Below are positions 1 to 64,000 of a stretch of 64,000 bases of DNA, piece after piece. The position numbers and the translations under genes are program-made. A model generated the notes under the pieces. The model did not search any database. It saw nothing but the letters and a program-made list of their open reading frames with translations, and was not told the DNA's origin. Every line of letters begins with the position of its first letter. Within the stretch, counting starts at the first letter, position 1. Source of the DNA: a bacterium (GTDB lineage Bacteria; Myxococcota_A; UBA9160; SZUA-336); contig JAAELY010000240.1 of NCBI GenBank assembly GCA_024226335.1, forward strand, positions 1 to 64,000, read 5' to 3'.

Positions 1-240
1 CAGCGTTCCGATCAAGATCCCCGATAGGTGTTTGGTGCAGACGTGGTCTGCAACCGTGAGAGAAACGCAAGACAGAACCGAGGAGAAGCGAAGCGCCTGA
101 AACAAACGACCGGAGCAACACTTGGCCGGCGTCAACGGACGTCTGCGCCTATTGACAACCGGGGGCCTGATAGGTGTTATACGGCTGTTCGCGATGAGCT
201 ACACCTCAATGAACGGGGAGGCCCTACTTAAGGGGGAGCT
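1..240. other. gene-free left edge with repeats
   Basis: I see no convincing gene here. The 10-mer GATAGGTGTT occurs at 23-32 and again at 169-178. Between the copies, GGTGCAGACGT (34-44) can pair with ACGTCTGCGCC (139-149), 10 of 11 Watson-Crick plus one G-U, so the segment could form a long hairpin. Only a short open frame enters from the left edge and stops at position 100. The rest is without recognisable signal. Confidence 0.3.
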
Positions 241-600
241 TCAACGCGGCGCAAGGACGACCCGCACCTTTCGATTGAGACATTGGAGTTGAGCACCCGA
301 TGGGATCGAATCGAACTGAACGTGCGCTGGATGCGAAACCTCCAACGTTTCGGCGTCGAGCCACTGCAGCGTAAGATCCAGGCCCACTCCGCTTGCCGAA
401 TAGGAGCCGCCACCGCATTTGCCACGGTCGAATGTGACGTACACCTGCGAGTGGGGAGGATCGTGGTCGAGTTCGAACTCAAGAACTCGAGCCTTCGCCC
501 AGCCTTCCGGAGAGAGGACTCCGGGTTCGTTCCAGTCCGCGAGATTCTCGGATGAGCAGCTCACTGCTACGACCGTCGCCAGGAGCACCGCACGAATCAT
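241..600 (-). CDS. small putative lipoprotein, function unknown
   Basis: The 119-residue product begins with a short hydrophobic stretch (MIRAVLLATVVAVSC) that ends in a lipobox-like VAVSC, so it is probably a lipoprotein or at least exported. The mature part contains two further cysteines (in KCGGG and LQCLN) and resembles a small beta-rich domain, but I recognise no family. The ATG at 600 was chosen over the GTG two codons upstream because it gives a normal signal sequence; the Shine-Dalgarno is weak. The codon usage and third-position GC fit the neighbours. It stands alone, with cysH almost 300 bases upstream on the same strand. Confidence 0.55.
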   Translation of the reverse strand: MIRAVLLATVVAVSCSSENLADWNEPGVLSPEGWAKARVLEFELDHDPPHSQVYVTFDRGKCGGGSYSASGVGLDLTLQWLDAETLEVSHPAHVQFDSIPSGAQLQCLNRKVRVVLAPR

Positions 601-629
601 CTGCACGCCGGCTAACTACTATTCGACAA

Positions 630-667
630 CCGCGCTCCATGCGCGGCTGAGTCGGATAACGTCCGAC
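630..667. other. two adjacent perfect hairpins
   Basis: CCGCGC(TCCAT)GCGCGG lies at 630-646 and GTCGGA(TAACG)TCCGAC at 651-667, both with perfect 6-bp stems. They sit just upstream (minus strand) of the small lipoprotein gene and have no T-run immediately after on either strand, so they may be structural or protein-binding sites rather than terminators. Confidence 0.4.
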
Positions 668-751
668 CGTCAAAATCATTTTCTCCCAAAGAACAGCGGC
701 TTACAACCCGTTTCGTCTTATTCGGCGCCTTATTCCGACCGTGCGAGTCGC

Positions 752-793
752 ATAAATATTTATCTTGGCAGGCTGACGGGCCGGCGTCCTGCC
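752..793 (-). terminator. candidate terminator region downstream of cysH
   Basis: About 100 bases beyond the cysH stop there is a GC-rich bulged hairpin (767-793, outer arms GGCAG/CTGCC, inner arms GACG/CGTC), followed on the minus strand by an AT-rich tract that contains the perfect palindrome ATAAATATTTAT (752-763). There is no clean T-run, so the termination role is an inference. Confidence 0.35.
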
Positions 794-894
794 TGATCTC
801 TGGCGAGGGTCGGTGACTGAATCGCTCGGTGCCAACGGTGGACTTCGGTCCGTTCTCCGGTCGATTCTCCGGATCGGAAGAGCGGGAAGCCGCG

Positions 895-1668
895 CTAGAT
901 ACCCGAACCCGAGTCTTCGTACCCGACGTGGATGCCGCATTCGCGGTTTTCTTCGGACTCCCACCACCAACGTCCGGCGCGCTCGTCTTCACCTTCGCGG
1001 ATGGCTCGACTGCAGGGCGCGCAGCCCACGCTCGGGTAACCCTCTGCGTGTAGCGCGTTGATCGGAACACTGTTTCGGTTCACGTAGTCGAGCACATCGG
1101 AGCGAGTCCAGGCGGCCAGCGGGTTGAACTTGATGCGACCGTCGTGCACCTCATCGACTTCGATGTTCGCGACGTTTTCACGCGTGACGGACTGGCCCGA
1201 GCGCAGTCCCGCGATCCAGGCGTCCAGGTCCGCCATCGCGCGTTCGAGCGGTTCAACCTTGCGCACCGCACAGCACTGCTTGCGCTTGTCGGCGGTCTCG
1301 TAGAACAGGTTCAAGCCGTCCTTGCGCACCATCGACTGCACACTCTCCGGATTGGGGAAGTACACCTCGACTTCCATGTCGTAACGATCGCGCACGCGGT
1401 CCATCAGGTTGTAGGTCTCCTGATGAAGTCGGCCCGTGTCGATCGTGAATACGCGCGTAAGCTTGGGGTCGATCTTGTGCATCAGATCGAGAATCACCAG
1501 GCCCTCGGGTGAACCGAAGCTGGCCGAAAGCGCGATGCGCGGGGCGAAGCGTTCGAAACCCCATTCCAGAACCTTCTCGGCAGACCAGTCGGCCATGGTG
1601 CCCGACTGCACCTCGTCGAGAATACTCGGCGCCATTCTAGGAGTGTCCACGAGCGTGAGCTGCGGCAT
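895..1668 (-). CDS. cysH: adenylylsulfate/PAPS reductase, assimilatory
   Basis: This 257-residue protein belongs to the CysH family of the adenine nucleotide alpha-hydrolase fold and reduces APS or PAPS to sulfite in cysteine synthesis. The nucleotide loop is SASFGSPEG (about 48-56). The catalytic cysteine is in ECGIH (C244). The paired CC (132-133) and CxxC (C216, C219) are the [4Fe-4S] ligands of the APS-reducing subtype, so APS is the likelier substrate. ATG at 1668 follows AGGAAGG at a good distance; the TTG just before it is less likely. No cysD/cysN lies nearby. A perfect palindrome 23 bases upstream (1691-1707) may be its operator. Confidence 0.93.
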   Translation of the reverse strand: MPQLTLVDTPRMAPSILDEVQSGTMADWSAEKVLEWGFERFAPRIALSASFGSPEGLVILDLMHKIDPKLTRVFTIDTGRLHQETYNLMDRVRDRYDMEVEVYFPNPESVQSMVRKDGLNLFYETADKRKQCCAVRKVEPLERAMADLDAWIAGLRSGQSVTRENVANIEVDEVHDGRIKFNPLAAWTRSDVLDYVNRNSVPINALHAEGYPSVGCAPCSRAIREGEDERAGRWWWESEENRECGIHVGYEDSGSGI

Positions 1669-1690
1669 CAACGCTTCCTTCCTGTAATTC

Positions 1691-1707
1691 TACGGTACCA
1701 AACCGTA
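1691..1707. promoter_or_regulatory. palindromic operator candidate upstream of cysH
   Basis: TACGGT-ACCAA-ACCGTA is a perfect 6-bp inverted repeat with a 5-bp spacer, and the match nearly extends outwards (ATTC on the left, TGAAT on the right). It lies 23-39 bases before the cysH ATG. Further up, TATTAG is repeated 11 bases apart (about 1730-1746), and on the minus strand this reads GCTAATAT, a possible -10. The binding regulator is unknown. Confidence 0.5.
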
Positions 1708-1842
1708 TGAATTCTTCGGTTCTTCGGGATATTAGCATAGTATTAGACTCGGGAATTATCGTCAAAACCCCGCTCTATTCTCGACTCCTATGATGTAGAT
1801 TTATCCGCTCAGGTTTCCAGCTTCCTGCTCCGTTCTCAGGGT

Positions 1843-3321
1843 GTGAGGAAAATCCCCCAATCCCTCGCGGCAGTGCTGGTTCTGGTGCTTCTGGCCTTCT
1901 TGTCCGGAGTTGTCCCCGACTGGGCTGAAGCCCGCGGTCGCAAACATCGAAATCGCTCCGAGCCCGTCGATCTGTACGACGCATATCGGGTCGATGCGCT
2001 GGATCCGATCTCCGGCGGCGTGCCCTCCGACGTGCAGGTCCTGACCGATGCCGGGCCGCGCGCCTGGCCCAACCGGGTGCGTGAGGATTTTGAGCGGCGA
2101 GTGCGCGAAGAGTGGAGCACGGACCGCATCTACGGTCCGGTGCACGCGAACCTGGGAATGTGGCTGAGTTATCCGCTGGTGACCGCGCGGGTGGGTGGGC
2201 GCGTGCTGGTGCCCGTGATCGATCGCGAACGATTGCCCATCAGTGGACGCCTGGAATTGCCTGAGTCCAATGGACCGCGGCGCGTGATCGTACTGGTCGA
2301 TGCATCGGCCAGCGCCAACTCGCGCACAGCCTTCCAGGGACCGAACGGCCGCACTGTGCAGATTCCCGTACTCGAAGCGGAGCGGCGCGCACTCGATCAC
2401 CTGATCGAAATGCTCGACGGCGACACACTCGAGATCGGCGTGATCGCATTTGGCGAATCGACCTGGCCGATCATCAAGCCGGGCCGAGATCCGGAAGCGC
2501 TGCGAAATGCACTGGCGCGTTTCCGCCGCGAGTTTCCCAGAGGAGACGGACGCACCGACGCCGTGTGTGCGCTCTGGAGCGCACGCGACTGGCTCGAAGA
2601 CACGCCCTCGGGAATGGACCGCGAAATCGTCCTGCTGACGGACGGCGATCTGCCGCATTCCGGGCGCTTTACCGAGTGCCGCATGTCTCGGGCCTCCAAG
2701 AATCGGGACACCTCCGCGTGTGAGGCGCGACGCAATGTGTCGCCCTGTCCGTCGAGCCACGTGTTCGGTCGCGGTGATGGCATGTCCGATATCGTCCAGA
2801 TGGCCAGCTTCGGGCGCAAGAACCGGCGCAAGCTGCGCGTGCATCCGCTGGTCTTCGAGGCGGATCGCAGCGCGCGCGTGTGGCAACAACTCGCGCGGCG
2901 CACGCGTGGCCGCATGGTGCGCGTGCCCTCGCCGGCAGCCATCGAGGTCGCCCTGCCCGCCCTGGTGTCGCGCAGCATCAAAGGCCTGTTCGCGCGCAAT
3001 GTGACGACGGGCAACCAGACCCAGGACCTGCTGGGCGAAGATCGCAGTCACTTCACCGGGGAGCTTCAGCTACAGCAGGGAGCCAATGACGTGGAAATCC
3101 GCGTGGAGAGCGAGCGCGGCCTGTCCGGTCTGTTTCGCTTTCGCGTGTACTCGGAGCCGGGCTATCTGAAACACTACCTGGCCGAGTTGCGAGACGAGAA
3201 CGAGAGCTTGAAGAGCGCTCGCGACACACTGGTCGAGGATGCCCGCTCGCAAGGCAAGGCGAAGCAGATCGAGCGCCAACGCAAACTCGAGATCGAAATA
3301 CCGGCCGCTCCGCGCCGCTGA
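1843..3321 (+). CDS. exported von Willebrand factor A domain protein
   Basis: The 492-residue product starts with a signal sequence (hydrophobic 8-23). A VWA domain follows, with a complete metal-ion-dependent adhesion site: DASAS at 153-157, a threonine in GRTDAV and an aspartate in LLTDGD. After the third motif there is an unusual insert with three or four cysteines (around ECRMSR, SACEAR and SPCPS), which could form disulfides outside the cytoplasm. The C-terminal 70 residues are charged and helical, probably coiled coil. The frame opens with GTG at 1843; there is no good Shine-Dalgarno. The gene diverges from cysH. VWA proteins of this kind usually bind partner proteins; the partner is not evident here. 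Confidence 0.75.
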   Translation: MRKIPQSLAAVLVLVLLAFLSGVVPDWAEARGRKHRNRSEPVDLYDAYRVDALDPISGGVPSDVQVLTDAGPRAWPNRVREDFERRVREEWSTDRIYGPVHANLGMWLSYPLVTARVGGRVLVPVIDRERLPISGRLELPESNGPRRVIVLVDASASANSRTAFQGPNGRTVQIPVLEAERRALDHLIEMLDGDTLEIGVIAFGESTWPIIKPGRDPEALRNALARFRREFPRGDGRTDAVCALWSARDWLEDTPSGMDREIVLLTDGDLPHSGRFTECRMSRASKNRDTSACEARRNVSPCPSSHVFGRGDGMSDIVQMASFGRKNRRKLRVHPLVFEADRSARVWQQLARRTRGRMVRVPSPAAIEVALPALVSRSIKGLFARNVTTGNQTQDLLGEDRSHFTGELQLQQGANDVEIRVESERGLSGLFRFRVYSEPGYLKHYLAELRDENESLKSARDTLVEDARSQGKAKQIERQRKLEIEIPAAPRR

Positions 3322-3420
3322 ATCGGGTTCTCGACGCTGGATCACCGCCCGACAGCGGCGATCGCGGCGTTCTTTCGGGAATCTCTGGCAGAGCCCGTCC
3401 GACGTGGCAGAATGCCCTGA

Positions 3421-4392
3421 ATGTCTTTCAAGGTCTTCATAGACGGGCACGCGGGCACCACGGGTCTGCGCATTCGGGACTGGCTTCGGGATCGCGACGA
3501 CCTCGAACTGATCGAGATCGAAACCGCGCAGCGCAAGAGTCCCGAGGCGCGACGCAAATTCCTCAACGCCGCGGACCTGGTCGTCCTGTGCCTGCCCGAT
3601 GATGCAGCCCGCGAGGCCGTGTCGTGGATCGACAACCCGGATACGCGCGTGATCGACACGAGCACGGCCCATCGGGTGGCCGACGGTTGGGTGTACGGAA
3701 TCCCCGAACTCCTTCCCGATCAACGAGAAGCGATCCGTTCCTCGAAGCGGGTTTCGAATTCGGGTTGTTATGCCCTTGCATCGGCGATCACCCTGCGGCC
3801 GCTAGTCGACGCAGACCTGCTGGACAGTTCTTCCCCCATCGCGATTCACGCCTTGTCCGGTTACTCGGGTGGCGGACGCCAGAAGATCGAGCAGTGGGAG
3901 GATCCGGAACACGGGTTGTTGACGCTTCCCTACGAAGCGCCGTACTCACTCGACAGATTGCACAAGCACATGCCCGAGATCCAGAAGCACGCCAGACTGG
4001 ATCACTCTCCTGTGTTCGTACCCGCAGTCGGACCCTTTCGCTGCGGCATGCGCGTGCAGATTCCCCTGCACACCACGCAATTGAAGCCCGGGAGCGGCGA
4101 CGCGAGCGTCAGCGGGAAACAGCTCTGGGAGTGCCTCGACGCGCGCTATCGCGGCGAGATCTTCGTCAAGGTGATCCCCGTGCAGGAACCATTCGCGAGT
4201 GACGAACGCGCGCTCGATCCGCGGGCGTGCAACGATACCAATCGCATCGAACTGCGCGTCATCCCGCACCCGGCGGGACACGTCCTGCTGGTGGCCACGC
4301 TCGACAATCTCGGCAAGGGCGCAGCCGGTGCCGCCATTCAGAATCTCAACCTGATGCTCGGCGTGGCCGAGGACGAAGGCCTTCCCGCCTGA
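3421..4392 (+). CDS. argC: N-acetyl-gamma-glutamyl-phosphate reductase (short type)
   Basis: The 323-residue enzyme makes N-acetylglutamate semialdehyde in arginine synthesis using NADPH. The dinucleotide loop GHAGTTGL is at residues 9-16 and the catalytic cysteine is C116 in SNSGCYAL. The short length and the ALSGYSGGG segment place it in the type 2 AGPR subgroup (about 310 residues) rather than the 345-residue type. ATG at 3421 follows the VWA gene by 100 bases. No other arg gene is in the window, so it is an isolated biosynthetic gene here. Confidence 0.93.
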   Translation: MSFKVFIDGHAGTTGLRIRDWLRDRDDLELIEIETAQRKSPEARRKFLNAADLVVLCLPDDAAREAVSWIDNPDTRVIDTSTAHRVADGWVYGIPELLPDQREAIRSSKRVSNSGCYALASAITLRPLVDADLLDSSSPIAIHALSGYSGGGRQKIEQWEDPEHGLLTLPYEAPYSLDRLHKHMPEIQKHARLDHSPVFVPAVGPFRCGMRVQIPLHTTQLKPGSGDASVSGKQLWECLDARYRGEIFVKVIPVQEPFASDERALDPRACNDTNRIELRVIPHPAGHVLLVATLDNLGKGAAGAAIQNLNLMLGVAEDEGLPA

Positions 4393-4423
4393 ACAGATGA
4401 GTTGTGGTCAGAACCAGGGCCTG

Positions 4424-5029
4424 TCAGTGGCGATCGTCTTCCAGACGTTCGCCGAGCAGATCGACGACCAGTTCCGAATCGATGCGCTGGATGCCGAGAC
4501 GCGAGATGCGCGTCATCTCTGGTCGAGGTGCGTGGTACATCTCGAACCAGCGACGCGATGTCGTATCGTGCACCAGGATGCGGAAGTATCCGTCCACCTC
4601 GCGCGGGTGTGCAATCACCTCGATGCTCAGGTTCTCCGGTTGGACCGGCGCAATCTCGCGCACAGCCTGATAGAAGAGCGATGGCTCCATAGCGGCGTTG
4701 CGTCGGCGCAGCGAAATCCAATCCAGACAGGAAGGGGCCGAGTGAATGCGCTGTGATTCGAGCGTCGTGCCGAGTTCGCGCGCGCAGCGAGCGATCTCGA
4801 GGTCGCGCTCGTAGCCGGGCGCTGGACCTTCGGCCGCGTAGTAATCGTTGATCGTTGGCGGGTGCTCTCCGAAGAGAATCCCCAGGTACACGACGATGTT
4901 CTCCTCGACCTGCTCGTCGGTGTAGTAGGCCGGAATCTCCGGCGGCTTACCGGGAAGGCAGGCGAGCGAGAACACAGTCAGCGCCGAAACCGCCAGACGG
5001 AGACGCGTACGGATGAGCGTGAGAATCAT
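4424..5029 (-). CDS. putative lipoprotein, function unknown
   Basis: The 201-residue product has a type II signal sequence: positive residues (RTRLR), a hydrophobic run and a lipobox FSLAC near residue 24. The mature part contains two cysteines (ARCARE, PSCLD) and no motif I recognise. It converges with argC (31 bases between stops). ATG at 5029 is the only start that retains the signal. Upstream, 5069-5092, the sequence holds a 7-bp stem (GCCGCTG/CAGCGGC) in the leader. Confidence 0.6.
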   Translation of the reverse strand: MILTLIRTRLRLAVSALTVFSLACLPGKPPEIPAYYTDEQVEENIVVYLGILFGEHPPTINDYYAAEGPAPGYERDLEIARCARELGTTLESQRIHSAPSCLDWISLRRRNAAMEPSLFYQAVREIAPVQPENLSIEVIAHPREVDGYFRILVHDTTSRRWFEMYHAPRPEMTRISRLGIQRIDSELVVDLLGERLEDDRH

Positions 5030-5175
5030 GAATACGAAACTAGCGTCGGGTTTGTGTGACGGCCGCTGGCTGCGGCGTCAGCGGCGCAAGGAGGTGCCCG
5101 CCGTCCATTACTGACCGGACTCTCGCGCCACATCGGCGGACGCTCAAGAAGACCGGAATGAACCACCTCAGAGGC

Positions 5176-6051
5176 TCAGAGTGCAAACGCCAGCCACGCG
5201 GGCAACGCGGCAAACGCGAGCAACGTGGACAGGACGACCAGACTCGCAACCTCTTCCGGTGCGCGGTCGTAACGCTGCGCCATCAAGTAGTTGAAGACCG
5301 CCGCCGGCATCGCGCATTGAATGATCACGACGCTGCGCGAGATTCCTTCCAGTTCGAAGAACCCGGCCAGGAGTACGCCGACCGCCCCGCCCATGAGCAG
5401 GCGCGCACTCGCGAGCACGAGCGTGCGCGAGAAATTCGAAACGTGCATCTCTCCGATCGACACGCCCAGAGTGATGAGCATGAGTGGAATCGTGAAGTCA
5501 CCCAGAAGGCCCGTGGTGTCGGTGATGAAGCCGGGAACGCTGACACCCGACCACAACACCGCGATCGCGATCGCCCCGGCCAACGCGAGCGGGTTGGTCA
5601 GCGGTTCCCGCCACGAAAACCTACCGGACCAGATGGCGACCCCGACGGTGAAGTGAGTGATCGAATGCGTCGCAAAAAACGCCAGACCGAGCGCCAGACC
5701 CTCTTCGCCCAGCGCGAACAGGCACAGAGGCATGCCCATATTGCCAGTATTGCCGAAGATCAAAGGCGACAGATAGGTGCGCGAAGGCAGGCGCATCGCG
5801 CGCAACAGCAACCAGCCCCCCGCCCCGCTGAGCGCCATGGCGAGCATCGAGATTCCAGCGAGGAGTACGAATTCGTCCGTGCCGCCCGCGAGTCCGACCA
5901 TCTTCGAGAACACCAGACACGGTGCGCCCACGTTCATGATCAGGTCGGTGATCATCTTGCGATCGTAGTTCACGCCGAGGCGAACCCAGGTAAATCCGAC
6001 GGCCGCGCAGATGAAGGTGGGTGCGACGATGCCGAAGAGTTCGAAGATCAA
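5176..6051 (-). CDS. AEC-family (auxin efflux carrier) transporter
   Basis: This is a 291-residue integral membrane protein with about ten hydrophobic segments in the pattern of the AEC/BASS superfamily. NTGNMGMP near the middle is the family's conserved Asn/Gly-rich motif, and a second similar crossover occurs near MPAAVFNYL close to the C-terminus. Members export or exchange small carboxylates; the substrate cannot be told from sequence. The frame starts with TTG at 6051. It lies 37 bases after ctaB on the same strand and may share its transcript, although there is no functional link that I can see. Confidence 0.8.
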   Translation of the reverse strand: MIFELFGIVAPTFICAAVGFTWVRLGVNYDRKMITDLIMNVGAPCLVFSKMVGLAGGTDEFVLLAGISMLAMALSGAGGWLLLRAMRLPSRTYLSPLIFGNTGNMGMPLCLFALGEEGLALGLAFFATHSITHFTVGVAIWSGRFSWREPLTNPLALAGAIAIAVLWSGVSVPGFITDTTGLLGDFTIPLMLITLGVSIGEMHVSNFSRTLVLASARLLMGGAVGVLLAGFFELEGISRSVVIIQCAMPAAVFNYLMAQRYDRAPEEVASLVVLSTLLAFAALPAWLAFAL

Positions 6052-6088
6052 GGGATGGCGCCCCAGCTGGAAAGCCGGAGGGAATCGC

Positions 6089-6958
6089 TCAAGCGATCGC
6101 CGTCCAGGCCAGGTCGATGAGCATCATGCCAAACAGGCCCATGAGGTACAGCAGTGAAACGCTGAACAGTCGACGGGCACTCGCGGTGTCGCGGCGCCGG
6201 TGCAAAACGACGGCCTGGCCGAAGAAAACGCAGCCGAGCACGAGCGCACTGACTCCGTAGATCGGTCCCAACATCCCGTGGGCAAGCGGAAGCAAGCTCA
6301 GGGGAATCAATGCGGCAATCCACATCAAGATCCGTCTGCGCGTCGCCTCGGCACCGATGCGATCGGGCAGCATCGGAAAACCGGCCTGTCGGTAGTCGCT
6401 CTGGCGATACAAGGCAATTGCGTAGAAGTGGGGCGGCTGCCACATGAAGATGATGGCGAACAGGAGCCAGCCGGCGGCTCCAACACTCCCGCCAATCGCC
6501 GCATCGGCAATCAGCGGGCAGATCGCTCCCGACACCCCCCCCACGACGACGGCAAACGGCGTGCGCGGTTTGAGCCACAGGGTGTAGATGAAGACGTAGA
6601 AGGCGATCGCGGCGAGCGCGATTCCGGCGGGAACGGGCCCGGCCGAAATCCAGAGCGTTGCCACGGCCAGTAGCGAAAGCGTCAGACCGAAGATCAGCGC
6701 ATGGACCGGCTCGATCTGGCCCGAAGGCAGAGGACGCGATCGGGTGCGCTCCATTTGCGAATCGCGATCTCGTTCCAGGTAGCTGTTCAGCGCATTCGCG
6801 GCCCCGGCGGCAAGGGCCGTTCCGAGCAGGACCACGATCATCACATTCGGGCTGGGCCAGGCGCCTCCGGCCATGATCAGCGCAGGCAAGCCCGAGAACA
6901 GAACGAGGGGTAGGAGCCGTGGTTTGGTCAGCCCGAAATAGCTCGCAACCGTACTCAT
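6089..6958 (-). CDS. ctaB: heme O synthase (protoheme IX farnesyltransferase)
   Basis: The 289-residue UbiA-superfamily enzyme transfers a farnesyl group to heme b to form heme o for haem-copper oxidases. The first prenyl-diphosphate/Mg motif reads NSYLERDRDSQMERTRSRPL (around residues 60-80), with the RTRSRPLPSG signature that separates CyoE/CtaB from MenA and UbiA. About nine membrane helices are predicted. ATG at 6958 is clear. No cox or cta partner is adjacent, so the oxidase genes must lie elsewhere. The rpmG gene is upstream on the same strand, 200 bases away. Confidence 0.92.
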   Translation of the reverse strand: MSTVASYFGLTKPRLLPLVLFSGLPALIMAGGAWPSPNVMIVVLLGTALAAGAANALNSYLERDRDSQMERTRSRPLPSGQIEPVHALIFGLTLSLLAVATLWISAGPVPAGIALAAIAFYVFIYTLWLKPRTPFAVVVGGVSGAICPLIADAAIGGSVGAAGWLLFAIIFMWQPPHFYAIALYRQSDYRQAGFPMLPDRIGAEATRRRILMWIAALIPLSLLPLAHGMLGPIYGVSALVLGCVFFGQAVVLHRRRDTASARRLFSVSLLYLMGLFGMMLIDLAWTAIA

Positions 6959-7159
6959 GAAGCGGCTCCTCCAGACCGGAATTCTGCCGGACGCATTTCG
7001 ACCCTCGAGCGATCGAGCCTACCGATCGGCCTCGGACCGGTCAAGCGGATCCCTTTGTAGATCGAGCATCTGCATCGCTTTGCGGGCCTTGCCTCGCTGC
7101 GGACGCTCTCGAATTCGGGGTCGCTGGGGAGTTCTGTTTCCCCGGGTCCGCCCGGAGCT

Positions 7160-7327
7160 CTACTTGAGCTTGGTTTCCTTGAAGATCACGTGCTTGCGGA
7201 CCTTGGGGTCGTACTTCTTGAGTTCGAGCTTGTCGGGGGTGGTCTGCCGGTTCTTCATCGTGGTGTAGAAGAAGCCGGTTCCCGCCGTGCTCTCGAGCTT
7301 GATCTTTTCGCGTGCGCCCTTGGCCAT
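7160..7327 (-). CDS. rpmG: 50S ribosomal protein L33
   Basis: A 55-residue basic protein, [14 protein letters not shown] at the start, with the L33 core [14 protein letters not shown] and the [10 protein letters not shown] tail. It lacks the two zinc-binding CxxC pairs, so it is the zinc-independent form. I chose the ATG at 7327 rather than the longer frame because AGGAG lies six bases before it and family members begin here. It is not next to secE, nusG or a tRNA. A GC hairpin CCGGG(TCCG)CCCGG (7142-7155) follows the stop but has no T-run. Confidence 0.95.
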
Positions 7328-7447
7328 ATCGATCTCCTGGAAGGATCGGGAGCTTGCCATATCGGCACCGATCTGTCGCGAGTTCAGCGGCTCTCCTCTC
7401 GGGATCCAGGCTTGACGGGAAGAGGGGTTCCTGGGATTTTGGCGCTA

Positions 7448-8644
7448 ATGTCGTTGCCGCTAGACGGAATCCGGGTCGTAGAAATCGCCACCTTCGTGGC
7501 CGTCCCCTCGGCCGGAGCCCTGCTCGCCGACCTGGGCGCGGAGGTCATCAAGGTAGAGGTCCCGCAGGGGGAAACCTACAGGAACAGCCGGCCCAGGATG
7601 GCCGGTTTCAAGGTCGAGTTCGACGCCTCGCCCCAGTACGAGATGAGCAATCGCGGCAAGAAGTCGCTGGTTCTCGACCTGACTCGCCCCGAAGCCCTCG
7701 AAGCCCTGCGGCGCGTGATCGATCGCTGCGACATAGTGCTGACGAATATGCTGCCCGGGCGCTGTGAGCGCTTCGGGCTCGACGCCGCCACTCTGCGGCC
7801 CGAGCGACCCGCCCTGATCTACGCCGCGCTCAATGGCTACGGACGTGGCGGCGAGGAAGCCGACAAACCCGCCTTCGACTACGCAGCGTACTGGGCGCGC
7901 ACCGGCATGATGGACCTGATTCGACATCCCGACGCCGCGCCGACTTTTCAGCGTCCCGGAGTCGGCGATCACGCTGCGGGCTTGAGCCTGGTCTGCGGAA
8001 TACTGGCGGCCCTTCGCACGCGCGACAAGACGGGTGAGGGGCAGGAGATCGACGTGTCCCTGTTGCAGATCGGGATGTACGTGCAGGGCAATGACCTGTC
8101 CCAGGTTCTGGTCGCGGGCCACTCGCCGCCCTTGCACGATCGCGCCAAGCCGGCCAATCCACTCTGGAACTTCTACCCGACGGCAGACGAGCGCTGGATC
8201 GTGGTCGTGATGATCGAATCGGATCGCTACTGGCCGATCCTGTGCGAAGCCCTCGAGCGTCCGGATCTTCTGGCCGACGAACGCTTTGACGGGCCGGTTC
8301 CGCGGTTCCGCAACTCGCAGGCCCTGGTCGAAATCCTCGACGAGGTATTCCGCTCGCGCACCTTGAGCGAATGGGAAGTCATACTGACACAGCATCGTGT
8401 GATCTGGTCTCCCGTCCGCGAGATGCACGAGATCCTGGACGATCCGCAGGTCAAGGCGATGGGTTATCTGGAAACGGTGGACCATCCGCGCGTCGGTCGC
8501 TTCTCCACGGTCGGTGCGCCGCTGAGCATGTCGGCCCATCGCCTGAGTTCGAACCGACCCGCTCCCGAACTCGGCGCCGACAGCGAAGACGTCTTGCGCG
8601 AGTCCGGCTTGACCGCGCAGGAAATCGCGAAGCTCCTGCCCTGA
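7448..8644 (+). CDS. CaiB/BaiF family CoA transferase
   Basis: The 398-residue protein belongs to class III CoA transferases, which move CoA between carboxylic acids through an aspartyl-CoA anhydride. The catalytic aspartate is D174 in GVGDHAAG. The N-terminal LADLGAEVIKVE and DLTRPE motifs are typical. The start is the ATG at 7448; the long frame upstream overlaps rpmG on the other strand and is not coding. The donor and acceptor acids cannot be predicted; alpha-methylacyl-CoA racemase is a related alternative but normally has a different catalytic pair. It converges with the O-methyltransferase gene. Confidence 0.88.
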   Translation: MSLPLDGIRVVEIATFVAVPSAGALLADLGAEVIKVEVPQGETYRNSRPRMAGFKVEFDASPQYEMSNRGKKSLVLDLTRPEALEALRRVIDRCDIVLTNMLPGRCERFGLDAATLRPERPALIYAALNGYGRGGEEADKPAFDYAAYWARTGMMDLIRHPDAAPTFQRPGVGDHAAGLSLVCGILAALRTRDKTGEGQEIDVSLLQIGMYVQGNDLSQVLVAGHSPPLHDRAKPANPLWNFYPTADERWIVVVMIESDRYWPILCEALERPDLLADERFDGPVPRFRNSQALVEILDEVFRSRTLSEWEVILTQHRVIWSPVREMHEILDDPQVKAMGYLETVDHPRVGRFSTVGAPLSMSAHRLSSNRPAPELGADSEDVLRESGLTAQEIAKLLP

Positions 8645-8668
8645 CCCGGAAGTCCGGCCGCCGCGCGC

Positions 8669-9667
8669 TCAGCTCGGCTTGAGCGCGTCGACGACGCTCC
8701 AGTAACCGGTCGTCGCGCGGCAACGCGCCGAATCGAAGCCCGCCGCTTCCAGGGCTTTGTGCAGACCCGATTGCGTCCACTGCTGACCTTCGGTCCACAC
8801 CAGCATGTCGAGATCGACCAGCGCATTGGCCAGCGGTCCCGAACCGTCTTCGGCGATGAGCTTTTCGTGGATGATCACGCGCCCCCCGGCCGGGAGCGCG
8901 GCCCACGCGCGACTCAGGAGTTCGTCCCCGGTCTCGGGCGACCAGTCGTGCAGGATCTGCGAGAACAGGATCGCGTCGTGATCTTCGGGGAAGGGATCCT
9001 GAAAAATGTCTCCGGCGCGCATCGACACCTGATCCGCCAACCCGGACGCGTCCAGGTAGCCTCTGGCCAGCTCACAGACCGAAGGCAGATCCCAGATCGT
9101 GCACTCCAGACCGGGAGTCCGGCGCGCGAGTGCGATCGAGAGCGCACCGGAACCGCCGCCGACGTCGAGCACGCGCGACGCACCCGGGAGATCGAGCAGC
9201 TCGGCCAGTGCAGCGGCGGGCCCCTCCGAGATGCTGTGCATGGCGGCGGTGAAGGCGCTGGCGCGTTGCGGATCTTGCGCGTGAGCCTGCCAGGGATCGC
9301 TCGATCCGTACACCGAAGGTCCGTCTCGCTTCAGGGCCTCGAGCAAGAGCGCGGGGGTCATGGGGTTGTCGACCTCCAGGTCGATCAATCCACCCACCCA
9401 CCCGGGCTTGCCGCGCACCAGAAACGCCGCCGCATCTTCGGCGAGTGCGAACCCCTCCTGTGTAGACTGAACGAGTCCCATGGTCTGCAGTGTTCTGAGA
9501 AGCAGGCGCGTCGGGCGAGGCGATAGCTCGAGGCGCTGCGCCAACCGCTCGACGTCGCAGCCCTGCTGCGCGAGCGCCTCGAACACCCCCAGACGCACCG
9601 CTGCGGCCAGAGCTGCACTCTGACGACTTGCGATATAGGCATCGTAGATCCGCTTGTCGCTTGGCAC
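8669..9667 (-). CDS. SAM-dependent O-methyltransferase (AdoMet_MTF/hydroxyneurosporene type)
   Basis: About 332 residues: an N-terminal winged-helix dimerisation domain (residues 1-90) followed by a class I methyltransferase domain with [12 protein letters not shown] and the HDW motif (ILHDWSPE) that carries the catalytic histidine of plant-type and bacterial small-molecule O-methyltransferases. The probable start is the GTG at 9667, because the longer frame to 9727 would run through the Shine-Dalgarno of the divergent rfbA. The acceptor is probably a phenol or hydroxyl metabolite. No biosynthetic cluster surrounds it. Confidence 0.82.
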
Positions 9668-9713
9668 GGCCCCAGAGACTACTATCCGGGCCTCCACTAG
9701 GGGAGGTGGTGAA

Positions 9714-10580
9714 TTGAAGGGCATCATTTTGGCGGGTGGCTCCGGCTCGCGGCTCTACCCGATCAGTCAGGTGGCGAGCAAGCAGCTCCAGCCGATCTAC
9801 GACAAGCCGATGATCTGCTATCCACTGTCCACGCTGATGCTTGCGGGCATCCGCGAGATTCTGCTGATCTCCACTCCGCACGACCTGCCTCGCTTCGAAG
9901 CTTTCCTGGGGGATGGCTCGCGCTGGGGAATTTCGCTGAGCTACGCGGAACAGGCCCAACCCAAGGGGATCGCGCAGGCCTTCATGATCGGCGAAAGCTT
10001 CATCGCGGAGGATCCGGTGGCCTTGATCCTGGGCGATAACGTCTTCTACGGCCGCATGCACCTCGACGAGGCCGTCGGTGAGTTCACCAGCGGCGCATTG
10101 ATCTTCGGTTATCCGGTGGGAGACCCGCGCCGCTACGGCGTGGTCGAATTCGATGCGGCGGGCAAGGTCCTGAGCCTCGAAGAAAAGCCGGAACAGCCGC
10201 GTTCCAATCTGGCCATCCCCGGCCTGTACCTCTACGACCGCAAGGTGGTGGAACTGACGAAGACGTTACAACCCTCTGCTCGGGGTGAGCTGGAGATCAC
10301 GGATCTGAACAGGGCCTACCTCGAACGCGGCGAGCTTCGCGCGATTCGCCTGGGTCGCGGCATCGCCTGGCTCGACACCGGAACGCACGAGAGCCTGCTG
10401 CAGGCGGCGAACTTCATCGAGACCATCGAGCACCGGCAGGGCTTGAAAATCGCCTGTCTCGAAGAAATCGCGCTGCGCCAGGGCTTCATCAACACGCGAG
10501 ATCTCGAAGCCCTGCTCGACGAGATGCCCGCCTCGGAGTACCGGGACTACGTCAGCCGCGTGCTCGCGGAACCGCTCTAG
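9714..10580 (+). CDS. rfbA: glucose-1-phosphate thymidylyltransferase
   Basis: The 288-residue nucleotidyltransferase makes dTDP-glucose from glucose 1-phosphate and dTTP. The signature [11 protein letters not shown] is at residues 8-18 and the family's [10 protein letters not shown] and LGDNVFYG motifs follow. The start is TTG at 9714: GGAGG lies seven bases before it and the length matches the roughly 290-residue family norm. rfbB, rfbC and rfbD are not nearby, which is unusual since these usually cluster. The thioesterase gene follows after five bases. Confidence 0.93.
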
Positions 10581-10585
10581 AGAGG

Positions 10586-10990
10586 ATGGCGAGATTCCAG
10601 CGTCGGCGCGTGGTGAAGCCGGAAGACATCGACATGCTCGGGCATGTGAACAATGCGGTGTGGGTGGGGTTCATCGCCGAACTCGCGCATGCGCACGCAT
10701 CTTCCCTGGGTTTCTCGATGCGCAAACTGCGCGAGTACGGTGCGATCTGGATCATCCGCCGGCACGAGATCGACTACCATCAGTCCGCGCTCCCCGATGA
10801 AGAACTGATCGAAGAAACCTGGGTCGAATCGATGAAGGGCGCTCGAAGTCAGCGAAACGCGCGCTTCACGCGCGCCAGTGACGGCGAGCTACTGGTCGAA
10901 TCGAAGACGACCTGGGCGTTTGTCGATTCGGAGACGCTGCGGCCCAAGCGGATTCACAAAGACGTCCTGGCCGCATTCGCTCCCGAGTAG
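10586..10990 (+). CDS. hotdog-fold acyl-CoA thioesterase
   Basis: This 134-residue single hotdog domain has the 4-hydroxybenzoyl-CoA thioesterase/YbgC-type start (PEDIDMLGHVNNAVW), in which the aspartate is the presumed catalytic residue. It hydrolyses acyl-CoA or acyl-ACP; specificity is unknown. ATG at 10586 follows the rfbA stop by five bases and AGAGG is in place, so the two are probably cotranscribed. One could ask whether it serves as the DHNA-CoA thioesterase of menaquinone synthesis, but it lies 14 kb from the men genes and nothing in the sequence supports that. Confidence 0.83.
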   Translation: MARFQRRRVVKPEDIDMLGHVNNAVWVGFIAELAHAHASSLGFSMRKLREYGAIWIIRRHEIDYHQSALPDEELIEETWVESMKGARSQRNARFTRASDGELLVESKTTWAFVDSETLRPKRIHKDVLAAFAPE

Positions 10991-11072
10991 CTCGCCCAAA
11001 ATGACGTTATGCGTCATGGGGCCGATCTCGGAGCCATTTCGCGAACGAGCCGCCGCGGGTTAGAGTGGAACC

Positions 11073-13421
11073 ATGGAGGATACTCTTCCGATTCGTCCCA
11101 TCGGCCCGTCCTCCGGTGCCTTTGCCGTTCCCCTGGAGCGGCCGGTGGGTTCCGAACTACCCTCGGAGACGCGCCCGCGCATCTATCTTGCGCCACTCGA
11201 ATCCCGGATGGACGCGCGCGTGATCCGGGCGAGCCTGGCCGCGGCCGGCGAGGCCTTTCCGAAGTGGATTCCCAGCAATCGAGTCACCACTGCGAGCAAG
11301 GGTCTGAAGGATTCGTTTCTGGCCGGAGATCCGGTGCTCGTACCGCTTTCGCCCCCACGCACGGGACCCGATCGCCTGGCGCGACTGCTCGCCTGGGCCG
11401 CGCGCGAAAACCGCGAGGTCGACCTGATCCCGATCGAAACACTCTGGGGTCCGGCGAATCACTCCGCGTCGCTGTGGAATCTTCCACTGGGCAATCCGTA
11501 CGATCCGCCAGAGTGGTCGCGCTGGATCCACGTTCGAAGGAAGGGCCGCGTGCGCGTGATCATCGGCTCGCCCGGGACACGTACCGCGCTCGAAGGCGAA
11601 GTCCAGCAGCCCGGTGACACCCTGCTGCTCTCCGCCTACGTGCGACAACAGGCCGTCAAGGCGCTGTCCGTCACCCAGCGACAGGTCTTTGGCGATCACT
11701 ACAAGGTGCCGCGCCTGCTCGTCGAGCAGATCATGGGCCAGGTGGAGTTCCAGGATCGCGTGGCAGCCGCAGGTGCTTCCGCGGGCATGACGCGAGAAGA
11801 GTCCCTCAAGCTGGCCGAGCGCGGACTGCGCGAACTCGACACCCGCCACAACCGCTATTTCATGGAGATCTTCCGACGCTTTACCGGCTGGGTGCTGGGC
11901 ATGGCCTACGACAGCGAGATCTGCGTCGATCCCGAACAACTCGAAAAGCTGCACAAATACGGACGTGAATCAGCCCTGCTCTTCATTCCGTCGCACAAGA
12001 GCAACTTCGACCACCTGACGCTGTACAACTTGTTGTTTTCTTCCGGATTCCCGCCGCCCCACACGGCCGCGGGCATCAACATGAGCTTCTTCCCGATGAG
12101 CTACATCCTGCCGGGGACGGGCGCCTACTTCATCCGCCGCTCCTTCCAGGACGACCCCATCTACAAGGAGTGCCTGCGCGGTTTCATCCACTATCTGGTG
12201 CAACGGCGTTTCCACCAGGAGTTCTTCATCGAAGGCGGGCGCACTCGTTCGGGAAAACTCCTGCCGCCCCGCTACGGAATGCTGAATTACATCGTGGACG
12301 GCGTGCGCAAGAACGACGTCGATGAAGTGCGCATCGTGCCCACGGCCATCAACTACGACGAAATCCTGGAAGTCGGGGAGTACGTTCGCCAGCAACTCGG
12401 CGACGCGAAAGAAGCGGAGAGCTTCTGGTTTCTCGTGAAGATGATCCACGCGGCCCGCTGGAACAAACTGGGACGCGTCTACGTTCGCTTCGCGGAACCC
12501 ATCTCGTTGCGCGAACACCTCGAACGCTCCGGCGACGACGCACTGGTCGTCGAGAAGCTCGCATTCCAGATCTCCAATCAGATCAACGCCACCATGCAGA
12601 TGACCGCGGTCAGCATCGCCTGCTCTGTGCTTCTGGGCGCGGGCCGGCGAGCTCTGACGCGCAGTCAGTTCATCGAGCGAACGCAGCGCGTTCTGGACTA
12701 CGCGGAAGCGCGCGGAATTGCAGTGACGGACGAGGTGAATAGCGGCGCCGAAGCCACCGTAGAAGCAGCCGTGAAGGCTCTGGACGGAAAATCGGTCATC
12801 GAATGCTACCTGGACGGCAACGAGCCCGTCTACTTCGTGGCCGAGAGCGGTCACAACGCGGCTTCGTACTATCGCAATACCGTCATCCATTTCTTCTTGT
12901 TGAGGGCGCTCGCATCGCTCTCGGAAGAAGCCGCCAAACACGGCGACGACATCGAGTCCTGGGCCCTGCGATTGCGCGCCCTGCTGAAATTCGAGTTCTT
13001 CTTCAGTGAACGCGATGTCTTCCGACAGGAAGTCGCATTCGAACTCGAGCTGATCCAGCGCGATCGCGAAGCCGGCAAACCACCGTTTGGCGCGGCCGGT
13101 CCGCGCATCCTGCTCGACTTCCTGGAGAGTTATCAGGTCGTGACCGAAACGCTGCGCACCTGTAGCGATCCAGATACGCCGATCTCGGAAGCCGATCTTC
13201 TGCGGCGCTGCCAGACGATCGGCCGACAACTGCTCCTACAAGACCGTGTGCAGGCGCCGGAGCTGCTGAGCAACATCAACTTCAAGAACGCCCTGCATCT
13301 GATCGTGAATCAGGGTGCAGCAGAGAAGACGAAGGCGGGCTACATCCCGAATCGCCCGGCGGAACTCGAAGTTCTCGCGAAAGATCTCGATCATCTGACA
13401 AGCGTGAGCCGCTGGTTCTGA
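11073..13421 (+). CDS. plsB: glycerol-3-phosphate acyltransferase, PlsB type
   Basis: The 782-residue membrane-associated enzyme puts the first acyl chain on glycerol 3-phosphate. The acyltransferase motif I is HKSNFD (H308, D313), motif III is FIEGGRTRSG (about 389-398), and VRIVPTAINYDEI corresponds to motif IV. Length matches PlsB (about 800). An N-terminal extension of 200 residues and a long helical C-terminal part flank the catalytic domain. ATG at 11073 has a weak Shine-Dalgarno. It follows the thioesterase on the same strand, which fits acyl-lipid metabolism. Confidence 0.88.
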   Translation: MEDTLPIRPIGPSSGAFAVPLERPVGSELPSETRPRIYLAPLESRMDARVIRASLAAAGEAFPKWIPSNRVTTASKGLKDSFLAGDPVLVPLSPPRTGPDRLARLLAWAARENREVDLIPIETLWGPANHSASLWNLPLGNPYDPPEWSRWIHVRRKGRVRVIIGSPGTRTALEGEVQQPGDTLLLSAYVRQQAVKALSVTQRQVFGDHYKVPRLLVEQIMGQVEFQDRVAAAGASAGMTREESLKLAERGLRELDTRHNRYFMEIFRRFTGWVLGMAYDSEICVDPEQLEKLHKYGRESALLFIPSHKSNFDHLTLYNLLFSSGFPPPHTAAGINMSFFPMSYILPGTGAYFIRRSFQDDPIYKECLRGFIHYLVQRRFHQEFFIEGGRTRSGKLLPPRYGMLNYIVDGVRKNDVDEVRIVPTAINYDEILEVGEYVRQQLGDAKEAESFWFLVKMIHAARWNKLGRVYVRFAEPISLREHLERSGDDALVVEKLAFQISNQINATMQMTAVSIACSVLLGAGRRALTRSQFIERTQRVLDYAEARGIAVTDEVNSGAEATVEAAVKALDGKSVIECYLDGNEPVYFVAESGHNAASYYRNTVIHFFLLRALASLSEEAAKHGDDIESWALRLRALLKFEFFFSERDVFRQEVAFELELIQRDREAGKPPFGAAGPRILLDFLESYQVVTETLRTCSDPDTPISEADLLRRCQTIGRQLLLQDRVQAPELLSNINFKNALHLIVNQGAAEKTKAGYIPNRPAELEVLAKDLDHLTSVSRWF

Positions 13422-13596
13422 GCGCGGCCGACGGGTCGAGATCGAGGAGCCTGCTGCGTGGCGAGCTGATTAAATAGGAAGGGGCGGAAGCACTAGCGGC
13501 GGATCCCCCCCCAAAGTTCCAACCGCCTGCGCTCCCGCCCTCCCCTGAAATCTCGTGTGCGGGAAAGCGTTCCGCGACTACGAGAGATTGATCGGC

Positions 13597-13624
13597 AGTT
13601 GCGTATGCGACTGAAGCAATTTTT
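13597..13624 (+). terminator. weak terminator candidate after plsB
   Basis: AGTTGC(GTAT)GCGACT (13597-13612, one G-U pair) is followed eight bases later by TTTTT (13620-13624). A second hairpin, TGCGG(GGTAT)CCGCA, begins inside the T-run (13624-13638). The distance between stem and T-run makes intrinsic termination uncertain. Between plsB and this point the sequence holds a run of eight C (13505-13512) and no gene. Confidence 0.3.
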
Positions 13625-13643
13625 GCGGGGTATCCGCAGAAAA

Positions 13644-14075
13644 TCAGACCGTAGTAAAATCCACCCGCGTTAGGCGTTCGAGCATCTGGGAGAGCGAACT
13701 CTTGATGACACGCTTCATCAACCAGCCCGTCCCCGGAATCCGGGCCGCGAAACGCACACGCCAGCTGATCTGTGTGCCGCCGTCCGCCTCCTCGAAGAGC
13801 ACTTCTGCCACGTAGTCCTTCACCGGAACACCGCTGACCATGCGGTACCCGAAGCGCTTGGGCGGTTCGAAGGCGGTGACCTCTTCCTCGATCGCGATTC
13901 CGTTGGCCCGGATCACGCGGATCGCGCCGAGTCCGTTCGGGGCCGGTTCGCCCTGCTGGCGCAGCACCACCTCTTTGACGCCGGCCCATTTTTCATAGCC
14001 GACATGGTCTGTGTAAACCGCCCAAACCTTCTCGGGCGGAGCCTGGATTCTTGCGCTCAGTTCAAACTCTTCCAT
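13644..14075 (-). CDS. SRPBCC (START/Bet v1-like) family protein
   Basis: A 143-residue protein of the polyketide cyclase/SRPBCC superfamily, starting MEEFELSARIQAPPEKVW, the typical first strand and helix. These proteins form a deep hydrophobic cavity that binds lipids or aromatic ligands. The ATG at 14075 was picked because the fold begins here; the longer upstream frame overlaps the divergent gene. No catalytic residues can be assigned. It is convergent with plsB and divergent from the exported-protein gene (35 bases between starts). Confidence 0.8.
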   Translation of the reverse strand: MEEFELSARIQAPPEKVWAVYTDHVGYEKWAGVKEVVLRQQGEPAPNGLGAIRVIRANGIAIEEEVTAFEPPKRFGYRMVSGVPVKDYVAEVLFEEADGGTQISWRVRFAARIPGTGWLMKRVIKSSLSQMLERLTRVDFTTV

Positions 14076-14110
14076 CGACAGACATCTTAGCGTGCGGTAT
14101 CGGAGTTCGT

Positions 14111-14653
14111 GTGACTCGTGTGCTGCTATTCCTGGTTCTCTGGACAGTCCCGCCCGCGGCCTGGGCCGGTCCCGACCTCCCGGGCGCACTGCGCACGCTG
14201 ATCGGAGCCCCCGTGGTGATGGTGGGAGATGCCGGCGGTGGCCTGGGCCTGATCGGAGCCTCCTTGATCGCGACCAGCGGAGACGTGCTCAGCCTGGTAG
14301 ACGACAACCGAGCGACCGCACCGATTCTCGGCGGCGCGCTCAGCTCGGGAATCCAGCGCATCGGCCTGGGGCTTTCGGGCCTCTCGACCGGCCTCCTCGA
14401 AGGTCTGCGCGGCGAGGACGTGGAGCGCCTGCCCGAACCGCCCGAGCACTATCTGGACACCGAACCCGGCTTTGGCCGACTCGACACGGCGCTCAGCGGC
14501 TTTGGCGCCCTGCGCCTGGCGATCCTCGACACGCTCAGCGCCCCACTCCTTTTCGGAAGCCAACTCGCGGGTGCGAGCACACTCAGCGAACGCCTGGAAC
14601 ACTGGCGGCACGAGGCGCGCGTGAACGCGCTGGGGCCGGACCCGGCACCATGA
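14111..14653 (+). CDS. exported protein of unknown function, coupled to fdhD
   Basis: The 180-residue product has a signal peptide (VTRVLLFLVLWTVPPAAWA) with an AWA cleavage site. The mature part is Gly- and Leu-rich with weakly hydrophobic stretches around GGGLGLIGAS and GFGALRLAILD, and I do not recognise a family. GTG at 14111 gives the cleanest signal peptide. Its stop overlaps the fdhD ATG (ATGA at 14650-14653), so the two are translated from one message, but the reason for pairing with FdhD is not evident. Confidence 0.6.
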   Translation: MTRVLLFLVLWTVPPAAWAGPDLPGALRTLIGAPVVMVGDAGGGLGLIGASLIATSGDVLSLVDDNRATAPILGGALSSGIQRIGLGLSGLSTGLLEGLRGEDVERLPEPPEHYLDTEPGFGRLDTALSGFGALRLAILDTLSAPLLFGSQLAGASTLSERLEHWRHEARVNALGPDPAP

Positions 14654-15474
14654 GTTCAACCCAGCGCCCGCCGGGAAGTCGCTCCGACGAGTACGCAAAG
14701 TTGAATACTTCAGCACGCGACGCGAAGCACCGGCGGGAAACGGGCAGGATCGTGATCGAAGAACCGCTCGAGATCCGGCTCAGTGGAGAACCGATCGCGG
14801 TGACGATGCGGACGCCGGGACACGACATCGAGTTGGCGCTGGGCTTTCTGTTCAGCGAGAACATCGTCGGGGACGCCGATGAAATCATCTCGATCGCGCA
14901 CTGTGATGAGAACGGGAACGTGGTCGAGGCACACGTGGATCCCGACGCGCAACAGGTGCACCCGCCGGCGCAGCGCGCCTTCTTTGCGAACTCGAGTTGC
15001 GGAGTGTGCGGCAAGGCCAGCATCGAGGCCGTGCGCTTGCACACACCGAGCGTTGCAGACGACACGACCCATATCGCGCCAGAACTGCTGACACGACTCG
15101 CATCCGGACTTCGCGAGCTACAACCCTTGTTTCGCGAAACCGGATCGCTTCACGCCGCGGCACTTTTCGACCCCGCGGGGCACGCTCTGTGCGCACGTGA
15201 AGATGTCGGTCGGCACAATGCCGTCGACAAGCTGATCGGCTGGGCGCTGAGCGAAGGCTTCGGGGATCTGGCCGGACACTTGATGTTGGTCAGTGGTCGC
15301 TGTGGTTTCGAGATCGTGCAGAAGACACTGATGGCCCGCTTGCCGATCCTGGCCAGCGTTTCGGGGCCCTCGAGTCTGGCCCTGGACCTGGCCAGAGATT
15401 CGGGCATGACTCTGGTCGGATTCCTGCGCGACGACGAGATGAATATCTACACGGGCGGCCAGAGACTCAGCTGA
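14650..15474 (+). CDS. fdhD: formate dehydrogenase accessory sulfurtransferase
   Basis: The 274-residue FdhD carries sulfur from IscS to the molybdenum/tungsten bis-MGD cofactor of formate dehydrogenases. The two functional cysteines are C117 and C120 in SSCGVCGK, and the EDVGRHNAVDKLIG signature follows. ATG at 14650 overlaps the stop of the exported-protein gene. No formate dehydrogenase or molybdenum cofactor gene lies in the window, so the client enzyme is encoded elsewhere. Its stop overlaps that of the convergent glycosyltransferase by eight bases. Confidence 0.95.
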   Translation: MSSTQRPPGSRSDEYAKLNTSARDAKHRRETGRIVIEEPLEIRLSGEPIAVTMRTPGHDIELALGFLFSENIVGDADEIISIAHCDENGNVVEAHVDPDAQQVHPPAQRAFFANSSCGVCGKASIEAVRLHTPSVADDTTHIAPELLTRLASGLRELQPLFRETGSLHAAALFDPAGHALCAREDVGRHNAVDKLIGWALSEGFGDLAGHLMLVSGRCGFEIVQKTLMARLPILASVSGPSSLALDLARDSGMTLVGFLRDDEMNIYTGGQRLS

Positions 15475-16309
15475 GTTCGCTGCGCCCCTCGTCCGCTCCC
15501 TTGGCCTCGATCTCGGCTGCGAGTTGTCGCAGGCCCGTCGGCGCTTCGGCCTGTAGCGAATCTCGGTTGTAGTAGGCCTTCACGCCCTTCCAGCCGCCGC
15601 GGGTCATGTGCACCGGATGGTACTGGTGGGTGACCAGCGACTTGTGCCACAGACTGATGGGCCGGATTCCCGCGAGCAGGAGGCGATTGCGAATATCGGA
15701 GTCCTCCTTTCCACTGTCCTTGTAGGTCTCATCGAAGCCGTTGATCTTGTAGAAGCTGTCGCGATCGACCGAGAAATTCAGTCCGTACATCTTCGGCTTG
15801 TGTCGCTTGCGCGCGGCGATATACACCAGGCTGCGCAGATGCACCGACCAGAGATGCGCTTTCTCCATTGCGCTGACCCGGCGTTCGATCTCACCGGAGT
15901 GCACCATATCGGGCGTGAGCGCCTTGGTTTCGTCTTCGCTCAAGCGCACGTGACCGCCGACTGCAAAACAGCCGGGCCGACTCACTTCCAGGTGCTGCTC
16001 GACGAATTCCGGCGCCGGGATGCAGTCGCCATCCGAGAACACCAGGGCGGACGCCTTGCTATGCAGGACCGCGCGATTGACGGAACGCGACTTCGTAAAA
16101 CCGACGTCCGGCTGCCAGACGTGCACGATGGGTACGGGGAAATCCGCAGCGTGGCGGTCGATCAAGGCCTTGGTTTCGGGTCTGGATCCGTCGTCGGCAA
16201 TGACCAGTTCGAAGTCGCGGGTCGTCTGGCGGGCGAAGCCGTGCAACGCGATGTCGAGCAGTTCCGGCTGGTTGTATGTCGACAGCAGTACGCTGGCGCG
16301 AAGTCCCAT
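15467..16309 (-). CDS. family 2 glycosyltransferase
   Basis: This 280-residue GT-A fold protein has the family 2 signature (LLSTYNQPELLD, VIADDGS) and a DxD-like SDGDCIP near residue 95. The later GLNFSVDRDSFYKINGFDETY segment is typical of the C-terminal galactosyltransferase-like (GT27-type) half, with KEDSDIRNRLL as the acceptor-side acidic motif. No membrane helix is present. It would add a sugar to a polysaccharide, lipid or protein; the substrate is open. ATG at 16309. It converges with fdhD and stands apart from rfbA. Confidence 0.87.
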   Translation of the reverse strand: MGLRASVLLSTYNQPELLDIALHGFARQTTRDFELVIADDGSRPETKALIDRHAADFPVPIVHVWQPDVGFTKSRSVNRAVLHSKASALVFSDGDCIPAPEFVEQHLEVSRPGCFAVGGHVRLSEDETKALTPDMVHSGEIERRVSAMEKAHLWSVHLRSLVYIAARKRHKPKMYGLNFSVDRDSFYKINGFDETYKDSGKEDSDIRNRLLLAGIRPISLWHKSLVTHQYHPVHMTRGGWKGVKAYYNRDSLQAEAPTGLRQLAAEIEAKGADEGRSELS

Positions 16310-16360
16310 GGCCGGATCCTAGCAAGTCCAACACGGTCCGCCCCGTCGAAGGATTCCCCG

Positions 16361-17221
16361 CTATTCAAATTTTCGCTCGGACCACCACGGGTAGAAATCG
16401 GGCAGGTCCGCGCTCGGCCGCAGCGCGAACGCCGGTTTGCGCTTTTCCAGGAACGACGCGACGCCTTCGTGCGCGTCAGCGCCCTCTCCGCAGGCGCGGA
16501 TCGCCCGCGAGTCGACCTTATGGGCTTCCATCGGGTGATCCTGTCCCAGCATCCGCCACATCATCTGCCTCGAGAGTGTGATCGAAATTGCTGATGTGTT
16601 CTCGGCGATCTCGTGCGCGATCTCATTCGCGGCCGCCAGTAGATCTGTCGGTGCGTGCAGGCTGCGCACGAGCCCACCCGCGAGGGCTTCGCTCGCCGGG
16701 AACACTCGCCCGGAGTACACCCATTCCAGCGCCTGGCTGATTCCGACGACACGCGGCAGAAACCAGCTAGAGCAGGCTTCGGGAACGATCCCCCGACGCG
16801 CGAATACGAATCCGAGCCGGGCGTCCTCAGAGGCGATACGGATATCCATGGGAAGCGTCATGGTTGCGCCCACGCCCACCGCGGGTCCGTTGATCGCGGC
16901 GATCACGGGTTTCTTGGACTCGTAGATGCGCAACGTCAGGCGCCCACCTCCGTCGCGCAGTCCGTCTACGCCCACGTCGGGACCGCGATCACCGTGGTCG
17001 AAGGTTCCGGAACCTCCGGAGAGATCCGCACCGGCGCAGAACGCGCGACCGGCGCCGGTCACGATGATCGCGCGAACCTCGTCGTCGGCATCCGCGCAAT
17101 CGAAGGCATCGAGGAGTTCGAACAGCATGCGACCCGTGAACGCGTTGAGTTTTTCGGGGCGGTCCAGCGTCAGGGTCAGTACATGGTCCGCGACTTCGTA
17201 GCGAATCTGTTGATAGTCCAT
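16361..17221 (-). CDS. enoyl-CoA hydratase/isomerase (crotonase) family protein
   Basis: The 286-residue crotonase-fold protein has both oxyanion-hole segments (GRAFCAGADLSG and INGPAVGVGATM). The catalytic-glutamate segment reads FARRGIVPEACSSW, which has the Glu of hydratases such as those acting on aliphatic enoyl-CoAs in fatty-acid breakdown. It is not MenB: the MenB-specific segment is absent. ATG at 17221 lies 10 bases after the ABC-class ATPase gene on the same strand. Confidence 0.87.
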   Translation of the reverse strand: MDYQQIRYEVADHVLTLTLDRPEKLNAFTGRMLFELLDAFDCADADDEVRAIIVTGAGRAFCAGADLSGGSGTFDHGDRGPDVGVDGLRDGGGRLTLRIYESKKPVIAAINGPAVGVGATMTLPMDIRIASEDARLGFVFARRGIVPEACSSWFLPRVVGISQALEWVYSGRVFPASEALAGGLVRSLHAPTDLLAAANEIAHEIAENTSAISITLSRQMMWRMLGQDHPMEAHKVDSRAIRACGEGADAHEGVASFLEKRKPAFALRPSADLPDFYPWWSERKFE

Positions 17222-17231
17222 CTCGATCTCC

Positions 17232-18944
17232 TCATTGTGCTGCGACGAGCTGAAGACTTCGCAGCCGGTTCAGCGCACTCGCGATTTCGAAGCGGCGTGC
17301 GCGTGCGCGATCGCCGAAGCTCTGCTCGGTGATTCCTTCCAGCCCCTCGTACTCGATGGTGCGGTCAATCTCGTCGAGCAGCTGGGCCAGACTGCCCTTT
17401 CCATCGCACAATCCGCGCGAAAGAGCCAGCAGCACATCCCCGACCATGCGCGCCTGGGCGGGATCGACCAGCTGGTACAAGAGCGCGACATCAATCTCTT
17501 CTCGACCGAATTCGATCGCCCGAGTCTTCACGCTGCGCACGCGCTCGGAGCGGCGACCGCGACTGGCGTCAAAACTCTTGGGATCTGGAATGCGGGCGGA
17601 CGCCGTCGGCCATGGGCCGGGAGGACGGGGCGCCGCGTCACCCAGGGGCAGGAACTGCACCACTTTTCGCGCCTGCGACGTGACCTCGCGCGGCTGGTAT
17701 GCGTCCATCTGGATCACGCAATCGGCGACGTCCAGATAATCCCCGGCACCGCCGACGACCATGAGCGACGAAACACCCCGCTCTTCCCAGAGCTGGCGCA
17801 CGCGATCCAGGTAGGGCGTGATCGGCTCCTGCGCCGCCGGTACCAGCGCCCGCATGCGCGCGTCGCGGATCATGAAATTGGTTGCAGCCGTGTCCTCGTC
17901 GATCAGCAGCGCACTCGCGCCGGCTTCGAGCGCTTCGACGATGGCCGCCGCTTGCGATGTACTGCCCGACGCGTCGTCGGTGTCGAAGCGATCGGTGCGC
18001 CGTCCGAGCGGCAGGTCGCAGATAAAAGCGCGCAGATCGACGCCACGCGTCGACCTGCCGTCTTCGGCACGAATCGTCTGCGCTGCGGCATCGGTCACGC
18101 AAGCTTCGCGACCGTCGCCGAGAATCTGATCGTAGACGCCGAGCGCCAGCGCCTGCAGTAGCGTCGACTTTCCGTGATAACCGCCGCCGACGATCAACGT
18201 GACACCTCTGGGGATCCCGAGTCCGCGCACTCGCCCCGCATGCGGCGCTTCGAGTTCGCGCGCGAGTGCATCGGGCACCTGAAAAACCAGGCCGTCGCTC
18301 AGGGGGCGCGGATCTGCACCGCTGCATCGGGGCAGAACGGAATCCTGCGCCACGAACGCGAGCAACCCGTTTGGAGCGAGTTGGGCGCGAAGGGCCACCT
18401 GGTCTTCCACCACCTCGACGTGTGCGCGCAGGCCGCGATCGTCGAGATGCTCGAAGACCGCGGCGACCGCATCCGGCAATTTGCGCACCAGCATCGCCTG
18501 CGCTTCGCGAGCCAGGATCCTGCGCCCCGACGCCGGAAGCCCGGCCGTCAAGCGCACGCGAACGGCACCTTCCCGCGAAACGCACACGGCCGTGCGCTCG
18601 AGCACTTCCTGAGCGGGTGCTGAAATCTCGAGCCGTCCGCTCTTGCCGCTGCCGGCCGACACGGATTGCGCGCGAAGCGACTCTCGAAAAGCTCTCAACA
18701 GAAAGTCGGCACAGGCTCGACGCGCGTCGGAGTTTTCCAGGGCGAACTCCGGCAGGTCGGCGCGCGCGGGAGAGACGTCGACACGCACACGACTGGGCGC
18801 GGCGAACGGATCTCCCTGAACGTGATCGATGCAGAGGTCGAATCCGTCCAGGGAATAGGAACGCCCGCGCAGGTCCTTGTAGAAGCCGTAGGGTTTTCGG
18901 TCGATGCGCCCGAGCGCGGCTTGCAGATCCGCCGCCGAACTCAT
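17232..18944 (-). CDS. predicted ATPase of the ABC class (PF09818 type)
   Basis: The 570-residue protein belongs to the little-studied ABC-class ATPases that do not work in transport. Order: an N-terminal domain starting with DLQAALGRIDRKPYGFYKDL, then the nucleotide domain with Walker A GGGYHGKST, an ABC-like signature DASGSTSQAAA and Walker B ALLIDEDTAA, then a C-terminal helical domain. The ATG at 18944 overlaps the stop of the membrane-protein gene (ATGA); an upstream ATG in the same frame would lie inside that gene. The crotonase follows after 10 bases. The biological role of the family is unknown; RNA- or DNA-related roles have been proposed on fold grounds. Confidence 0.85.
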   Translation of the reverse strand: MSSAADLQAALGRIDRKPYGFYKDLRGRSYSLDGFDLCIDHVQGDPFAAPSRVRVDVSPARADLPEFALENSDARRACADFLLRAFRESLRAQSVSAGSGKSGRLEISAPAQEVLERTAVCVSREGAVRVRLTAGLPASGRRILAREAQAMLVRKLPDAVAAVFEHLDDRGLRAHVEVVEDQVALRAQLAPNGLLAFVAQDSVLPRCSGADPRPLSDGLVFQVPDALARELEAPHAGRVRGLGIPRGVTLIVGGGYHGKSTLLQALALGVYDQILGDGREACVTDAAAQTIRAEDGRSTRGVDLRAFICDLPLGRRTDRFDTDDASGSTSQAAAIVEALEAGASALLIDEDTAATNFMIRDARMRALVPAAQEPITPYLDRVRQLWEERGVSSLMVVGGAGDYLDVADCVIQMDAYQPREVTSQARKVVQFLPLGDAAPRPPGPWPTASARIPDPKSFDASRGRRSERVRSVKTRAIEFGREEIDVALLYQLVDPAQARMVGDVLLALSRGLCDGKGSLAQLLDEIDRTIEYEGLEGITEQSFGDRARARRFEIASALNRLRSLQLVAAQ

Positions 18945-19372
18945 GTCACCGTCCCGGCTCCCGTCTCGCCGAAGCGATGCTTCGCCTGCCACAGCGCGTA
19001 GGCGATTCCGGCAAAAGGAAGCGCCGACACAACACCGCCGATCAAACCCGGTCCGCGCTCATCGAGAACACACCAGATGAGCATGCCGAGAGCGATCTGT
19101 ATTACGTAGAGCGCCGCCCAGGGATGCATCCAGGAACGCATCTTGTGGAAGCCGACAAAGCCGGCCGCGTAGATCGCCCAGTGCAGCGGTGCCGTCAGCT
19201 TCGCCGCCCAGCCCGTCAGCAGGAACCCGAACCAGACCTCCTGGTCTTCCGCAACGGGCTTGATGAAGATGTCCCACGGCAGGTAGACGAAGCTCATCCA
19301 CGCACAGAACACGAGCATGACGTTCATCCACCAGGGACGACCTTCGAAGAAATCGCGCAGCCCGTCGGGCAC
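18941..19372 (-). CDS. small membrane protein, four helices, unknown
   Basis: A 143-residue membrane protein with about four hydrophobic helices and many Trp/Tyr residues (MNVMLVFCAWMSF, WFGFLLTGWAAKL, AALYVIQIALGML, GVVSALPFAGIAY). No family is recognised. It sits between the alpha/beta hydrolase (three bases) and the ABC-class ATPase (four-base overlap), which argues for one transcription unit. Confidence 0.6.
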   Translation of the reverse strand: MPDGLRDFFEGRPWWMNVMLVFCAWMSFVYLPWDIFIKPVAEDQEVWFGFLLTGWAAKLTAPLHWAIYAAGFVGFHKMRSWMHPWAALYVIQIALGMLIWCVLDERGPGLIGGVVSALPFAGIAYALWQAKHRFGETGAGTVT

Positions 19373-19375
19373 GCG

Positions 19376-20338
19376 TCAGTCCTGTTCGTCGAGCGGAGTG
19401 GTCAGGTTCCGCGCTCGCACGAAACGATCGATCGCTTCGTTCAGAGCTTCGGGTTGGTCGAAGTGGATCATGTGCCCCGCATCTGGCGTTTCGACGAATT
19501 CTACATCGGGAAAAAACCCGAGTCGACGCTCCAGTTCATCGGGCAGAAGATAGGCTTCGTTGTCGCCACCGCGTCGGGCGGTGCCGGTATCGCGGCGCCA
19601 GAACTCGCCGGAACGGCCTCCGTTGATGGCGAGCACCGGGCAGTCCATACGGGCCCACATCTGCTCGATCTGCTGGAAATTGAAACTTCCCCAGGAGGTC
19701 ATCAGGAAGGGATCCCATTTCCAGCGCAGGCCGCCCGATTCGTGCGCACGCGTCCCCTGCTCAGCCAGAAAACGGGCGCGTTCCGGGTCCTGGGCCAGAC
19801 CCGGATGATTCTTCAGGATGCGCTGGACGGCTTCGTCGAGATCCGCGACCCGACGGCCACTCGGGCTGATCCGATCGAGCATCTCGATCATGCGGCGGGC
19901 CCAGAACAGACCTGCCTCGCGACTTCCCTCGCCTTCCCAGGGCGGTGGGCCCAATCCTTCGATCAACACACAGGCGCGCGGAACTTCCGGAAATAGACCG
20001 GCGAACTGCACGACGAGTTCACCGCCGAAACTGTGTCCGACAAGGACCGGCTTCTCGAGTTCCAGTTGCACGATCGCCTGACGCAGATCGAGCACGAAGT
20101 GCGGGAGCGCGTAGTAACCCACGTGATCGCTGTCGCCGTGGCCACGAAGATCGATGGTCACGACGCGGAAACGATCGGCGAACGCGCGCGCAATCGAATC
20201 CAGGCTCCAGGAGAGATCGCGCATTCCGTGCACCAGGAGCATGGGAGGAGCTGTCTCGTTTCCGTAGTCCAGCGCAGCGATCTCGATCTGATGGCTGCGA
20301 AGCCGTAGCCGCTTCACCCCATTCATTGACTTTCGCAT
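19376..20338 (-). CDS. alpha/beta hydrolase
   Basis: About 320 residues with the complete catalytic set: nucleophile serine in GHSFGGE, a histidine in DAGHMIHFD, and an acidic residue between. The oxyanion loop LVHGMRD precedes the lid. The RGHGDSDH stretch is typical of esterase/lactonase-like members. Three starts are possible (GTG 20353, ATG 20338, ATG 20326); I use the middle one. It leads a three- or four-gene run with the membrane protein, the ABC-class ATPase and the crotonase. The substrate is unknown. Confidence 0.82.
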   Translation of the reverse strand: MRKSMNGVKRLRLRSHQIEIAALDYGNETAPPMLLVHGMRDLSWSLDSIARAFADRFRVVTIDLRGHGDSDHVGYYALPHFVLDLRQAIVQLELEKPVLVGHSFGGELVVQFAGLFPEVPRACVLIEGLGPPPWEGEGSREAGLFWARRMIEMLDRISPSGRRVADLDEAVQRILKNHPGLAQDPERARFLAEQGTRAHESGGLRWKWDPFLMTSWGSFNFQQIEQMWARMDCPVLAINGGRSGEFWRRDTGTARRGGDNEAYLLPDELERRLGFFPDVEFVETPDAGHMIHFDQPEALNEAIDRFVRARNLTTPLDEQD

Positions 20339-20543
20339 TTTTTTCGGCTTCACTTTTCAGACACGAGCCAGACGGACGCGGGTCCAACAGACACGAGTTT
20401 CGGTACGGATCCAGATCTCAGTACAGGTCCAGATGAGTGGATAAATGGAGGGCAAAGATGAGAGCCGGATTTTCAATTGCGAGCACGGATCGAGTCGAAC
20501 GACGGGTTTCGTCGAAACTCAGCCCTTCCAGAAACGACACGTT

Positions 20544-21143
20544 TCAGAGCCGCTCGAGCATGCTGGTCGCGGCGTCCGCAACGGCGTCGAAGGAAGTCGC
20601 CATCTCCAGGTTCCGCAGCCGACTGCGCAGTAGCGATTTCTGCTCCACCGATACGGAATCGAGTTTGCCGTCGATGGCCTCGGTTACCTTGAGCACGTCG
20701 CGCTCAGTTTCCAGGTCCAGCAGCATGAGCAAGAGCCCCAGATCCTCGGGCATGCCGTAGCTCTTCAGGTACTCGCGGAACGTGCGGAAGAAATTCGGCG
20801 TTCCGCGGGATTCGCGGAGGCGTTCTTCGAGACGCAAGCGACCGCGATCCGCCTTCTTCCCGAAGAGGCGATCCTCGACCTGGCGGCGATAACGTGCCGT
20901 CTGTTGACGGGCTCGACGTTGCGAGTTCTGCGATCCCCGACTTGAACCCGACGGTTTCGCGTCGGTAGTAGAGCCGTCTCTGGCCCCGTCGGCCCGGCTT
21001 CCGTTATTTCGGGATCTGGAGCGGCGGGAACGTCTGCGACCGCCGCTCTTGCTCCCGCCATTCGAGCTGGCGGAATTTCCGTTTCGGTTTTCCGGGCGAC
21101 TCTTGTCGCCTTCCCCGAACGAGACCTTCTCTCGATCGCTCAC
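20544..21143 (-). CDS. Arg/Ser/Gly-rich protein with helical C-terminal domain
   Basis: The 199-residue product has two parts. The first about 90 residues are low-complexity and strongly basic, with SRSR, RRSRRSRSR and SSNGGSKSGGRRR stretches, the look of a disordered nucleic-acid-binding tail. The last 100 residues are a predicted helical domain around FREYLKSYGMPEDLGLLLMLLD. I recognise no family. GTG at 21143 is preceded by AAGGAG at eight bases, which decides the start. Two palindromic repeats lie just upstream (21164-21206). The region downstream, to the hydrolase gene, contains only short repeats (AGACACGAG twice). Confidence 0.6.
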   Translation of the reverse strand: MSDREKVSFGEGDKSRPENRNGNSASSNGGSKSGGRRRSRRSRSRNNGSRADGARDGSTTDAKPSGSSRGSQNSQRRARQQTARYRRQVEDRLFGKKADRGRLRLEERLRESRGTPNFFRTFREYLKSYGMPEDLGLLLMLLDLETERDVLKVTEAIDGKLDSVSVEQKSLLRSRLRNLEMATSFDAVADAATSMLERL

Positions 21144-21163
21144 CCGCTTTGCTCCTTGCACTG

Positions 21164-21206
21164 GAGTCGTAGACTCTTCCGGAGACTCGAGTCGTAGACT
21201 TTTCCG
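21164..21206. promoter_or_regulatory. tandem palindromic operator pair
   Basis: GAGTCGTAGACTCTTCCG (21164-21181) and GAGTCGTAGACTTTTCCG (21189-21206) match at 17 of 18 positions and are spaced 25 bases apart. Each contains the perfect palindrome AGTC-GTA-GACT. They begin 21 bases upstream of the GTG start of the Arg/Ser-rich gene on the minus strand, where a repressor or activator would bind. Confidence 0.55.
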
Positions 21207-21616
21207 ACGAACCGAACCCTGAGGCTCTTCCTATGACGAAAGCCCAGGGACTCCTCCGCTCAGACTCTGATCGCGCCCCTGCACGCGTTTCCCGATTCCA
21301 ATTCCCGATCGAACTCATGGGTCGAATTCCAGTCGAAACTGGCCCCCGCACGAATCCGAATTGAAGCTCCGGAAACCATGCGCGTCGTCGGGCTTCCCGA
21401 CGACGGTGACCCGGCGATCCGCGTCTACCTTCTCGAGAAGCGGGTCAGCAGTCTCCCACCAAACCCCGTATCGAGAGCATGCCTCATCTGCACGCGCATG
21501 TCTTGTCGAATTTTCAGGATCCGGTTTCCAGGCTCTCCGGGCGGATGGGTAACCTTGCGGCCCCCGCGGTGCTATGAGAGTTTGAGATCGACAGGAACCG
21601 ACACAGGAGACCAGCA
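21207..21616. other. 410-base gene-free stretch with a perfect hairpin
   Basis: No gene is supported here. The stretch contains CGTCGTCGGG(CTT)CCCGACGACG at 21383-21405, a perfect 10-bp stem with a three-base loop and no T-run on either side. A minus-strand frame covering 21315-21617 is open but has no start signal, no domain and an odd composition. Confidence 0.4.
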
Positions 21617-23122
21617 TTGTCCGACTCGAACAGGTCCGGTTTTGGGGGAATATGGGTTCTGGGGCTCTGGGCTCTGACGATCGCCCTCGCCTACGCGGGC
21701 CTGGGAGGCTGGTTGGCCGAAGGAGTCGAAGGGATCGACCCCAGCTCCCTGCCGATTTTTCTGCCCCTACTGACGGGATTGGGACTGTTGGTTTCGATCA
21801 CCGTCACGATCGTCTGGGCGCGCGGCCGAACTCCCGAAGTTGCAGAAGGTGCACCCGCTCCCACAGGCCTGGGCCGCCGCCGTTTCATCACGGGAGCAGC
21901 GGCCACGGTCGGAGGAATCGCAGGAGTGGGCGCGGCAACGATCGGCCGCGTGAGCGGTTGGGCCCTGGTTACGGGTCCCGCTCTCGGTCCCGAAACCATC
22001 AAGACCGATCCGAATCCGCGCGCTGAGTGGAAGGGTTCGCGCGTGCAATCGTACCGGCGTCTCGGACGAACGGGCTTCGAGGTATCGGACATCGCTCTTG
22101 GCTCTGGAAAGATCACCGAGGAAAACGATGGCGAGGCGATCGCGCGCGAAGCCATCGAGCGCGGCGTGAACTACTTCGACACGGCGCCAGACTATTCGGG
22201 TTCCAGCTCAGAGAAGGCGCTCGGACACGCCATCAAGGGACGTCGCGACAAGATGTTCCTCGCCACCAAGTTCTGCAGACCGACGGGTCATATCAGACAG
22301 GGCTCTTCGGTCCGCGAATACATGGAAGCAGTCGAAGCCAGTCTCGTGCGTCTGCAGACCGACTACGTCGATCTGGTGCACATCCACTCCTGCGATACGG
22401 TCGAGCGCCTGCTCGACGAGAACGCGCACGAGGCATTCTCGCGGCTCAAACAGCAGGGCAAGGCGCGCTTCATGGGCGTCACGTCGCACACGCCCAATCT
22501 GGAAGAAGTCGCCAATGCTGCACTCGAGTCGAATCGCTTCGACGTGATGATGTTCGCCTATCATCACGGCGCATGGCCTGAGCAGGCAGGAATCATCGAT
22601 CGCGCGAAGGCCAAGGACATCGGCATCGTGGCCATGAAGACGCTCAAAGGCGCGCTACACCACGGGCTGGCGGGCTTCCAGGAAGATGCGGACGCATTCT
22701 CGCAGGCGGCCTTCAAGTGGGTGCTCTCGAATCCCTCCGTCGCCTGCCTGGTAATTTCCTTCTTCGAGCACCAGCACCTGGACGAGTACCTGTACGCATC
22801 GGGCAAGGCGCTGACGAAAGCCGACACCGCACTTCTGGAACGATACGATGATCAGATCGCAGGCAAACACTGCTATGCGCAATGCGGCGAGTGTCTCGAC
22901 TCCTGTCCCGAAAACCTGGCGATCAACAACGTACTGCGACACCGCATGTACTTCGAGAACTACGGCACCGAAAAGGATGCGATCGAGCACTACGCCAGAC
23001 TCGACAAGCAGGCCGACCGGTGCATCGGCTGCAGCGCAAACTGCGCCGGTTCCTGCCCGCACGGCGTCCCAATCCAGGAGCGCATGATAGGCGCGCACCG
23101 CATGCTGACGCTCAATGGCTGA
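21617..23122 (+). CDS. membrane-anchored aldo/keto reductase with C-terminal ferredoxin domain
   Basis: The 501-residue protein has an unusual build. Two membrane helices (about 12-34 and 45-67) come first, then a twin-arginine motif GRRRFITGA at 86-94 followed by a third Ala/Gly-rich hydrophobic stretch, then an aldo/keto reductase barrel (from about 140), then a cysteine-rich tail with CYAQCGECLDSCP and CIGCSANCAGSCP, enough for two [4Fe-4S] clusters. The family AKR-ferredoxin combination is known in cytoplasmic forms; the twin-arginine sequence behind two helices suggests the catalytic part is outside the cytoplasm. TTG at 21617 follows AGGAGA. It overlaps the SMP-30 gene by eight bases. 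Confidence 0.85.
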   Translation: MSDSNRSGFGGIWVLGLWALTIALAYAGLGGWLAEGVEGIDPSSLPIFLPLLTGLGLLVSITVTIVWARGRTPEVAEGAPAPTGLGRRRFITGAAATVGGIAGVGAATIGRVSGWALVTGPALGPETIKTDPNPRAEWKGSRVQSYRRLGRTGFEVSDIALGSGKITEENDGEAIAREAIERGVNYFDTAPDYSGSSSEKALGHAIKGRRDKMFLATKFCRPTGHIRQGSSVREYMEAVEASLVRLQTDYVDLVHIHSCDTVERLLDENAHEAFSRLKQQGKARFMGVTSHTPNLEEVANAALESNRFDVMMFAYHHGAWPEQAGIIDRAKAKDIGIVAMKTLKGALHHGLAGFQEDADAFSQAAFKWVLSNPSVACLVISFFEHQHLDEYLYASGKALTKADTALLERYDDQIAGKHCYAQCGECLDSCPENLAINNVLRHRMYFENYGTEKDAIEHYARLDKQADRCIGCSANCAGSCPHGVPIQERMIGAHRMLTLNG

Positions 23123-24023
23123 GTTGAAGGAGATCACGAGCGGACTCGGTTTCCCCGAAGGCCCGATCGCCATGCCCGACGGGAGCGTGATCCTGGTCGA
23201 AATCCGGCGGGGAACCCTGACCCGGGTGCGACCCGACGGTACACAGGAGATCATCGCAGAGACCGGAGGCGGCCCCAACGGCGCCGCGATCGGACCTGAC
23301 GGTCACGTCTATGTGTGCAATAACGGCGGTTTCGTCTGGCACGACGTCGCGGGTCTGACACTTCCGGGACAGCAACCCGATGATTACTCCGGCGGCAGCA
23401 TTCAGCGCGTCAACATCGACACGGGCGCGGTCGAAACACTGTACAGCGAGTGCGATGGTATTCCGCTGCGCGGTCCCAACGACATCGTTTTCGACCGACA
23501 CGGGGGTTTCTGGTTCACCGATCACGGCAAGATCCGCGACAGAGAACGCGATCGGACCGGCTTTTTCTACGCCACACCCGACGGAAAGTCGATTCGCGAA
23601 GTCGTCTTCCCGCTCGAAGCGCCCAATGGCATCGGCCTGTCTCCCGAGGGGGATCGGGTCTATGTGGCAGAGACGCCGACAGCCCGAGTCTATTACTGGG
23701 AAGTCGCAGGCCCAGGAGAGATCAAGCCACAACTATCTCCCAACCAGGGCTATCTACTGGCGGGCCTGGGCGGCATGCAGATGTTCGACTCGCTGGCCGT
23801 CGATGCACAGGGAAACGTTTGCGTAGCGACGCTCGTCAACGGCGGCATCTCGATCATCTCGCCCGACGGCACGTCGGTGCGACACGTGGCGATGCCCGAT
23901 CCACTGACGACGAACATCTGCTTCGGCGGAGAGGATATGCGCACGGCGTACATCACGCTTTCGGGCACGGGAAAGCTGGTGTCAACGCGTTGGGAAACAC
24001 CGGGGCTGAAGCTCGAATTCTGA
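23115..24023 (+). CDS. SMP-30/gluconolactonase family protein
   Basis: A 302-residue six-bladed beta-propeller of the SMP-30/gluconolactonase family, a metal-dependent lactonase. The metal-binding glutamate is in GFPEGP (about residue 16), and the other ligands are the asparagines and aspartates in RGPNDIVFD, PNGIGLSPE and DSLAVDAQGN. ATG at 23115 overlaps the aldo/keto reductase stop. The pairing suggests oxidation of a sugar or alcohol to a lactone followed by ring opening, or the reverse; that is inference. A candidate terminator follows. Confidence 0.88.
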   Translation: MAELKEITSGLGFPEGPIAMPDGSVILVEIRRGTLTRVRPDGTQEIIAETGGGPNGAAIGPDGHVYVCNNGGFVWHDVAGLTLPGQQPDDYSGGSIQRVNIDTGAVETLYSECDGIPLRGPNDIVFDRHGGFWFTDHGKIRDRERDRTGFFYATPDGKSIREVVFPLEAPNGIGLSPEGDRVYVAETPTARVYYWEVAGPGEIKPQLSPNQGYLLAGLGGMQMFDSLAVDAQGNVCVATLVNGGISIISPDGTSVRHVAMPDPLTTNICFGGEDMRTAYITLSGTGKLVSTRWETPGLKLEF

Positions 24024-24028
24024 AACCT

Positions 24029-24068
24029 CACTGCGCCTTCGCCTTCAGAGCGTGCGAGTGATTTTTTT
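24029..24068 (+). terminator. intrinsic terminator candidate after the SMP-30 gene
   Basis: CACT-g-CGC (24029-24036) pairs with GCG-AGTG (24054-24060), a seven-pair bulged stem, followed directly by ATTTTTTT (24061-24068). The T-run also encodes the C-terminal lysines of the convergent SIS gene. Confidence 0.5.
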
Positions 24069-25082
24069 AAGTCCCTCGGGGGCGTCGGGATCGAGCCCTC
24101 GCAGACGCGCGGCGTGCCAGGCGAGTAGCTGCCCGATCACGGTCGCGGGAATCGGCGCCAGGTACTCAGGTCCCTCCGGGAAGCGGAGTTCCGCTTCGGG
24201 GGCGTCGGAAACGCGGCACAGGCGCGCGCCACGGCGCTTGACCTCAGCGCGCAATTCGGCGAGGTCGCTGCGGGTCGGTCCCCGAGCGTCGATGACGAAG
24301 ACCGGCAGACCGCTTCCCGCCAGCGCGATCGGACCGTGTCGGTAGTCCGCCGAAGAGAACGGCTCGGCGAACACACCCGCGACCTCCTTCAGCTTCAAAG
24401 ACCACTCGAGCGCCACCGGAAAGCCATAGCCGCGCCCGATCACAGCGCACACGTCCGAGGCGCCAAGCAGTTCCGCCTGCTCGCGCACCTGGGGCGATTG
24501 CTCGAGGACTTGATCCACAGCCTCGGGAACTCGGGCAAGAACGTCATCCTCGGCGTCGCCGGCGAAACCCGCGATCAGATGCGCGAGGGCAAAGAGCGTG
24601 GTGGTAAAACTGCCGGTTGCGGCCACACTGCGTTCACCCTCCAGCTGAAGCGGCACCACGTGTTGGGCAACCCGGCCCAGACCCGATTCCGGGCAATCCG
24701 TGATCGCGACCGTGGAACAACCCTGGCGTGCGGCCTCGGCGAGCACCGAGATCACGTCGGGCGACGCCCCCGATTGTGAGATTGCAATCGCCAACCAGCC
24801 GGTCACTCGAGGCGGCCGTTCGTACAGCGTGAACAGCGAAGGCGTGGCCAGAACCACCGGCAGACCGAGCCGGGCACCAAACAGGTATTTGGCGTAGACG
24901 GCGGCGTGGTCTGAGCTGCCGCGGGCCGCGATCAGGACCCCCACTGGCCGGAGGTCCGCCAGTTCCCGACCCAGGCGTTGAACCTGCGCTCCCGAAACGG
25001 CGCGAAAGCGCTTCAGGACCGCGGACTGCGCCCGGATCTCGTCCGCCAGAACGCTCTCTGACTCAGCTCTGTGCTCACCCAT
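24045..25082 (-). CDS. SIS-domain (sugar isomerase) protein, GlmS-like isomerase or deaminase
   Basis: The 345-residue protein consists of two SIS domains without a glutaminase domain. It has the first-domain motifs LIAARGSSDHAAVYAK and AISQSGASPDV and the second-domain GRGYGFPVALEWSLKLKEVAG with a HGP motif (YRHGPIAL). This matches the isomerase half of GlmS and the AgaS/NagB-II group that acts on amino-sugar phosphates. ATG at 25082. It diverges from the merR-men operon with a palindrome between the two (25128-25141), so the MerR protein may control both. Confidence 0.83.
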   Translation of the reverse strand: MGEHRAESESVLADEIRAQSAVLKRFRAVSGAQVQRLGRELADLRPVGVLIAARGSSDHAAVYAKYLFGARLGLPVVLATPSLFTLYERPPRVTGWLAIAISQSGASPDVISVLAEAARQGCSTVAITDCPESGLGRVAQHVVPLQLEGERSVAATGSFTTTLFALAHLIAGFAGDAEDDVLARVPEAVDQVLEQSPQVREQAELLGASDVCAVIGRGYGFPVALEWSLKLKEVAGVFAEPFSSADYRHGPIALAGSGLPVFVIDARGPTRSDLAELRAEVKRRGARLCRVSDAPEAELRFPEGPEYLAPIPATVIGQLLAWHAARLRGLDPDAPEGLKKITRTL

Positions 25083-25127
25083 GGCCTTCAGGGTAGGAAA
25101 TGCCGATCCCGCTGGCGGCTAACCTTG

Positions 25128-25141
25128 AGAGTAGATACTCT
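25128..25141. promoter_or_regulatory. palindrome between the SIS gene and merR (probable MerR operator)
   Basis: AGAGTA-GA-TACTCT is a perfect inverted repeat in the divergent intergenic region, 13 bases before the merR ATG. On the plus strand TTGAGA (25125-25130) overlaps it. On the minus strand TTGTCA directly precedes it, with TAGCCG 19 bases later, the stretched spacing typical of MerR-controlled promoters. Which promoter is controlled is inferred. Confidence 0.5.
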
Positions 25142-25153
25142 GACAATCATAAG

Positions 25154-25924
25154 ATGGAGTATCGAGTCGACGAAATCGCGCGCGCGGCCGGTGTCAGCGT
25201 GGACACAGTGCGCTTCTACCAGGCGCGCGGCTTGCTGCCCGCGCCCGAGCGACGCGGGCGAATCGCCATCTACGGCGAGGATCACCTGGAGCGCCTGCGT
25301 CGGATCCGCCAGCTCAACAAACAGGGGTTCACCCTGGAAGCCGTGCGTCGGGTGATCGATCGCCCCGAAGCCGAAACGGCCGACGCGGGACTGCGCGAAG
25401 CTCTCCAGGGTGCGCTGGCGGAAGCGGAAGGCGATCGCAGCTACACGCGCAGCCAGCTCGCGGCGAGTTCCGGAGTGCCCGAGATGTTGCTCGAAGTCCT
25501 GGATCGCGCCGGGCTGCTGGAACCCGCCCCCAGTGAAGACGAGTCTCTGTACACCGACTCGGATCTGCGCACCGTCGAGTCCGCCAGACTGCTACTCGAT
25601 CACGGCTTTCCCCTGCACGAGCTCATGCCGCTCGCGCTCGAACACGCCGATCACGTTGCCGAGATAACCGACCGGGCAATCGACCTCTTTGACCGCTACA
25701 TCCGACACCCCGGTGACGAAGACGAAACCGGGCCTCGCGAGCAGGTGACCGAGGCCTTTCGTCAATTGCTTCCCTCCGTGACGACCCTGGTCGCGCTGCA
25801 CTTCCAGCGAACGCTGATCCAACGTGCCCGCGCGCGACTCGACGGAAGCGGAGACAGCGAAGCCCTGAAGGCCGCACTCGAAGCCACCGAAGGCCGTCGC
25901 CTTCGCGTCTCCTGGGGCAGTTGA
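25154..25924 (+). CDS. MerR-family transcriptional regulator heading the men operon
   Basis: A 256-residue protein with an N-terminal MerR helix-turn-helix (EYRVDEIARAAGVSVDTVRFYQARGLLP, residues 2-29, and the wing YGEDHLERLRRI) followed by about 180 residues of helical effector domain without the metal-binding cysteines of MerR or CueR. The ligand is therefore probably organic. ATG at 25154 was chosen because the HTH begins at once. The stop TGA (25922-25924) overlaps the TTG of menG, so regulator and biosynthetic genes are translated in tandem. Family members typically bind palindromes between -35 and -10; one lies at 25128-25141. Confidence 0.85.
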   Translation: MEYRVDEIARAAGVSVDTVRFYQARGLLPAPERRGRIAIYGEDHLERLRRIRQLNKQGFTLEAVRRVIDRPEAETADAGLREALQGALAEAEGDRSYTRSQLAASSGVPEMLLEVLDRAGLLEPAPSEDESLYTDSDLRTVESARLLLDHGFPLHELMPLALEHADHVAEITDRAIDLFDRYIRHPGDEDETGPREQVTEAFRQLLPSVTTLVALHFQRTLIQRARARLDGSGDSEALKAALEATEGRRLRVSWGS

Positions 25925-26619
25925 ACGTGAACGCTCTACCTGCACCGGGTGAAAAGCGCGAGTTCGTGCGCCGCATGTTCGACCGCATTGCCCCGCGCTA
26001 CGACCTGGTGAACCGCTTGATGACGCTGGGACAGGATCAGCGCTGGCGACGCGAAGCCGTCTCGAGCGCGGGAGTCCGCTCGGGAACGCGCGTGCTCGAC
26101 CTGGCCAGCGGCACCGGCGATCTGGCCGAACTATGTCGTTCCAGAGGCGCCTCCGTGCTCGCGATGGATCTATCGCAGGGAATGTTGCGGGCCGCTCGCG
26201 AGCGCTGCCAGAGCGGTCTGTACGTACAAGCGGATGGCGCGGCCCTGCCCGTTTCTGATGCGTGCATCGATGTTGTGACCTGCGGATTTGCCCTGCGGAA
26301 CTTCGACCGTCTGGAAGAAACACTCGCGGAATGTGCGCGTGTGCTGGTGCCGGGTGGACGCCTGGTCGTGCTCGAAGTGGACGAACCGCGCTCGGCACTC
26401 ATGAGGTGGGGACACAATCTGCATTTCAAACGCCTGGTCCCGATGATCGGCGCACTGATCTCGGATGCAGAGGCGTATCGCTATTTGCCGGCCTCCACCA
26501 GCTATCTGCCGTCTGAGCCGGAAATCCGCGCACTTCTGGCACATGTGGGTTTTCCGAGCGTCGAGAAACGCGTCAAGCTCTTCGGTTCAGCGCAGATCCT
26601 GTTTGCGAAGAGAGCTTGA
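25921..26619 (+). CDS. menG: demethylmenaquinone methyltransferase
   Basis: The 232-residue UbiE/MenG enzyme methylates the naphthoquinone ring at the last step. The class I methyltransferase motif is VLDLASGTGDLAE; the family N-terminus (VRRMFDRIAPRYDLVNRLMT) and the GFALRNF, ASTSYLP segments are diagnostic. The start is TTG at 25921, overlapping the merR stop, or GTG at 25927. In organisms with ubiquinone the same protein also methylates that pathway; the surrounding men genes argue for menaquinone here. Confidence 0.93.
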   Translation: MNVNALPAPGEKREFVRRMFDRIAPRYDLVNRLMTLGQDQRWRREAVSSAGVRSGTRVLDLASGTGDLAELCRSRGASVLAMDLSQGMLRAARERCQSGLYVQADGAALPVSDACIDVVTCGFALRNFDRLEETLAECARVLVPGGRLVVLEVDEPRSALMRWGHNLHFKRLVPMIGALISDAEAYRYLPASTSYLPSEPEIRALLAHVGFPSVEKRVKLFGSAQILFAKRA

Positions 26620-28019
26620 TGTCCACCTTCGAGCTAACGAACTCCTCGACCTCTTCGTCGTCCGGGTACATGGAGGCGTTGAACCGGGGTATTCGCCGCG
26701 CACGCGAGCTCGGTCGCTCCGCGATCTTCGTGCAAAGTGAACTGCTCCCCGAGCTACCGAACCTGACCGAGATCTTCGCTGCGGCCGAACGTCGAACCGA
26801 GCGGCGCTTCCTGGCAAGCTGCCCTGCGCGGGACTTCGATCTGCTCGCGATCGGATGCTGCGCCGAAGTCGAAGCGCAGACCGTGTCGCAAGCAGAAAAC
26901 CTCGACGACGCGTGTCGTCGTCTTTTCGGGGAGATCGAGTTCGAGCCGGATGCGGTGCTTCAACCGCAACTGGTCGGCGGGATCGCATTCGACACGAAGA
27001 CCGTGCGAACTCTCGACTCCGCCTGGCGTCCATTCGGCCTGGCCCGATTCACCTTGCCCGAACTGATGATCTCCAGACGCGACGGCCTCGTGAGTCTGTG
27101 CTGGGCGGTGCGCGTATCACCGGACGACGACCCGGATGTACTCGCACATCGCTTCGTCAAACGCTGGGCACAGTTGCTCGAGAAGACGGAAACCGCCGAC
27201 GCGACGCTCCCCACGCTCTCGGCGCCCGCCGCTGACGGGCTTGACTCGCGCTACGCCGCAAACACCGTTCGCGTTCTGCAGGCGATCAAAGACGGGCGCG
27301 CCCGCAAGGTCGTACTTGCGGATCGCGAACGGATCGCGTTGCACGGGCCGCGCCCCATCGCTTCGATCCTGCGCGAACTACGCGCCGCCCACCCGGGTTG
27401 CATGACCTACGCTCAGGGTGTCGGAGACAGCACCTTCGTCGGCTCCACGCCGGAGCAGCTCGTGTGCCTGCACGGCGAGGAGATGAGTGCAGCTGCGGTT
27501 GCGGGCACCTGTGCCCCGGGTGGCAATCTGCGGGCCTCAGCCAAGGACCGCGACGAACACGCCTACGTCGTGCGTGCGATCAAGACTGTGCTGGCGCAGT
27601 TCTGTGATCGCGTGCAGGTTCCGGAGGAACCGGAACTGATCGGTGCCGGACGCGCGCAGCATCTACTCACAGAGCTTCGCGGCCGGATTCACGAAGAGGT
27701 GCACATCCTGGATGCAACGGCTCAGCTTCACCCGACCCCGGCCGTCGGTGGCACTCCGCGAGAGGCTGCACTCGATGTGATCCGAGAGATCGAGGACTTT
27801 GACCGCGGTTGGTATGCGGGCCCGATCGGCTGGTTCGATGCGCAGGGCCGCGGCGAGATGTGGGTGGCTCTGCGCTGCGGTCTACTCCAGGAGAACTCCG
27901 CGCGACTCTACGCGGGGGCGGGCATCGTCGAAGACTCGCAACCGACTACCGAAGCGGCAGAAACACGGCTGAAGCTCTCAGCGCTCAGCGATGCGCTGGA
28001 ACGCGCGTGCGAGAGCTGA
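26619..28019 (+). CDS. menF: isochorismate synthase
   Basis: The 466-residue chorismate-binding enzyme converts chorismate to isochorismate. The N-terminal 200 residues are poorly conserved as usual; the chorismate-binding domain holds KVVLADRERI, GSTPEQLV, AGTCAPGG, the LLTELRGRI segment and HPTPAVGGTPREAAL, with the IEDFDRGWYAGPIGW signature. The lysine in KVVLADRE is the base that sets isochorismate synthase apart from anthranilate synthase. ATG at 26619 shares bases with the menG stop (TGATG). Confidence 0.93.
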   Translation: MSTFELTNSSTSSSSGYMEALNRGIRRARELGRSAIFVQSELLPELPNLTEIFAAAERRTERRFLASCPARDFDLLAIGCCAEVEAQTVSQAENLDDACRRLFGEIEFEPDAVLQPQLVGGIAFDTKTVRTLDSAWRPFGLARFTLPELMISRRDGLVSLCWAVRVSPDDDPDVLAHRFVKRWAQLLEKTETADATLPTLSAPAADGLDSRYAANTVRVLQAIKDGRARKVVLADRERIALHGPRPIASILRELRAAHPGCMTYAQGVGDSTFVGSTPEQLVCLHGEEMSAAAVAGTCAPGGNLRASAKDRDEHAYVVRAIKTVLAQFCDRVQVPEEPELIGAGRAQHLLTELRGRIHEEVHILDATAQLHPTPAVGGTPREAALDVIREIEDFDRGWYAGPIGWFDAQGRGEMWVALRCGLLQENSARLYAGAGIVEDSQPTTEAAETRLKLSALSDALERACES

Positions 28020-29794
28020 ACTTCAGCCTGGCTTTCGCCTGCGCCATCGTCGATGAGTTGGCGCGCTCCGGTGTACGCCGGTGTGTGGTCTCCCCGGGAT
28101 CGCGCTCCGCACCTCTGGCTCTTGCCTTCGCGGAAAACGCTGAAATCGAAGACTGCTCGGTGCTCGACGAGCGCTCAGCTGGCTTTTTTGCTCTGGGCCT
28201 GGCGCGCGCGAGCGACGAGCCGGTTGCACTCGTCTGCACTTCTGGAACGGCCGCCGCCAACTATCTACCGGCCATCGTGGAGGCGCACTACAGCGGAATT
28301 GGGCTGATCGCGCTCACTGCAGATCGACCGCCCGAACTGCGCGAGTGCGGTGCAGGCCAGACCATCGATCAAACGGGGCTGTACTCGGGCTACCTGCGAT
28401 TCTACGCCGAACTGCCGGTACCGATCGCCGACGATCACGTCCTGCGCGCGGTTCGCGCACTATGTGATCGCGCCTGCGCGGCGGCGAACGGCTCGCCGCG
28501 CGGACCGGTACAGCTCAACGCCGTTTTTCGCGAGCCACTTGCGCCGCTCGAAAACCCCGAGCAATCGGCGGCGTTGGCGCGGTTGAGTGAATTGGCGCTG
28601 CGGGGCCGCGAGGAATCACCACTGGTGCGGGTTTCGGCTTCGGCGCCTCCCATTCCGACACCGGCCGATCTAGATGAGCTGGCGGAAACGCTGCGTTCGG
28701 AGCAAGCGGGCTGGCTGGTGGCCGGTCCACTTCCCGAGAATTCCGAACTCCGAGAGGCCATCGCAGAACTATCGCGCGCTCTCGACTGGCCGCTCCTCGC
28801 CGAACCACTTTCCCAGCTGCGCTGCGGAATGCACGACCGAGAAAGACTGGTCGATGCCCACGACGCCGTACTGCGCTGCGAGAGCTTTGTCGATGAAAAC
28901 GCTCCGAGAGTCGTTCTCCGGTTCGGAGATATGCCGACATCCAAAGCCGTGAGGTTGTTTCTCGAACGTCACCCGGAAATCCTGCAGATCGCGATCTGTC
29001 CGCACGACTGGCCGGAGCCGACCGCACTTGCAACCCAGCTCGTAAGGGGAGATCCGCTGCGCGTTTCGCGCGAACTCCTGCGGCGCTGCGAGCCGCGCAC
29101 CTGCAAACAGGGAGAGTTCACGCGCATCTGGTTCGATGCTGGACAGCGAGCACGGGCCACCCTGGATCGCGTTCTGAAACAGACCGATGAGTTGAGCGAA
29201 CCGGAGACCGTTCGAGCCCTCGCACGGACACTTCCCACCGGGACTCAATTGATCTGCGCCAGCAGCATGCCTGTACGCGACGTCGATGCTTTCTGGCCGT
29301 CGAGCGGGAGTGCGGTGCGCTTTGTGGCGAATCGCGGCGCAAACGGCATCGACGGCACGCTATCGTGCGCTCTGGGACACGCCTGCGGTTCGCGCGCACC
29401 AAGTGTCTTGCTGATCGGTGATCTGGCACTGCTTCACGACGTGGGCGCTCTCGCGCTGGCCAGGCGAGTCGATGCGAACCTCACGGTCGTGGTGATCGAC
29501 AACGACGGCGGCGGAATCTTCGAAATGCTCCCGGTTGCAGATGCCGCGAAGCCGCAAGCCTACGAACGCCACTTCGGCACACCGCACGGGCTGCGACTCT
29601 CCGAAGTCGTTTCCGGTTTCGGTGTCACTTGCTCCGAGGTTGGAGATGCCAAGGATCTCGAATCCGCTCTCGGGACGGCGCTGGCGCATCCGGGATTGGA
29701 CTTCCTGATCGTGCGGACGGATCGGAAGCGCAACGCCGCGTTACACCGTGAACTCTCCGAGAGCGTGCGGCAAGCGCTGATACAGGGGACTTGA
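28007..29794 (+). CDS. menD: 2-succinyl-5-enolpyruvyl-6-hydroxy-3-cyclohexene-1-carboxylate synthase
   Basis: The 595-residue thiamine-diphosphate enzyme joins isochorismate to 2-oxoglutarate. The N-terminal PYR domain has VVSPGSRSAPLALA and LVCTSGTAAANYLPAIVEA, and the C-terminal PP domain has GDLALLHDVGALALARR and VVVIDNDGGGIFEMLP, which bind the cofactor. GTG at 28007 begins inside menF (13-base overlap) and gives the family start RELNFSLAF. Its stop overlaps menH. Length matches the family. Confidence 0.94.
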   Translation: MRELNFSLAFACAIVDELARSGVRRCVVSPGSRSAPLALAFAENAEIEDCSVLDERSAGFFALGLARASDEPVALVCTSGTAAANYLPAIVEAHYSGIGLIALTADRPPELRECGAGQTIDQTGLYSGYLRFYAELPVPIADDHVLRAVRALCDRACAAANGSPRGPVQLNAVFREPLAPLENPEQSAALARLSELALRGREESPLVRVSASAPPIPTPADLDELAETLRSEQAGWLVAGPLPENSELREAIAELSRALDWPLLAEPLSQLRCGMHDRERLVDAHDAVLRCESFVDENAPRVVLRFGDMPTSKAVRLFLERHPEILQIAICPHDWPEPTALATQLVRGDPLRVSRELLRRCEPRTCKQGEFTRIWFDAGQRARATLDRVLKQTDELSEPETVRALARTLPTGTQLICASSMPVRDVDAFWPSSGSAVRFVANRGANGIDGTLSCALGHACGSRAPSVLLIGDLALLHDVGALALARRVDANLTVVVIDNDGGGIFEMLPVADAAKPQAYERHFGTPHGLRLSEVVSGFGVTCSEVGDAKDLESALGTALAHPGLDFLIVRTDRKRNAALHRELSESVRQALIQGT

Positions 29795-30633
29795 TCGTGG
29801 CAGAGCTGAAACTGCGAGACGGACATACCCTGCGCTACGCGGATCTCGGCGCGGGCCCAGTCCTTCTGCTCGCGCACGGATTCACCGGTTGTGGCCGCAC
29901 GTGGGGATCGGAACTGCTCGACACTCTCGCGCGTGCGCATCGCGTCCTGGTTCCCGACCTGATCGGCCACGGGGACTCTTCGCCCTGCGAGGAAGCGAAA
30001 CGCTACGAACTCAGCGAAAACGCGAACGACCTGGTCGAACTGCTCGATACCTGTGGCGTGCAACAGGCCACATGGATCGGCTACTCGATGGGCGGACGCG
30101 TCGCTCTGGGTGCTGCGACGCGTTTTTCCGAACGCATGTCCGGGTTGATCCTGGAAGGCGCATCCCCAGGACTGGCCGATCCGGAAGAACGCGCCGCACG
30201 GGTGCACTCCGATGAAGAACTCGCGCGCCGAATCGAGACTGAGCCCCTGTCCAACTTCGTCGACTTCTGGATGGGTCTGCCGCTATTCGCCTCGCAGAAG
30301 AGAATCGGTGCCCGGCGCCTGCTCGAAGCGCGCGAACAGCGTCTGCACAACTCGCCCCGAGCGCTCGCGGCGTGCCTTCGCGGGCTCGGCACGGGCCAGC
30401 AGCCGTCCTTCTGGGACCAACTCGACCAGGTCGACCTGCCCGTGCTCTTGCTGGCGGGCGAAGAAGATCCGAAGTTCCGCGAGATCGGCGCGCAGATGTG
30501 CAGCGCGCTTCCGGACGCGCGCCAGAAGATCGTGCCGCGAAGCGGTCATACGACGCATCTGGAGCATCCCGAAGCCTGGTTGAGCGAAGTGTGCGAGTTC
30601 GTCGCGAGCGACGCTTCGCGTAGGTCCCTGTGA
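29791..30633 (+). CDS. menH: 2-succinyl-6-hydroxy-2,4-cyclohexadiene-1-carboxylate synthase
   Basis: The 280-residue alpha/beta hydrolase eliminates pyruvate from the MenD product. The catalytic serine lies in GYSMGGRVALG, the histidine in SGHTTHLEHP, and AHGFTGCGRTW plus FWMGLPLFASQK are MenH-type segments. The start is TTG at 29791 (TTGA overlap with menD) or GTG at 29797. Without its neighbours it might be read as a generic hydrolase; the operon position and these segments make MenH convincing. Confidence 0.9.
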   Translation: MIVAELKLRDGHTLRYADLGAGPVLLLAHGFTGCGRTWGSELLDTLARAHRVLVPDLIGHGDSSPCEEAKRYELSENANDLVELLDTCGVQQATWIGYSMGGRVALGAATRFSERMSGLILEGASPGLADPEERAARVHSDEELARRIETEPLSNFVDFWMGLPLFASQKRIGARRLLEAREQRLHNSPRALAACLRGLGTGQQPSFWDQLDQVDLPVLLLAGEEDPKFREIGAQMCSALPDARQKIVPRSGHTTHLEHPEAWLSEVCEFVASDASRRSL

Positions 30634-31538
30634 GCGCGAGCACCTCGGACAGCGGACCTCCGTCTGCTCTCGAAGTCTGGGGGTTGGCCATCCGGCCGCG
30701 GACGCTGGGTGCTTCACTCGTTCCGGTACTCGTCGGTTGTGCGGTCGCGTGGGCGGAAGCTGGCTTCTCCAGCGCCGTCGCCTTCGTCTGCGGGCTCGCA
30801 GCGCTCTTGCTTCAGATCGGCACGAACCTGGCCAACGATGCGATCGACTTTTCCCGGGGTGTCGACACCGAGGCACGGATCGGCCCCACGCGTGTAACCC
30901 AGGCGGGCCTTCTGAGTCATCGCCAGGTGACGGTCGGTGCCGCGATCTCCTTCGCACTCGCCGTCGCATGCGGGACGTATCTGGTCTCGATCGGTGGCTG
31001 GCCGATCTTCTGGATCGGCCTCGCTTCCGTCGTCGCAGCCGTCGCCTACTCGGGAGGACCTTTTCCGCTGTCGACACACGGACTCGGGGAAGTCGCGGCC
31101 TTTGTGTTCTTCGGTGTGATCGCAGTAACAGGGACGAGTTTTCTGCACACCGGTTCGCTCTCGGGTCTGGCTCTGCGCGCCTCGGTTCCGGTCGGTCTTC
31201 TGGTTACCTGCATCATGCTGGTCAACAATCTGCGCGATATCGAAAGCGACTCGCCAGTCGGCAAGCGCACACTGGCCGTACGACTCGGGGCCGCCCGGAC
31301 ACGAGTGCTCTACGCACTCTTGATCGGGATGGCGTTTTCTGCGCCGCTCGTGCTGGTGCTTCCCGTTCAGGGTTCGATCCCACCGGCCGCGGCCTGGCTG
31401 AGTCTGCCGCTGGGGATTCAGCTGATCCGACACGTACGCGACGCTCGGACCGGTCCCGAGTTCAATCTGCTCCTTGCCCACACTGCGCGCCTGCACAGCG
31501 TCTTCGGCCTGCTCTGGGCACTGGGAATCGCATTTTGA
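30630..31538 (+). CDS. menA: 1,4-dihydroxy-2-naphthoate polyprenyltransferase
   Basis: A 302-residue UbiA-family membrane protein that attaches the isoprenoid tail to DHNA. The first aspartate-rich site is NLANDAIDF and the second NNLRDIESD (NLRDIESDSPVGKRTLAV is characteristic for MenA). Eight or nine membrane helices are expected. The GTG at 30630 overlaps the menH stop (GTGA). Confidence 0.93.
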   Translation: MSASTSDSGPPSALEVWGLAIRPRTLGASLVPVLVGCAVAWAEAGFSSAVAFVCGLAALLLQIGTNLANDAIDFSRGVDTEARIGPTRVTQAGLLSHRQVTVGAAISFALAVACGTYLVSIGGWPIFWIGLASVVAAVAYSGGPFPLSTHGLGEVAAFVFFGVIAVTGTSFLHTGSLSGLALRASVPVGLLVTCIMLVNNLRDIESDSPVGKRTLAVRLGAARTRVLYALLIGMAFSAPLVLVLPVQGSIPPAAAWLSLPLGIQLIRHVRDARTGPEFNLLLAHTARLHSVFGLLWALGIAF

Positions 31539-32596
31539 AGCTGGAACAGATCGAGTTTGAGCCCGTTCGGTATTCGCTCCGGCTTCCGCTGAGGACTGCG
31601 AAGGAGAACATCGAGGAACGCTGCGGGTTCCTGGTGCGGATCCGCGACGCTGACGCGGCGAGTGGATGTGGTGAGGCCCTTCCGCTGCCGAGTGCGGGCA
31701 CGGAATCGCTCGAGAAGTGCGTGCGCTCGCTCGAGGAGGCGCGCACCGCGCTTCGCGGACAGCGCGCGTCTTTCGACGAGATACTGGATGAACTGGAGAA
31801 GCGTTGGCCGCATGCACCGGCTGCGCGATGCGCACTCGACGTAGCGCTTCACGATCTGGAGGCGCGCAAGAAATCCCTTCCGCTGGCGGCCCTACTCGCA
31901 AGAACTCCGCGCGAGCGGGTCGCAGTCAACGCATTGGTCTCCGCGCAGGACCTCGCCGCCACCGTTCGCTCCTGCAGTGAGGCGGCTCGACGCGGCTATC
32001 GAACCCTGAAGCTGAAGCTGGGAACGAATCTGGAAGCCGACGTCAAGCGACTCCGAGCCGTCCGTGAAACCCTGGGCCCGAAGATGCGCTTGCGCGTCGA
32101 TGCCAATGGTAGCTGGAGCTTCGCTCGAGCCCGCAAGGCACTCGAAGTCCTGGCCCCTCTGGTCGAACTGATCGAACAACCGCTGGCCGCCACAGAACGG
32201 ACGGATGCGAAACGTCTGTACGCTGCGAGCTCCGTACCCCTGGCAGCCGATGAGTCCCTGGCGCGTGAAGAGGGACGCGCGGATCTGCTCGGCGGCCAGA
32301 GCGCACACATCGCGGTATTGAAGCCGATGGTTCTCGGCGGTCTGCGCGCGAGTGCGCGTCTGGCCAGAGCCGCGATGCGCGTGCAGGTCCGCAGCTTCGT
32401 CACCACGACACTCGACGGACCGGTCGGCACCGCAGCCGCCTTGCACCTGGCCGCAGCCGTCGGCGACGCGACGCTCGCGAGCGGTCTCGACTCCAGTACG
32501 ACCCTGAATATCCAGTTCCCGGACTTCCTCACGACGAGGAACGGCGAGCTTCGCATCCCTTCGCTCCCGGGCCTGGGATTAGAGACAGGGAATTGA
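31535..32596 (+). CDS. menC: o-succinylbenzoate synthase
   Basis: The 353-residue enolase-superfamily enzyme dehydrates SHCHC to o-succinylbenzoate. The catalytic lysine pair is in TLKLKLG, the metal ligands are the aspartate in RVDANG, the glutamate in IEQPL and the aspartate in LAADES, and the second catalytic lysine is in AVLKPM. TTG at 31535 overlaps the menA stop by four bases; there is no other in-frame start near it. Dipeptide epimerases share the fold, but position and motifs favour MenC. Confidence 0.93.
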   Translation: MKLEQIEFEPVRYSLRLPLRTAKENIEERCGFLVRIRDADAASGCGEALPLPSAGTESLEKCVRSLEEARTALRGQRASFDEILDELEKRWPHAPAARCALDVALHDLEARKKSLPLAALLARTPRERVAVNALVSAQDLAATVRSCSEAARRGYRTLKLKLGTNLEADVKRLRAVRETLGPKMRLRVDANGSWSFARARKALEVLAPLVELIEQPLAATERTDAKRLYAASSVPLAADESLAREEGRADLLGGQSAHIAVLKPMVLGGLRASARLARAAMRVQVRSFVTTTLDGPVGTAAALHLAAAVGDATLASGLDSSTTLNIQFPDFLTTRNGELRIPSLPGLGLETGN

Positions 32597-34074
32597 CAGA
32601 CTTCACTCGCTGGACGGGTGCGCGCCCGGCCGGCCGTGCTGAACACCTGGCCCTGATCACACCCGAGTTCACCTGGACGTACGCGCGACTTGACCAGCGC
32701 GCGCGCTCTCTGGCTTGCAAGCTGCGCACGCTGGGTGTGCGCAGTGGTGATCGGGTCGCCGTGTTGCTCGGAAACGATCCGTTGCTCGTCGAACTCCTGC
32801 ACGCCCTTCCGGGCCTGGAGGCGACGCTCATTCCACTCAACACGCGGCTCCTCGCCGGCGAGTTGCGCGAGCTGCTCGAAGACTCCGGATCAACGCTGCT
32901 GATCTCTTCTGCCGAATACGCACAGAGCGCTTCCCTGGCGGCTCGGGAAGTCGACGGCCTGATCGCAATCGACGCGCAGAGCCTGCACTCGACGATCGAG
33001 ACTCCGGGTCCGTTCTGCGACGCGCCGGACCCGTCCATGGATCAGGCGATCCTGTTCACGTCCGGAACGACGGGCCGAAGCAAAGGCGTGCGACTCAGCC
33101 TGGCCAATCAATTGGCAAGTGCGAAGGCTTCGGCAGAACGACTCGGAGTGTGTGAGGACGATCGCTGGCTCTGCGCGATGCCGCTGTATCACGTCGGTGG
33201 TCTGGCAATTGCACTTCGCAGTGCAATCTACGGAACGACGATGCTGCTACACGAGCGCTTCGAAGCGGAAGCCGTTGCGCGCGCTCTGGCTGAAGATCGA
33301 GTCCGAATCGTCTCTCTCGTACCCACGATGCTGCAACGCGTGCTCGAGATCGATTCCGGGTTCGAGACGCCCCCAGCTCTTCGGGTCGTTTTACTGGGCG
33401 GCGGACCGATCCCGGCGCCTCTGCTCGCCACTTGTCGCGAACGAGGTATTCCGGTCGCTCCTACCTACGGGTTGACGGAGGCCGCTTCACAGGTAGCAAC
33501 GCTCGCACCCTCGGAGGGCGACCCCTCCGAAAGTGCAGGCCGAGCTTTGCCCGGCGTCGAAATCCAGATCGTCGACGACGAAGGCAAAGAACTTCCGCCG
33601 GACACTGCGGGGGAAATCCGGGTACGCGGACCGCAGGTCATGTCGGGCTACCTCGATCGACCCGATGCGAACGCGAGGGTTCTACGCGAGGGCTGGCTCT
33701 ACACCGGCGACGTGGGGATGCTCGATCGGAGCAGATTTCTGAGCGTGCTCGAGCGCCGCACCGACCTGATCGTTTCTGGCGGCGAAAACGTGTATCCAGC
33801 GGAAGTCGAATCCGTTCTGCTCAAACACCCGCAGGTGCGAGAGGTGGGAGTGATTGCGCGTGCAGATCCGCACTGGGGCCAGCGCGTGCACGCCGTCGTC
33901 GTGCTACGCGACCGGGCGAGTTTCGACTCGAGCGAGCTGGAACGCTGGGCGCGAGCACGGCTTGCGGCGTTCAAAGTACCGCGTAGCTTCGAAGTCGCGA
34001 CTGAACTTCCGCGAACTGCATCGGGCAAGCTGAGGCGTAGGGAGTTGCGACGACGCCAGGATCAGAGCATCTGA
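32593..34074 (+). CDS. menE: o-succinylbenzoate-CoA ligase
   Basis: The 493-residue adenylate-forming enzyme makes OSB-CoA for MenB. The AMP motif is FTSGTTGRSKGV, and VPTYGLTEAAS, the GWLYTGDVG and the C-terminal catalytic lysine in RTASGKLRRREL follow. TTG at 32593 overlaps the menC stop. It is the last gene of the men run, and its stop at 34072-34074 abuts the stop of the convergent aldo/keto reductase with no base between, so there is no room for a dedicated terminator. Confidence 0.92.
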   Translation: MTDFTRWTGARPAGRAEHLALITPEFTWTYARLDQRARSLACKLRTLGVRSGDRVAVLLGNDPLLVELLHALPGLEATLIPLNTRLLAGELRELLEDSGSTLLISSAEYAQSASLAAREVDGLIAIDAQSLHSTIETPGPFCDAPDPSMDQAILFTSGTTGRSKGVRLSLANQLASAKASAERLGVCEDDRWLCAMPLYHVGGLAIALRSAIYGTTMLLHERFEAEAVARALAEDRVRIVSLVPTMLQRVLEIDSGFETPPALRVVLLGGGPIPAPLLATCRERGIPVAPTYGLTEAASQVATLAPSEGDPSESAGRALPGVEIQIVDDEGKELPPDTAGEIRVRGPQVMSGYLDRPDANARVLREGWLYTGDVGMLDRSRFLSVLERRTDLIVSGGENVYPAEVESVLLKHPQVREVGVIARADPHWGQRVHAVVVLRDRASFDSSELERWARARLAAFKVPRSFEVATELPRTASGKLRRRELRRRQDQSI

Positions 34075-35226
34075 TCAGGTAGCCGGGCGATCGTCGCGCG
34101 CCTGACGAAAGAGACGTTCGATCAGCTCGGGTTCGGCCGGCGGGTGCTTCAATAGCTCCAGATTGCTTTCGATATGCCCGGGTTCGCGCATCCCCACCAA
34201 TGTGGTCGTGACCGTCGGCGTGCTGCGAGCGAACTGCAGACAGCACTGCGCATCGGTCGTGCACTCGGGGAAGCTCTGGGTCAAAAACTCGGGCAGCCCC
34301 CGCACCGCACGCCCGCGCGCGAGCGGCGCGATCGCAAATACGGCGGTCCCCGTCTCGTTCAGCGTATCGAAGACACCGGTGGAGTTTCCGAAAGGCACGA
34401 ATTGCGTATCGCCTCCCTTGGCTTCTCCGAGGGCCACGCTGTAAGGCACCATGATGCCCCGCAGGTGGTGGTCGGGACCACCCACCTCGAGGGCCGCGTC
34501 GAAGACATCGACGATCGAGAGATGTCCGCGCTCGTCGTGCGGGAGCAGCAGACCGTTCCATGTAGCCAATCCGTAGCTGGCAATCGCACCCGAACTCACC
34601 GCACCCTCGAGTGCCTCGAAGCACTCGCGCAGGAGCAGGGAAAACTCGCTGGGACCGCGGGCGTGCAGGTGTAGTTCCGGCTCCTCGATGCAGTACAGGT
34701 CGATCGTCTCGAGGCGCAGATTCGCGCGACTGCGCTCGACCTGGTCCAACAGGAAGCGGGGATTCATGGCGTGAATCCCGTTGACGGTCTCACGGGGATC
34801 GATGAGCCCGGTGTCCACGTAGGTTTCGATCAGATAGCGATGCCCACCGCGGGCCGCGGCGGGGCTGTCCGGGTCGACGGTCAGGTAGCCGCCCTTGCTG
34901 ATCACGAAGATCTCGTCGCGCTGTATCTCTCCCCGGGCGAAGACGCGTTCGAGCGCACTGCCCAGTGTTCGTTCACTCGACTGCATGCGATAGGCGGGCG
35001 CGCTATCGAAGACATTGATGCCACCGTCGAGCAACATCGGCACAGCCGTCCGGTACAGCATGTCGTCGACCCCGCCTGGCTCCCCGGGTTTCGTCCCCAG
35101 ACCCAGTGAAGACAAGCTCAGTCGATCCGGAGTGCGGAAGTGACCGGGCAGATGCGGAAAGCGCTCCGCGAATCGACGTGTACCCGCGGGAGTCGCTCTC
35201 CCGGGTGTCCATGGCTGGGTCGGCAT
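34075..35226 (-). CDS. aldo/keto reductase
   Basis: A 383-residue NADP-dependent oxidoreductase of the AKR fold. The start segment LSLSSLGLGTKPGEPG, the catalytic pair region INVFDSAPAYR (Asp, Tyr) and MLLDGG indicate the family; the lysine and histidine lie in FVISKGGYL and the INAMNPRFLL region. It is longer than typical AKRs because of insertions between strands. The ATG at 35226 is the real start; the frame continues upstream for 150 residues but runs over the divergent synthetase gene. Substrate unknown. It diverges from the acyl-CoA synthetase gene (96 bases). Confidence 0.8.
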   Translation of the reverse strand: MPTQPWTPGRATPAGTRRFAERFPHLPGHFRTPDRLSLSSLGLGTKPGEPGGVDDMLYRTAVPMLLDGGINVFDSAPAYRMQSSERTLGSALERVFARGEIQRDEIFVISKGGYLTVDPDSPAAARGGHRYLIETYVDTGLIDPRETVNGIHAMNPRFLLDQVERSRANLRLETIDLYCIEEPELHLHARGPSEFSLLLRECFEALEGAVSSGAIASYGLATWNGLLLPHDERGHLSIVDVFDAALEVGGPDHHLRGIMVPYSVALGEAKGGDTQFVPFGNSTGVFDTLNETGTAVFAIAPLARGRAVRGLPEFLTQSFPECTTDAQCCLQFARSTPTVTTTLVGMREPGHIESNLELLKHPPAEPELIERLFRQARDDRPAT

Positions 35227-35322
35227 CGGAGCCAGACTAACCCGCGATCGCCGCGACTGCACGAGATGACTCGCCGGGCAAGTTCGTGCAGGATAAGTGG
35301 AGACGCAGGTCGAGGAGGGAGC

Positions 35323-36963
35323 ATGGAGTTCAGTCTGGGACAGGTTTTCGAGGTCATCGCAGATGCGGTACCCGAGCGCGAGTGCATCGTCTGGCAGGAT
35401 CGTCGCCTGAGTTACGCCGACGTGAATCAGCGCACGAACCGGCTGGCGAACTATTTGAACAGCACGGGACTCGGCCTGCGCAAGGGACGCGGTGAACTGG
35501 CCAACTGGCAATCGGGCCAGGATCACGTCGCCCTCTACATGTACAACTGCAATGAGTACCTCGAGAGCATGATCGCGAGTTACAAGTCGCGCACCGTGCC
35601 CTTCAATGTGAATTACCGCTATGTCGAGGAGGAACTGATCTACCTGCTGCGCGACGCGGGATCGCGCGCCATCGTGTACCACGCCAGCTTCGCCCCGACT
35701 CTCTCGAAGATCCGCTCCGATCTTCCGGATCTGCAGGTGCTGATCCAGGTGGCCGACGAGTCCGGTGAAGCTCTCTTGCCAGGTGCGATCGACTACGACA
35801 CCGCCCTGGCTTCGTCCTCGCCGGAGAAGCCCGAGAACGAGACCTCCCCCGACGATCTGTACATCCTGTACACGGGAGGAACGACCGGCATGCCCAAGGG
35901 CGTGTTGTGGCGCCAGGGCGAGATCCTGGTCGCCGCACTCGGCGGCCGGACCTCAGATGGCGCCGTGATCACCGACCTCGAGACCTTTACCGAACGCGCC
36001 CAAAAGAAGGCGCAACGCTCCCTGCCCGCCCCGCCGATGATGCACGGTGCCGCGCACTGGTCGTCCTTTTTCGCCTTCCACAACGGCGGTACCGTCGTGA
36101 TCCAGGAAGACACGGTTCGCCTCGATCCCGACGACCTGCTCTCTACGATCGAGCGCGAAAAGGTGACTTCGATGCTGATCGTGGGCGATGCATTCGGTCG
36201 GCCCCTGATCGACCAGTTGCGCAAGAAGAGCTACGACCTCTCGAGCCTGCGGGCCATCGTCACGGGCGGGGCCGCACTGAACGCTTCCTTGAAACAGGAA
36301 TTGCTCGAGCTGATTCCCCATCTGATGATCGTCGACAGCGTGGGTTCTTCGGAAACCGGTTCGCAGGGCACGAACATCAGCACGAGGCAATCCGGAGCCT
36401 CGACCGGCTCTTTCAAACTGGCCCCCGATGCGTGCGTTCTCGACGAGGGCCTGACCCGCCTCTTGAAGCCGGGCGACTCCGAACTCGGCTGGTTCGCCCA
36501 GACCGGACGCGTTCCACTGGGATACCTGGGTGACCAGGCGAAGACTGAGCGCACCTTTCCCAGCGTCGACGGTGTGCGTTACTCGGTCCCGGGGGACCGA
36601 GCCGGAATTCGCGCCGACGGAATCCTGGAACTGCACGGCCGCGATTCAGTGACGATCAACTCCGGCGGTGAGAAGATATTCGCCGAAGAGGTCGAGCACG
36701 CGCTGAAGGCACACAGCGCGGTCTACGACGCCGTAGTCTGCGGCCGACCCAGTGAGCGTTGGGGCAATGAAGTCGTGGCGATCGTGAGACTTCGCGACGG
36801 TGTGGGCGCGAGTGAAGAAGAGTTGCTCGAAGAATGCTCGCGACACATCGCTCGCTACAAGTTCCCCAAGTGCTTCATCTTCCGGGACGAAATCCAGCGC
36901 AGCCCGAGCGGCAAGGCGGACTACCGCTGGGCCAAAACTGTGGCGCTCGAAGAGAGTTCCTGA
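35323..36963 (+). CDS. acyl-CoA synthetase (AMP-dependent ligase)
   Basis: The 546-residue ANL-superfamily enzyme activates a carboxylic acid to its CoA thioester. The phosphate loop is YTGGTTGMPKGV, followed by the DSVGSSETGSQG adenine-binding segment, the GDRAGIRADG hinge region and the catalytic lysine in RSPSGKADYRW. The sequence resembles the fatty-acid/steroid-side-chain ligases of the FadD group (with KGRGELANWQSGQDHVA as an unusual insert). ATG at 35323 follows GAGGAGGGA. It overlaps nothing and is convergent with the small gene after it. Confidence 0.9.
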   Translation: MEFSLGQVFEVIADAVPERECIVWQDRRLSYADVNQRTNRLANYLNSTGLGLRKGRGELANWQSGQDHVALYMYNCNEYLESMIASYKSRTVPFNVNYRYVEEELIYLLRDAGSRAIVYHASFAPTLSKIRSDLPDLQVLIQVADESGEALLPGAIDYDTALASSSPEKPENETSPDDLYILYTGGTTGMPKGVLWRQGEILVAALGGRTSDGAVITDLETFTERAQKKAQRSLPAPPMMHGAAHWSSFFAFHNGGTVVIQEDTVRLDPDDLLSTIEREKVTSMLIVGDAFGRPLIDQLRKKSYDLSSLRAIVTGGAALNASLKQELLELIPHLMIVDSVGSSETGSQGTNISTRQSGASTGSFKLAPDACVLDEGLTRLLKPGDSELGWFAQTGRVPLGYLGDQAKTERTFPSVDGVRYSVPGDRAGIRADGILELHGRDSVTINSGGEKIFAEEVEHALKAHSAVYDAVVCGRPSERWGNEVVAIVRLRDGVGASEEELLEECSRHIARYKFPKCFIFRDEIQRSPSGKADYRWAKTVALEESS

Positions 36964-37260
36964 CTAACTGGCGCGCATGCGTTCGAAATAGGCCTTGGAT
37001 TCCGCGCTGCCGACGCCGCGCAATTCCATCTCTTCGGCCACCTGGAAGAGCGCGCGACGAAAGTGCTGCTCCTGTTCGGAATCGGGAAGCTGAAGACTGG
37101 CGATCGAATCGCTCGCACCCCAGACGCTGGAGGCGCCCAGGTCCTCCCAGAAGCCGTCGATTCGCATCTCTTCACGCGCCGCCAGCGAACGCATCTGCGT
37201 CGCGTGGATCGGGTGGCCGGATCTGCTCAGCAGTTCCGCAATCGTCTCGAGCGGAAGCAT
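36964..37260 (-). CDS. small conserved-looking protein of unknown function
   Basis: A 98-residue, acidic and mostly helical protein, with LLSRSGHPIHATQMRSLAA early on, which may be a small helix-turn-helix-like segment, and no cysteines. Its stop lies directly next to the synthetase stop and its ATG is two bases from the stop of the next gene on the strand, so it is probably cotranscribed with the YceK-like lipoprotein. I do not recognise a family. Confidence 0.5.
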   Translation of the reverse strand: MLPLETIAELLSRSGHPIHATQMRSLAAREEMRIDGFWEDLGASSVWGASDSIASLQLPDSEQEQHFRRALFQVAEEMELRGVGSAESKAYFERMRAS

Positions 37261-37261
37261 C

Positions 37262-37966
37262 TCAGGGCCAGCCCGGGCTCGATTCTTCTAGGATGCGCCA
37301 CTGGCCATCCGCACTCGGCCCCACGACGAAGTAGACAGGCAAGCGCTCCCGAGAAAACGCGGTGGCCCGCATCGCGCGAATGCGCACCGTTTCGCCGCTG
37401 ACTTCATAGCTCACATCGCGATACGTCATGAAATCGCCCTGGTAGCTCGCCCGCTTGATGCTGTGGCGGATCTCAGGCTTGTACTCGGCACCGCTGAAAG
37501 CCCGTACTTCTTCGTCCTGGCGTTTCAATTCGATGCGTGCCGCGATCGAATAGCAGTCCGTGAGCGATGGATCCAACTGTTCGCCGCGCTTCTGACAGAT
37601 CGCGAAGAGTCGCTCGGCGATCTCCTGAGGCGCTTCACCCGGTTCGACCTGGACCGGACTCGCGACCTCCTGGTCGACACGTTCCCTTGCGAACTTGCTC
37701 TGTCCGGCCTGATTCCAGCGGGGGATCGTCACCGGAAGCAGGAGCGTATCGGCGACAAAGCTGAACGGGAAATCGATCACTCCCAGGCTGACCATGAACA
37801 TCGACAGGTTCAAGACACCGCTCCCGACGAAGGTCAGATTGCGACGCGTACCGCTGTAGATACTCGGTCCGTCATAAGCCGGATCGCCGAAAGTCTCGAA
37901 GGTCTGGCAGCCGCTGAGCACGAGCAGACTAGCGAGAATCCAGAAGATTGCCTTGCGTTGAAACAT
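37262..37966 (-). CDS. YceK/YidQ-like lipoprotein
   Basis: A 234-residue lipoprotein with lipobox VLSGC (residue about 20) and the stretch DPAYDGPSIYSGTRRNLTF followed by FPFSFVADTLLLPVT that marks the YceK/YidQ (DUF1375) group in its N-terminal half. The C-terminal half is unrelated to the short E. coli members and contains two cysteines (FAICQ, LTDCY). Start ATG at 37966, 28 bases after the end of the prolyl oligopeptidase gene. Confidence 0.75.
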   Translation of the reverse strand: MFQRKAIFWILASLLVLSGCQTFETFGDPAYDGPSIYSGTRRNLTFVGSGVLNLSMFMVSLGVIDFPFSFVADTLLLPVTIPRWNQAGQSKFARERVDQEVASPVQVEPGEAPQEIAERLFAICQKRGEQLDPSLTDCYSIAARIELKRQDEEVRAFSGAEYKPEIRHSIKRASYQGDFMTYRDVSYEVSGETVRIRAMRATAFSRERLPVYFVVGPSADGQWRILEESSPGWP

Positions 37967-37994
37967 GACAGCGAAACCTACCATCGGCGGACCT

Positions 37995-40100
37995 TCAGCG
38001 CCCGAGCAAGGATGCATCCATCCCGAGCCGGTGTGCCAGAAACGCCTGGAGATCCGCGGCCTCTTCTATGCGCTTGGCCGTGGGTTTCCCGGCCCCGTGT
38101 CCCGCTTCGACTGCGATGCGAATCAGCGCGGGTGTACCCGGAACCTGGGCGGCCTGGAGCGCGGCGGCGAACTTGTAGCTGTGTGCCGGGACCACTCGAT
38201 CGTCGTGATCGGACGTGTGGATCAAGGTCGCCGGATAGCGCGTGCCCGGCCTGAGCCGATGCAGTGGCGAATACGCGTATAGAAACGGGAACTCTTCGGG
38301 GTCATCGGAGGACCCGTATTCGGCAGTCCAGGCCCAGCCGATCGTGAACTTGTGAAAGCGCAGCATGTCCATCACCCCGACTCCCGGCAGGGCTGCGGCG
38401 AAGAGGTCCGGTCGCTGCAGCATCACGGCCCCCACGAGAAGCCCGCCGTTGCTGCGACCCGAGATCGCGAGCCGCGACGGATCCGTGTATCCGTTCGCGA
38501 TCAGATACTCCGCAGCTGCGATGAAGTCATCGAAAACATTCTGCTTGTTCGCCTTCATCCCGGCGCGATGCCATTGCTCGCCGTACTCTCCCCCACCGCG
38601 CAAGTTCGGCAGGGCCACTACACCTCCCATCTCCATCCAGACGATATGGGTCAGCGAGAAATAGGGGGTGACGGAGATATTGAATCCGCCGTAACCGTTC
38701 ATCAGCGTCGGGTTGCGGCCGTCTCGTACCAGGCCTTTCTTGTGGACGAGAAACATCGGCACGCGAGTGCCGTCCTTGCTGCGAAAGAACACCTGATTGG
38801 CCTCGAAGGCTTCGGGATCAAAGTCGACCTGTGGTGCTTTGAAGAGCGTCGTCTCTCCAGTCGATACATCGTGCCTGTACAGCGTCCGCGGGCGCGTCTG
38901 ACTCGTGAACGCGAAGAAGGTCTCGGAGTCGCCGGATTCACCTCGAAACCCGCCAGCCGTGCCGAGACCGGGCAGTTCCAGCTCACGTTCGAGGTTTCCC
39001 TTCGTGTCGTATACGAACACGCGACTGCGGGCATCGGCCAGGTAACTGGCGATCAGGCGATCTCCCACACGTCTGACCGCACGCAGGGTGTGATCGTTCT
39101 CTGGAATCAGGACGCGCCAGTTCTCTGGTTCGGGTGCGCGCGTGTCGATCGCCACGACCCGACCCCGAGGCGCATTCAAATTCGTCATCACCCAGAAGAC
39201 AGGCCCGTCGTTGTCGATGAACGAGTAACGGGCATCAAATCCGTTCAGAAGCTCGATCATCTCGCCATCGGGTAACGTGCGATCCCGGTAGAACAGTCCA
39301 TTGTCGCGCTCGCCTTCGGGGCGCGCCCAGATCAACAGGTAGCGATCGTCTTCGCTCACCCTGGGACTGAGGAGCCAGCGACGGGCATCGTCGCGCCGAT
39401 AGACCCGCTCATCACTGGACTGCGCTTGACCGAGGCGATGAAAGAAGACCTCGTGGGAGGGATTCTCCGCCGCGAGAGCCTCGCCCTCAGGCGGCGCCTC
39501 GTAACGCGAGTAGTAGAAGCCGGAAGAATCGCGGGCGAAACTCGCACCTGTGAACTTGAGCCAGTCCAGACGATCCGGAAGATCACGGCCCGTCTCGACA
39601 TCGCGCACGTGCCAGGTACTCCAGTCCGAACCTGATTCCGATAAACCGTAGGCCAGGTGGCGACCGTCGGGACTGACCGCATAGCCGGCCAACGCGATAG
39701 TACCGTCGTCCGAAAGTTCGTTCGGATTGAGTAGCACGCGCGCACGACCCCCGAGTGTTTCGGCGACGTAGAGCACGCTCTGGTTCTGCAAACCGTCGTT
39801 GTGCGAGTAGAAGTAGCGCTCACCTTCGCGAAACGGCAGGCCGAAACGTTCGAAGTTCCACAACTGCGTCAGGCGCTTTTCGATCGGATCGCGCTGCGGA
39901 AGACTGCGCAGGTGAGCAAAGCTCAGTTCATTCTGAGCGCGGATCCAGTCTCGGGTCTCGTCGCTATCGAGTTCTTCGAGCCAGCGATAGGGATCGGCTA
40001 CCCGCGTACCATGATAGTCGTCGACCGTTTCAGACCGGCGCGTGAGTGGGTAGTCGAAATGCGGGCCCGCGCTCGGAAGCAGCGCACACGCGAGAACCAA
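37995..40100 (-). CDS. prolyl oligopeptidase family serine protease (S9A)
   Basis: About 701 residues: a seven-bladed beta-propeller (residues about 70-420) and a C-terminal alpha/beta hydrolase domain. The catalytic set is intact: serine in SGRSNGGL, aspartate in SDHDDRV and histidine in EAGHGAGK. It would cleave short proline-containing peptides. The hydrophobic N-terminus (VLACALLPSAG) suggests export. The frame is open upstream; a CTG at 40136 (CTGA overlap with the methyltransferase stop) would give a full signal sequence, IRSALFACIAALVLAC, and may be the true start. Confidence 0.88.
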   Translation of the reverse strand: MVLACALLPSAGPHFDYPLTRRSETVDDYHGTRVADPYRWLEELDSDETRDWIRAQNELSFAHLRSLPQRDPIEKRLTQLWNFERFGLPFREGERYFYSHNDGLQNQSVLYVAETLGGRARVLLNPNELSDDGTIALAGYAVSPDGRHLAYGLSESGSDWSTWHVRDVETGRDLPDRLDWLKFTGASFARDSSGFYYSRYEAPPEGEALAAENPSHEVFFHRLGQAQSSDERVYRRDDARRWLLSPRVSEDDRYLLIWARPEGERDNGLFYRDRTLPDGEMIELLNGFDARYSFIDNDGPVFWVMTNLNAPRGRVVAIDTRAPEPENWRVLIPENDHTLRAVRRVGDRLIASYLADARSRVFVYDTKGNLERELELPGLGTAGGFRGESGDSETFFAFTSQTRPRTLYRHDVSTGETTLFKAPQVDFDPEAFEANQVFFRSKDGTRVPMFLVHKKGLVRDGRNPTLMNGYGGFNISVTPYFSLTHIVWMEMGGVVALPNLRGGGEYGEQWHRAGMKANKQNVFDDFIAAAEYLIANGYTDPSRLAISGRSNGGLLVGAVMLQRPDLFAAALPGVGVMDMLRFHKFTIGWAWTAEYGSSDDPEEFPFLYAYSPLHRLRPGTRYPATLIHTSDHDDRVVPAHSYKFAAALQAAQVPGTPALIRIAVEAGHGAGKPTAKRIEEAADLQAFLAHRLGMDASLLGR

Positions 40101-40132
40101 CGCGGCGATACAGGCAAAGAGTGCCGACCGGA

Positions 40133-40996
40133 TCAGGAATCCGCCCCTTCTGTCTGCGCGCTGACGATCCAGGCGGCCGAATCGAGATGCACGCCATCAG
40201 CTCTGGCGGAGCCCTCGAGAGCACGACTCACCTCGTTTCGAACCGCCTCGCGCACCTCGGGTGTGGACTCGCGCATGGCTGCGCTGAGCGGGCCGATATT
40301 CAGCAGGAAATCCGTCGCCTGATCGAGATCGGTCCCGACGGTCAACTCGCGCTCGACGGATTCGATTTCGATCGCGCGAAATCCCGCAGTCTCGAGGATG
40401 CTGCGAACGCGATCCGGATCCGCAAAGGCAAAAGGTCCGGGTGCACCCGGCTTCGGGGGCGTTGGAGGTGGAAGGTGCTTGAAACCGGCCATCATGGGTT
40501 CACGCATCCAGGCATTGCGCGCGATTCCCTGCCAGCAAACAAACGCGACGCGCCCGCCAGGTACGAGCGCGTTGCGAAGATTGGAAAAAGCCGCGTCGGG
40601 TTCGGCAAAGAACATCACACCGAAACGCGAGAACAGAAGATCGAAGCGCGGATTGTCGAAGCGATGCGTCTGCCCGTCCGCTTGCAGGAAGTCCGCGTTG
40701 GTCAGCCCAGCAGCGCTGCAGCGCTCGCGTGCACGTGCGAGCATGGGCGAGGAGATATCCAGACCGAGGACTTCACCCGCATCTCCGACGCGCTCACCCA
40801 GCAGTGCTGACATCTGTCCGGTACCGCAGCCGACATCGAGTACGCACTCACCCGAGATGACCCGTGCGCGGTCGAGGGCTTCCATCCCCAGAGGCAGGAT
40901 CAACGCGTCGAGATCCTTCTGTTGCTCGACCCACTTGAGACCCGCTTGCTTGTTCCAGTACTCGATCTGCTCGGCGTTGGGACCATCTGCTTTCAT
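40133..40996 (-). CDS. class I SAM-dependent methyltransferase
   Basis: About 287 residues with methyltransferase motif I VLDVGCGTGQMS, a D at the end of strand 2 (GLDISSPMLARA) and motif ADGQTHRF. The N-terminal NAEQIEYWNKQAGLKWVEQQ is typical of a group of small-molecule methyltransferases with a WN motif. The ATG at 40996 has a GGAGGAAG Shine-Dalgarno. Its stop is shared with the beginning of the oligopeptidase gene. Acceptor unknown. Confidence 0.83.
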   Translation of the reverse strand: MKADGPNAEQIEYWNKQAGLKWVEQQKDLDALILPLGMEALDRARVISGECVLDVGCGTGQMSALLGERVGDAGEVLGLDISSPMLARARERCSAAGLTNADFLQADGQTHRFDNPRFDLLFSRFGVMFFAEPDAAFSNLRNALVPGGRVAFVCWQGIARNAWMREPMMAGFKHLPPPTPPKPGAPGPFAFADPDRVRSILETAGFRAIEIESVERELTVGTDLDQATDFLLNIGPLSAAMRESTPEVREAVRNEVSRALEGSARADGVHLDSAAWIVSAQTEGADS

Positions 40997-41012
40997 AATC
41001 ACTTCCTCCTCA

Positions 41013-41912
41013 TCAGCGCGAGTCTATCCCACCGTCGGCGGATTCGGCGAGATCTCGAGAATCGTAATCCCCCCAGGAACCCGAGCGACGGCCGCGAAGC
41101 TTCAGGATCGGGATTTCGGGCGGCACATCGATGCGCACGGGCATCACGCTCAGGCCGATTCCCGTCGCCACGAAGAGGTGCCGGCCGTCTTCGACGATAT
41201 GGCCCCTCACGTAGCGCTGCCCGTACCTCGAAGTGACCGTCACTGCCCCGAACAGCGGAAAGCGCACCTGACCGCCGTGGGTGTGTCCCGCAACCGTGAG
41301 ACTGGCTCTCGCTGGAATCTCGGGAAAGAGATCGGGGTTGTGGGTCATGGCCAGAACGGGCGCACCGTCATTCACGCGCGAAAAGGCGCGCTCGATATTG
41401 TGCGGCGCGCGCCACAGATCGCTGATACCGACGATCCAGAGGCCCAATCCATCCACTTCGATGCGCGCCGACTCGTCGTTCAAGACGTTCAAAGGGTGCT
41501 TCAAGAGTTCGCGTCGAATCAGACCACCGCCGGAGGCCCAGTCCTCATTCCCCAGAACGATGTAGGTGCCCAGCGGTGCCGAGAGTTGCGCGAGAATGGC
41601 CGTCCAGTCCTCGATCGGCACGGGGGTCGAAAAGGGAATCCTGCCCACGACCATATCGCCCGTGATCAGGACCAGGTCCGGCGCTGCTGCGTTCGTCCAC
41701 TCGACGATCCGTTTCAACTGGTCGATCCCGTTATGCGGTGAACCGACGTGCAGATCCGCCAGCAGTGCAACGCGCAGACCGTCGAGTGCAGGGGGCCAGT
41801 CGGGGATCTCCAGGGCGTACTCGCGGACGCGCAGGGAACGCGGCTCGAGGTAGAAGCCCCAGATTCCCAGCGAGACGAGGGACCCCAGGAGCAGGAGAGT
41901 GGCGATGAGCAT
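41013..41912 (-). CDS. membrane-anchored metallophosphoesterase
   Basis: The 299-residue protein has an N-terminal membrane anchor (MLIATLLLLGSLVSLGIWG) and a calcineurin-like phosphoesterase domain with all signature blocks: LADLHVGSP, ITGDMVVG, LGNEDW, the histidine in MTHNPDLF and AGHTHGGQ. The group includes UDP-diacylglucosamine-like and YkuE-type phosphoesterases. The start is ATG 41912 or GTG 41927; a much longer frame upstream is not coding. It diverges from the RecA-like gene (118 bases). Confidence 0.85.
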   Translation of the reverse strand: MLIATLLLLGSLVSLGIWGFYLEPRSLRVREYALEIPDWPPALDGLRVALLADLHVGSPHNGIDQLKRIVEWTNAAAPDLVLITGDMVVGRIPFSTPVPIEDWTAILAQLSAPLGTYIVLGNEDWASGGGLIRRELLKHPLNVLNDESARIEVDGLGLWIVGISDLWRAPHNIERAFSRVNDGAPVLAMTHNPDLFPEIPARASLTVAGHTHGGQVRFPLFGAVTVTSRYGQRYVRGHIVEDGRHLFVATGIGLSVMPVRIDVPPEIPILKLRGRRSGSWGDYDSRDLAESADGGIDSR

Positions 41913-42030
41913 CCAGTGGCGGCGCACGATGTGCAGACGATACCGGGTAGCCGGTCGATTCGCGGTTTTCGTTGCCGAGGGGCCTTGCCCACTCTTGACG
42001 AGAATACGAATAAAAAGCGAAACTCTTTCC

Positions 42031-42879
42031 ATGAGATCGAGGGCGGAAGCGCAAATCCAACAGAGCGGGCCTGATACACCCACTCTTTTTCCCGCGAACC
42101 CGCATGCGCGGGAAGAACAGCCACCCGGCCCCCCCGAAAGAACCGAACAGATCATGGAGGTTCTTCGAGAAGCCGGACTGGCGGGTCGAGTTCGCGTCGG
42201 TGCCCCCCTCCCCCTGGCAGGGGGAACCGCACCGTCGATCTTGGAACGTTCGAAAACAACCAACCCAGGGACGGAGGAGTCGTTCCCCCCGGACGACCTC
42301 CTCCGTCCCATTGAACGACTCGGTCAGGGACGACTGATCGAGATCGTGGGCGAGGTTTCATCCGGTCGAACTTCCCTGGCCTATCGCGTCGCCGCGGGCG
42401 CCACTGCGCGCGGCGAACTGGTGGGCTGGATCGATTTGCCCAATTCCCTCGATCCGCGCTTTCTCCTGCGCTCCGGTGTGAACTTGAAAAACGTGCTCTG
42501 GGTGCGACCGCCCCAGGTTCGCGCCGCACTGCGTTCCGCTGAACTCATGCTCAAGACCGGCTTTGCCCTGGTGACGATCGATCTGGAGGGAGCCCCCCGG
42601 CCCGAGATCGATCGACTCGGAACCCCCATCTGGTCGCGTCTGCTGCGCGCAGTGCGCGAGTCACGCACAACCGCCATCGTGCTCGGGCCCACTCTGGCGG
42701 CGGGCGCGTCTTCGACGCTCGGCCTGCACACCCGACGTGCGCGAGCGATCTTCGACGAGGGTCTCTTCGAAGGTCTCGAAGCGGAGACCACCGTACTGCG
42801 CAATCGCACCGGCCCCGACGGCCAGAGCGTGCCCTTCCAGATCCGGCACCGACCGGAATCCCGAGTCGCCTGCTCGTGA
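42031..42879 (+). CDS. RecA/ImuA-like protein, orphan
   Basis: A 282-residue protein with a RecA-like core (residues about 95-250). The Walker A region GEVSSGRTS (107-115) has arginine where lysine is expected, and LEGAPR resembles a degenerate Walker B; this is how ImuA proteins (partners of ImuB and DnaE2 in mutagenic repair) look, and they often do not hydrolyse ATP. No imuB or dnaE2 lies nearby. The ATG at 42031 was chosen; the frame also opens further upstream. Alternative: a cell-division inhibitor or another inactive RecA paralog. Confidence 0.65.
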   Translation: MRSRAEAQIQQSGPDTPTLFPANPHAREEQPPGPPERTEQIMEVLREAGLAGRVRVGAPLPLAGGTAPSILERSKTTNPGTEESFPPDDLLRPIERLGQGRLIEIVGEVSSGRTSLAYRVAAGATARGELVGWIDLPNSLDPRFLLRSGVNLKNVLWVRPPQVRAALRSAELMLKTGFALVTIDLEGAPRPEIDRLGTPIWSRLLRAVRESRTTAIVLGPTLAAGASSTLGLHTRRARAIFDEGLFEGLEAETTVLRNRTGPDGQSVPFQIRHRPESRVACS

Positions 42880-42904
42880 GATATCCGGTCCAGAAGCCTG
42901 GACC

Positions 42905-43474
42905 CTAGACCACCGATTCCCGCACGCGCTTGCTCAGGTCGATCTTCTTTGCACCGAACTTTTCCTGTAGCGCGATGTAGTTGTTCGCTCGGGCGAATAC
43001 CGCCTCACTCGCGGTAATCGGCACCAACCAGACGAAACGGATCGTGCGCTCCGGATCGGAGCACCACTCGAACTCCGGGCCCAGCGCATCGGCAAGACAG
43101 ACCAGTAGATGATCGGCGCTCGCTCCCGGGAGCCAGGGTTGGCCGATCTCGAGCACCTGTCCCAGCGAAATCGGGTAGCGCGGGTCTGCGTGCAGATGCG
43201 CGACCATGGCAACCAGTTTCGTCACCAGCGAGTCCTCGTGCTCGGCCAGCATGAAGAACTCAATTCCATAGCCATCTTCCATGGGCTCGGTGGCCGCACC
43301 CGCCGAGATGTAGATCCATGGCATCTCCGCTTCGGGTGGCGCGACGCGCACCACACCCAGGTCGACGATGTTCTCCACGATCCCACCCTGACCCCATTTC
43401 TGGGACTCGACTGTGCGCTTTGGCCAGCAGGTTTCGGCGTGTTCGAGCACGGTCTGCAAGAGCGGGTTCGGCAT
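42905..43474 (-). CDS. suppressor of fused (SUFU) domain protein
   Basis: The 189-residue protein matches the SUFU family in its N-terminal WGQGGIVENIVDLGVVRV, the IEFFMLAEHE segment and the C-terminal RFVWLVPITASEAVFARANN, the usual SUFU end. In bacteria such proteins are of unknown function and often turn up as possible immunity proteins to toxins. No toxin gene is visible here. ATG at 43474 is the only suitable start. Confidence 0.8.
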   Translation of the reverse strand: MPNPLLQTVLEHAETCWPKRTVESQKWGQGGIVENIVDLGVVRVAPPEAEMPWIYISAGAATEPMEDGYGIEFFMLAEHEDSLVTKLVAMVAHLHADPRYPISLGQVLEIGQPWLPGASADHLLVCLADALGPEFEWCSDPERTIRFVWLVPITASEAVFARANNYIALQEKFGAKKIDLSKRVRESVV

Positions 43475-43583
43475 GCGCGGAGCCTACCAGAGTCGCGCTC
43501 CGATATGCGTCGCTGGATGGATCGAAGTGCGATGTGTTGGCCGATCCGGGCCTCCCAATCCGCGGTCGTGCTTCCCCGGCCGG

Positions 43584-44174
43584 CTAGGCGTCTGCCTGAT
43601 AGGGTGGAGCTGGGTAGTACTCCATGAAGCGTTGAACCTGGCGTGCGTGCTCGGCACCGTAGATCTGGCCGACGACCCATAGTGACATATCGATACCGGC
43701 CGACACGCCGGCGGCGGTAACGAGATTTCCATCGCGCACGTAGCGCACGTCTTCCTTGACCGTCACATCCCCTCGCTCGCGCAGAGCTTCGATGAAGCTC
43801 CAGTGTGTAGTCACGTTCTTGCCTCTGGCCACACCCGCTTCGTGCAATAAGAGCGTACCCGTACAGACGCTGGTCACCCACTGGCAGTCCACTGCTGCTT
43901 TGCGCAGGTAGTCGATCAGTGTGGCGTTGTTCGCCTGTTCGCGACTACCCATACCACCGGGTACGACCATTACATCGAGAGGCGGTGCGTTGCCGAAATC
44001 GTAGTCGGGAACGACGGTCAGGCCGTTCCAGGCGCGGACAGGATCGTGCTCCGCGATACTCACCACCCGGTTTCCATCTTCGTTCTTTCCCGCCATGCCG
44101 AAGACTTCCAGCGGCCCTACAAAATCCAGTTCTTCCATTCCTTCGTAGAGAATGATCCCCGTCGTAATGCCCAT
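43584..44174 (-). CDS. DJ-1/PfpI family protein, isonitrile-hydratase-like
   Basis: The 196-residue protein has a class I glutamine amidotransferase-like fold with the nucleophilic cysteine in TSVCTGTLLL and a conserved glutamate near the start (LYEGMEELDFVGP). The variant VCTG, together with WSFIEALRE, points to the isonitrile hydratase/AraC-N-terminal subgroup rather than a protease. ATG at 44174. No functional link to the neighbours. Confidence 0.85.
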   Translation of the reverse strand: MGITTGIILYEGMEELDFVGPLEVFGMAGKNEDGNRVVSIAEHDPVRAWNGLTVVPDYDFGNAPPLDVMVVPGGMGSREQANNATLIDYLRKAAVDCQWVTSVCTGTLLLHEAGVARGKNVTTHWSFIEALRERGDVTVKEDVRYVRDGNLVTAAGVSAGIDMSLWVVGQIYGAEHARQVQRFMEYYPAPPYQADA

Positions 44175-44261
44175 CCGGACTTTTCTCCTGTTCAGATCGC
44201 GCAGCGCTCGACCGTTCCCGTTGGCACTTCGGGCACAGTTGACCGGTCTCGCGCAAGACCT

Positions 44262-44831
44262 TCAACGCGCTCGGGAATGGCGCCTGCCTTCAGCCAGAAT
44301 CGCCCAGCGTTCATGGTCTCGCCAGCGCCCCCCGACCTTCAGATAGCGGTATGAAAAGCCCTCGCGCTGAAAACCGCTGCGTTCAACCAATGCGATCGAG
44401 CGTTTGTTCACCGGCTGGATATTGGCTTCCAGTCGATGAAGCTTGAGTTTCTCAAATGCCCGTTCGATCACGAGTTCGAGCCCTTCCGCCATCAGACCCT
44501 TGCCTTCGAATGGCGCCAGTGCGTAATAGCCGAGAAAACCGCTCTGTAGACCCCCTCGCACGATCTCGTTGATGTTGATAATGCCGACGATCGCACGCGT
44601 CTCCAGCGAGCACACCAGATAGCCTTCGTGTGAGCTTCGACGCAGTCGCTGTAGATAGGCGTCGAACGCGGATCGGGTACTGGGCGCATAAACGAACGGA
44701 CGATGCTGTTTGCGACTGCGGCACACGGCTGCGGTGAACTCGCTGCGATCTCCCGCCATGGGATGGCGCAGAAAGACCCGCTCTCCCACTGCGAGGGCCG
44801 TACGCGGAGGAACCGCCGCCCTGCGCATCAT
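44262..44831 (-). CDS. GNAT N-acetyltransferase (RimJ/RimL type)
   Basis: A 189-residue acetyltransferase with the RimJ-like frame: GERVFLRHPMAGD at the start, an acetyl-CoA motif around LAPFEGKGLMAEGLELV, and EANIQPVNKRSIALVERSGFQREG towards the end. Substrate could be the N-terminus of a ribosomal protein or a small molecule. Its ATG overlaps the HIT gene's stop, so the two are cotranscribed. Confidence 0.85.
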   Translation of the reverse strand: MMRRAAVPPRTALAVGERVFLRHPMAGDRSEFTAAVCRSRKQHRPFVYAPSTRSAFDAYLQRLRRSSHEGYLVCSLETRAIVGIININEIVRGGLQSGFLGYYALAPFEGKGLMAEGLELVIERAFEKLKLHRLEANIQPVNKRSIALVERSGFQREGFSYRYLKVGGRWRDHERWAILAEGRRHSRAR

Positions 44832-45256
44832 GCGTCCCCCGCGAGTACCGCGCTGAGGCGCTGCGAGATCTCCTGCAGGCGCTCGGGCTCCCCGGCGACG
44901 CGAGTAGACAACGCCAGTGTTCCGCCCACGTTTCGCGGCATGAGATGCATGTGATAGTGGAAAACCGTCTGACCGGCCGCCGCACCGTTGAGTTGGAATA
45001 CACCGAGTCCATCGGGTTCGAGTTCCCGACGGATCGCCGCCGCAACGCGAACGGAAACGCTTGCGACCGCTGCGATTGCAGCTTCGCTGGCTTCAAAGAT
45101 ATCGCCGAAATGTTCTTTCGTGATCAGAAGAGTATGTCCGTCCGTCACCGGGAAGATGTCCATGAATACGAGCACGAGGTCGTTTTCGTACACACGGTGA
45201 GAAGGTGCGTCCCCGCTCACGATACGGCAGAAAATACATCCGTCTTGCCGGTGCAT
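44828..45256 (-). CDS. HIT-family nucleotide-binding protein
   Basis: The 142-residue HIT protein hydrolyses adenosine-nucleotide phosphoramidates or diadenosine polyphosphates. The histidine triad is HYHMHLMP (H100, H102, H104) and C7/C10 (GCIFC) with the later histidine form the usual zinc site. ATG at 45256 was chosen because the family starts there; a long upstream extension of the frame is not coding. A 12-bp palindrome lies 24 bases upstream (45280-45291). Confidence 0.93.
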   Translation of the reverse strand: MHRQDGCIFCRIVSGDAPSHRVYENDLVLVFMDIFPVTDGHTLLITKEHFGDIFEASEAAIAAVASVSVRVAAAIRRELEPDGLGVFQLNGAAAGQTVFHYHMHLMPRNVGGTLALSTRVAGEPERLQEISQRLSAVLAGDA

Positions 45257-45279
45257 AAAGTTCTCCAGAAGAGCAAAAC

Positions 45280-45291
45280 AATCGATCGATT
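45280..45291. promoter_or_regulatory. 12-bp palindrome upstream of the HIT gene
   Basis: AATCGATCGATT is a perfect palindrome 24 bases before the HIT start codon. It may be a regulator site or chance; no second copy is adjacent. Confidence 0.25.
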
Positions 45292-45319
45292 CTAGCGGAG
45301 ATCGTGGTAGACTCCGCCG

Positions 45320-45527
45320 AGGTGAGCGGACCGTGGGACGCTCGGAGTTCTTCCTACAATGATTGCTACGGGGACCGCCACTGACGACGAGAGAGCAAGC
45401 CACGATGCGCGATCCCGGGGTTTTCGAATCCCGAGACGAGTAACGAGGAAGCCCAGAGTCGCTATGTGGTCACCCACCTACTTTGTGTAGGGTTAGAACT
45501 CCGAGAAGCCCACAGTCCCGCTCACCG
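45320..45527 (+). ncRNA. 6S-RNA-like structured RNA (strand uncertain)
   Basis: This gene-free stretch folds into a long interrupted rod. GGTGAGCGG (45321-45329) pairs with CCGCTCACC (45518-45526), GTGGG (45333-45337) with CCCAC (45509-45513), CTCGGAGTTCT (45341-45351) with AGAACTCCGAG (45495-45505), CCTACA with TGTAGG, then GGGGACC with GGTC-a-CCC after a bubble. The tip is CGGGGTT(TTCG)AATCCCG (45416-45433). CCTAC (45477-45481) can pair instead with GTAGG (45487-45491), a competing hairpin next to the bubble, as in 6S RNA. TAGACT (45308-45313) fits as -10 with a start at about 45320. The minus strand also has a TAGAAT, so strand is not certain. Length about 208 matches 6S RNA. Confidence 0.5.
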
Positions 45528-45541
45528 GTCTACCGCCCATT

Positions 45542-46549
45542 CTAGCGGTACCCCTCCACGACGGGACGACGCGGAAGCTTCCAGAACAGCGCGTCGCAGG
45601 CTGTGCGTACCTCATCGGGAAGTTCGAGATCCGGTGCGGCGAGCGACGCATCGAGTTGCTCGACGCGGCTCGCACCGATGATTGCCGAGCTGATCCCCGG
45701 TTGAGCGAGCACCCAGGCGACGGCCGTCGTCACCAGATCGAGCCCGTGTTGCTCGACGGTCTTGGCGAGTTCGTGCACCAGATCGAACTGCGCATCCTGC
45801 CAGTAGCGCCACTGGTACATCCTGGCGGCCGTACCGAGCGTGAAACGCGTACCGTCCTCGGGCGCATCGCCCTTGCGGTATTTGCCGCTCAGGAAGCCAC
45901 CGGCAAGAGGATTGTAGGCCAGCAAGCCGAGCCCCTGATCGCGACACATGGGCATGAGTTCAGTCTCGATCTCGCGGTAGAGAAGGTTGTAGCGCGATTG
46001 CATCGAGTCGTAGCGCGCCAATCCCAGGCGTTCACTCGTGGCGAGCGCGTCTGACAGGCGCCACGCGGGGTAGTTGGAGCATCCGAGATAACGAACCTTG
46101 CCCTGGCTCACGAGATCGTCGAGCGCGCGCAGTGTTTCTTCGATCGGCGTATCGGGATCAAAGAAGTGAGTCTGGTACAGATCGATCACATCGGTCTGAA
46201 GCCGCTTCAGACTCCCTTCGACCGCCGCCAAGATGTGCTGCCGGGACAGTCCCTGATCATTGGGACCGGGCCCCATGGAGCCACGGCACTTGGTCGCGAG
46301 CAGCACGCGCTGACGATTGCCGCGTTCACGCATCCAGCGGCCGATGATCTCTTCGGTTCGGCCAACAGTTTCGAGGGTGCCACCGAGCGGATAGACGTCC
46401 GCGGTATCGAGAAAGTCGACTCCCGCCTCGAAGGCGCGGTCGAGCATCTCAAAGGATGCTGCCTCCTCGGTCTGCAGACCGAACGTCATGGTTCCCAGAC
46501 AGAGCACGGGAACGCGAAGTCCCGTGCGTCCCAGTCGCCGTTGTTCCAC
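45542..46549 (-). CDS. aldo/keto reductase (Kvbeta/YajO-like)
   Basis: The 335-residue NADP-linked AKR begins MEQRRLGRTGLRVPVLCLG, the standard family start. The catalytic residues are Asp and Tyr in DFLDTADVYPLGG, Lys in LLATKCRG and His in DLYQTHFFD, and the C-terminal AIIGASRVEQL binds the cofactor's phosphate. The stop overlaps a short repeat ATTCTAGCGG that flanks the RNA region. Substrate unknown. ATG at 46549 is the natural start. Confidence 0.9.
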   Translation of the reverse strand: MEQRRLGRTGLRVPVLCLGTMTFGLQTEEAASFEMLDRAFEAGVDFLDTADVYPLGGTLETVGRTEEIIGRWMRERGNRQRVLLATKCRGSMGPGPNDQGLSRQHILAAVEGSLKRLQTDVIDLYQTHFFDPDTPIEETLRALDDLVSQGKVRYLGCSNYPAWRLSDALATSERLGLARYDSMQSRYNLLYREIETELMPMCRDQGLGLLAYNPLAGGFLSGKYRKGDAPEDGTRFTLGTAARMYQWRYWQDAQFDLVHELAKTVEQHGLDLVTTAVAWVLAQPGISSAIIGASRVEQLDASLAAPDLELPDEVRTACDALFWKLPRRPVVEGYR

Positions 46550-46571
46550 GAGCCACCCCCTCTGATCGAGA

Positions 46572-47366
46572 TCAGGAAGTCTTTAGCGCGTCCGCCGGGC
46601 TACTGGTCGGTCGAATCCCCGCGATCGGGGTTTCTGTAGGAATCTGCGTCGGCTCTTCCGGGACCGGATCCATTACGGCGACCTTCAGCGCGCTCAAGCG
46701 CTCCAATTTTTCGGTCTGTGTGCGCAAATCGTCGCATACGAGTTCGTGCTCGGCGCGAAGCACCATGTACACCTTGTCGAGGTTGTCGGCGCGCTTCCTG
46801 TGGCGTAGCTCGTCTCGCTTTGCCTTGGCGGCCGCCTTCTCTGCCCGTTTCTCGGCGGCTTGCGCCCGTTCGGCTTCGGCGCGCAGCGCATCGAGCTTCT
46901 CGATCGAAGTGTCGTCTGCGAGAGGGCGCGACGCTCGTTCCGCCTTCAGGGCCTGCAATTCCGCGTCGGTCGCGGCAGACTTCTCGCGCGCGGCAACCAG
47001 TTCAGCGCGGGCGGATTCGAGGTCTTTGTTCAGAGTCCGCAGCCGAGCCCGCTCCTCGAGCAGTTCGGTCTGGATGCGCCCAACCTGCTCACCCGCACCA
47101 TCCTGCTCGGCTCGGCTCTGACCGGCGCGTTTCTTCAGCTTGTCGACCCGCTTGCGCAGTTCGACAATCTCCTGGGCGCGACCCTTCTGCGCATCACCGC
47201 GCTCCTGTTCGCGCTTGCGCCCCGCCGCGATCTCTTCGCGCGCAACTCCGAGTTCCGCCTCGAGCGCACCCACACGCTCGGCTTCGGAACGAAAGCGCTG
47301 CAAAAAGAGCACGGCCGCGGTACCGGCTGCGACGGCCACGATCCAGGCGAATAATGATCCAAGCAT
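46572..47366 (-). CDS. membrane-anchored coiled-coil protein
   Basis: The 264-residue protein has one N-terminal membrane helix (LFAWIVAVAAGTAAVLFLQ, residues 4-22) and then about 200 residues of continuous coiled coil, with heptads rich in Ala, Glu, Arg and Lys and a long charged stretch (QAAEKRAEKAAAKAKRDEL). The tail is a Pro/Thr-rich disordered segment. It looks like a structural or tethering protein of the cell envelope; no family can be named. ATG at 47366. It diverges from the DUF1499 gene. Confidence 0.65.
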   Translation of the reverse strand: MLGSLFAWIVAVAAGTAAVLFLQRFRSEAERVGALEAELGVAREEIAAGRKREQERGDAQKGRAQEIVELRKRVDKLKKRAGQSRAEQDGAGEQVGRIQTELLEERARLRTLNKDLESARAELVAAREKSAATDAELQALKAERASRPLADDTSIEKLDALRAEAERAQAAEKRAEKAAAKAKRDELRHRKRADNLDKVYMVLRAEHELVCDDLRTQTEKLERLSALKVAVMDPVPEEPTQIPTETPIAGIRPTSSPADALKTS

Positions 47367-47453
47367 CGACTACATTTATCACGAATCGTCCGGGATGCGG
47401 GAAATTCCGTCAGCGTGGTAGTCTTCGCACCGGCAGAACTGGGGGAGAACTGC

Positions 47454-48206
47454 TTGGAAAAGCGCAGCATCATCGCAACAATCGCGGCTCTCATCGGCGG
47501 CACTTCGCTTCTTGCAGCAGCGGCGGGTCCGATTTGCGCCCAACTCAGCCTGCTTTCGCCCTACTCCGCCTTCTGGCTCTTCGCCGTGGGTGTCGCGCCG
47601 GGCGGCCTGCTCGCTCTGCTGCTGGGCATCACTGCACTCTTGCACACACGGGCCGCGTCCGGACGAACGGGTCGCGGCCTCGCGTGGACGAGCACGCTGC
47701 TCGGTGTCTTGTTGCTCGGCGTGCTGCTCGGCTCGATCGGCGGCAGTGCCGGAGCTCCGACGATCCACGACGTGACGACCGACATCGAGACACCCCCGGA
47801 GTTCGGTGCTGGGGCCCGAGGCGGGGAAGGCCGAGTCAACGGCTTGCGGTACCCGGACGGCGGCTCCGACGTACCTGAGCTTCAGCGCGCAGCGTATCCC
47901 GATCTGAAGCCGATCGAGGTGCCCTGGGAAGGCATCATCGCATTCGAACGCGCCCGGGAAGTGGCCGAAGATCTCGGCTGGGAGATCACGCACGCGCGCA
48001 AGAGCGCGGGGCGGATGGAGGCAAAGGATGTCTCGAAGGTCTTCAAGTTCGTCGACGACATGGCGATCCGGATCACCTACATCGACTACAGGTCATCGCT
48101 GGTCGATATTCGCTCGAACTCACGTGTCGGCCTGGGCGATATGGGTGCAAACGCGGCACGTATCCGTCGGTTCCGCGACGGGTTGATCGAGAGGGCGAAT
48201 CAGTAG
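47454..48206 (+). CDS. membrane protein with DUF1499 domain
   Basis: The 250-residue protein has three hydrophobic helices (residues about 6-100, including FWLFAVGVAPGGLLALLLG and TSTLLGVLLLGVLLGS) followed by a DUF1499 domain recognised by its end YRSSLVDIRSNSRVGLGDMGANAARIR. DUF1499 occurs in bacterial and plant proteins of unknown function. TTG at 47454 is preceded by GGGGGAG at six bases and the residue after it begins a lysine-arginine cap, so I prefer it to the GTG at 47415. Confidence 0.75.
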   Translation: MEKRSIIATIAALIGGTSLLAAAAGPICAQLSLLSPYSAFWLFAVGVAPGGLLALLLGITALLHTRAASGRTGRGLAWTSTLLGVLLLGVLLGSIGGSAGAPTIHDVTTDIETPPEFGAGARGGEGRVNGLRYPDGGSDVPELQRAAYPDLKPIEVPWEGIIAFERAREVAEDLGWEITHARKSAGRMEAKDVSKVFKFVDDMAIRITYIDYRSSLVDIRSNSRVGLGDMGANAARIRRFRDGLIERANQ

Positions 48207-48233
48207 CGCGTTCTTCTGCCGGACTGCCTACCC

Positions 48234-49043
48234 TCAACGCCCCTCGAAACTGGGCTTCTTCTTGTTCAGGAAGGCACCTACGGCTTTGACGAAGTCCTCG
48301 CTTCGAGCGGTGCGCATCATCGCCTCTGCTTCCAGATCCATGATGTCGGGCAGGCTGGCGGTGAGTGCCAGATTGAGATTGCGCTTCATATAGCGGTACG
48401 AGAGCGGTGGGCCCTCGACCAGACGTTGCACGAAAGCCGCCGTCTCTTTGCGGAATGTGTCTGAGCTGAACACGCGTGTGACGAGTCCGATGCGCAGCGC
48501 TTCCTCGGCATCGACACGATCCCCTAGCATGTACAACTCGCGCGCCTTGGCCGTTCCGAGCAATTTGGTCATGAAGTAGGAACCGCCGAAATCCCCCGAG
48601 AATCCGATGCGTGCGAATGCCGTCGTAAAGACCGCATGCTCGGCGGCCAGGCGAAAGTCGCAGGCCATGGTCATCGAAAGCGATGCGCCCGCAGCTGCTC
48701 CGTTGATGGCGGCAACCGTGGGTTTGGGCATGGTGTGCAGAAGGTGTGAGGACTCCTGGAAGCTCTGCAACTGGTCGATCGACTGCTCCAGCGTCACCGC
48801 ACCGCCCATCACATCGCCACTCGTTGAATCTTTGGGCGGGTCGAGGTCTGCACCGGCCGAAAATGCCCGGTCTCCAGAACCCGTGAGCAGTACGGCACGG
48901 ATTTCGGGGTCGGTCGCGACTTCGCGCAACCGATCCCGCAGGGCGATCATCAGCTCGGTCGTCAGTGAGTTCATCCGCTCTGGGCGGTTGAGCGTGAGCG
49001 TTGCCAGGCCGTTCTCTCGAGAAACCAGGACTGTATCGGACAT
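48234..49043 (-). CDS. enoyl-CoA hydratase/isomerase family protein
   Basis: The 269-residue crotonase has the two oxyanion-hole segments (DRAFSAGADLDP and INGAAAGASLSM) and the ALRIGLV, KRNLNLA tail of the ECH family. At the catalytic position it has ARIGFSGDFGG, where acidic residues are Asp rather than the Glu pair of classical hydratases, so an isomerase, thioesterase-like or decarboxylase-like activity is possible. ATG at 49043. It follows the acyl-CoA dehydrogenase pair after 50 bases and probably completes a beta-oxidation unit. Confidence 0.86.
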   Translation of the reverse strand: MSDTVLVSRENGLATLTLNRPERMNSLTTELMIALRDRLREVATDPEIRAVLLTGSGDRAFSAGADLDPPKDSTSGDVMGGAVTLEQSIDQLQSFQESSHLLHTMPKPTVAAINGAAAGASLSMTMACDFRLAAEHAVFTTAFARIGFSGDFGGSYFMTKLLGTAKARELYMLGDRVDAEEALRIGLVTRVFSSDTFRKETAAFVQRLVEGPPLSYRYMKRNLNLALTASLPDIMDLEAEAMMRTARSEDFVKAVGAFLNKKKPSFEGR

Positions 49044-49093
49044 TTAGACTCCTCTTGGCCGAGCTACGGCTGTGCTCGCAGTCGGCGGGTTCC

Positions 49094-50170
49094 CTACCAG
49101 CCAGCCAGTACGGCGGCGCGTTCTCGATGCACTGCGGGCATTCCGAGAAAGGCGCGATCGAACATGGCCCGCTTGAAATAGATCTGGACGTCACACTCCC
49201 AGGTAAAACCGATGCCGCCGTGCGCTTCGACGCTGTCGCGAGCCACCTGCATGTACACATCGGTGATGTGTGACTTCGCCAGCGCTGCGGAGCGCTCCGA
49301 CTCAGCCTGGACGTGATCGAAGGCGTGGGCTGCGTACCAGAAAAGACCGCGACACGGTTCCACTTCGGTGGCCATATTCGCGAGCTGGTGTTTGAGTGCC
49401 TGGAAGTGGCCGATCGTCACACCGAACTGCTCGCGCGTCCTCGCGTGTTCGACCGACATCTCCACCAGCCGATTGGCACCGCCAAACGCGTCGGCCGAGA
49501 GGAGGAGCAATCCGGCGTCGCGCAGACGACCCGCGACGCCGCTCCCCTGGGGAAGTATTTGCGCTTCTACACCGTCAAGGTTGAGTTCTTCGAGTCGCCG
49601 CGTGCGATCTACGCCAGCTATCTGCTTGATCTCCACACCGGCGGCCGCGCGCTCGATGAGCGCCAGCCCGCCGCCCACCGTACCGACGATGATCACGTCC
49701 GCCAGCGATGCGTTGGGAACGTGGAGTTTTCTCCCCGAGAGTTTGTCGTCACCTCCGAGCTGCCACTCTTCCGGCTGCCAGGCGGTACCGCCTTCGGCAA
49801 ACGCGACACTTCCGATCACCTCACCCGTTGCAAGACGGGGCAACCAGGTCTTCTTCTGCTCATCGCTCCCGGCGAGTTGGAGAGCTAGACCCGCGAGGGA
49901 ATGCCCCAGAAAAGGACCGGGAACGGCCCCTGCGCCGAGAGTTTCGCAGGCAAGAGCGAGGTCGAGCAGTTCCAGCCCCGCTCCGCCGAACTCCTCGGGC
50001 ACCGTGATGCCACCCAGACCGAGTTCGATCAATCCCGTCCAAAGCGCTGGATCGTACCCTGTCTCCCCGTCGAAGATCTCGCGAAGACGCGTCGGGGGAC
50101 ACTCGTTGGCGACGAACTGAGCGATCGTTTCCTGAAGCAGTTCCTGTTCTTCTGTGATGTCAAAATCCAC
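49094..50170 (-). CDS. acyl-CoA dehydrogenase, small subunit of a pair
   Basis: The 358-residue flavoprotein has the ACAD fold: an N-terminal helical domain (DFDITEEQELLQETIAQF), the beta-domain around GSVAFAEGGTAW, and a C-terminal domain with RTREQFGVTIGHFQALKHQLANM and VEAHGGIGFTWECDVQIYFKR. It is shorter and more divergent than its neighbour, and such adjacent pairs form alpha2beta2 enzymes in steroid side-chain catabolism (FadE26-FadE27-type). GTG at 50170 was chosen; it starts four bases after the upstream gene. Confidence 0.83.
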   Translation of the reverse strand: MDFDITEEQELLQETIAQFVANECPPTRLREIFDGETGYDPALWTGLIELGLGGITVPEEFGGAGLELLDLALACETLGAGAVPGPFLGHSLAGLALQLAGSDEQKKTWLPRLATGEVIGSVAFAEGGTAWQPEEWQLGGDDKLSGRKLHVPNASLADVIIVGTVGGGLALIERAAAGVEIKQIAGVDRTRRLEELNLDGVEAQILPQGSGVAGRLRDAGLLLLSADAFGGANRLVEMSVEHARTREQFGVTIGHFQALKHQLANMATEVEPCRGLFWYAAHAFDHVQAESERSAALAKSHITDVYMQVARDSVEAHGGIGFTWECDVQIYFKRAMFDRAFLGMPAVHRERAAVLAGW

Positions 50171-50174
50171 GCGC

Positions 50175-51368
50175 CTAGCTCCTCTGCACCGCGGCGTCGC
50201 GTGGCAGACCGAGTCCACGTTCGCCGATCACATTTCTCTGGATGTTCGCGGTACCGCCCGCAACTGCGATACCCAGGGACCACATGTATTGATTCATCCA
50301 TCCAGAGAGATCGAGTTCACTATCCGGCAGGCGACTACCCGGCTCGAGCAATGAGTCGTCTTCGAGCAATTCAATCGACAGCTTCGCTACGGCGTGGCCG
50401 ATGTTCGTGCTGTTGAGCTTGTTCATCAACTGGATGATTCCCGGATCCTGGTTCTTCGCCGCCTTGGTGAGCTGGCGATGTCCCGAGTACTGATGTGCCT
50501 TGATCCGGCCTTCGATTTCTACCAGATGCTGACGAACGCTCGGATCCTGCAGAGCACTGCGCCCATTGCGCTGTGTCTTTCGCGCCAGATCGACCAGTCC
50601 CGCAAACATCAGCGCGGACTGCTCCGCGTTGCCGATCATATTGCGCTCGTGCTTGAGCGTGGTTCGCGATACCAGCCAACCTTCGCCGCGCTTGCCCACG
50701 ATCCAGTCCTTGGGTGTGCGCACGTCGGTCAAAAAGACTTCGTTGAAATCCGCTGACCCGTTCATCTGTTTCAGTGGCCGCACGTCGATTCCCGGCTGAT
50801 GCATGTCGATCAGCAGATAGGAGATCCCCGCGTGCTTCTGCGCTTCGGGTTCGGTTCGGGTGAGACAGAACATATAGTCGGCGTGCTGCGCACCGCTGGT
50901 CCAGATCTTCTGTCCGTTGATGACCCACTCGTCACCGACCAGCTCACCCTTCGTCTGCAATGACGCCAGGTCGCTTCCAGAACCCGGCTCGCTGTAACCC
51001 TGGCACCAGACGATCTCGCCGCGCATCGTGGGCGCAACGAATTTCTCCTTCTGCCATTCCTCACCGCGATCGAGCAGCGTGGGGACCAGCATGCCCGGCC
51101 CGATTCCGGCGACTTCGCCCGGTGCGCGCACCCTGCGAAACTCTTCGCGGATGACTGCAGCCTTGAGTACGTCGGCTTCCTGCTCGGAGCCGCCGTATTT
51201 CTTGGGAATCGAGCGAGCCAGATAGCCAGCCTCGATCGCCTGCTGGCGGAATCGAGCCGTCTGATCCTCACGCGAAGTTTCACTGTCCTTCGGCGGCCAA
51301 TGAGCCTCCAGGAAGGTGCGCACCTGGCTGCGAAACTTCTCGTATTCCTCGCTGTAACTCAGATCCAT
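50175..51368 (-). CDS. acyl-CoA dehydrogenase, large subunit of a pair
   Basis: The 397-residue ACAD starts with the YSEEYEKFRSQVRTFLEAHWP segment, then the FAD/substrate signature QGYSEPGSGSDLASL and WINGQKIWTSGAQHADY, and ends GGTANIQRNVIGERGLGLPRD, the arginine-rich end seen in FadE26-like enzymes. It oxidises an acyl-CoA to the enoyl-CoA and passes electrons to ETF. It is the first of three genes (with the small subunit and crotonase). ATG at 51368. Confidence 0.88.
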   Translation of the reverse strand: MDLSYSEEYEKFRSQVRTFLEAHWPPKDSETSREDQTARFRQQAIEAGYLARSIPKKYGGSEQEADVLKAAVIREEFRRVRAPGEVAGIGPGMLVPTLLDRGEEWQKEKFVAPTMRGEIVWCQGYSEPGSGSDLASLQTKGELVGDEWVINGQKIWTSGAQHADYMFCLTRTEPEAQKHAGISYLLIDMHQPGIDVRPLKQMNGSADFNEVFLTDVRTPKDWIVGKRGEGWLVSRTTLKHERNMIGNAEQSALMFAGLVDLARKTQRNGRSALQDPSVRQHLVEIEGRIKAHQYSGHRQLTKAAKNQDPGIIQLMNKLNSTNIGHAVAKLSIELLEDDSLLEPGSRLPDSELDLSGWMNQYMWSLGIAVAGGTANIQRNVIGERGLGLPRDAAVQRS

Positions 51369-51446
51369 CCTGCAAATCCTCCGACTCGGGCTGTACGCCC
51401 TCAGCCATCGTGGCAGCGTCGCGGCCCGATCTCAAGCGGCCCCGGA

Positions 51447-52085
51447 TCAGCGCTCCGGCGAATTCTCCGAATCGACCGTACAGAGTGCGAGCGCTTCGTC
51501 CAGGCGGTCGCTACCCCAGAAGAGTTCTTCTCCAACGACGAAGCTCGGTGCGCCAAAGATGCCCAGCGCTTCGGCCCTCTCCGTCTGTTCCCGTAGCGCC
51601 CGCTTGTTTTCATCGGCGATGGCGCGATCGATCAGATCGTCCGCGTCCCTTCCGAGACGCCGGAGAATCTCGGCAATCACCTCGGGTTCTCCGATTTCCC
51701 TGTCTTCCGCGAAGTTCGCCCGGTAGACCGCGCGCACGAAGCTCGCACACCAGTCTTCTTCTTGAACGAGTCGCGTGATGCGCGCGGCGAGTAGACCGTT
51801 GCGCGGAAAGCGGCTGGGCTTGCGAAACGCAAGGTCATAGCGCTCACAGAGGCGCTCCATGTCCCGCCACATATAGCGCCCCTTGACCGGGTAGAGATTG
51901 AAGGGCGAGTCGTCCCAGCCCTGGACACGAAAGATCGGTCCCAGAAGAAACGGCCGCCAGACCGTCGGCGCAGCGGCGGCGCGAGCGAGTTCTTCAATTC
52001 GCGCAGCTGCCAGGTAGGAATAGGTGCTCGCAAACTCGAACCAGAACTCGAGAGGAAGAACGGCCATCTGTCTTTCGGTTCCCAT
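51447..52085 (-). CDS. DsbA-fold 2-hydroxychromene-2-carboxylate isomerase-like protein
   Basis: A 212-residue DsbA/kappa-GST-fold protein. The usual CxxC is replaced: the N-terminal FEFASTYSYLA has a serine (FASTYSYL) in the glutathione-binding position, as in 2-hydroxychromene-2-carboxylate isomerases of naphthalene and steroid aromatic-ring catabolism. IFGAPSFVVGEELFWGSDRL is the conserved C-terminal segment. The start is ATG 52085 or ATG 52067. Its place between repair genes and the ACAD genes is neutral evidence. Confidence 0.85.
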   Translation of the reverse strand: MGTERQMAVLPLEFWFEFASTYSYLAAARIEELARAAAAPTVWRPFLLGPIFRVQGWDDSPFNLYPVKGRYMWRDMERLCERYDLAFRKPSRFPRNGLLAARITRLVQEEDWCASFVRAVYRANFAEDREIGEPEVIAEILRRLGRDADDLIDRAIADENKRALREQTERAEALGIFGAPSFVVGEELFWGSDRLDEALALCTVDSENSPER

Positions 52086-52180
52086 GGAGTGTCGGAAGTC
52101 GGGGATTCCTGCGAGACCGGGCAACGAACCCGCGAGGCAAGCCGAGCAAGTGTATTCGAAACGGGGGGTCGTCGCCGAAA

Positions 52181-53047
52181 TCAATCGGCAGACGAGGGAA
52201 GCTCTTCGCTCGACAGGCAGTAGTCCTGCTCGTGGAGCCAGCAACTTGCCGAAGGCTCGTGTGGCTCGAGGCGCAGCGAGCGAAGCGAATCCTGCCCACC
52301 TCTTTGGTACGCGATTCGAAGGCGCTCTTCGACTGCATCGTCTCGCGCCCCGGTGCACGGGTAGATCCCCACCGGAGAGACAAACCGAGCCGTGAATCCG
52401 GTTCTGCGACGGGTGATCTTCAGGTAGTAACCCGCCCCGTGTCCCAGGCTGCTGATCCGAGCCGTCAAGGGAAACAACAGGCGGCCGGCGAGTCGAAGAC
52501 TCTTCAACCAGATCTCACAAGGGTGAGTCGCGCCGGCACTCAGGAAGACCGCGTCGCAAGGCCCTGGGGCATAGCTCGAACCATCCGCGCACACGAGTTT
52601 GACCGTCGCGTAGGAATTCAAGTTCCGTCGCGCCCGTTCCGCGAGTTCAGAATCGATTTCCACACCCAGGACTTCGCCCTGGGCGCCGACCACCTCGGCG
52701 ATGATGGCCGTGTAGTAGCCGACGCCGGCCCCCACGTGCACAACCCGCTCGCCAGCTGTTAGATCGAGAGAATCGAGCCACATCGCCAGTGCTCCGGGTT
52801 CACCGTTGTTGAGCCCGCGCACGGGATCGATCGCCACCAGCACGCGGCGGTAGAGGTCAGAAGGATCCGAGGTCTCCCGATAACCACGGTCGTCGGACAT
52901 GGGGTCGGAGATCAGCCACGGCGGAGGCCCGAGGAATACCTCGCGAGGAACGGTCGCGAATGCGCGCTCGAGCGCGGCCGACTTCAGACCCGCCGCATCG
53001 CTGAGTTCTCGAGAGTAGGCTCGTCGCACCTCCCGCAAATCGGACAC
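52181..53047 (-). CDS. protein-L-isoaspartate O-methyltransferase-like protein
   Basis: The 288-residue Pcm-like methyltransferase has the class I core VVHVGAGVGYYTAIIA, with EID at the end of strand 2 and the GLNNGEPGALAMWLDSL segment in the place where classical Pcm has GQTISQP. This divergent subgroup is found in many proteobacteria, so repair of isoaspartate is likely but not certain. The C-terminal 80 residues are an extra domain. ATG at 53047. It follows the GNAT gene by eight bases. Confidence 0.72.
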   Translation of the reverse strand: MSDLREVRRAYSRELSDAAGLKSAALERAFATVPREVFLGPPPWLISDPMSDDRGYRETSDPSDLYRRVLVAIDPVRGLNNGEPGALAMWLDSLDLTAGERVVHVGAGVGYYTAIIAEVVGAQGEVLGVEIDSELAERARRNLNSYATVKLVCADGSSYAPGPCDAVFLSAGATHPCEIWLKSLRLAGRLLFPLTARISSLGHGAGYYLKITRRRTGFTARFVSPVGIYPCTGARDDAVEERLRIAYQRGGQDSLRSLRLEPHEPSASCWLHEQDYCLSSEELPSSAD

Positions 53048-53055
53048 ATTTCACC

Positions 53056-53538
53056 TCATAGCGGTCTGGAGAGAAAGAACGTATCCGTCTGCCCGGCATC
53101 GCTGCGGAATCCGAGGCCATCGTAGAGCCGTCGGGCGGGGTCATTGTCTCCTCGCACTTCGAGCGTGAGACGACAACAATCCAGTTCTCTGGCCGCCTCG
53201 GCCGCAGCCTCGATCAACGCGCGTCCGACGCCTCGCTTGCGCCAATCCGCTTTCACCGCCAGATCGTGAATATTGAGTAGACGACGCGCCGCGAACGACG
53301 AAAAACCGAGGAAGCAGACTGCGATACCGATCGCCCGCTCGCCCTCGAAAGCCAGAAATACCCGAGTGGTCGGATGCGCGCGCAGACCCGGAACCAGTTC
53401 TGCCTTTGCGAACTCTGAGAGCGGTTGCCCGCCTCCAATCGACTCGCTCGCGTACGCATCGATCAGTTCGACGATCGCCTGCTCGTGATCGGTCCGAGCC
53501 AGATCCGCGCGAACCACGGATACCGCGTCTTTCGACAT
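53056..53538 (-). CDS. GNAT N-acetyltransferase
   Basis: A 160-residue GNAT with the acetyl-CoA site DWRKRGVGRALIEAAAEAARE and the C-terminal NDPARRLYDGLGF. The preceding NIHDLAVKADW strand is typical of the small-molecule or peptide acetyltransferases. The ATG at 53538 overlaps the stop of the upstream membrane-protein gene (ATGA). Substrate unknown. Confidence 0.85.
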   Translation of the reverse strand: MSKDAVSVVRADLARTDHEQAIVELIDAYASESIGGGQPLSEFAKAELVPGLRAHPTTRVFLAFEGERAIGIAVCFLGFSSFAARRLLNIHDLAVKADWRKRGVGRALIEAAAEAARELDCCRLTLEVRGDNDPARRLYDGLGFRSDAGQTDTFFLSRPL

Positions 53539-53876
53539 CAGATCAACCGCGCCAGCATTCGGTGCGCAAGAAAGCCGACCGGAAGGATTGCTGCTCCCAG
53601 AAAATACGCCTGCCAGAACGAAAGGCCCAGACGCGTCGTCAACAGGAATGGAACAAAGAACATGAGCGTCACGGGAATCGCGATGAAGATGCTCCGGGCG
53701 AGCGTGACCGTCGCCTCCTGGTCGCCGTGCTGCAAATAGGACATCGGCAGCACGATCAGGGTTGAAACAGGCATCGCGATCATGAATCCCGCGATGATCG
53801 GAGAACGACCCGACAACCACGCGACCGAACCGATCAGGATCGCTGCTATGAACGTATTGATGATGAACGGATTCAC
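53538..53876 (-). CDS. small membrane protein, unknown
   Basis: A 112-residue protein with about four membrane helices (FIINTFIAAILIGSVAW, IIAGFMIAMPVSTLIVL, SIFIAIPVTLMFFVPFLL, AYFLGAAILPVGFLAHR). It resembles small exporter or DUF-type membrane proteins but I recognise no family. ATG at 53876; its stop overlaps the GNAT start. Confidence 0.6.
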   Translation of the reverse strand: MNPFIINTFIAAILIGSVAWLSGRSPIIAGFMIAMPVSTLIVLPMSYLQHGDQEATVTLARSIFIAIPVTLMFFVPFLLTTRLGLSFWQAYFLGAAILPVGFLAHRMLARLI

Positions 53877-53942
53877 TTCAAAACTCCGATATCGGGGTGA
53901 TTGAGCAGTCGAGAGGTCCGGCCGAGAGTCAGATTCCCTGCC

Positions 53943-54803
53943 TCAGTCCGCCGGCTCACGGGCGTTCGCAAGAACGCGTGTCAGCCTGCGCGAACCGGCG
54001 ATACTGATCAAGAGAACTGCGAGCGTCAGGATCATTCCTCCGTAGAGCAGGGTCGCCATCGCGTCGCCCTGGAGAATCGGAATCCCCATCTTCAGGGAGT
54101 TCTCCCCGGCATTGAACGCACCGTGCAGTAGAACAACGAGCAGCAGACTCCCTCGCGTGCTGTTGAACACCCAGGTAAAGATGACCGAGAGGGCGATGGT
54201 CAGCAGTGTAAACAGGCCGATCGTACTCAGACTCGCACCGTCTTTCCCGGATGAAGGCAGGAGGAAAGCGGGGAAATGCCAGATACCCCAGATCAGACCG
54301 ACTAGCAGGGCGGCGGAGAGCGCACTCCTGGTTGCCTGCAATTCCGGCAGAAGGAGTCCTCGCCAACCCAACTCCTCACCGAGACCGCCACCCAGGAAAA
54401 CGTGCTTGAGCAGAAGCGGTGCGAATGATGCGAGACCTGCAAGTTCAAACTCCGGAGTCAGGTCTCCCGTCGAAAAACGAAGAAACGCTGCCAGCACCCA
54501 GATCGCGAACGGCCCAAAGAGCACCAGAAGGAACCAATAAGGCTTGACTCGCCAGTCCAGGAGTTGAGCCAGGAACCGTTTTACCGCCGCAGCCCCGCCG
54601 CGCAACGCGAAGACGATCAGTGCGGCAAGGCTCGGACCGAACTTCGCGAGATAGCCGAAAAACTTCGCAAGAACATCGGGCAGACCGGCGAGCGGATGGG
54701 AGAGAAATGCCGAGAGCCAGCTGATCCCGAAAGTGAGGCCAACAAAGACGAGAATGGGATTTCGTGTGACCAGGCCTTTGATGCGGGTATCGGATGTGGT
54801 CAA
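53943..54803 (-). CDS. CPBP-family intramembrane metalloprotease (CAAX protease type)
   Basis: About 286 residues, eight helices, with the CPBP motifs GEELGWRG, a histidine in GIWHFP and a third in LHGAFNAGENS, the zinc ligands of CAAX-processing and bacteriocin-associated proteases. In bacteria these act as immunity proteins or peptide processors. The TTG at 54803 overlaps the stop of the YrhB-like gene (TTGA), so the two are coupled. The frame upstream continues but is not coding. Confidence 0.83.
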   Translation of the reverse strand: MTTSDTRIKGLVTRNPILVFVGLTFGISWLSAFLSHPLAGLPDVLAKFFGYLAKFGPSLAALIVFALRGGAAAVKRFLAQLLDWRVKPYWFLLVLFGPFAIWVLAAFLRFSTGDLTPEFELAGLASFAPLLLKHVFLGGGLGEELGWRGLLLPELQATRSALSAALLVGLIWGIWHFPAFLLPSSGKDGASLSTIGLFTLLTIALSVIFTWVFNSTRGSLLLVVLLHGAFNAGENSLKMGIPILQGDAMATLLYGGMILTLAVLLISIAGSRRLTRVLANAREPAD

Positions 54804-55312
54804 GCTCTGCGGGTCTCCACTCGAATTCCAGCCGTCGTCAACACTTCGGCAAAGTGGACCATTTCGACGCGGGGTCCAGTCATGACGACGGAGGGAAGAC
54901 GCCGGTTCAGGCTTCGAACTTCGTCTGCATTGAGATCCAGGGTCTCGCGCAATGCCTGAAGATGCTCGGGATCCCCGATCGATAGTTCGATCAGCACGAG
55001 GCACCAGCCGAGACGATCTCTCTCGTATTCCGTCTCATAGCGCGTGATGTAGTAGTCGGGTTCGTGGGCCGTACCGGTCGAGTGAATTGTCCCATCGAAG
55101 CGGTTGACGATCATCGGGCCGTTGTCTGCCGAGCGGTAGCGGGACTCTCCTGTCTCCATCCAAAGCCGCGACTGATAAAAGAACACCCAGCCCCACTCGC
55201 GCTCGAGTGTATCGTCATCTGCGATCTGGAAATCATCCCCTGGCCAGAGATTGGATTGCCGTGAGCGGATCTCGGCCTCCACGCGGTCGCGGGCCTGGGC
55301 GAGAGTAATCAC
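54800..55312 (-). CDS. YrhB/Imm35-like domain protein
   Basis: The 170-residue product has a C-terminal region without a recognised fold and an N-terminal half with the WGWVFFYQSRLWM and NGPMIVNRFDG-HSTGTA segments that mark YrhB/Imm35 immunity-type domains. These are known as protective partners of toxins or as chaperones, but no toxin gene is in the window. GTG at 55312 lies seven bases after the msrA stop; its stop overlaps the CPBP start. The pairing with a CPBP protease is suggestive of an immunity or defence unit. Confidence 0.62.
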   Translation of the reverse strand: MITLAQARDRVEAEIRSRQSNLWPGDDFQIADDDTLEREWGWVFFYQSRLWMETGESRYRSADNGPMIVNRFDGTIHSTGTAHEPDYYITRYETEYERDRLGWCLVLIELSIGDPEHLQALRETLDLNADEVRSLNRRLPSVVMTGPRVEMVHFAEVLTTAGIRVETRRA

Positions 55313-55319
55313 CAAGACT

Positions 55320-55793
55320 CTAGTGGCCCAGGCCGTTCTTCTCGAAGTACTGCTGGTGGTAGTTCTCGGCGCGCCAGAACTCCGCGGCTTGCGTGATCTC
55401 GGTAACGATCGGACGCGCGAAACGAGCGGAGGCTTCGAGTTTCGCCTTCGACTGCTTTGCCGCCAATTTCTGGGCAGCATTCAGGAAGAAGATCCCCGAG
55501 CGATACTGGGTACCGACGTCGGGGCCTTGGCGATTCTCGGTCGTCGGGTCGTGACAGTTCCAGAATACCTCGAGCAACTCTTCGTAGCTGATCTTGCTCG
55601 AGTCGAATTCGACCCGGACCGCTTCGGCGTGGTTCGTGCGCCCACTACACACGTCTTCGTAGGTCGGGCTGGACAGATTTCCTCCGATGTAGCCGACAGC
55701 CGTCGCGAAAACGCTGTCCAGCTTGCGGAAACTCGCCTCGACACCCCAGAAGCATCCTGCTGCGAAGATTGCAGATTCATTGTGTTCGGACAC
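55320..55793 (-). CDS. msrA: peptide methionine sulfoxide reductase A
   Basis: The 157-residue MsrA repairs methionine-S-sulfoxide in proteins. The catalytic cysteine is C14 in AGCFWGVE, and EAVRVEFD, NCHDPTTENRQGPDVGTQYRS are family hallmarks. No second recycling cysteine pair is obvious at the C-terminus, so thioredoxin may act directly. ATG at 55793. It heads the run of msrA, YrhB-like, CPBP, membrane protein, GNAT and Pcm-like genes. Confidence 0.95.
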   Translation of the reverse strand: MSEHNESAIFAAGCFWGVEASFRKLDSVFATAVGYIGGNLSSPTYEDVCSGRTNHAEAVRVEFDSSKISYEELLEVFWNCHDPTTENRQGPDVGTQYRSGIFFLNAAQKLAAKQSKAKLEASARFARPIVTEITQAAEFWRAENYHQQYFEKNGLGH

Positions 55794-55808
55794 TCTGTCC
55801 TCCTTCAG

Positions 55809-56549
55809 CTAACGAGCAAATACCTTGCGCAAGAGTTCCGTCGTCCGTGCGCTGGGATCTTCGCGAATTCTCACCTCTTCCTGTGCCAGAACGAAGAACA
55901 GACCGCTGATCGACTTGTCCGTCACGTAGCGCTGCAGGTCGAGTACGGGCCTGGATTTCATCGGCAACGCCGCATAGGCATTCGAGAGACTCTGGTAGGC
56001 ATTATAAAGCCCGACCTCTTTCATCTTGGCGTCGACGATCGGGCGGAAACGGTCGGTGAGTTGCGCAGATGTGCGATCGCGAAAGTAGTCGGTGGCTGCC
56101 GTCTGCTCGCCGTTCAGGATGCCGTAGGCGTCGGCAAACGACATCTGCGCGATCGCGTTCCAGAACACGTCCGTCGCCTCACCGGCTGCGAGTTCAGCGG
56201 CGCGGTTCATGGCGCCTTCCAGTTCGTCGACCTTTCGTCCGTATCCCACAGCCCGCAGAGCCCGGGCCATGGGTTGGAGTTGTTCCGGGGTCTCGATATG
56301 GATCACCCGGTTGCGAGCGAAGCCTCCCTCAGCCGAGGTCGATGCGACCGTCCGCCGGGTTCCGAGTTGCAGAGCTTCTTTGAGACCGGCGACGACGGTG
56401 CGCTCATCGAGCACTCCGCCCGCATCTGTTCCCATAGCGGCAGACAGCACGTCCGCCACCAGGTTCGGATCGAGGTCCGCACAGGCGACCAAGCCAAAGA
56501 CCAGAAAAAGCGGAGTGACGCTCCTCCGCAGCTTTCCATAGACGTCCAT
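55809..56549 (-). CDS. DUF4197 family lipoprotein
   Basis: A 246-residue protein with a lipobox VFGLVAC (residue about 22) and the DUF4197 pattern: a helical start LKEALQLGTRRTVAS and the conserved end DKSISGLFFVLAQEEVRIREDPSARTTELLRKVF. The family's role is unknown. ATG at 56549 was chosen because it begins the signal sequence; the frame is open further upstream into the DUF4870 gene. It lies 15 bases before msrA's start and may share its transcript. Confidence 0.82.
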   Translation of the reverse strand: MDVYGKLRRSVTPLFLVFGLVACADLDPNLVADVLSAAMGTDAGGVLDERTVVAGLKEALQLGTRRTVASTSAEGGFARNRVIHIETPEQLQPMARALRAVGYGRKVDELEGAMNRAAELAAGEATDVFWNAIAQMSFADAYGILNGEQTAATDYFRDRTSAQLTDRFRPIVDAKMKEVGLYNAYQSLSNAYAALPMKSRPVLDLQRYVTDKSISGLFFVLAQEEVRIREDPSARTTELLRKVFAR

Positions 56550-56637
56550 CACCGTCCCGTCGAGAAGCCATTTCCAACCGGAGCATACCACTCGCCCGCG
56601 GACTCCTCCGCTGAGGCGAAAAAGAACGCCGCCCGGC

Positions 56638-57012
56638 TCAGCCCGAGGTCCGGGTTCGCTCCGCTGCAACCTCGCCGACGATGGGCAGTTCGTACCGCTC
56701 GCCTTGAAACGCCTTGATCATGAGCAGGATCCAGATCACCACGCCGCCGAGGGTCGCGACCAGGCGTATCAACCCACCCAGGAACGGGATGAAACCCGAC
56801 ACGATGTTCAGCACGAAGAGGCCCAGGAAGGTCAGCGTCGATTGCATGGCGTGGAAGCGAACGTATGAATTCTTCTTCTCCAGAATCAGGAACAGGAGGC
56901 CAGTCAGAAATCCAAACAGGTAGGTCAAGAGACCCGCCAGGTTCGGATCGAGTCCTGTGCTGGACGCCTCTTCTGATGCCGTTTCCGCCGGGACGTTATC
57001 TTCGGGTTCCAT
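56638..57012 (-). CDS. DUF4870 membrane protein
   Basis: The 124-residue protein has a hydrophilic acidic N-terminus (EPEDNVPAETASEEASS) and three or four helices with the DUF4870/Tic20-like pattern (GLLTYLFGFLTGLLFLILEKKNSYVRFHAMQS). Function unknown. ATG at 57012. Its leader on the minus strand carries the 130-base inverted-repeat element (57034-57163). Confidence 0.82.
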   Translation of the reverse strand: MEPEDNVPAETASEEASSTGLDPNLAGLLTYLFGFLTGLLFLILEKKNSYVRFHAMQSTLTFLGLFVLNIVSGFIPFLGGLIRLVATLGGVVIWILLMIKAFQGERYELPIVGEVAAERTRTSG

Positions 57013-57033
57013 GGTTCTAACTACCTTTTAGTT

Positions 57034-57163
57034 GTGGTCTGAAGAATGGGTCTGGCGTTCGTGAACGCGAATCGAGAATTTCTGGCAACCCCGAGGGCCG
57101 CGTTTCGGGTGTATCGCAGGTGCTCCGTCACCTCGATACAGACGGACCCATTCTTCAGACCAC
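57034..57163. repeat. 130-base element with 19-bp perfect terminal inverted repeats
   Basis: GTGGTCTGAAGAATGGGTC (57034-57052) is repeated as its exact reverse complement at 57145-57163. Inside, GTATCG-c-AGGTG pairs with CACCTCGATAC, so the whole can fold as a nested cruciform or RNA hairpin. No gene is inside it and no target duplication is visible at its ends. It could be a miniature inverted-repeat element, a regulatory leader of the DUF4870 gene, or a bidirectional terminator. The only related text I noticed is AGTTGTGGTCAGAA at 4400. Confidence 0.6.
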
Positions 57164-57269
57164 GATTCTCATGTCGATGAGATCCGATTGTAAGCGGCCC
57201 GGAACGGGCCTGTCTCCATTTTTCGAGCACCAACGGCAGGTTGTGGGATTTTAGCTATTCTGAAAATCA

Positions 57270-58499
57270 GTGTCTCATTCGGGACGTGACGAACTACGAG
57301 CCGCAGCGCGGCTTCGCTCTGGTGCAAAACGCCACGGTTTGGCGCGGCGCCCGGAAGCGATCCGCGCTCTCGTGCGCTCGAACGCCCTGCGCTTCGTTGA
57401 AGGCAATCGGGTCGAGTTCTTCGACAACGGGCATGAGGGGCTCAAGGCCATGCTCGAGGCGATCGAACGGGCGGAACGGCGCGTCCATCTGGAGACCTAC
57501 ATCCTGCGCGCCGATGCCACTGGCCGAGCATTTCTCGAGGCGCTCGCCCGCAAGGCCGCTGACGGGCTCGATGTTCGATTGCTCTACGACGCACTCGGAT
57601 CGCGCGGACTCGATTTGTTGGCGCTCGCACCGCTGCGCGCCGCAGGTGCGGAAGTGCTGGCGTTCAACCCGATGCGGCCTCTGTACCCCCGCTTTGCACC
57701 GCGCCGGCGCGACCACCGCAAGATACTGGTCGTGGACGGCGAGATTGGCTTCACGGGCGGCCTGAACATCGGCGACGAGTACTCGGAACTGCTCGAAAAC
57801 GGTCGGCCCGGCTGGCGCGACGCACACGTGCGACTGCGTGGACCGGTGGTTCGGGATCTAGAAGCCGTTTTCCTGGAAAGCTGGTTCCGCGCGGATGGCC
57901 CGGCATTGCCGTGGCAAACCCTGCTCGGTGAAGAGCCGCAGCCGTGCGGGGAAGCGCGCTGCGCAGTGCTCGCCGACGGCCCGGTGTACCGGCGTCGGCG
58001 CATGCGCTCCCTGGTCGTTTCGGCGCTGGAAAGCGCAGATCGGCGAGTGCGTCTGGAAAGCCCCTACTTCGTGCCCGGACACAGTGTGCTCGAGGCTCTC
58101 GCACGCGCCAGCCAGCGCGGCGTGCGCGTCGAGATGCTGCTCGCGGGTCGCACCGACCATCCGCTACTGCGCCGGGCCGCGCGCGCAATCGTGCCGCGAC
58201 TCGTGCATAGCGGCGTCGAGGTTCGCGAATACCACGCAGCGATGTGGCACGGAAAGGCCGCCGTATTCGACGACGCCTGGGCCGTCGTTGGATCGTCGAA
58301 TCTGGACCGTCAGAGCTTTGAACACAGTTACGAGGTCAACGTGATCATCGAAGATGCTGATGTCGCCACCCAGCTTGCCGAGCGTTTCGACCGTGACGCT
58401 TGTGAGTCTCAGCTCATCGACGCCCGTCTATTGCGTGAACGCGGCCTGATCGCGAGAGTCATCGACTCACTTGCGGCGCTGATCGCGCGATTGATCTGA
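57270..58499 (+). CDS. phospholipase D family protein, cardiolipin synthase-like
   Basis: The 409-residue protein has two HKD motifs: HRKILVVD (H149, K151, D156) and HGKAAVFD (H327, K329, D334), each followed by a Gly-rich or GSSN segment as in cardiolipin synthases and PLDs. There are no N-terminal membrane helices, so it resembles ClsB/ClsC rather than ClsA. It would join two phosphatidylglycerols or a PG and another lipid. GTG at 57270 was chosen; a TTG near 57241 is possible. The long intergenic stretch before it holds the inverted repeat element. Confidence 0.87.
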   Translation: MSHSGRDELRAAARLRSGAKRHGLARRPEAIRALVRSNALRFVEGNRVEFFDNGHEGLKAMLEAIERAERRVHLETYILRADATGRAFLEALARKAADGLDVRLLYDALGSRGLDLLALAPLRAAGAEVLAFNPMRPLYPRFAPRRRDHRKILVVDGEIGFTGGLNIGDEYSELLENGRPGWRDAHVRLRGPVVRDLEAVFLESWFRADGPALPWQTLLGEEPQPCGEARCAVLADGPVYRRRRMRSLVVSALESADRRVRLESPYFVPGHSVLEALARASQRGVRVEMLLAGRTDHPLLRRAARAIVPRLVHSGVEVREYHAAMWHGKAAVFDDAWAVVGSSNLDRQSFEHSYEVNVIIEDADVATQLAERFDRDACESQLIDARLLRERGLIARVIDSLAALIARLI

Positions 58500-58716
58500 G
58501 GCGGCAATCGAAGACGGCTCAGGCACGTGGGGACTTCACCGCGCAGGACCGGGCGATCCAGGGGCGGCGTCGACCTGCTTCACATCGCATCCGCCTTTGA
58601 ATTTTGCGGGCCGAAACCGCCTCCATACGCAAGCGGCATACCGCAAGCGATATCCTGATGTGGATCGTCGGCACCCGACTCTGGCACCGCAATACACACG
58701 TCCGATTGGAGGAACA
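58500..58716. other. gene-free stretch before the SIMPL gene
   Basis: I see no gene and no clear promoter box. GGAGGAACA directly before the ATG at 58717 is a strong Shine-Dalgarno for the downstream gene. No stem with a T-run follows the PLD gene. Confidence 0.35.
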
Positions 58717-59415
58717 ATGAGAGCTGCTCTTCTGCGACCTGCTTCGATCCCGCTCCTATGCCTTTTCCTGCTTCCAGGCACGGTGGCGGCCCAGTCGAAG
58801 GAAAGCCCGATGAACCGCGTCAGCTTCCAGGTCGAAGCCTCACGCGATGTGGAGAACGACTGGGTCACCGCCATCCTCGGCACCACGGAGGAAGACAGAG
58901 ATCCCGCGAAACTCGCAGATCGGATCAACACGACCATGGCGTGGGCACTGGAAACTGCGAAAGCCGCAAAGGCCATCGAGGTAAAATCGGGCGGGTACCA
59001 GACCTATCCGATTCACGACAAGAGCCGCATCGTACGCTGGCGGGGCAGCCAGGATCTGATTCTGGCCAGCGGGAACGTCGAAGCGGTGAGCGAACTGATC
59101 GGTGAACTTCAGAGCCGTCTTCAGATTCGCTCGATCCAGTTCTCGGTTTCACGCAAGAAGAGACGCAGCCTCGAAAGCGATCTGATCAGTGAGGCGCTCG
59201 GTGCTTTCAAGACGCGAGCACAGAACGTGCGGAAAGACCTCGACCGCAACAGCTACGAACTGGTGCAGCTTTCGATCAACACGGGCGGTGGCGGAAGCCC
59301 GAGGCCCCTTCGCGGAATGGCTCGCTCCATGGAAGCAGACGTAGCGCGACCTTCGTTCGAAGGCGGCACGAGCACACTATCGGTCAACGTGAACGGGACG
59401 ATCGAGTTGCGCTAA
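58717..59415 (+). CDS. SIMPL-domain (DUF541) periplasmic protein
   Basis: A 232-residue exported protein with a signal peptide ending at VAAQS and a SIMPL domain from NRVSFQVEASRDV to the end. SIMPL proteins are secreted and associated with oxidative-stress and immune-signalling homologies; the enzymatic role is unknown. The start ATG at 58717 has an almost perfect Shine-Dalgarno (GGAGG). The tail ends in GTIELR, normal for the family. Confidence 0.85.
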   Translation: MRAALLRPASIPLLCLFLLPGTVAAQSKESPMNRVSFQVEASRDVENDWVTAILGTTEEDRDPAKLADRINTTMAWALETAKAAKAIEVKSGGYQTYPIHDKSRIVRWRGSQDLILASGNVEAVSELIGELQSRLQIRSIQFSVSRKKRRSLESDLISEALGAFKTRAQNVRKDLDRNSYELVQLSINTGGGGSPRPLRGMARSMEADVARPSFEGGTSTLSVNVNGTIELR

Positions 59416-59419
59416 CCGG

Positions 59420-59887
59420 CTAGGGAATCTCCTGGAGATCCGGGTTCAGGATACGCACGTGTGTCCTCACGGAGTTGGCGATGAAGCACTGTTCGTGGGC
59501 CAGTTCGTGCATGCGCTCGATCTGCTCGAAACCTGGCTTTTGCTCGCCTCCAAACTCGATCTGTGGACGCAACTCGACTCGCGTGATCGCGAGCCTTCCT
59601 TCCTCGTTCTTTTCCATGAAACCGACCGCGGCATCGCGATAGCTATCGACCGTGCGGCGTTTGCGCGCCGCAATCGCCAGGAAAGTGAGCATGTGGCAAC
59701 TCGACAGTGACGCGACAAACGCTTCTTCTGGATCCACCGCGTCCGCAGTTCCCAGAAACTCAGGGGCGGCGGAGGCCGGAACCTGTACACCCCCCTCGAA
59801 GCTCCAGGAATGTTCGCGGTTATAGGACTCGTAGCGGAAGTCTTCTGTGCTGCGCGTCCACAAGATCGAAGCACGGTGTTCCGACAT
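59420..59887 (-). CDS. OsmC/Ohr-family peroxiredoxin
   Basis: The 155-residue protein has the two catalytic cysteines of the family: C64 in SSCHMLTF and C134 in HEQCFIANS, with an arginine-rich start. OsmC and Ohr reduce organic hydroperoxides, using lipoyl or dihydrolipoamide. Sequence features (ALSSCHM) are nearer to the OsmC subgroup. ATG at 59887. It is convergent with the SIMPL gene (4 bases between the stops). Confidence 0.9.
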   Translation of the reverse strand: MSEHRASILWTRSTEDFRYESYNREHSWSFEGGVQVPASAAPEFLGTADAVDPEEAFVASLSSCHMLTFLAIAARKRRTVDSYRDAAVGFMEKNEEGRLAITRVELRPQIEFGGEQKPGFEQIERMHELAHEQCFIANSVRTHVRILNPDLQEIP

Positions 59888-59959
59888 CGGATTCTCCTGG
59901 AAGACGTTGAAACGATGGACCCGGAGGCCCCTGGGGGAGCCAACCGGTTCGCATTCTAG

Positions 59960-60790
59960 TCAGCGTCTCGTAAAGATGCCTTCGACATATCGCCTGACCG
60001 GGCGAAAACCCAGTCCCTCGTAACATCGGATCGCTGCAGTGTTTTCGACATCGACGTTCATTCCGATGTAGTCGACGTCTGCCTGCAGCTTCCGACACAG
60101 ATCTGCCGTGATGCGTCGGCCCAGCCCGCGACGCCTGTGATCGGGCGAGGTGGCGATATTCCCGATCGCAGCCACGCGATAGTCGCGCGACCGAACGTGC
60201 ACACCTCCGGCGCTGATCAGTTCGCCGCTCTCGCGAAACCCCACATAAGGACCCAGTTCCAGCATATACGGCTCGAAGAAGCGACCGCTGGCCTCGGCAC
60301 CGCGATAGGCGCGCTGCGCGTAGAACTCCTGCAACTCATCGAGATCCGCAACGGTCAAGCGTTCCGGTTCTTCACCCGGCGTTTCCGGCAGCGGGCACGA
60401 CAGGATCATCTTCTGATGCTCGCCTACCGACTCGAAGCTGTTCCGTGCTGCAAAGACATCGAGCATCCCGGCATCCAGGTTCACGAAGAAGCGCTCGGGC
60501 AACTCGGTGCAGATCGCGGCGAGCAGGCGGCGCGTCGGCTCGTGGTTCGGAGGGCATATTGCATAGAGGACGGGAATCTCGAGCTTGTGCAGAAGCAGGC
60601 AAAGGGCGTGGATCGCGGTACCCGTCGAGGCCGTGTACCAGATCGTTTCGGGCCAGAAGAAGTCATCGAGATCGGCCAGGGCGTAGACGTGCGCAGCCGC
60701 ATCCCTGCGCAGGAAGGCTTCGATCTTCTCACGGTTTTCAATTCTCCCGAAATCCAGCGCGCTCAAATCGTCCGGCACAGAAATCCCCAC
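59960..60790 (-). CDS. GNAT acetyltransferase with N-terminal extra domain
   Basis: A 276-residue protein. The C-terminal half is a GNAT domain (IGNIATSPDHRRRGLGRRI, GMNVDVENTAAIRCYEGLGF) and the first 130 residues form a second, degenerate GNAT-like or unique domain (FLRRDAAAHVYALADLDD, TASTGTAIHAL). Such double-domain forms are known but function is open. ATG at 60790. It shares the intergenic with the methyltransferase gene. Confidence 0.83.
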   Translation of the reverse strand: MGISVPDDLSALDFGRIENREKIEAFLRRDAAAHVYALADLDDFFWPETIWYTASTGTAIHALCLLLHKLEIPVLYAICPPNHEPTRRLLAAICTELPERFFVNLDAGMLDVFAARNSFESVGEHQKMILSCPLPETPGEEPERLTVADLDELQEFYAQRAYRGAEASGRFFEPYMLELGPYVGFRESGELISAGGVHVRSRDYRVAAIGNIATSPDHRRRGLGRRITADLCRKLQADVDYIGMNVDVENTAAIRCYEGLGFRPVRRYVEGIFTRR

Positions 60791-60901
60791 CTTCCTCCTG
60801 ACAGGATCATGACATTCGCCCGACCTGCAAGGAAGCCCGGGCGCACATCGAAGAGGATAGAGACTGTCAGAACCCGGAAAGCGGACGGAATGGACCGGAC
60901 T

Positions 60902-61702
60902 TCAACGAACGGCTTCGATCACCCCAGAGCAGACATTGACGTGGAACGCCCCGGTCCGTTCGATGTGATGCTTGACGTGTTCCTCGAGTCTCACGAGTCT
61001 GACTTCGGTCGTCGGATCGTCAGAGGTCGTCGAGCGGATGTAACGGATGAGCGGAGAGACGCTCGTGATCTGCAACTCGTCGCGCCGGCGCCTCAGGTTG
61101 ACGTGCTTGAAATGCGCCCCGATTTCAGCAAAACCGTTTTCCAGATCGAAAAACGACGCATCACGCTTCACACCGAGGAAACTCGAATCGACCTCGAAGC
61201 GCTGTAATAGTTCGCGGATCTCGATCAGATGGGTCCAGTCAGTTGTCGACGCGAAAAAACGTCCACCCGGGCGCAAGATCCGATGCACCTCTCGCAACGC
61301 CTGTTCGCGATCGGCTACGTGGTAGAGCATGTGGTTTGCGAGCGCGATGTCGAAGCTCTCGTCTTTGAGCGGAATCGCTGCGATATCGATGTGCTGGAAT
61401 TCGACCCTGGCCTCCAGAGCTCGCAGTCGCTCCCTCGCCTGTTCCAGCATGCCTTCGGAGGAATCCGAGAGCAGGATCCTCATATCGTCGGGAATGCGCC
61501 CGGCATTTTCGCGCCAGAGATTTCCCGATCCACAACCGAGTTCCAGCAGGTCTTCGCCGGACCTGAGCGCGAGTTGGTCGAATAGCCAACTCATCCACGA
61601 TCCCTCGCGAGTCGCGTAATCGTAGAGTTGGACCCGCGCATCCAGATTCGAAGCATTGCGATACTGGCGAGATACGTACTCGGAGTTGTCCATTCGACCC
61701 AT
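60902..61702 (-). CDS. class I SAM-dependent methyltransferase
   Basis: The 266-residue methyltransferase has motif I LLELGCGSGNLWREN, the strand-4 segment FDIALANHMLYHVAD and HRILRPGGRFFAST. The N-terminal SRQYRNASNLDARVQLYDY is usual for the UbiE-like group of small-molecule methyltransferases. The start is ATG 61702 (AGGAGG, slightly far) or ATG 61693. Acceptor unknown. Confidence 0.85.
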   Translation of the reverse strand: MGRMDNSEYVSRQYRNASNLDARVQLYDYATREGSWMSWLFDQLALRSGEDLLELGCGSGNLWRENAGRIPDDMRILLSDSSEGMLEQARERLRALEARVEFQHIDIAAIPLKDESFDIALANHMLYHVADREQALREVHRILRPGGRFFASTTDWTHLIEIRELLQRFEVDSSFLGVKRDASFFDLENGFAEIGAHFKHVNLRRRRDELQITSVSPLIRYIRSTTSDDPTTEVRLVRLEEHVKHHIERTGAFHVNVCSGVIEAVR

Positions 61703-61834
61703 CGAGTTGCCCGTCCTCCTTCCCGCCCGAAATACTCGGCTTCCCTTTCTGGAAAATCGCTCTTGGAAAAACGGGCTCGGAAGGTCGATCTTGGAAAGCC
61801 TGTCACGAAAATGCGACGCCTGTGATCGTCCTGG

Positions 61835-62281
61835 TCAATCGTCTCGCAAGTGTGATCGCAAGGCACCGGAGGTCCCATCATCGCGTGCAATTGCGTCGAT
61901 CTCGTCGACGTCGAGCAGCGGACCCTGATTCACTCCGGGACAGTGCGCAGCCGTTTCGGCCCAGGCATCGGAGCTGTGCAGGTTTGTGCGCCAGAAGGGC
62001 CAGGCTCGACATTGGCGCGGCCGATCTTCGTAGACACGACAACCCAGACCGGAATCGTAGAAGATGCAATCGCGGTTTCGCCGCTCTCTGAGCGACAATG
62101 CGCGCCCCCGCATCACCGTGTACATCGCGCGAAACTCATCTGACGTGACATCGAAGCGACGCGCCAGAAGCCTCACCTCGGCATTATCGAGCCGGACGCT
62201 ACCCGACTCGCCGCCGCAGCAATTCCCGCAGCGGGTGCAGCCAAAGCGCAGTCCTTCCCGGTACCAGAGACTCTCGCTCAT
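61835..62281 (-). CDS. YkgJ-family cysteine-cluster protein
   Basis: The 148-residue protein has the YkgJ-type cysteine cluster: CTRCGNCCGG near the start (residues about 15-24), then NRDCIFYD, GCRVYEDRPRQCRAWPFW and AHCPGVNQG. These probably bind an iron-sulfur or zinc site. The family is of unknown function, sometimes near membrane-modification genes. ATG at 62281. It lies eight bases after the next gene on the strand. Confidence 0.9.
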   Translation of the reverse strand: MSESLWYREGLRFGCTRCGNCCGGESGSVRLDNAEVRLLARRFDVTSDEFRAMYTVMRGRALSLRERRNRDCIFYDSGLGCRVYEDRPRQCRAWPFWRTNLHSSDAWAETAAHCPGVNQGPLLDVDEIDAIARDDGTSGALRSHLRDD

Positions 62282-62289
62282 CGCTGCAT

Positions 62290-62709
62290 CTAGGACTCGG
62301 CCACCAGGTGCAGATTCGTACCCGTCGCCGCACTCAAACGATCCCGCACTTCTTCGGCGAGCTTCCGCGCGTCGCGGCTCTCGATGCGACCTTCAAAGAA
62401 AATCTGGACCTCATCGGTCTCCTGGGCGAAGGCAACCTCGACGTCGCGCATGCAGATCCGATGGTCACCCCAACCCGAAACAGGACTCGACGACTCACTC
62501 GAGAAGCGAAACAGTTCGCCGTATTGCTCGCGTGGCACCATCAGCCACTCGCCGGGATCCGGACGGATTGCGAACTCCACGCATTCCGGCCTGGTGAAAT
62601 CGTTAATCGTCGGTTGATTGCGCAAGCGCGCGTACAGAGCAAACGAGACGATCGGAATCGCTCCCAGGACGATCAGGGGAATCCAGATCCAGGGGTCTTG
62701 TGCGTCCAC
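62290..62709 (-). CDS. membrane-anchored small protein, unknown
   Basis: A 139-residue protein with one helix (IWIPLIVLGAIPIVSFALYA) near the start and a soluble part with two cysteines (RPECVEF, RICMRD). I recognise no family. GTG at 62709 was chosen because GGAG lies six bases before it. It is followed closely by the YkgJ-type gene, so they may be cotranscribed. Confidence 0.6.
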   Translation of the reverse strand: MDAQDPWIWIPLIVLGAIPIVSFALYARLRNQPTINDFTRPECVEFAIRPDPGEWLMVPREQYGELFRFSSESSSPVSGWGDHRICMRDVEVAFAQETDEVQIFFEGRIESRDARKLAEEVRDRLSAATGTNLHLVAES

Positions 62710-62852
62710 TACTTCTCCAGCGCGCCCGAGGCCGCCCGCCGACCCGGCCCATTCGTGCCGAGGCATCCGCACCATCGGAGAGGCGAGGAGACCGCGGTTT
62801 TCCGCGCAATTGCCGACCTTACCTGTCGGCCATCAGCGCTAGTCAGCGCCAA

Positions 62853-63104
62853 TCAACGAAAGAGCTTGCGATACACGAAGAGGAGAATCACCCCGCCCGC
62901 AGTGGCCGTCACAATACTGGGCAGATTGAACCCCGTGACGGGCCCACCGATTCCGGCCAATGTCGCCAGGTAACCACCCACCGAGGCACCTGCGATACCG
63001 ATCAGGATGGTGACGACGAGTCCCCCGGGATCCTTCCCCGGCATGATGACTTTCGCCAGGACTCCCACCAGCAAGCCCATGCCAATCCACGCGATGAAAC
63101 TCAT
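62853..63104 (-). CDS. GlsB/YeaQ/YmgE family membrane protein
   Basis: The 83-residue protein has three helices with the family's glycine zippers (GMGLLVGVLAKVIMPG, ILIGIAGASVGGYLA, TATAGGVILLFVYRKLF), formerly called transglycosylase-associated. It is linked to stress response in other bacteria. ATG at 63104. A 140-base gap before the next gene on the strand holds nothing I recognise. Confidence 0.9.
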   Translation of the reverse strand: MSFIAWIGMGLLVGVLAKVIMPGKDPGGLVVTILIGIAGASVGGYLATLAGIGGPVTGFNLPSIVTATAGGVILLFVYRKLFR

Positions 63105-63320
63105 GTCTACTCCCCAGATCCGTGTGAATCCGGGTTCATTCTACCCGTTCAAGACCCGGCCTGGGCCAGTGCAATGGATGGCGCCACGATTATGCGCTTG
63201 GAGGTCGGGCTACAGGGCGTCAATCCGGGCGACCGCACTCGCGAGTTCTTGCGCGCAACGGCGCTCGGCCCTCTGCCATCCGTCCTCCCTCTCTCGAAGG
63301 GAATGTGCAAGACCGCCAGA
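63105..63320. other. gene-free stretch between the GlsB-like and PilZ genes
   Basis: I see no gene or strong signal. A minus-strand frame through it overlaps the PilZ gene and is not coding. Confidence 0.3.
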
Positions 63321-63758
63321 TCAGGCGTCTTCGAGGCTCTCTTGGATGAAGCCTTCGATCTCGGACCGATGCCGAGAAGACAGCGCACTGAACTCCACGC
63401 CAAAATAGGTCGACGGTTCGTTCTGTCGGGTAACGTGCCGGATGACGCCACGGGTCACGAATGTACGCCTTCCGGGTAGCGTGACAACGAGTTCCACGGG
63501 CTTATCGATGTCGCAACCGGCGAAACGGTGTTCGACATAAACGCTCAGACCCGTCACGCTGATATCGCGAGCATGCAGGATATCGATCGAATTCGATCCG
63601 ATGATCTGAATTCGGACGGGAGCGACACGGGAAGGTCGCACACGGCGTGCTGGACGCCGCTCCACGTCGGACAGCTTGTTCCGACCCCAGGCAAAGCGCA
63701 AGAAGGAGCCTCCGTCTCGGTTCCCGATCTGTATCGTCCGGATGAGTCCTCCTCTCAA
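63321..63758 (-). CDS. PilZ-domain protein (c-di-GMP binding)
   Basis: A 145-residue protein with a PilZ domain: the arginine-rich ligand loop RRPARRVRPSR (about 34-44) and the second motif DISVTGLSV (DxSxxG) that together bind c-di-GMP. The C-terminus is STYFGVEFSAL. It could regulate motility, adhesion or polysaccharide synthesis. The frame starts with TTG at 63758 but GTG 63665 is possible; the first 30 residues contain no recognised fold. No target gene is adjacent. Confidence 0.85.
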   Translation of the reverse strand: MRGGLIRTIQIGNRDGGSFLRFAWGRNKLSDVERRPARRVRPSRVAPVRIQIIGSNSIDILHARDISVTGLSVYVEHRFAGCDIDKPVELVVTLPGRRTFVTRGVIRHVTRQNEPSTYFGVEFSALSSRHRSEIEGFIQESLEDA

Positions 63759-63861
63759 GAGTTGGGGCGTGGTCAGGAGATTGTGCCTGACGAGCCCCCG
63801 GCTTCATGCGCGCAGACTGACCCAGGTGATGACCTGTCTCCGCTACCCGCTCCCTCGGGCC

Positions 63862-64000
63862 CTACGGTGCAGCGGCGAAATAGACGTGGGGGGTGATCTC
63901 TCCGGCCAGAAGCTGCTCGAGACGCCAGCTGGCTTCTTTGTGCTGCTCGCGAGTTCTTCGCCTGGCCGCGCTATTGGCGCGCGAGGTCGGACCGTTCAAT
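63862..64000 (-). CDS. C-terminal end of a gene running off the right edge (partial)
   Basis: On the minus strand the frame ends with TAG at 63862-63864 and is open to the right edge (about 45 residues). The tail reads SWRLEQLLAGEITPHVYFAA, which has a helical character and coding-like third-position GC. I do not recognise it. It is separated from the PilZ gene by about 100 bases. Confidence 0.4.
   Translation of the reverse strand, partial: LNGPTSRANSAARRRTREQHKEASWRLEQLLAGEITPHVYFAAAP

Follow-up and report, generated by a model that had tools for sequence, protein, structure and literature searches.

The window, that is, the whole stretch of 64,000 nucleotides analysed here, contains an intergenic gap between two genes of the minus strand, which encode a HIT-domain protein and an aldo/keto reductase. 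The gap is occupied by what is very probably a 6S RNA gene on the plus strand. 6S RNA is a common bacterial RNA, which mimics an open promoter and keeps RNA polymerase in check. The features of the locus are:

45256-44828, minus strand: HIT-domain protein gene, upstream.
45305-45313, plus strand: predicted extended -10 promoter TGG-TAGACT (TGNTANNNT), lying 2-7 nt upstream of the mapped start of the RNA in five of five same-family loci.
45321-45527, plus strand: 6S RNA gene (RF00013 match 1-187; lineage models cover 45318-45532), with predicted 5' and 3' ends.
45321-45337, plus strand: closing stem, 5' strand (9 bp + 5 bp), from sequence, fold and compensatory changes in helices 1-3.
45341-45358, plus strand: helix P2, 5' strand, with CCTACA at 45353-45358 (covariation of helices 4 and 5); putative pRNA template, with the start predicted opposite C45357 from the RF00013 alignment.
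45359-45369, plus strand: central bubble, 5' side, from the fold; unpaired in the consensus structure.
45370-45475, plus strand: terminal arm, with conserved GAGAGCAAGCC at 45391-45401 and GGAAGCC at 45447-45453; covariation of helices 6-9.
45402-45446, plus strand: apical extension, with a UUCG-capped 7-bp hairpin at 45416-45433.
45476-45492, plus strand: central bubble, 3' side, and competing release hairpin, CCTAC 45477-45481 with GTAGG 45487-45491, conserved over nine relatives.
45486-45505, plus strand: helix P2, 3' strand, with TGTAGG at 45486-45491, from fold and covariation.
45509-45526, plus strand: closing stem, 3' strand, from sequence, fold and covariation.
46549-45542, minus strand: aldo/keto reductase gene, downstream.

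The preliminary description had reported five paired blocks of 9, 5, 11, 6 and 7 bp, and each is found at its claimed place when the sequence is read: GGTGAGCGG 45321-45329 with CCGCTCACC 45518-45526, GTGGG 45333-45337 with CCCAC 45509-45513, CTCGGAGTTCT 45341-45351 with AGAACTCCGAG 45495-45505, CCTACA 45353-45358 with TGTAGG 45486-45491, and CGGGGTT 45416-45422 with AATCCCG 45427-45433, the last including one G-U pair and surrounding TTCG. The rod, described as about 208 bases long, spans 45320-45527 and measures 208 bases. The minimum-energy fold unites the five blocks into one rod plus a terminal arm, with a free energy of −108.6 kcal/mol for the plus strand, compared to −76.4 ± 4.8 kcal/mol for 200 dinucleotide shuffles (z = −6.73), none of which was as good. 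The minus strand also has a folding z of −5.34; therefore, folding energy alone does not decide the strand. The UUCG sequence described at the tip is indeed present in the 7-bp hairpin, but its closing pair is U-A and not the C-G of the extra-stable C(UUCG)G tetraloop. The apical extension in which it lies is an insertion with respect to both RF00013 and the lineage model R2 (see below), and takes the length of this 6S RNA from about 180 to about 207 nt.

In the RF00013 search that the preliminary description had proposed, run here without a threshold, the model matched 45321-45527 of the plus strand over its entire length (model positions 1-187 of 187), with 31.1 bits and an E-value of 1.2e-4. 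This score is below the gathering cut-off of 46.4 bits, which is a curation threshold and not a biological feature. At gathering scores, Rfam gives no match anywhere in the window, which probably explains why annotation would pass the element over. The 6S match is the only one found by RF00013 in the 5.75-Mb genome. The other Rfam family listed for the element, the Giardia snoRNA GlsR1, has an E-value of 0.13 and is attributed to chance. As a control, the E. coli ssrS sequence scored 139.8 bits with RF00013, with its bubble aligned alike. A DNA similarity search against 40 relatives returned only short matches, too weak by themselves.

Four genomes of the same family (G002, G003, G008 and G010) each contain one RF00013 match, scoring 40.1, 32.2, 51.8 and 41.4 bits, respectively; that of G008 exceeds the cut-off. 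An exact-pattern scan of named genomes gave these four true relatives as the metagenome-assembled genomes (MAGs) CSMAG_3071, SZUA-336, 277c_39 and OFTM108. Two other genomes matched the scan by chance (L049 and L051), with no 6S hit in either. We take the SZUA-336 lineage to be part of class UBA9160, in the GTDB phylum Myxococcota or Myxococcota_A; a search of the accessible literature for 6S RNA in this lineage found nothing. The central-bubble sequence CCTACAA is common to the window and all four relatives. Model R2, a covariance model made from these four sequences (including the above-cut-off one of G008) and leaving out that of the window, matches the window with 89 bits (E-value 7.5e-15), on the plus strand only and over all of its 192 positions, the runner-up in the 64 kb scoring 12.6 bits. 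Both full-length matches run co-linearly through closing stem, bubble and terminal arm. R2 also recovers 6S RNAs that exceed the cut-off in other parts of the phylum (L008 and L006, with R2 scores of 72.6 and 45.6 bits), making the chain from the window element to accepted 6S RNAs an unbroken one.

The covariation analysis that had been suggested gave strong support to the structure. Among nine relatives aligned to R2, both-sided, compensatory changes occur in 32 of 52 base pairs, against 17.4 in shuffles, a large margin, although fitting the alignment to the structure favours it somewhat. In the same set, standard pairs fill 92.0% of cells (74.3% in shuffles and 37-46% when partners are slid), and the covariation score is 0.470, compared to 0.166 for shuffled and 0.06-0.10 for slid pairings. 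Within the family itself (five members), the both-sided changes number 16, versus 7.5 in shuffles. The structure has thus been kept by compensatory change, as expected of a 6S RNA.

The preliminary description had left the strand open, with promoter-like TAGACT on the plus strand and TAGAAT on the minus strand. The RNA is on the plus strand, as judged from RF00013, R2 and the conserved promoter: RF00013 gives no minus-strand match, R2 scores the plus strand alone and a minus-strand gene is rejected. For the relatives, sense copies reach 145-180 bits and antisense copies about 20-30 bits. TAGACT is part of an extended -10 sequence conserved as TGGTAGACT in the window, TGCTAGGAT in G002 and G003, TGCTAGTCT in G008 and TGATACAAT in G010. 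Because it precedes the RNA in all five family members, the strand is plus and GGTAGAC belongs to the promoter and not to the RNA, the start of which is predicted to within a few bases. No good -35 sequence is found upstream of the window gene, the best being TCGATT at 45286-45291; four outgroups of the class have a TTGACA -35 and a -10 sequence spaced by 16-17 nt. Judged by consensus, the gene would thus be a stand-alone one with its own promoter. GGTAGAC and GTCTACC, proposed to lengthen the base of the rod, do form an inverted repeat in the DNA; the 5' arm, however, coincides with the -10 region and should be missing from the mature RNA. The extension is absent from the relatives examined, in which the downstream GTCTACC has no counterpart. 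No intrinsic terminator or terminator-like T-run was found at the element.

The small hairpin noted beside the bubble, competing with the main pairing, is conserved. The single GUAGG at 45487-45491 is contested by two CCUAC strands, one at 45353-45357 and the other at 45477-45481, so that the 3' side of the bubble competes with P2 as in E. coli. A local hairpin is formed by each of the nine sequences inspected, that of G010 in a shifted register (ACCUG/CAGGU). In its five-pair version, 95.6% of cells are paired over the nine aligned relatives; pair changes lend it modest support, with both sides altered at two pairs. In E. coli 6S RNA, pRNA synthesis opens P2, and the 3' side of the bubble and the freed P2 3' strand form a hairpin, upon which RNA polymerase is released (PMC8876501). 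In the RF00013 alignment, C45357 stands in the place of E. coli U44; the expected pRNA, copied from C45357 backwards, is therefore 5'-GUAGGAAGAACUCCG....

Transposing the mechanism of E. coli and other 6S RNAs to this RNA, the central bubble would imitate an open promoter, to which RNA polymerase with the primary sigma factor would bind and be held. Given an ample nucleotide supply, the enzyme would transcribe a short pRNA from the 5' strand of the bubble, and this pRNA would push off the P2 3' strand. The freed GUAGG could then pair back with the second CCUAC (45477-45481), forming the release hairpin and letting the polymerase go.

Three other explanations were weighed. An RNA binding core RNA polymerase without sigma, like actinobacterial Ms1, appears very unlikely. 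Ms1 has a structural relationship with 6S RNA, and RNAs of this sort diverge strongly in sequence (PMC9130861, PMC11077062); a score under the 6S cut-off would fit. However, the match to RF00013 runs from end to end, same-family G008 is above the cut-off, and the 6S motifs CCCACCU, GAGAGCAAGCC and GGAAGCC are kept; no non-6S Rfam family reaches its cut-off or a meaningful E-value, a result that bears on Ms1 only if Rfam 15 includes a model for it. Less likely still is that the HIT or aldo/keto reductase gene has its cis-acting leader or 3' element here: the element fills the whole intergenic gap, yet both neighbours are on the opposite strand to the RNA, and other genes flank it directly in the family members that were compared.

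Equally improbable is an inverted-repeat DNA feature without an RNA gene, such as a mobile element remnant or a bidirectional terminator. It could account for the flanking 7-bp inverted repeat and for a 10-bp direct repeat, ATTCTAGCGG, whose sole two copies in the window, at 45289-45298 and 45539-45548, bracket the 6S gene (0.02 copies expected in the window; four in the genome). Together these repeats resemble a framed cassette, yet their spacing is unequal and they are absent from the relatives; they are probably due to chance. The compensatory changes and the strand-specific model scores also speak against a DNA feature, as do the lack of a T-run and of a second copy in the genome, in RF00013 and DNA searches. 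The preliminary description had named a sub-threshold score combined with evidence of another element as grounds for abandoning the 6S reading; the score is indeed sub-threshold, while no other element is indicated.

We therefore consider 45321-45527 to be, very probably, a 6S RNA gene of the ssrS type, as originally interpreted, with its own extended -10 promoter and a product that would hold polymerase and release it via pRNA synthesis. Homology, strand, structure, covariation and the conservation of promoter and hairpin are observed; polymerase binding, copying and release are expected by analogy with E. coli 6S RNA. That it is an ordinary, if diverged, 6S RNA is well supported; it falls short of the curated Rfam score alone and of no testable structural feature. 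Counting against the 6S reading are that sub-threshold score, the lack of an intrinsic terminator, gene neighbours that are unlike those of ssrS in E. coli and vary within the family, and four family genomes, at least 91% complete, with no credible match to any model. The finding adds an uncultured and little-known lineage, in which the standard model misses its cut-off, to those with this global RNA polymerase regulator, and the E. coli-type release hairpin is conserved beyond the gammaproteobacteria.

No credible 6S RNA was found with RF00013, R1 or R3 in four other genomes of the family (G005, G006, G007 and G009, 91-97% complete), nor in most genomes of the class with the searches used, pointing to loss of the gene or divergence past these models. 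More speculatively, the family may carry a 6S lineage that has diverged so that one GUAGG is contested by identical CCUAC strands from the 5' and 3' sides of the bubble. Such an arrangement would amount to a minimal switch by strand exchange, its pRNA starting with G, and in sister genera the gene would have been lost or have changed past detection. Model R3 gave new full-length 6S candidates of 169-240 nt in genomes of other families of the class (L067, L068, L069, L070 and L071; 34-40 bits), for which RF00013 searches listed no significant match. A lineage-specific model is thus now available and finds more candidates that RF00013 misses.

The genes adjoining 6S vary between family members, and synteny with E. 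coli ssrS (zapA / fau) was not found at the window locus. A DUF1499 protein gene lies about 1.9 kb downstream of the 6S gene (47415-48206); its homologue directly adjoins 6S in G010 (L038:4328-5086). In three outgroups of the class (L040, L041 and L045), the 6S gene appears, on reading, to adjoin a conserved glycosyltransferase gene (MRIALLTYRGNM...), accompanied in two of them by an anmK-like gene. This stable neighbourhood could help locate further 6S genes.

Compared with the 6S RNAs of the same-family MAGs (SZUA-336, OFTM108, CSMAG_3071 and 277c_39), that of the window shares the CCUACAA bubble, the competing hairpin and the extended -10 sequence, but has different gene neighbours and a longer apical loop, the difference being smallest for G003. 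B. subtilis 6S-1 RNA also has a 5-bp hairpin in the 3' side of the bubble, one that the RNA could adopt even when free (PMC8876501); its collapse helix, however, joins the 5' side of the bubble with P2, whereas the window hairpin uses the P2 3' strand, like that of E. coli. From E. coli-type 6S RNA (RF00013), the window RNA differs in its score, its apical extension, the promoter without a -35 sequence and the lack of a fau neighbour. Where E. coli has the U44-centred CCGAUAUUU, the 5' bubble of the window RNA begins with CCUACAA, and the predicted pRNA accordingly starts with G. It resembles the E. coli type in being a single-copy, full-length rod with a closing stem and a central bubble, in carrying CCCACCU on the 3' bubble side and the terminal-arm motifs GAGAGCAAGCC and GGAAGCC, and in forming its release hairpin from the 3' side of the bubble and the P2 3' strand.
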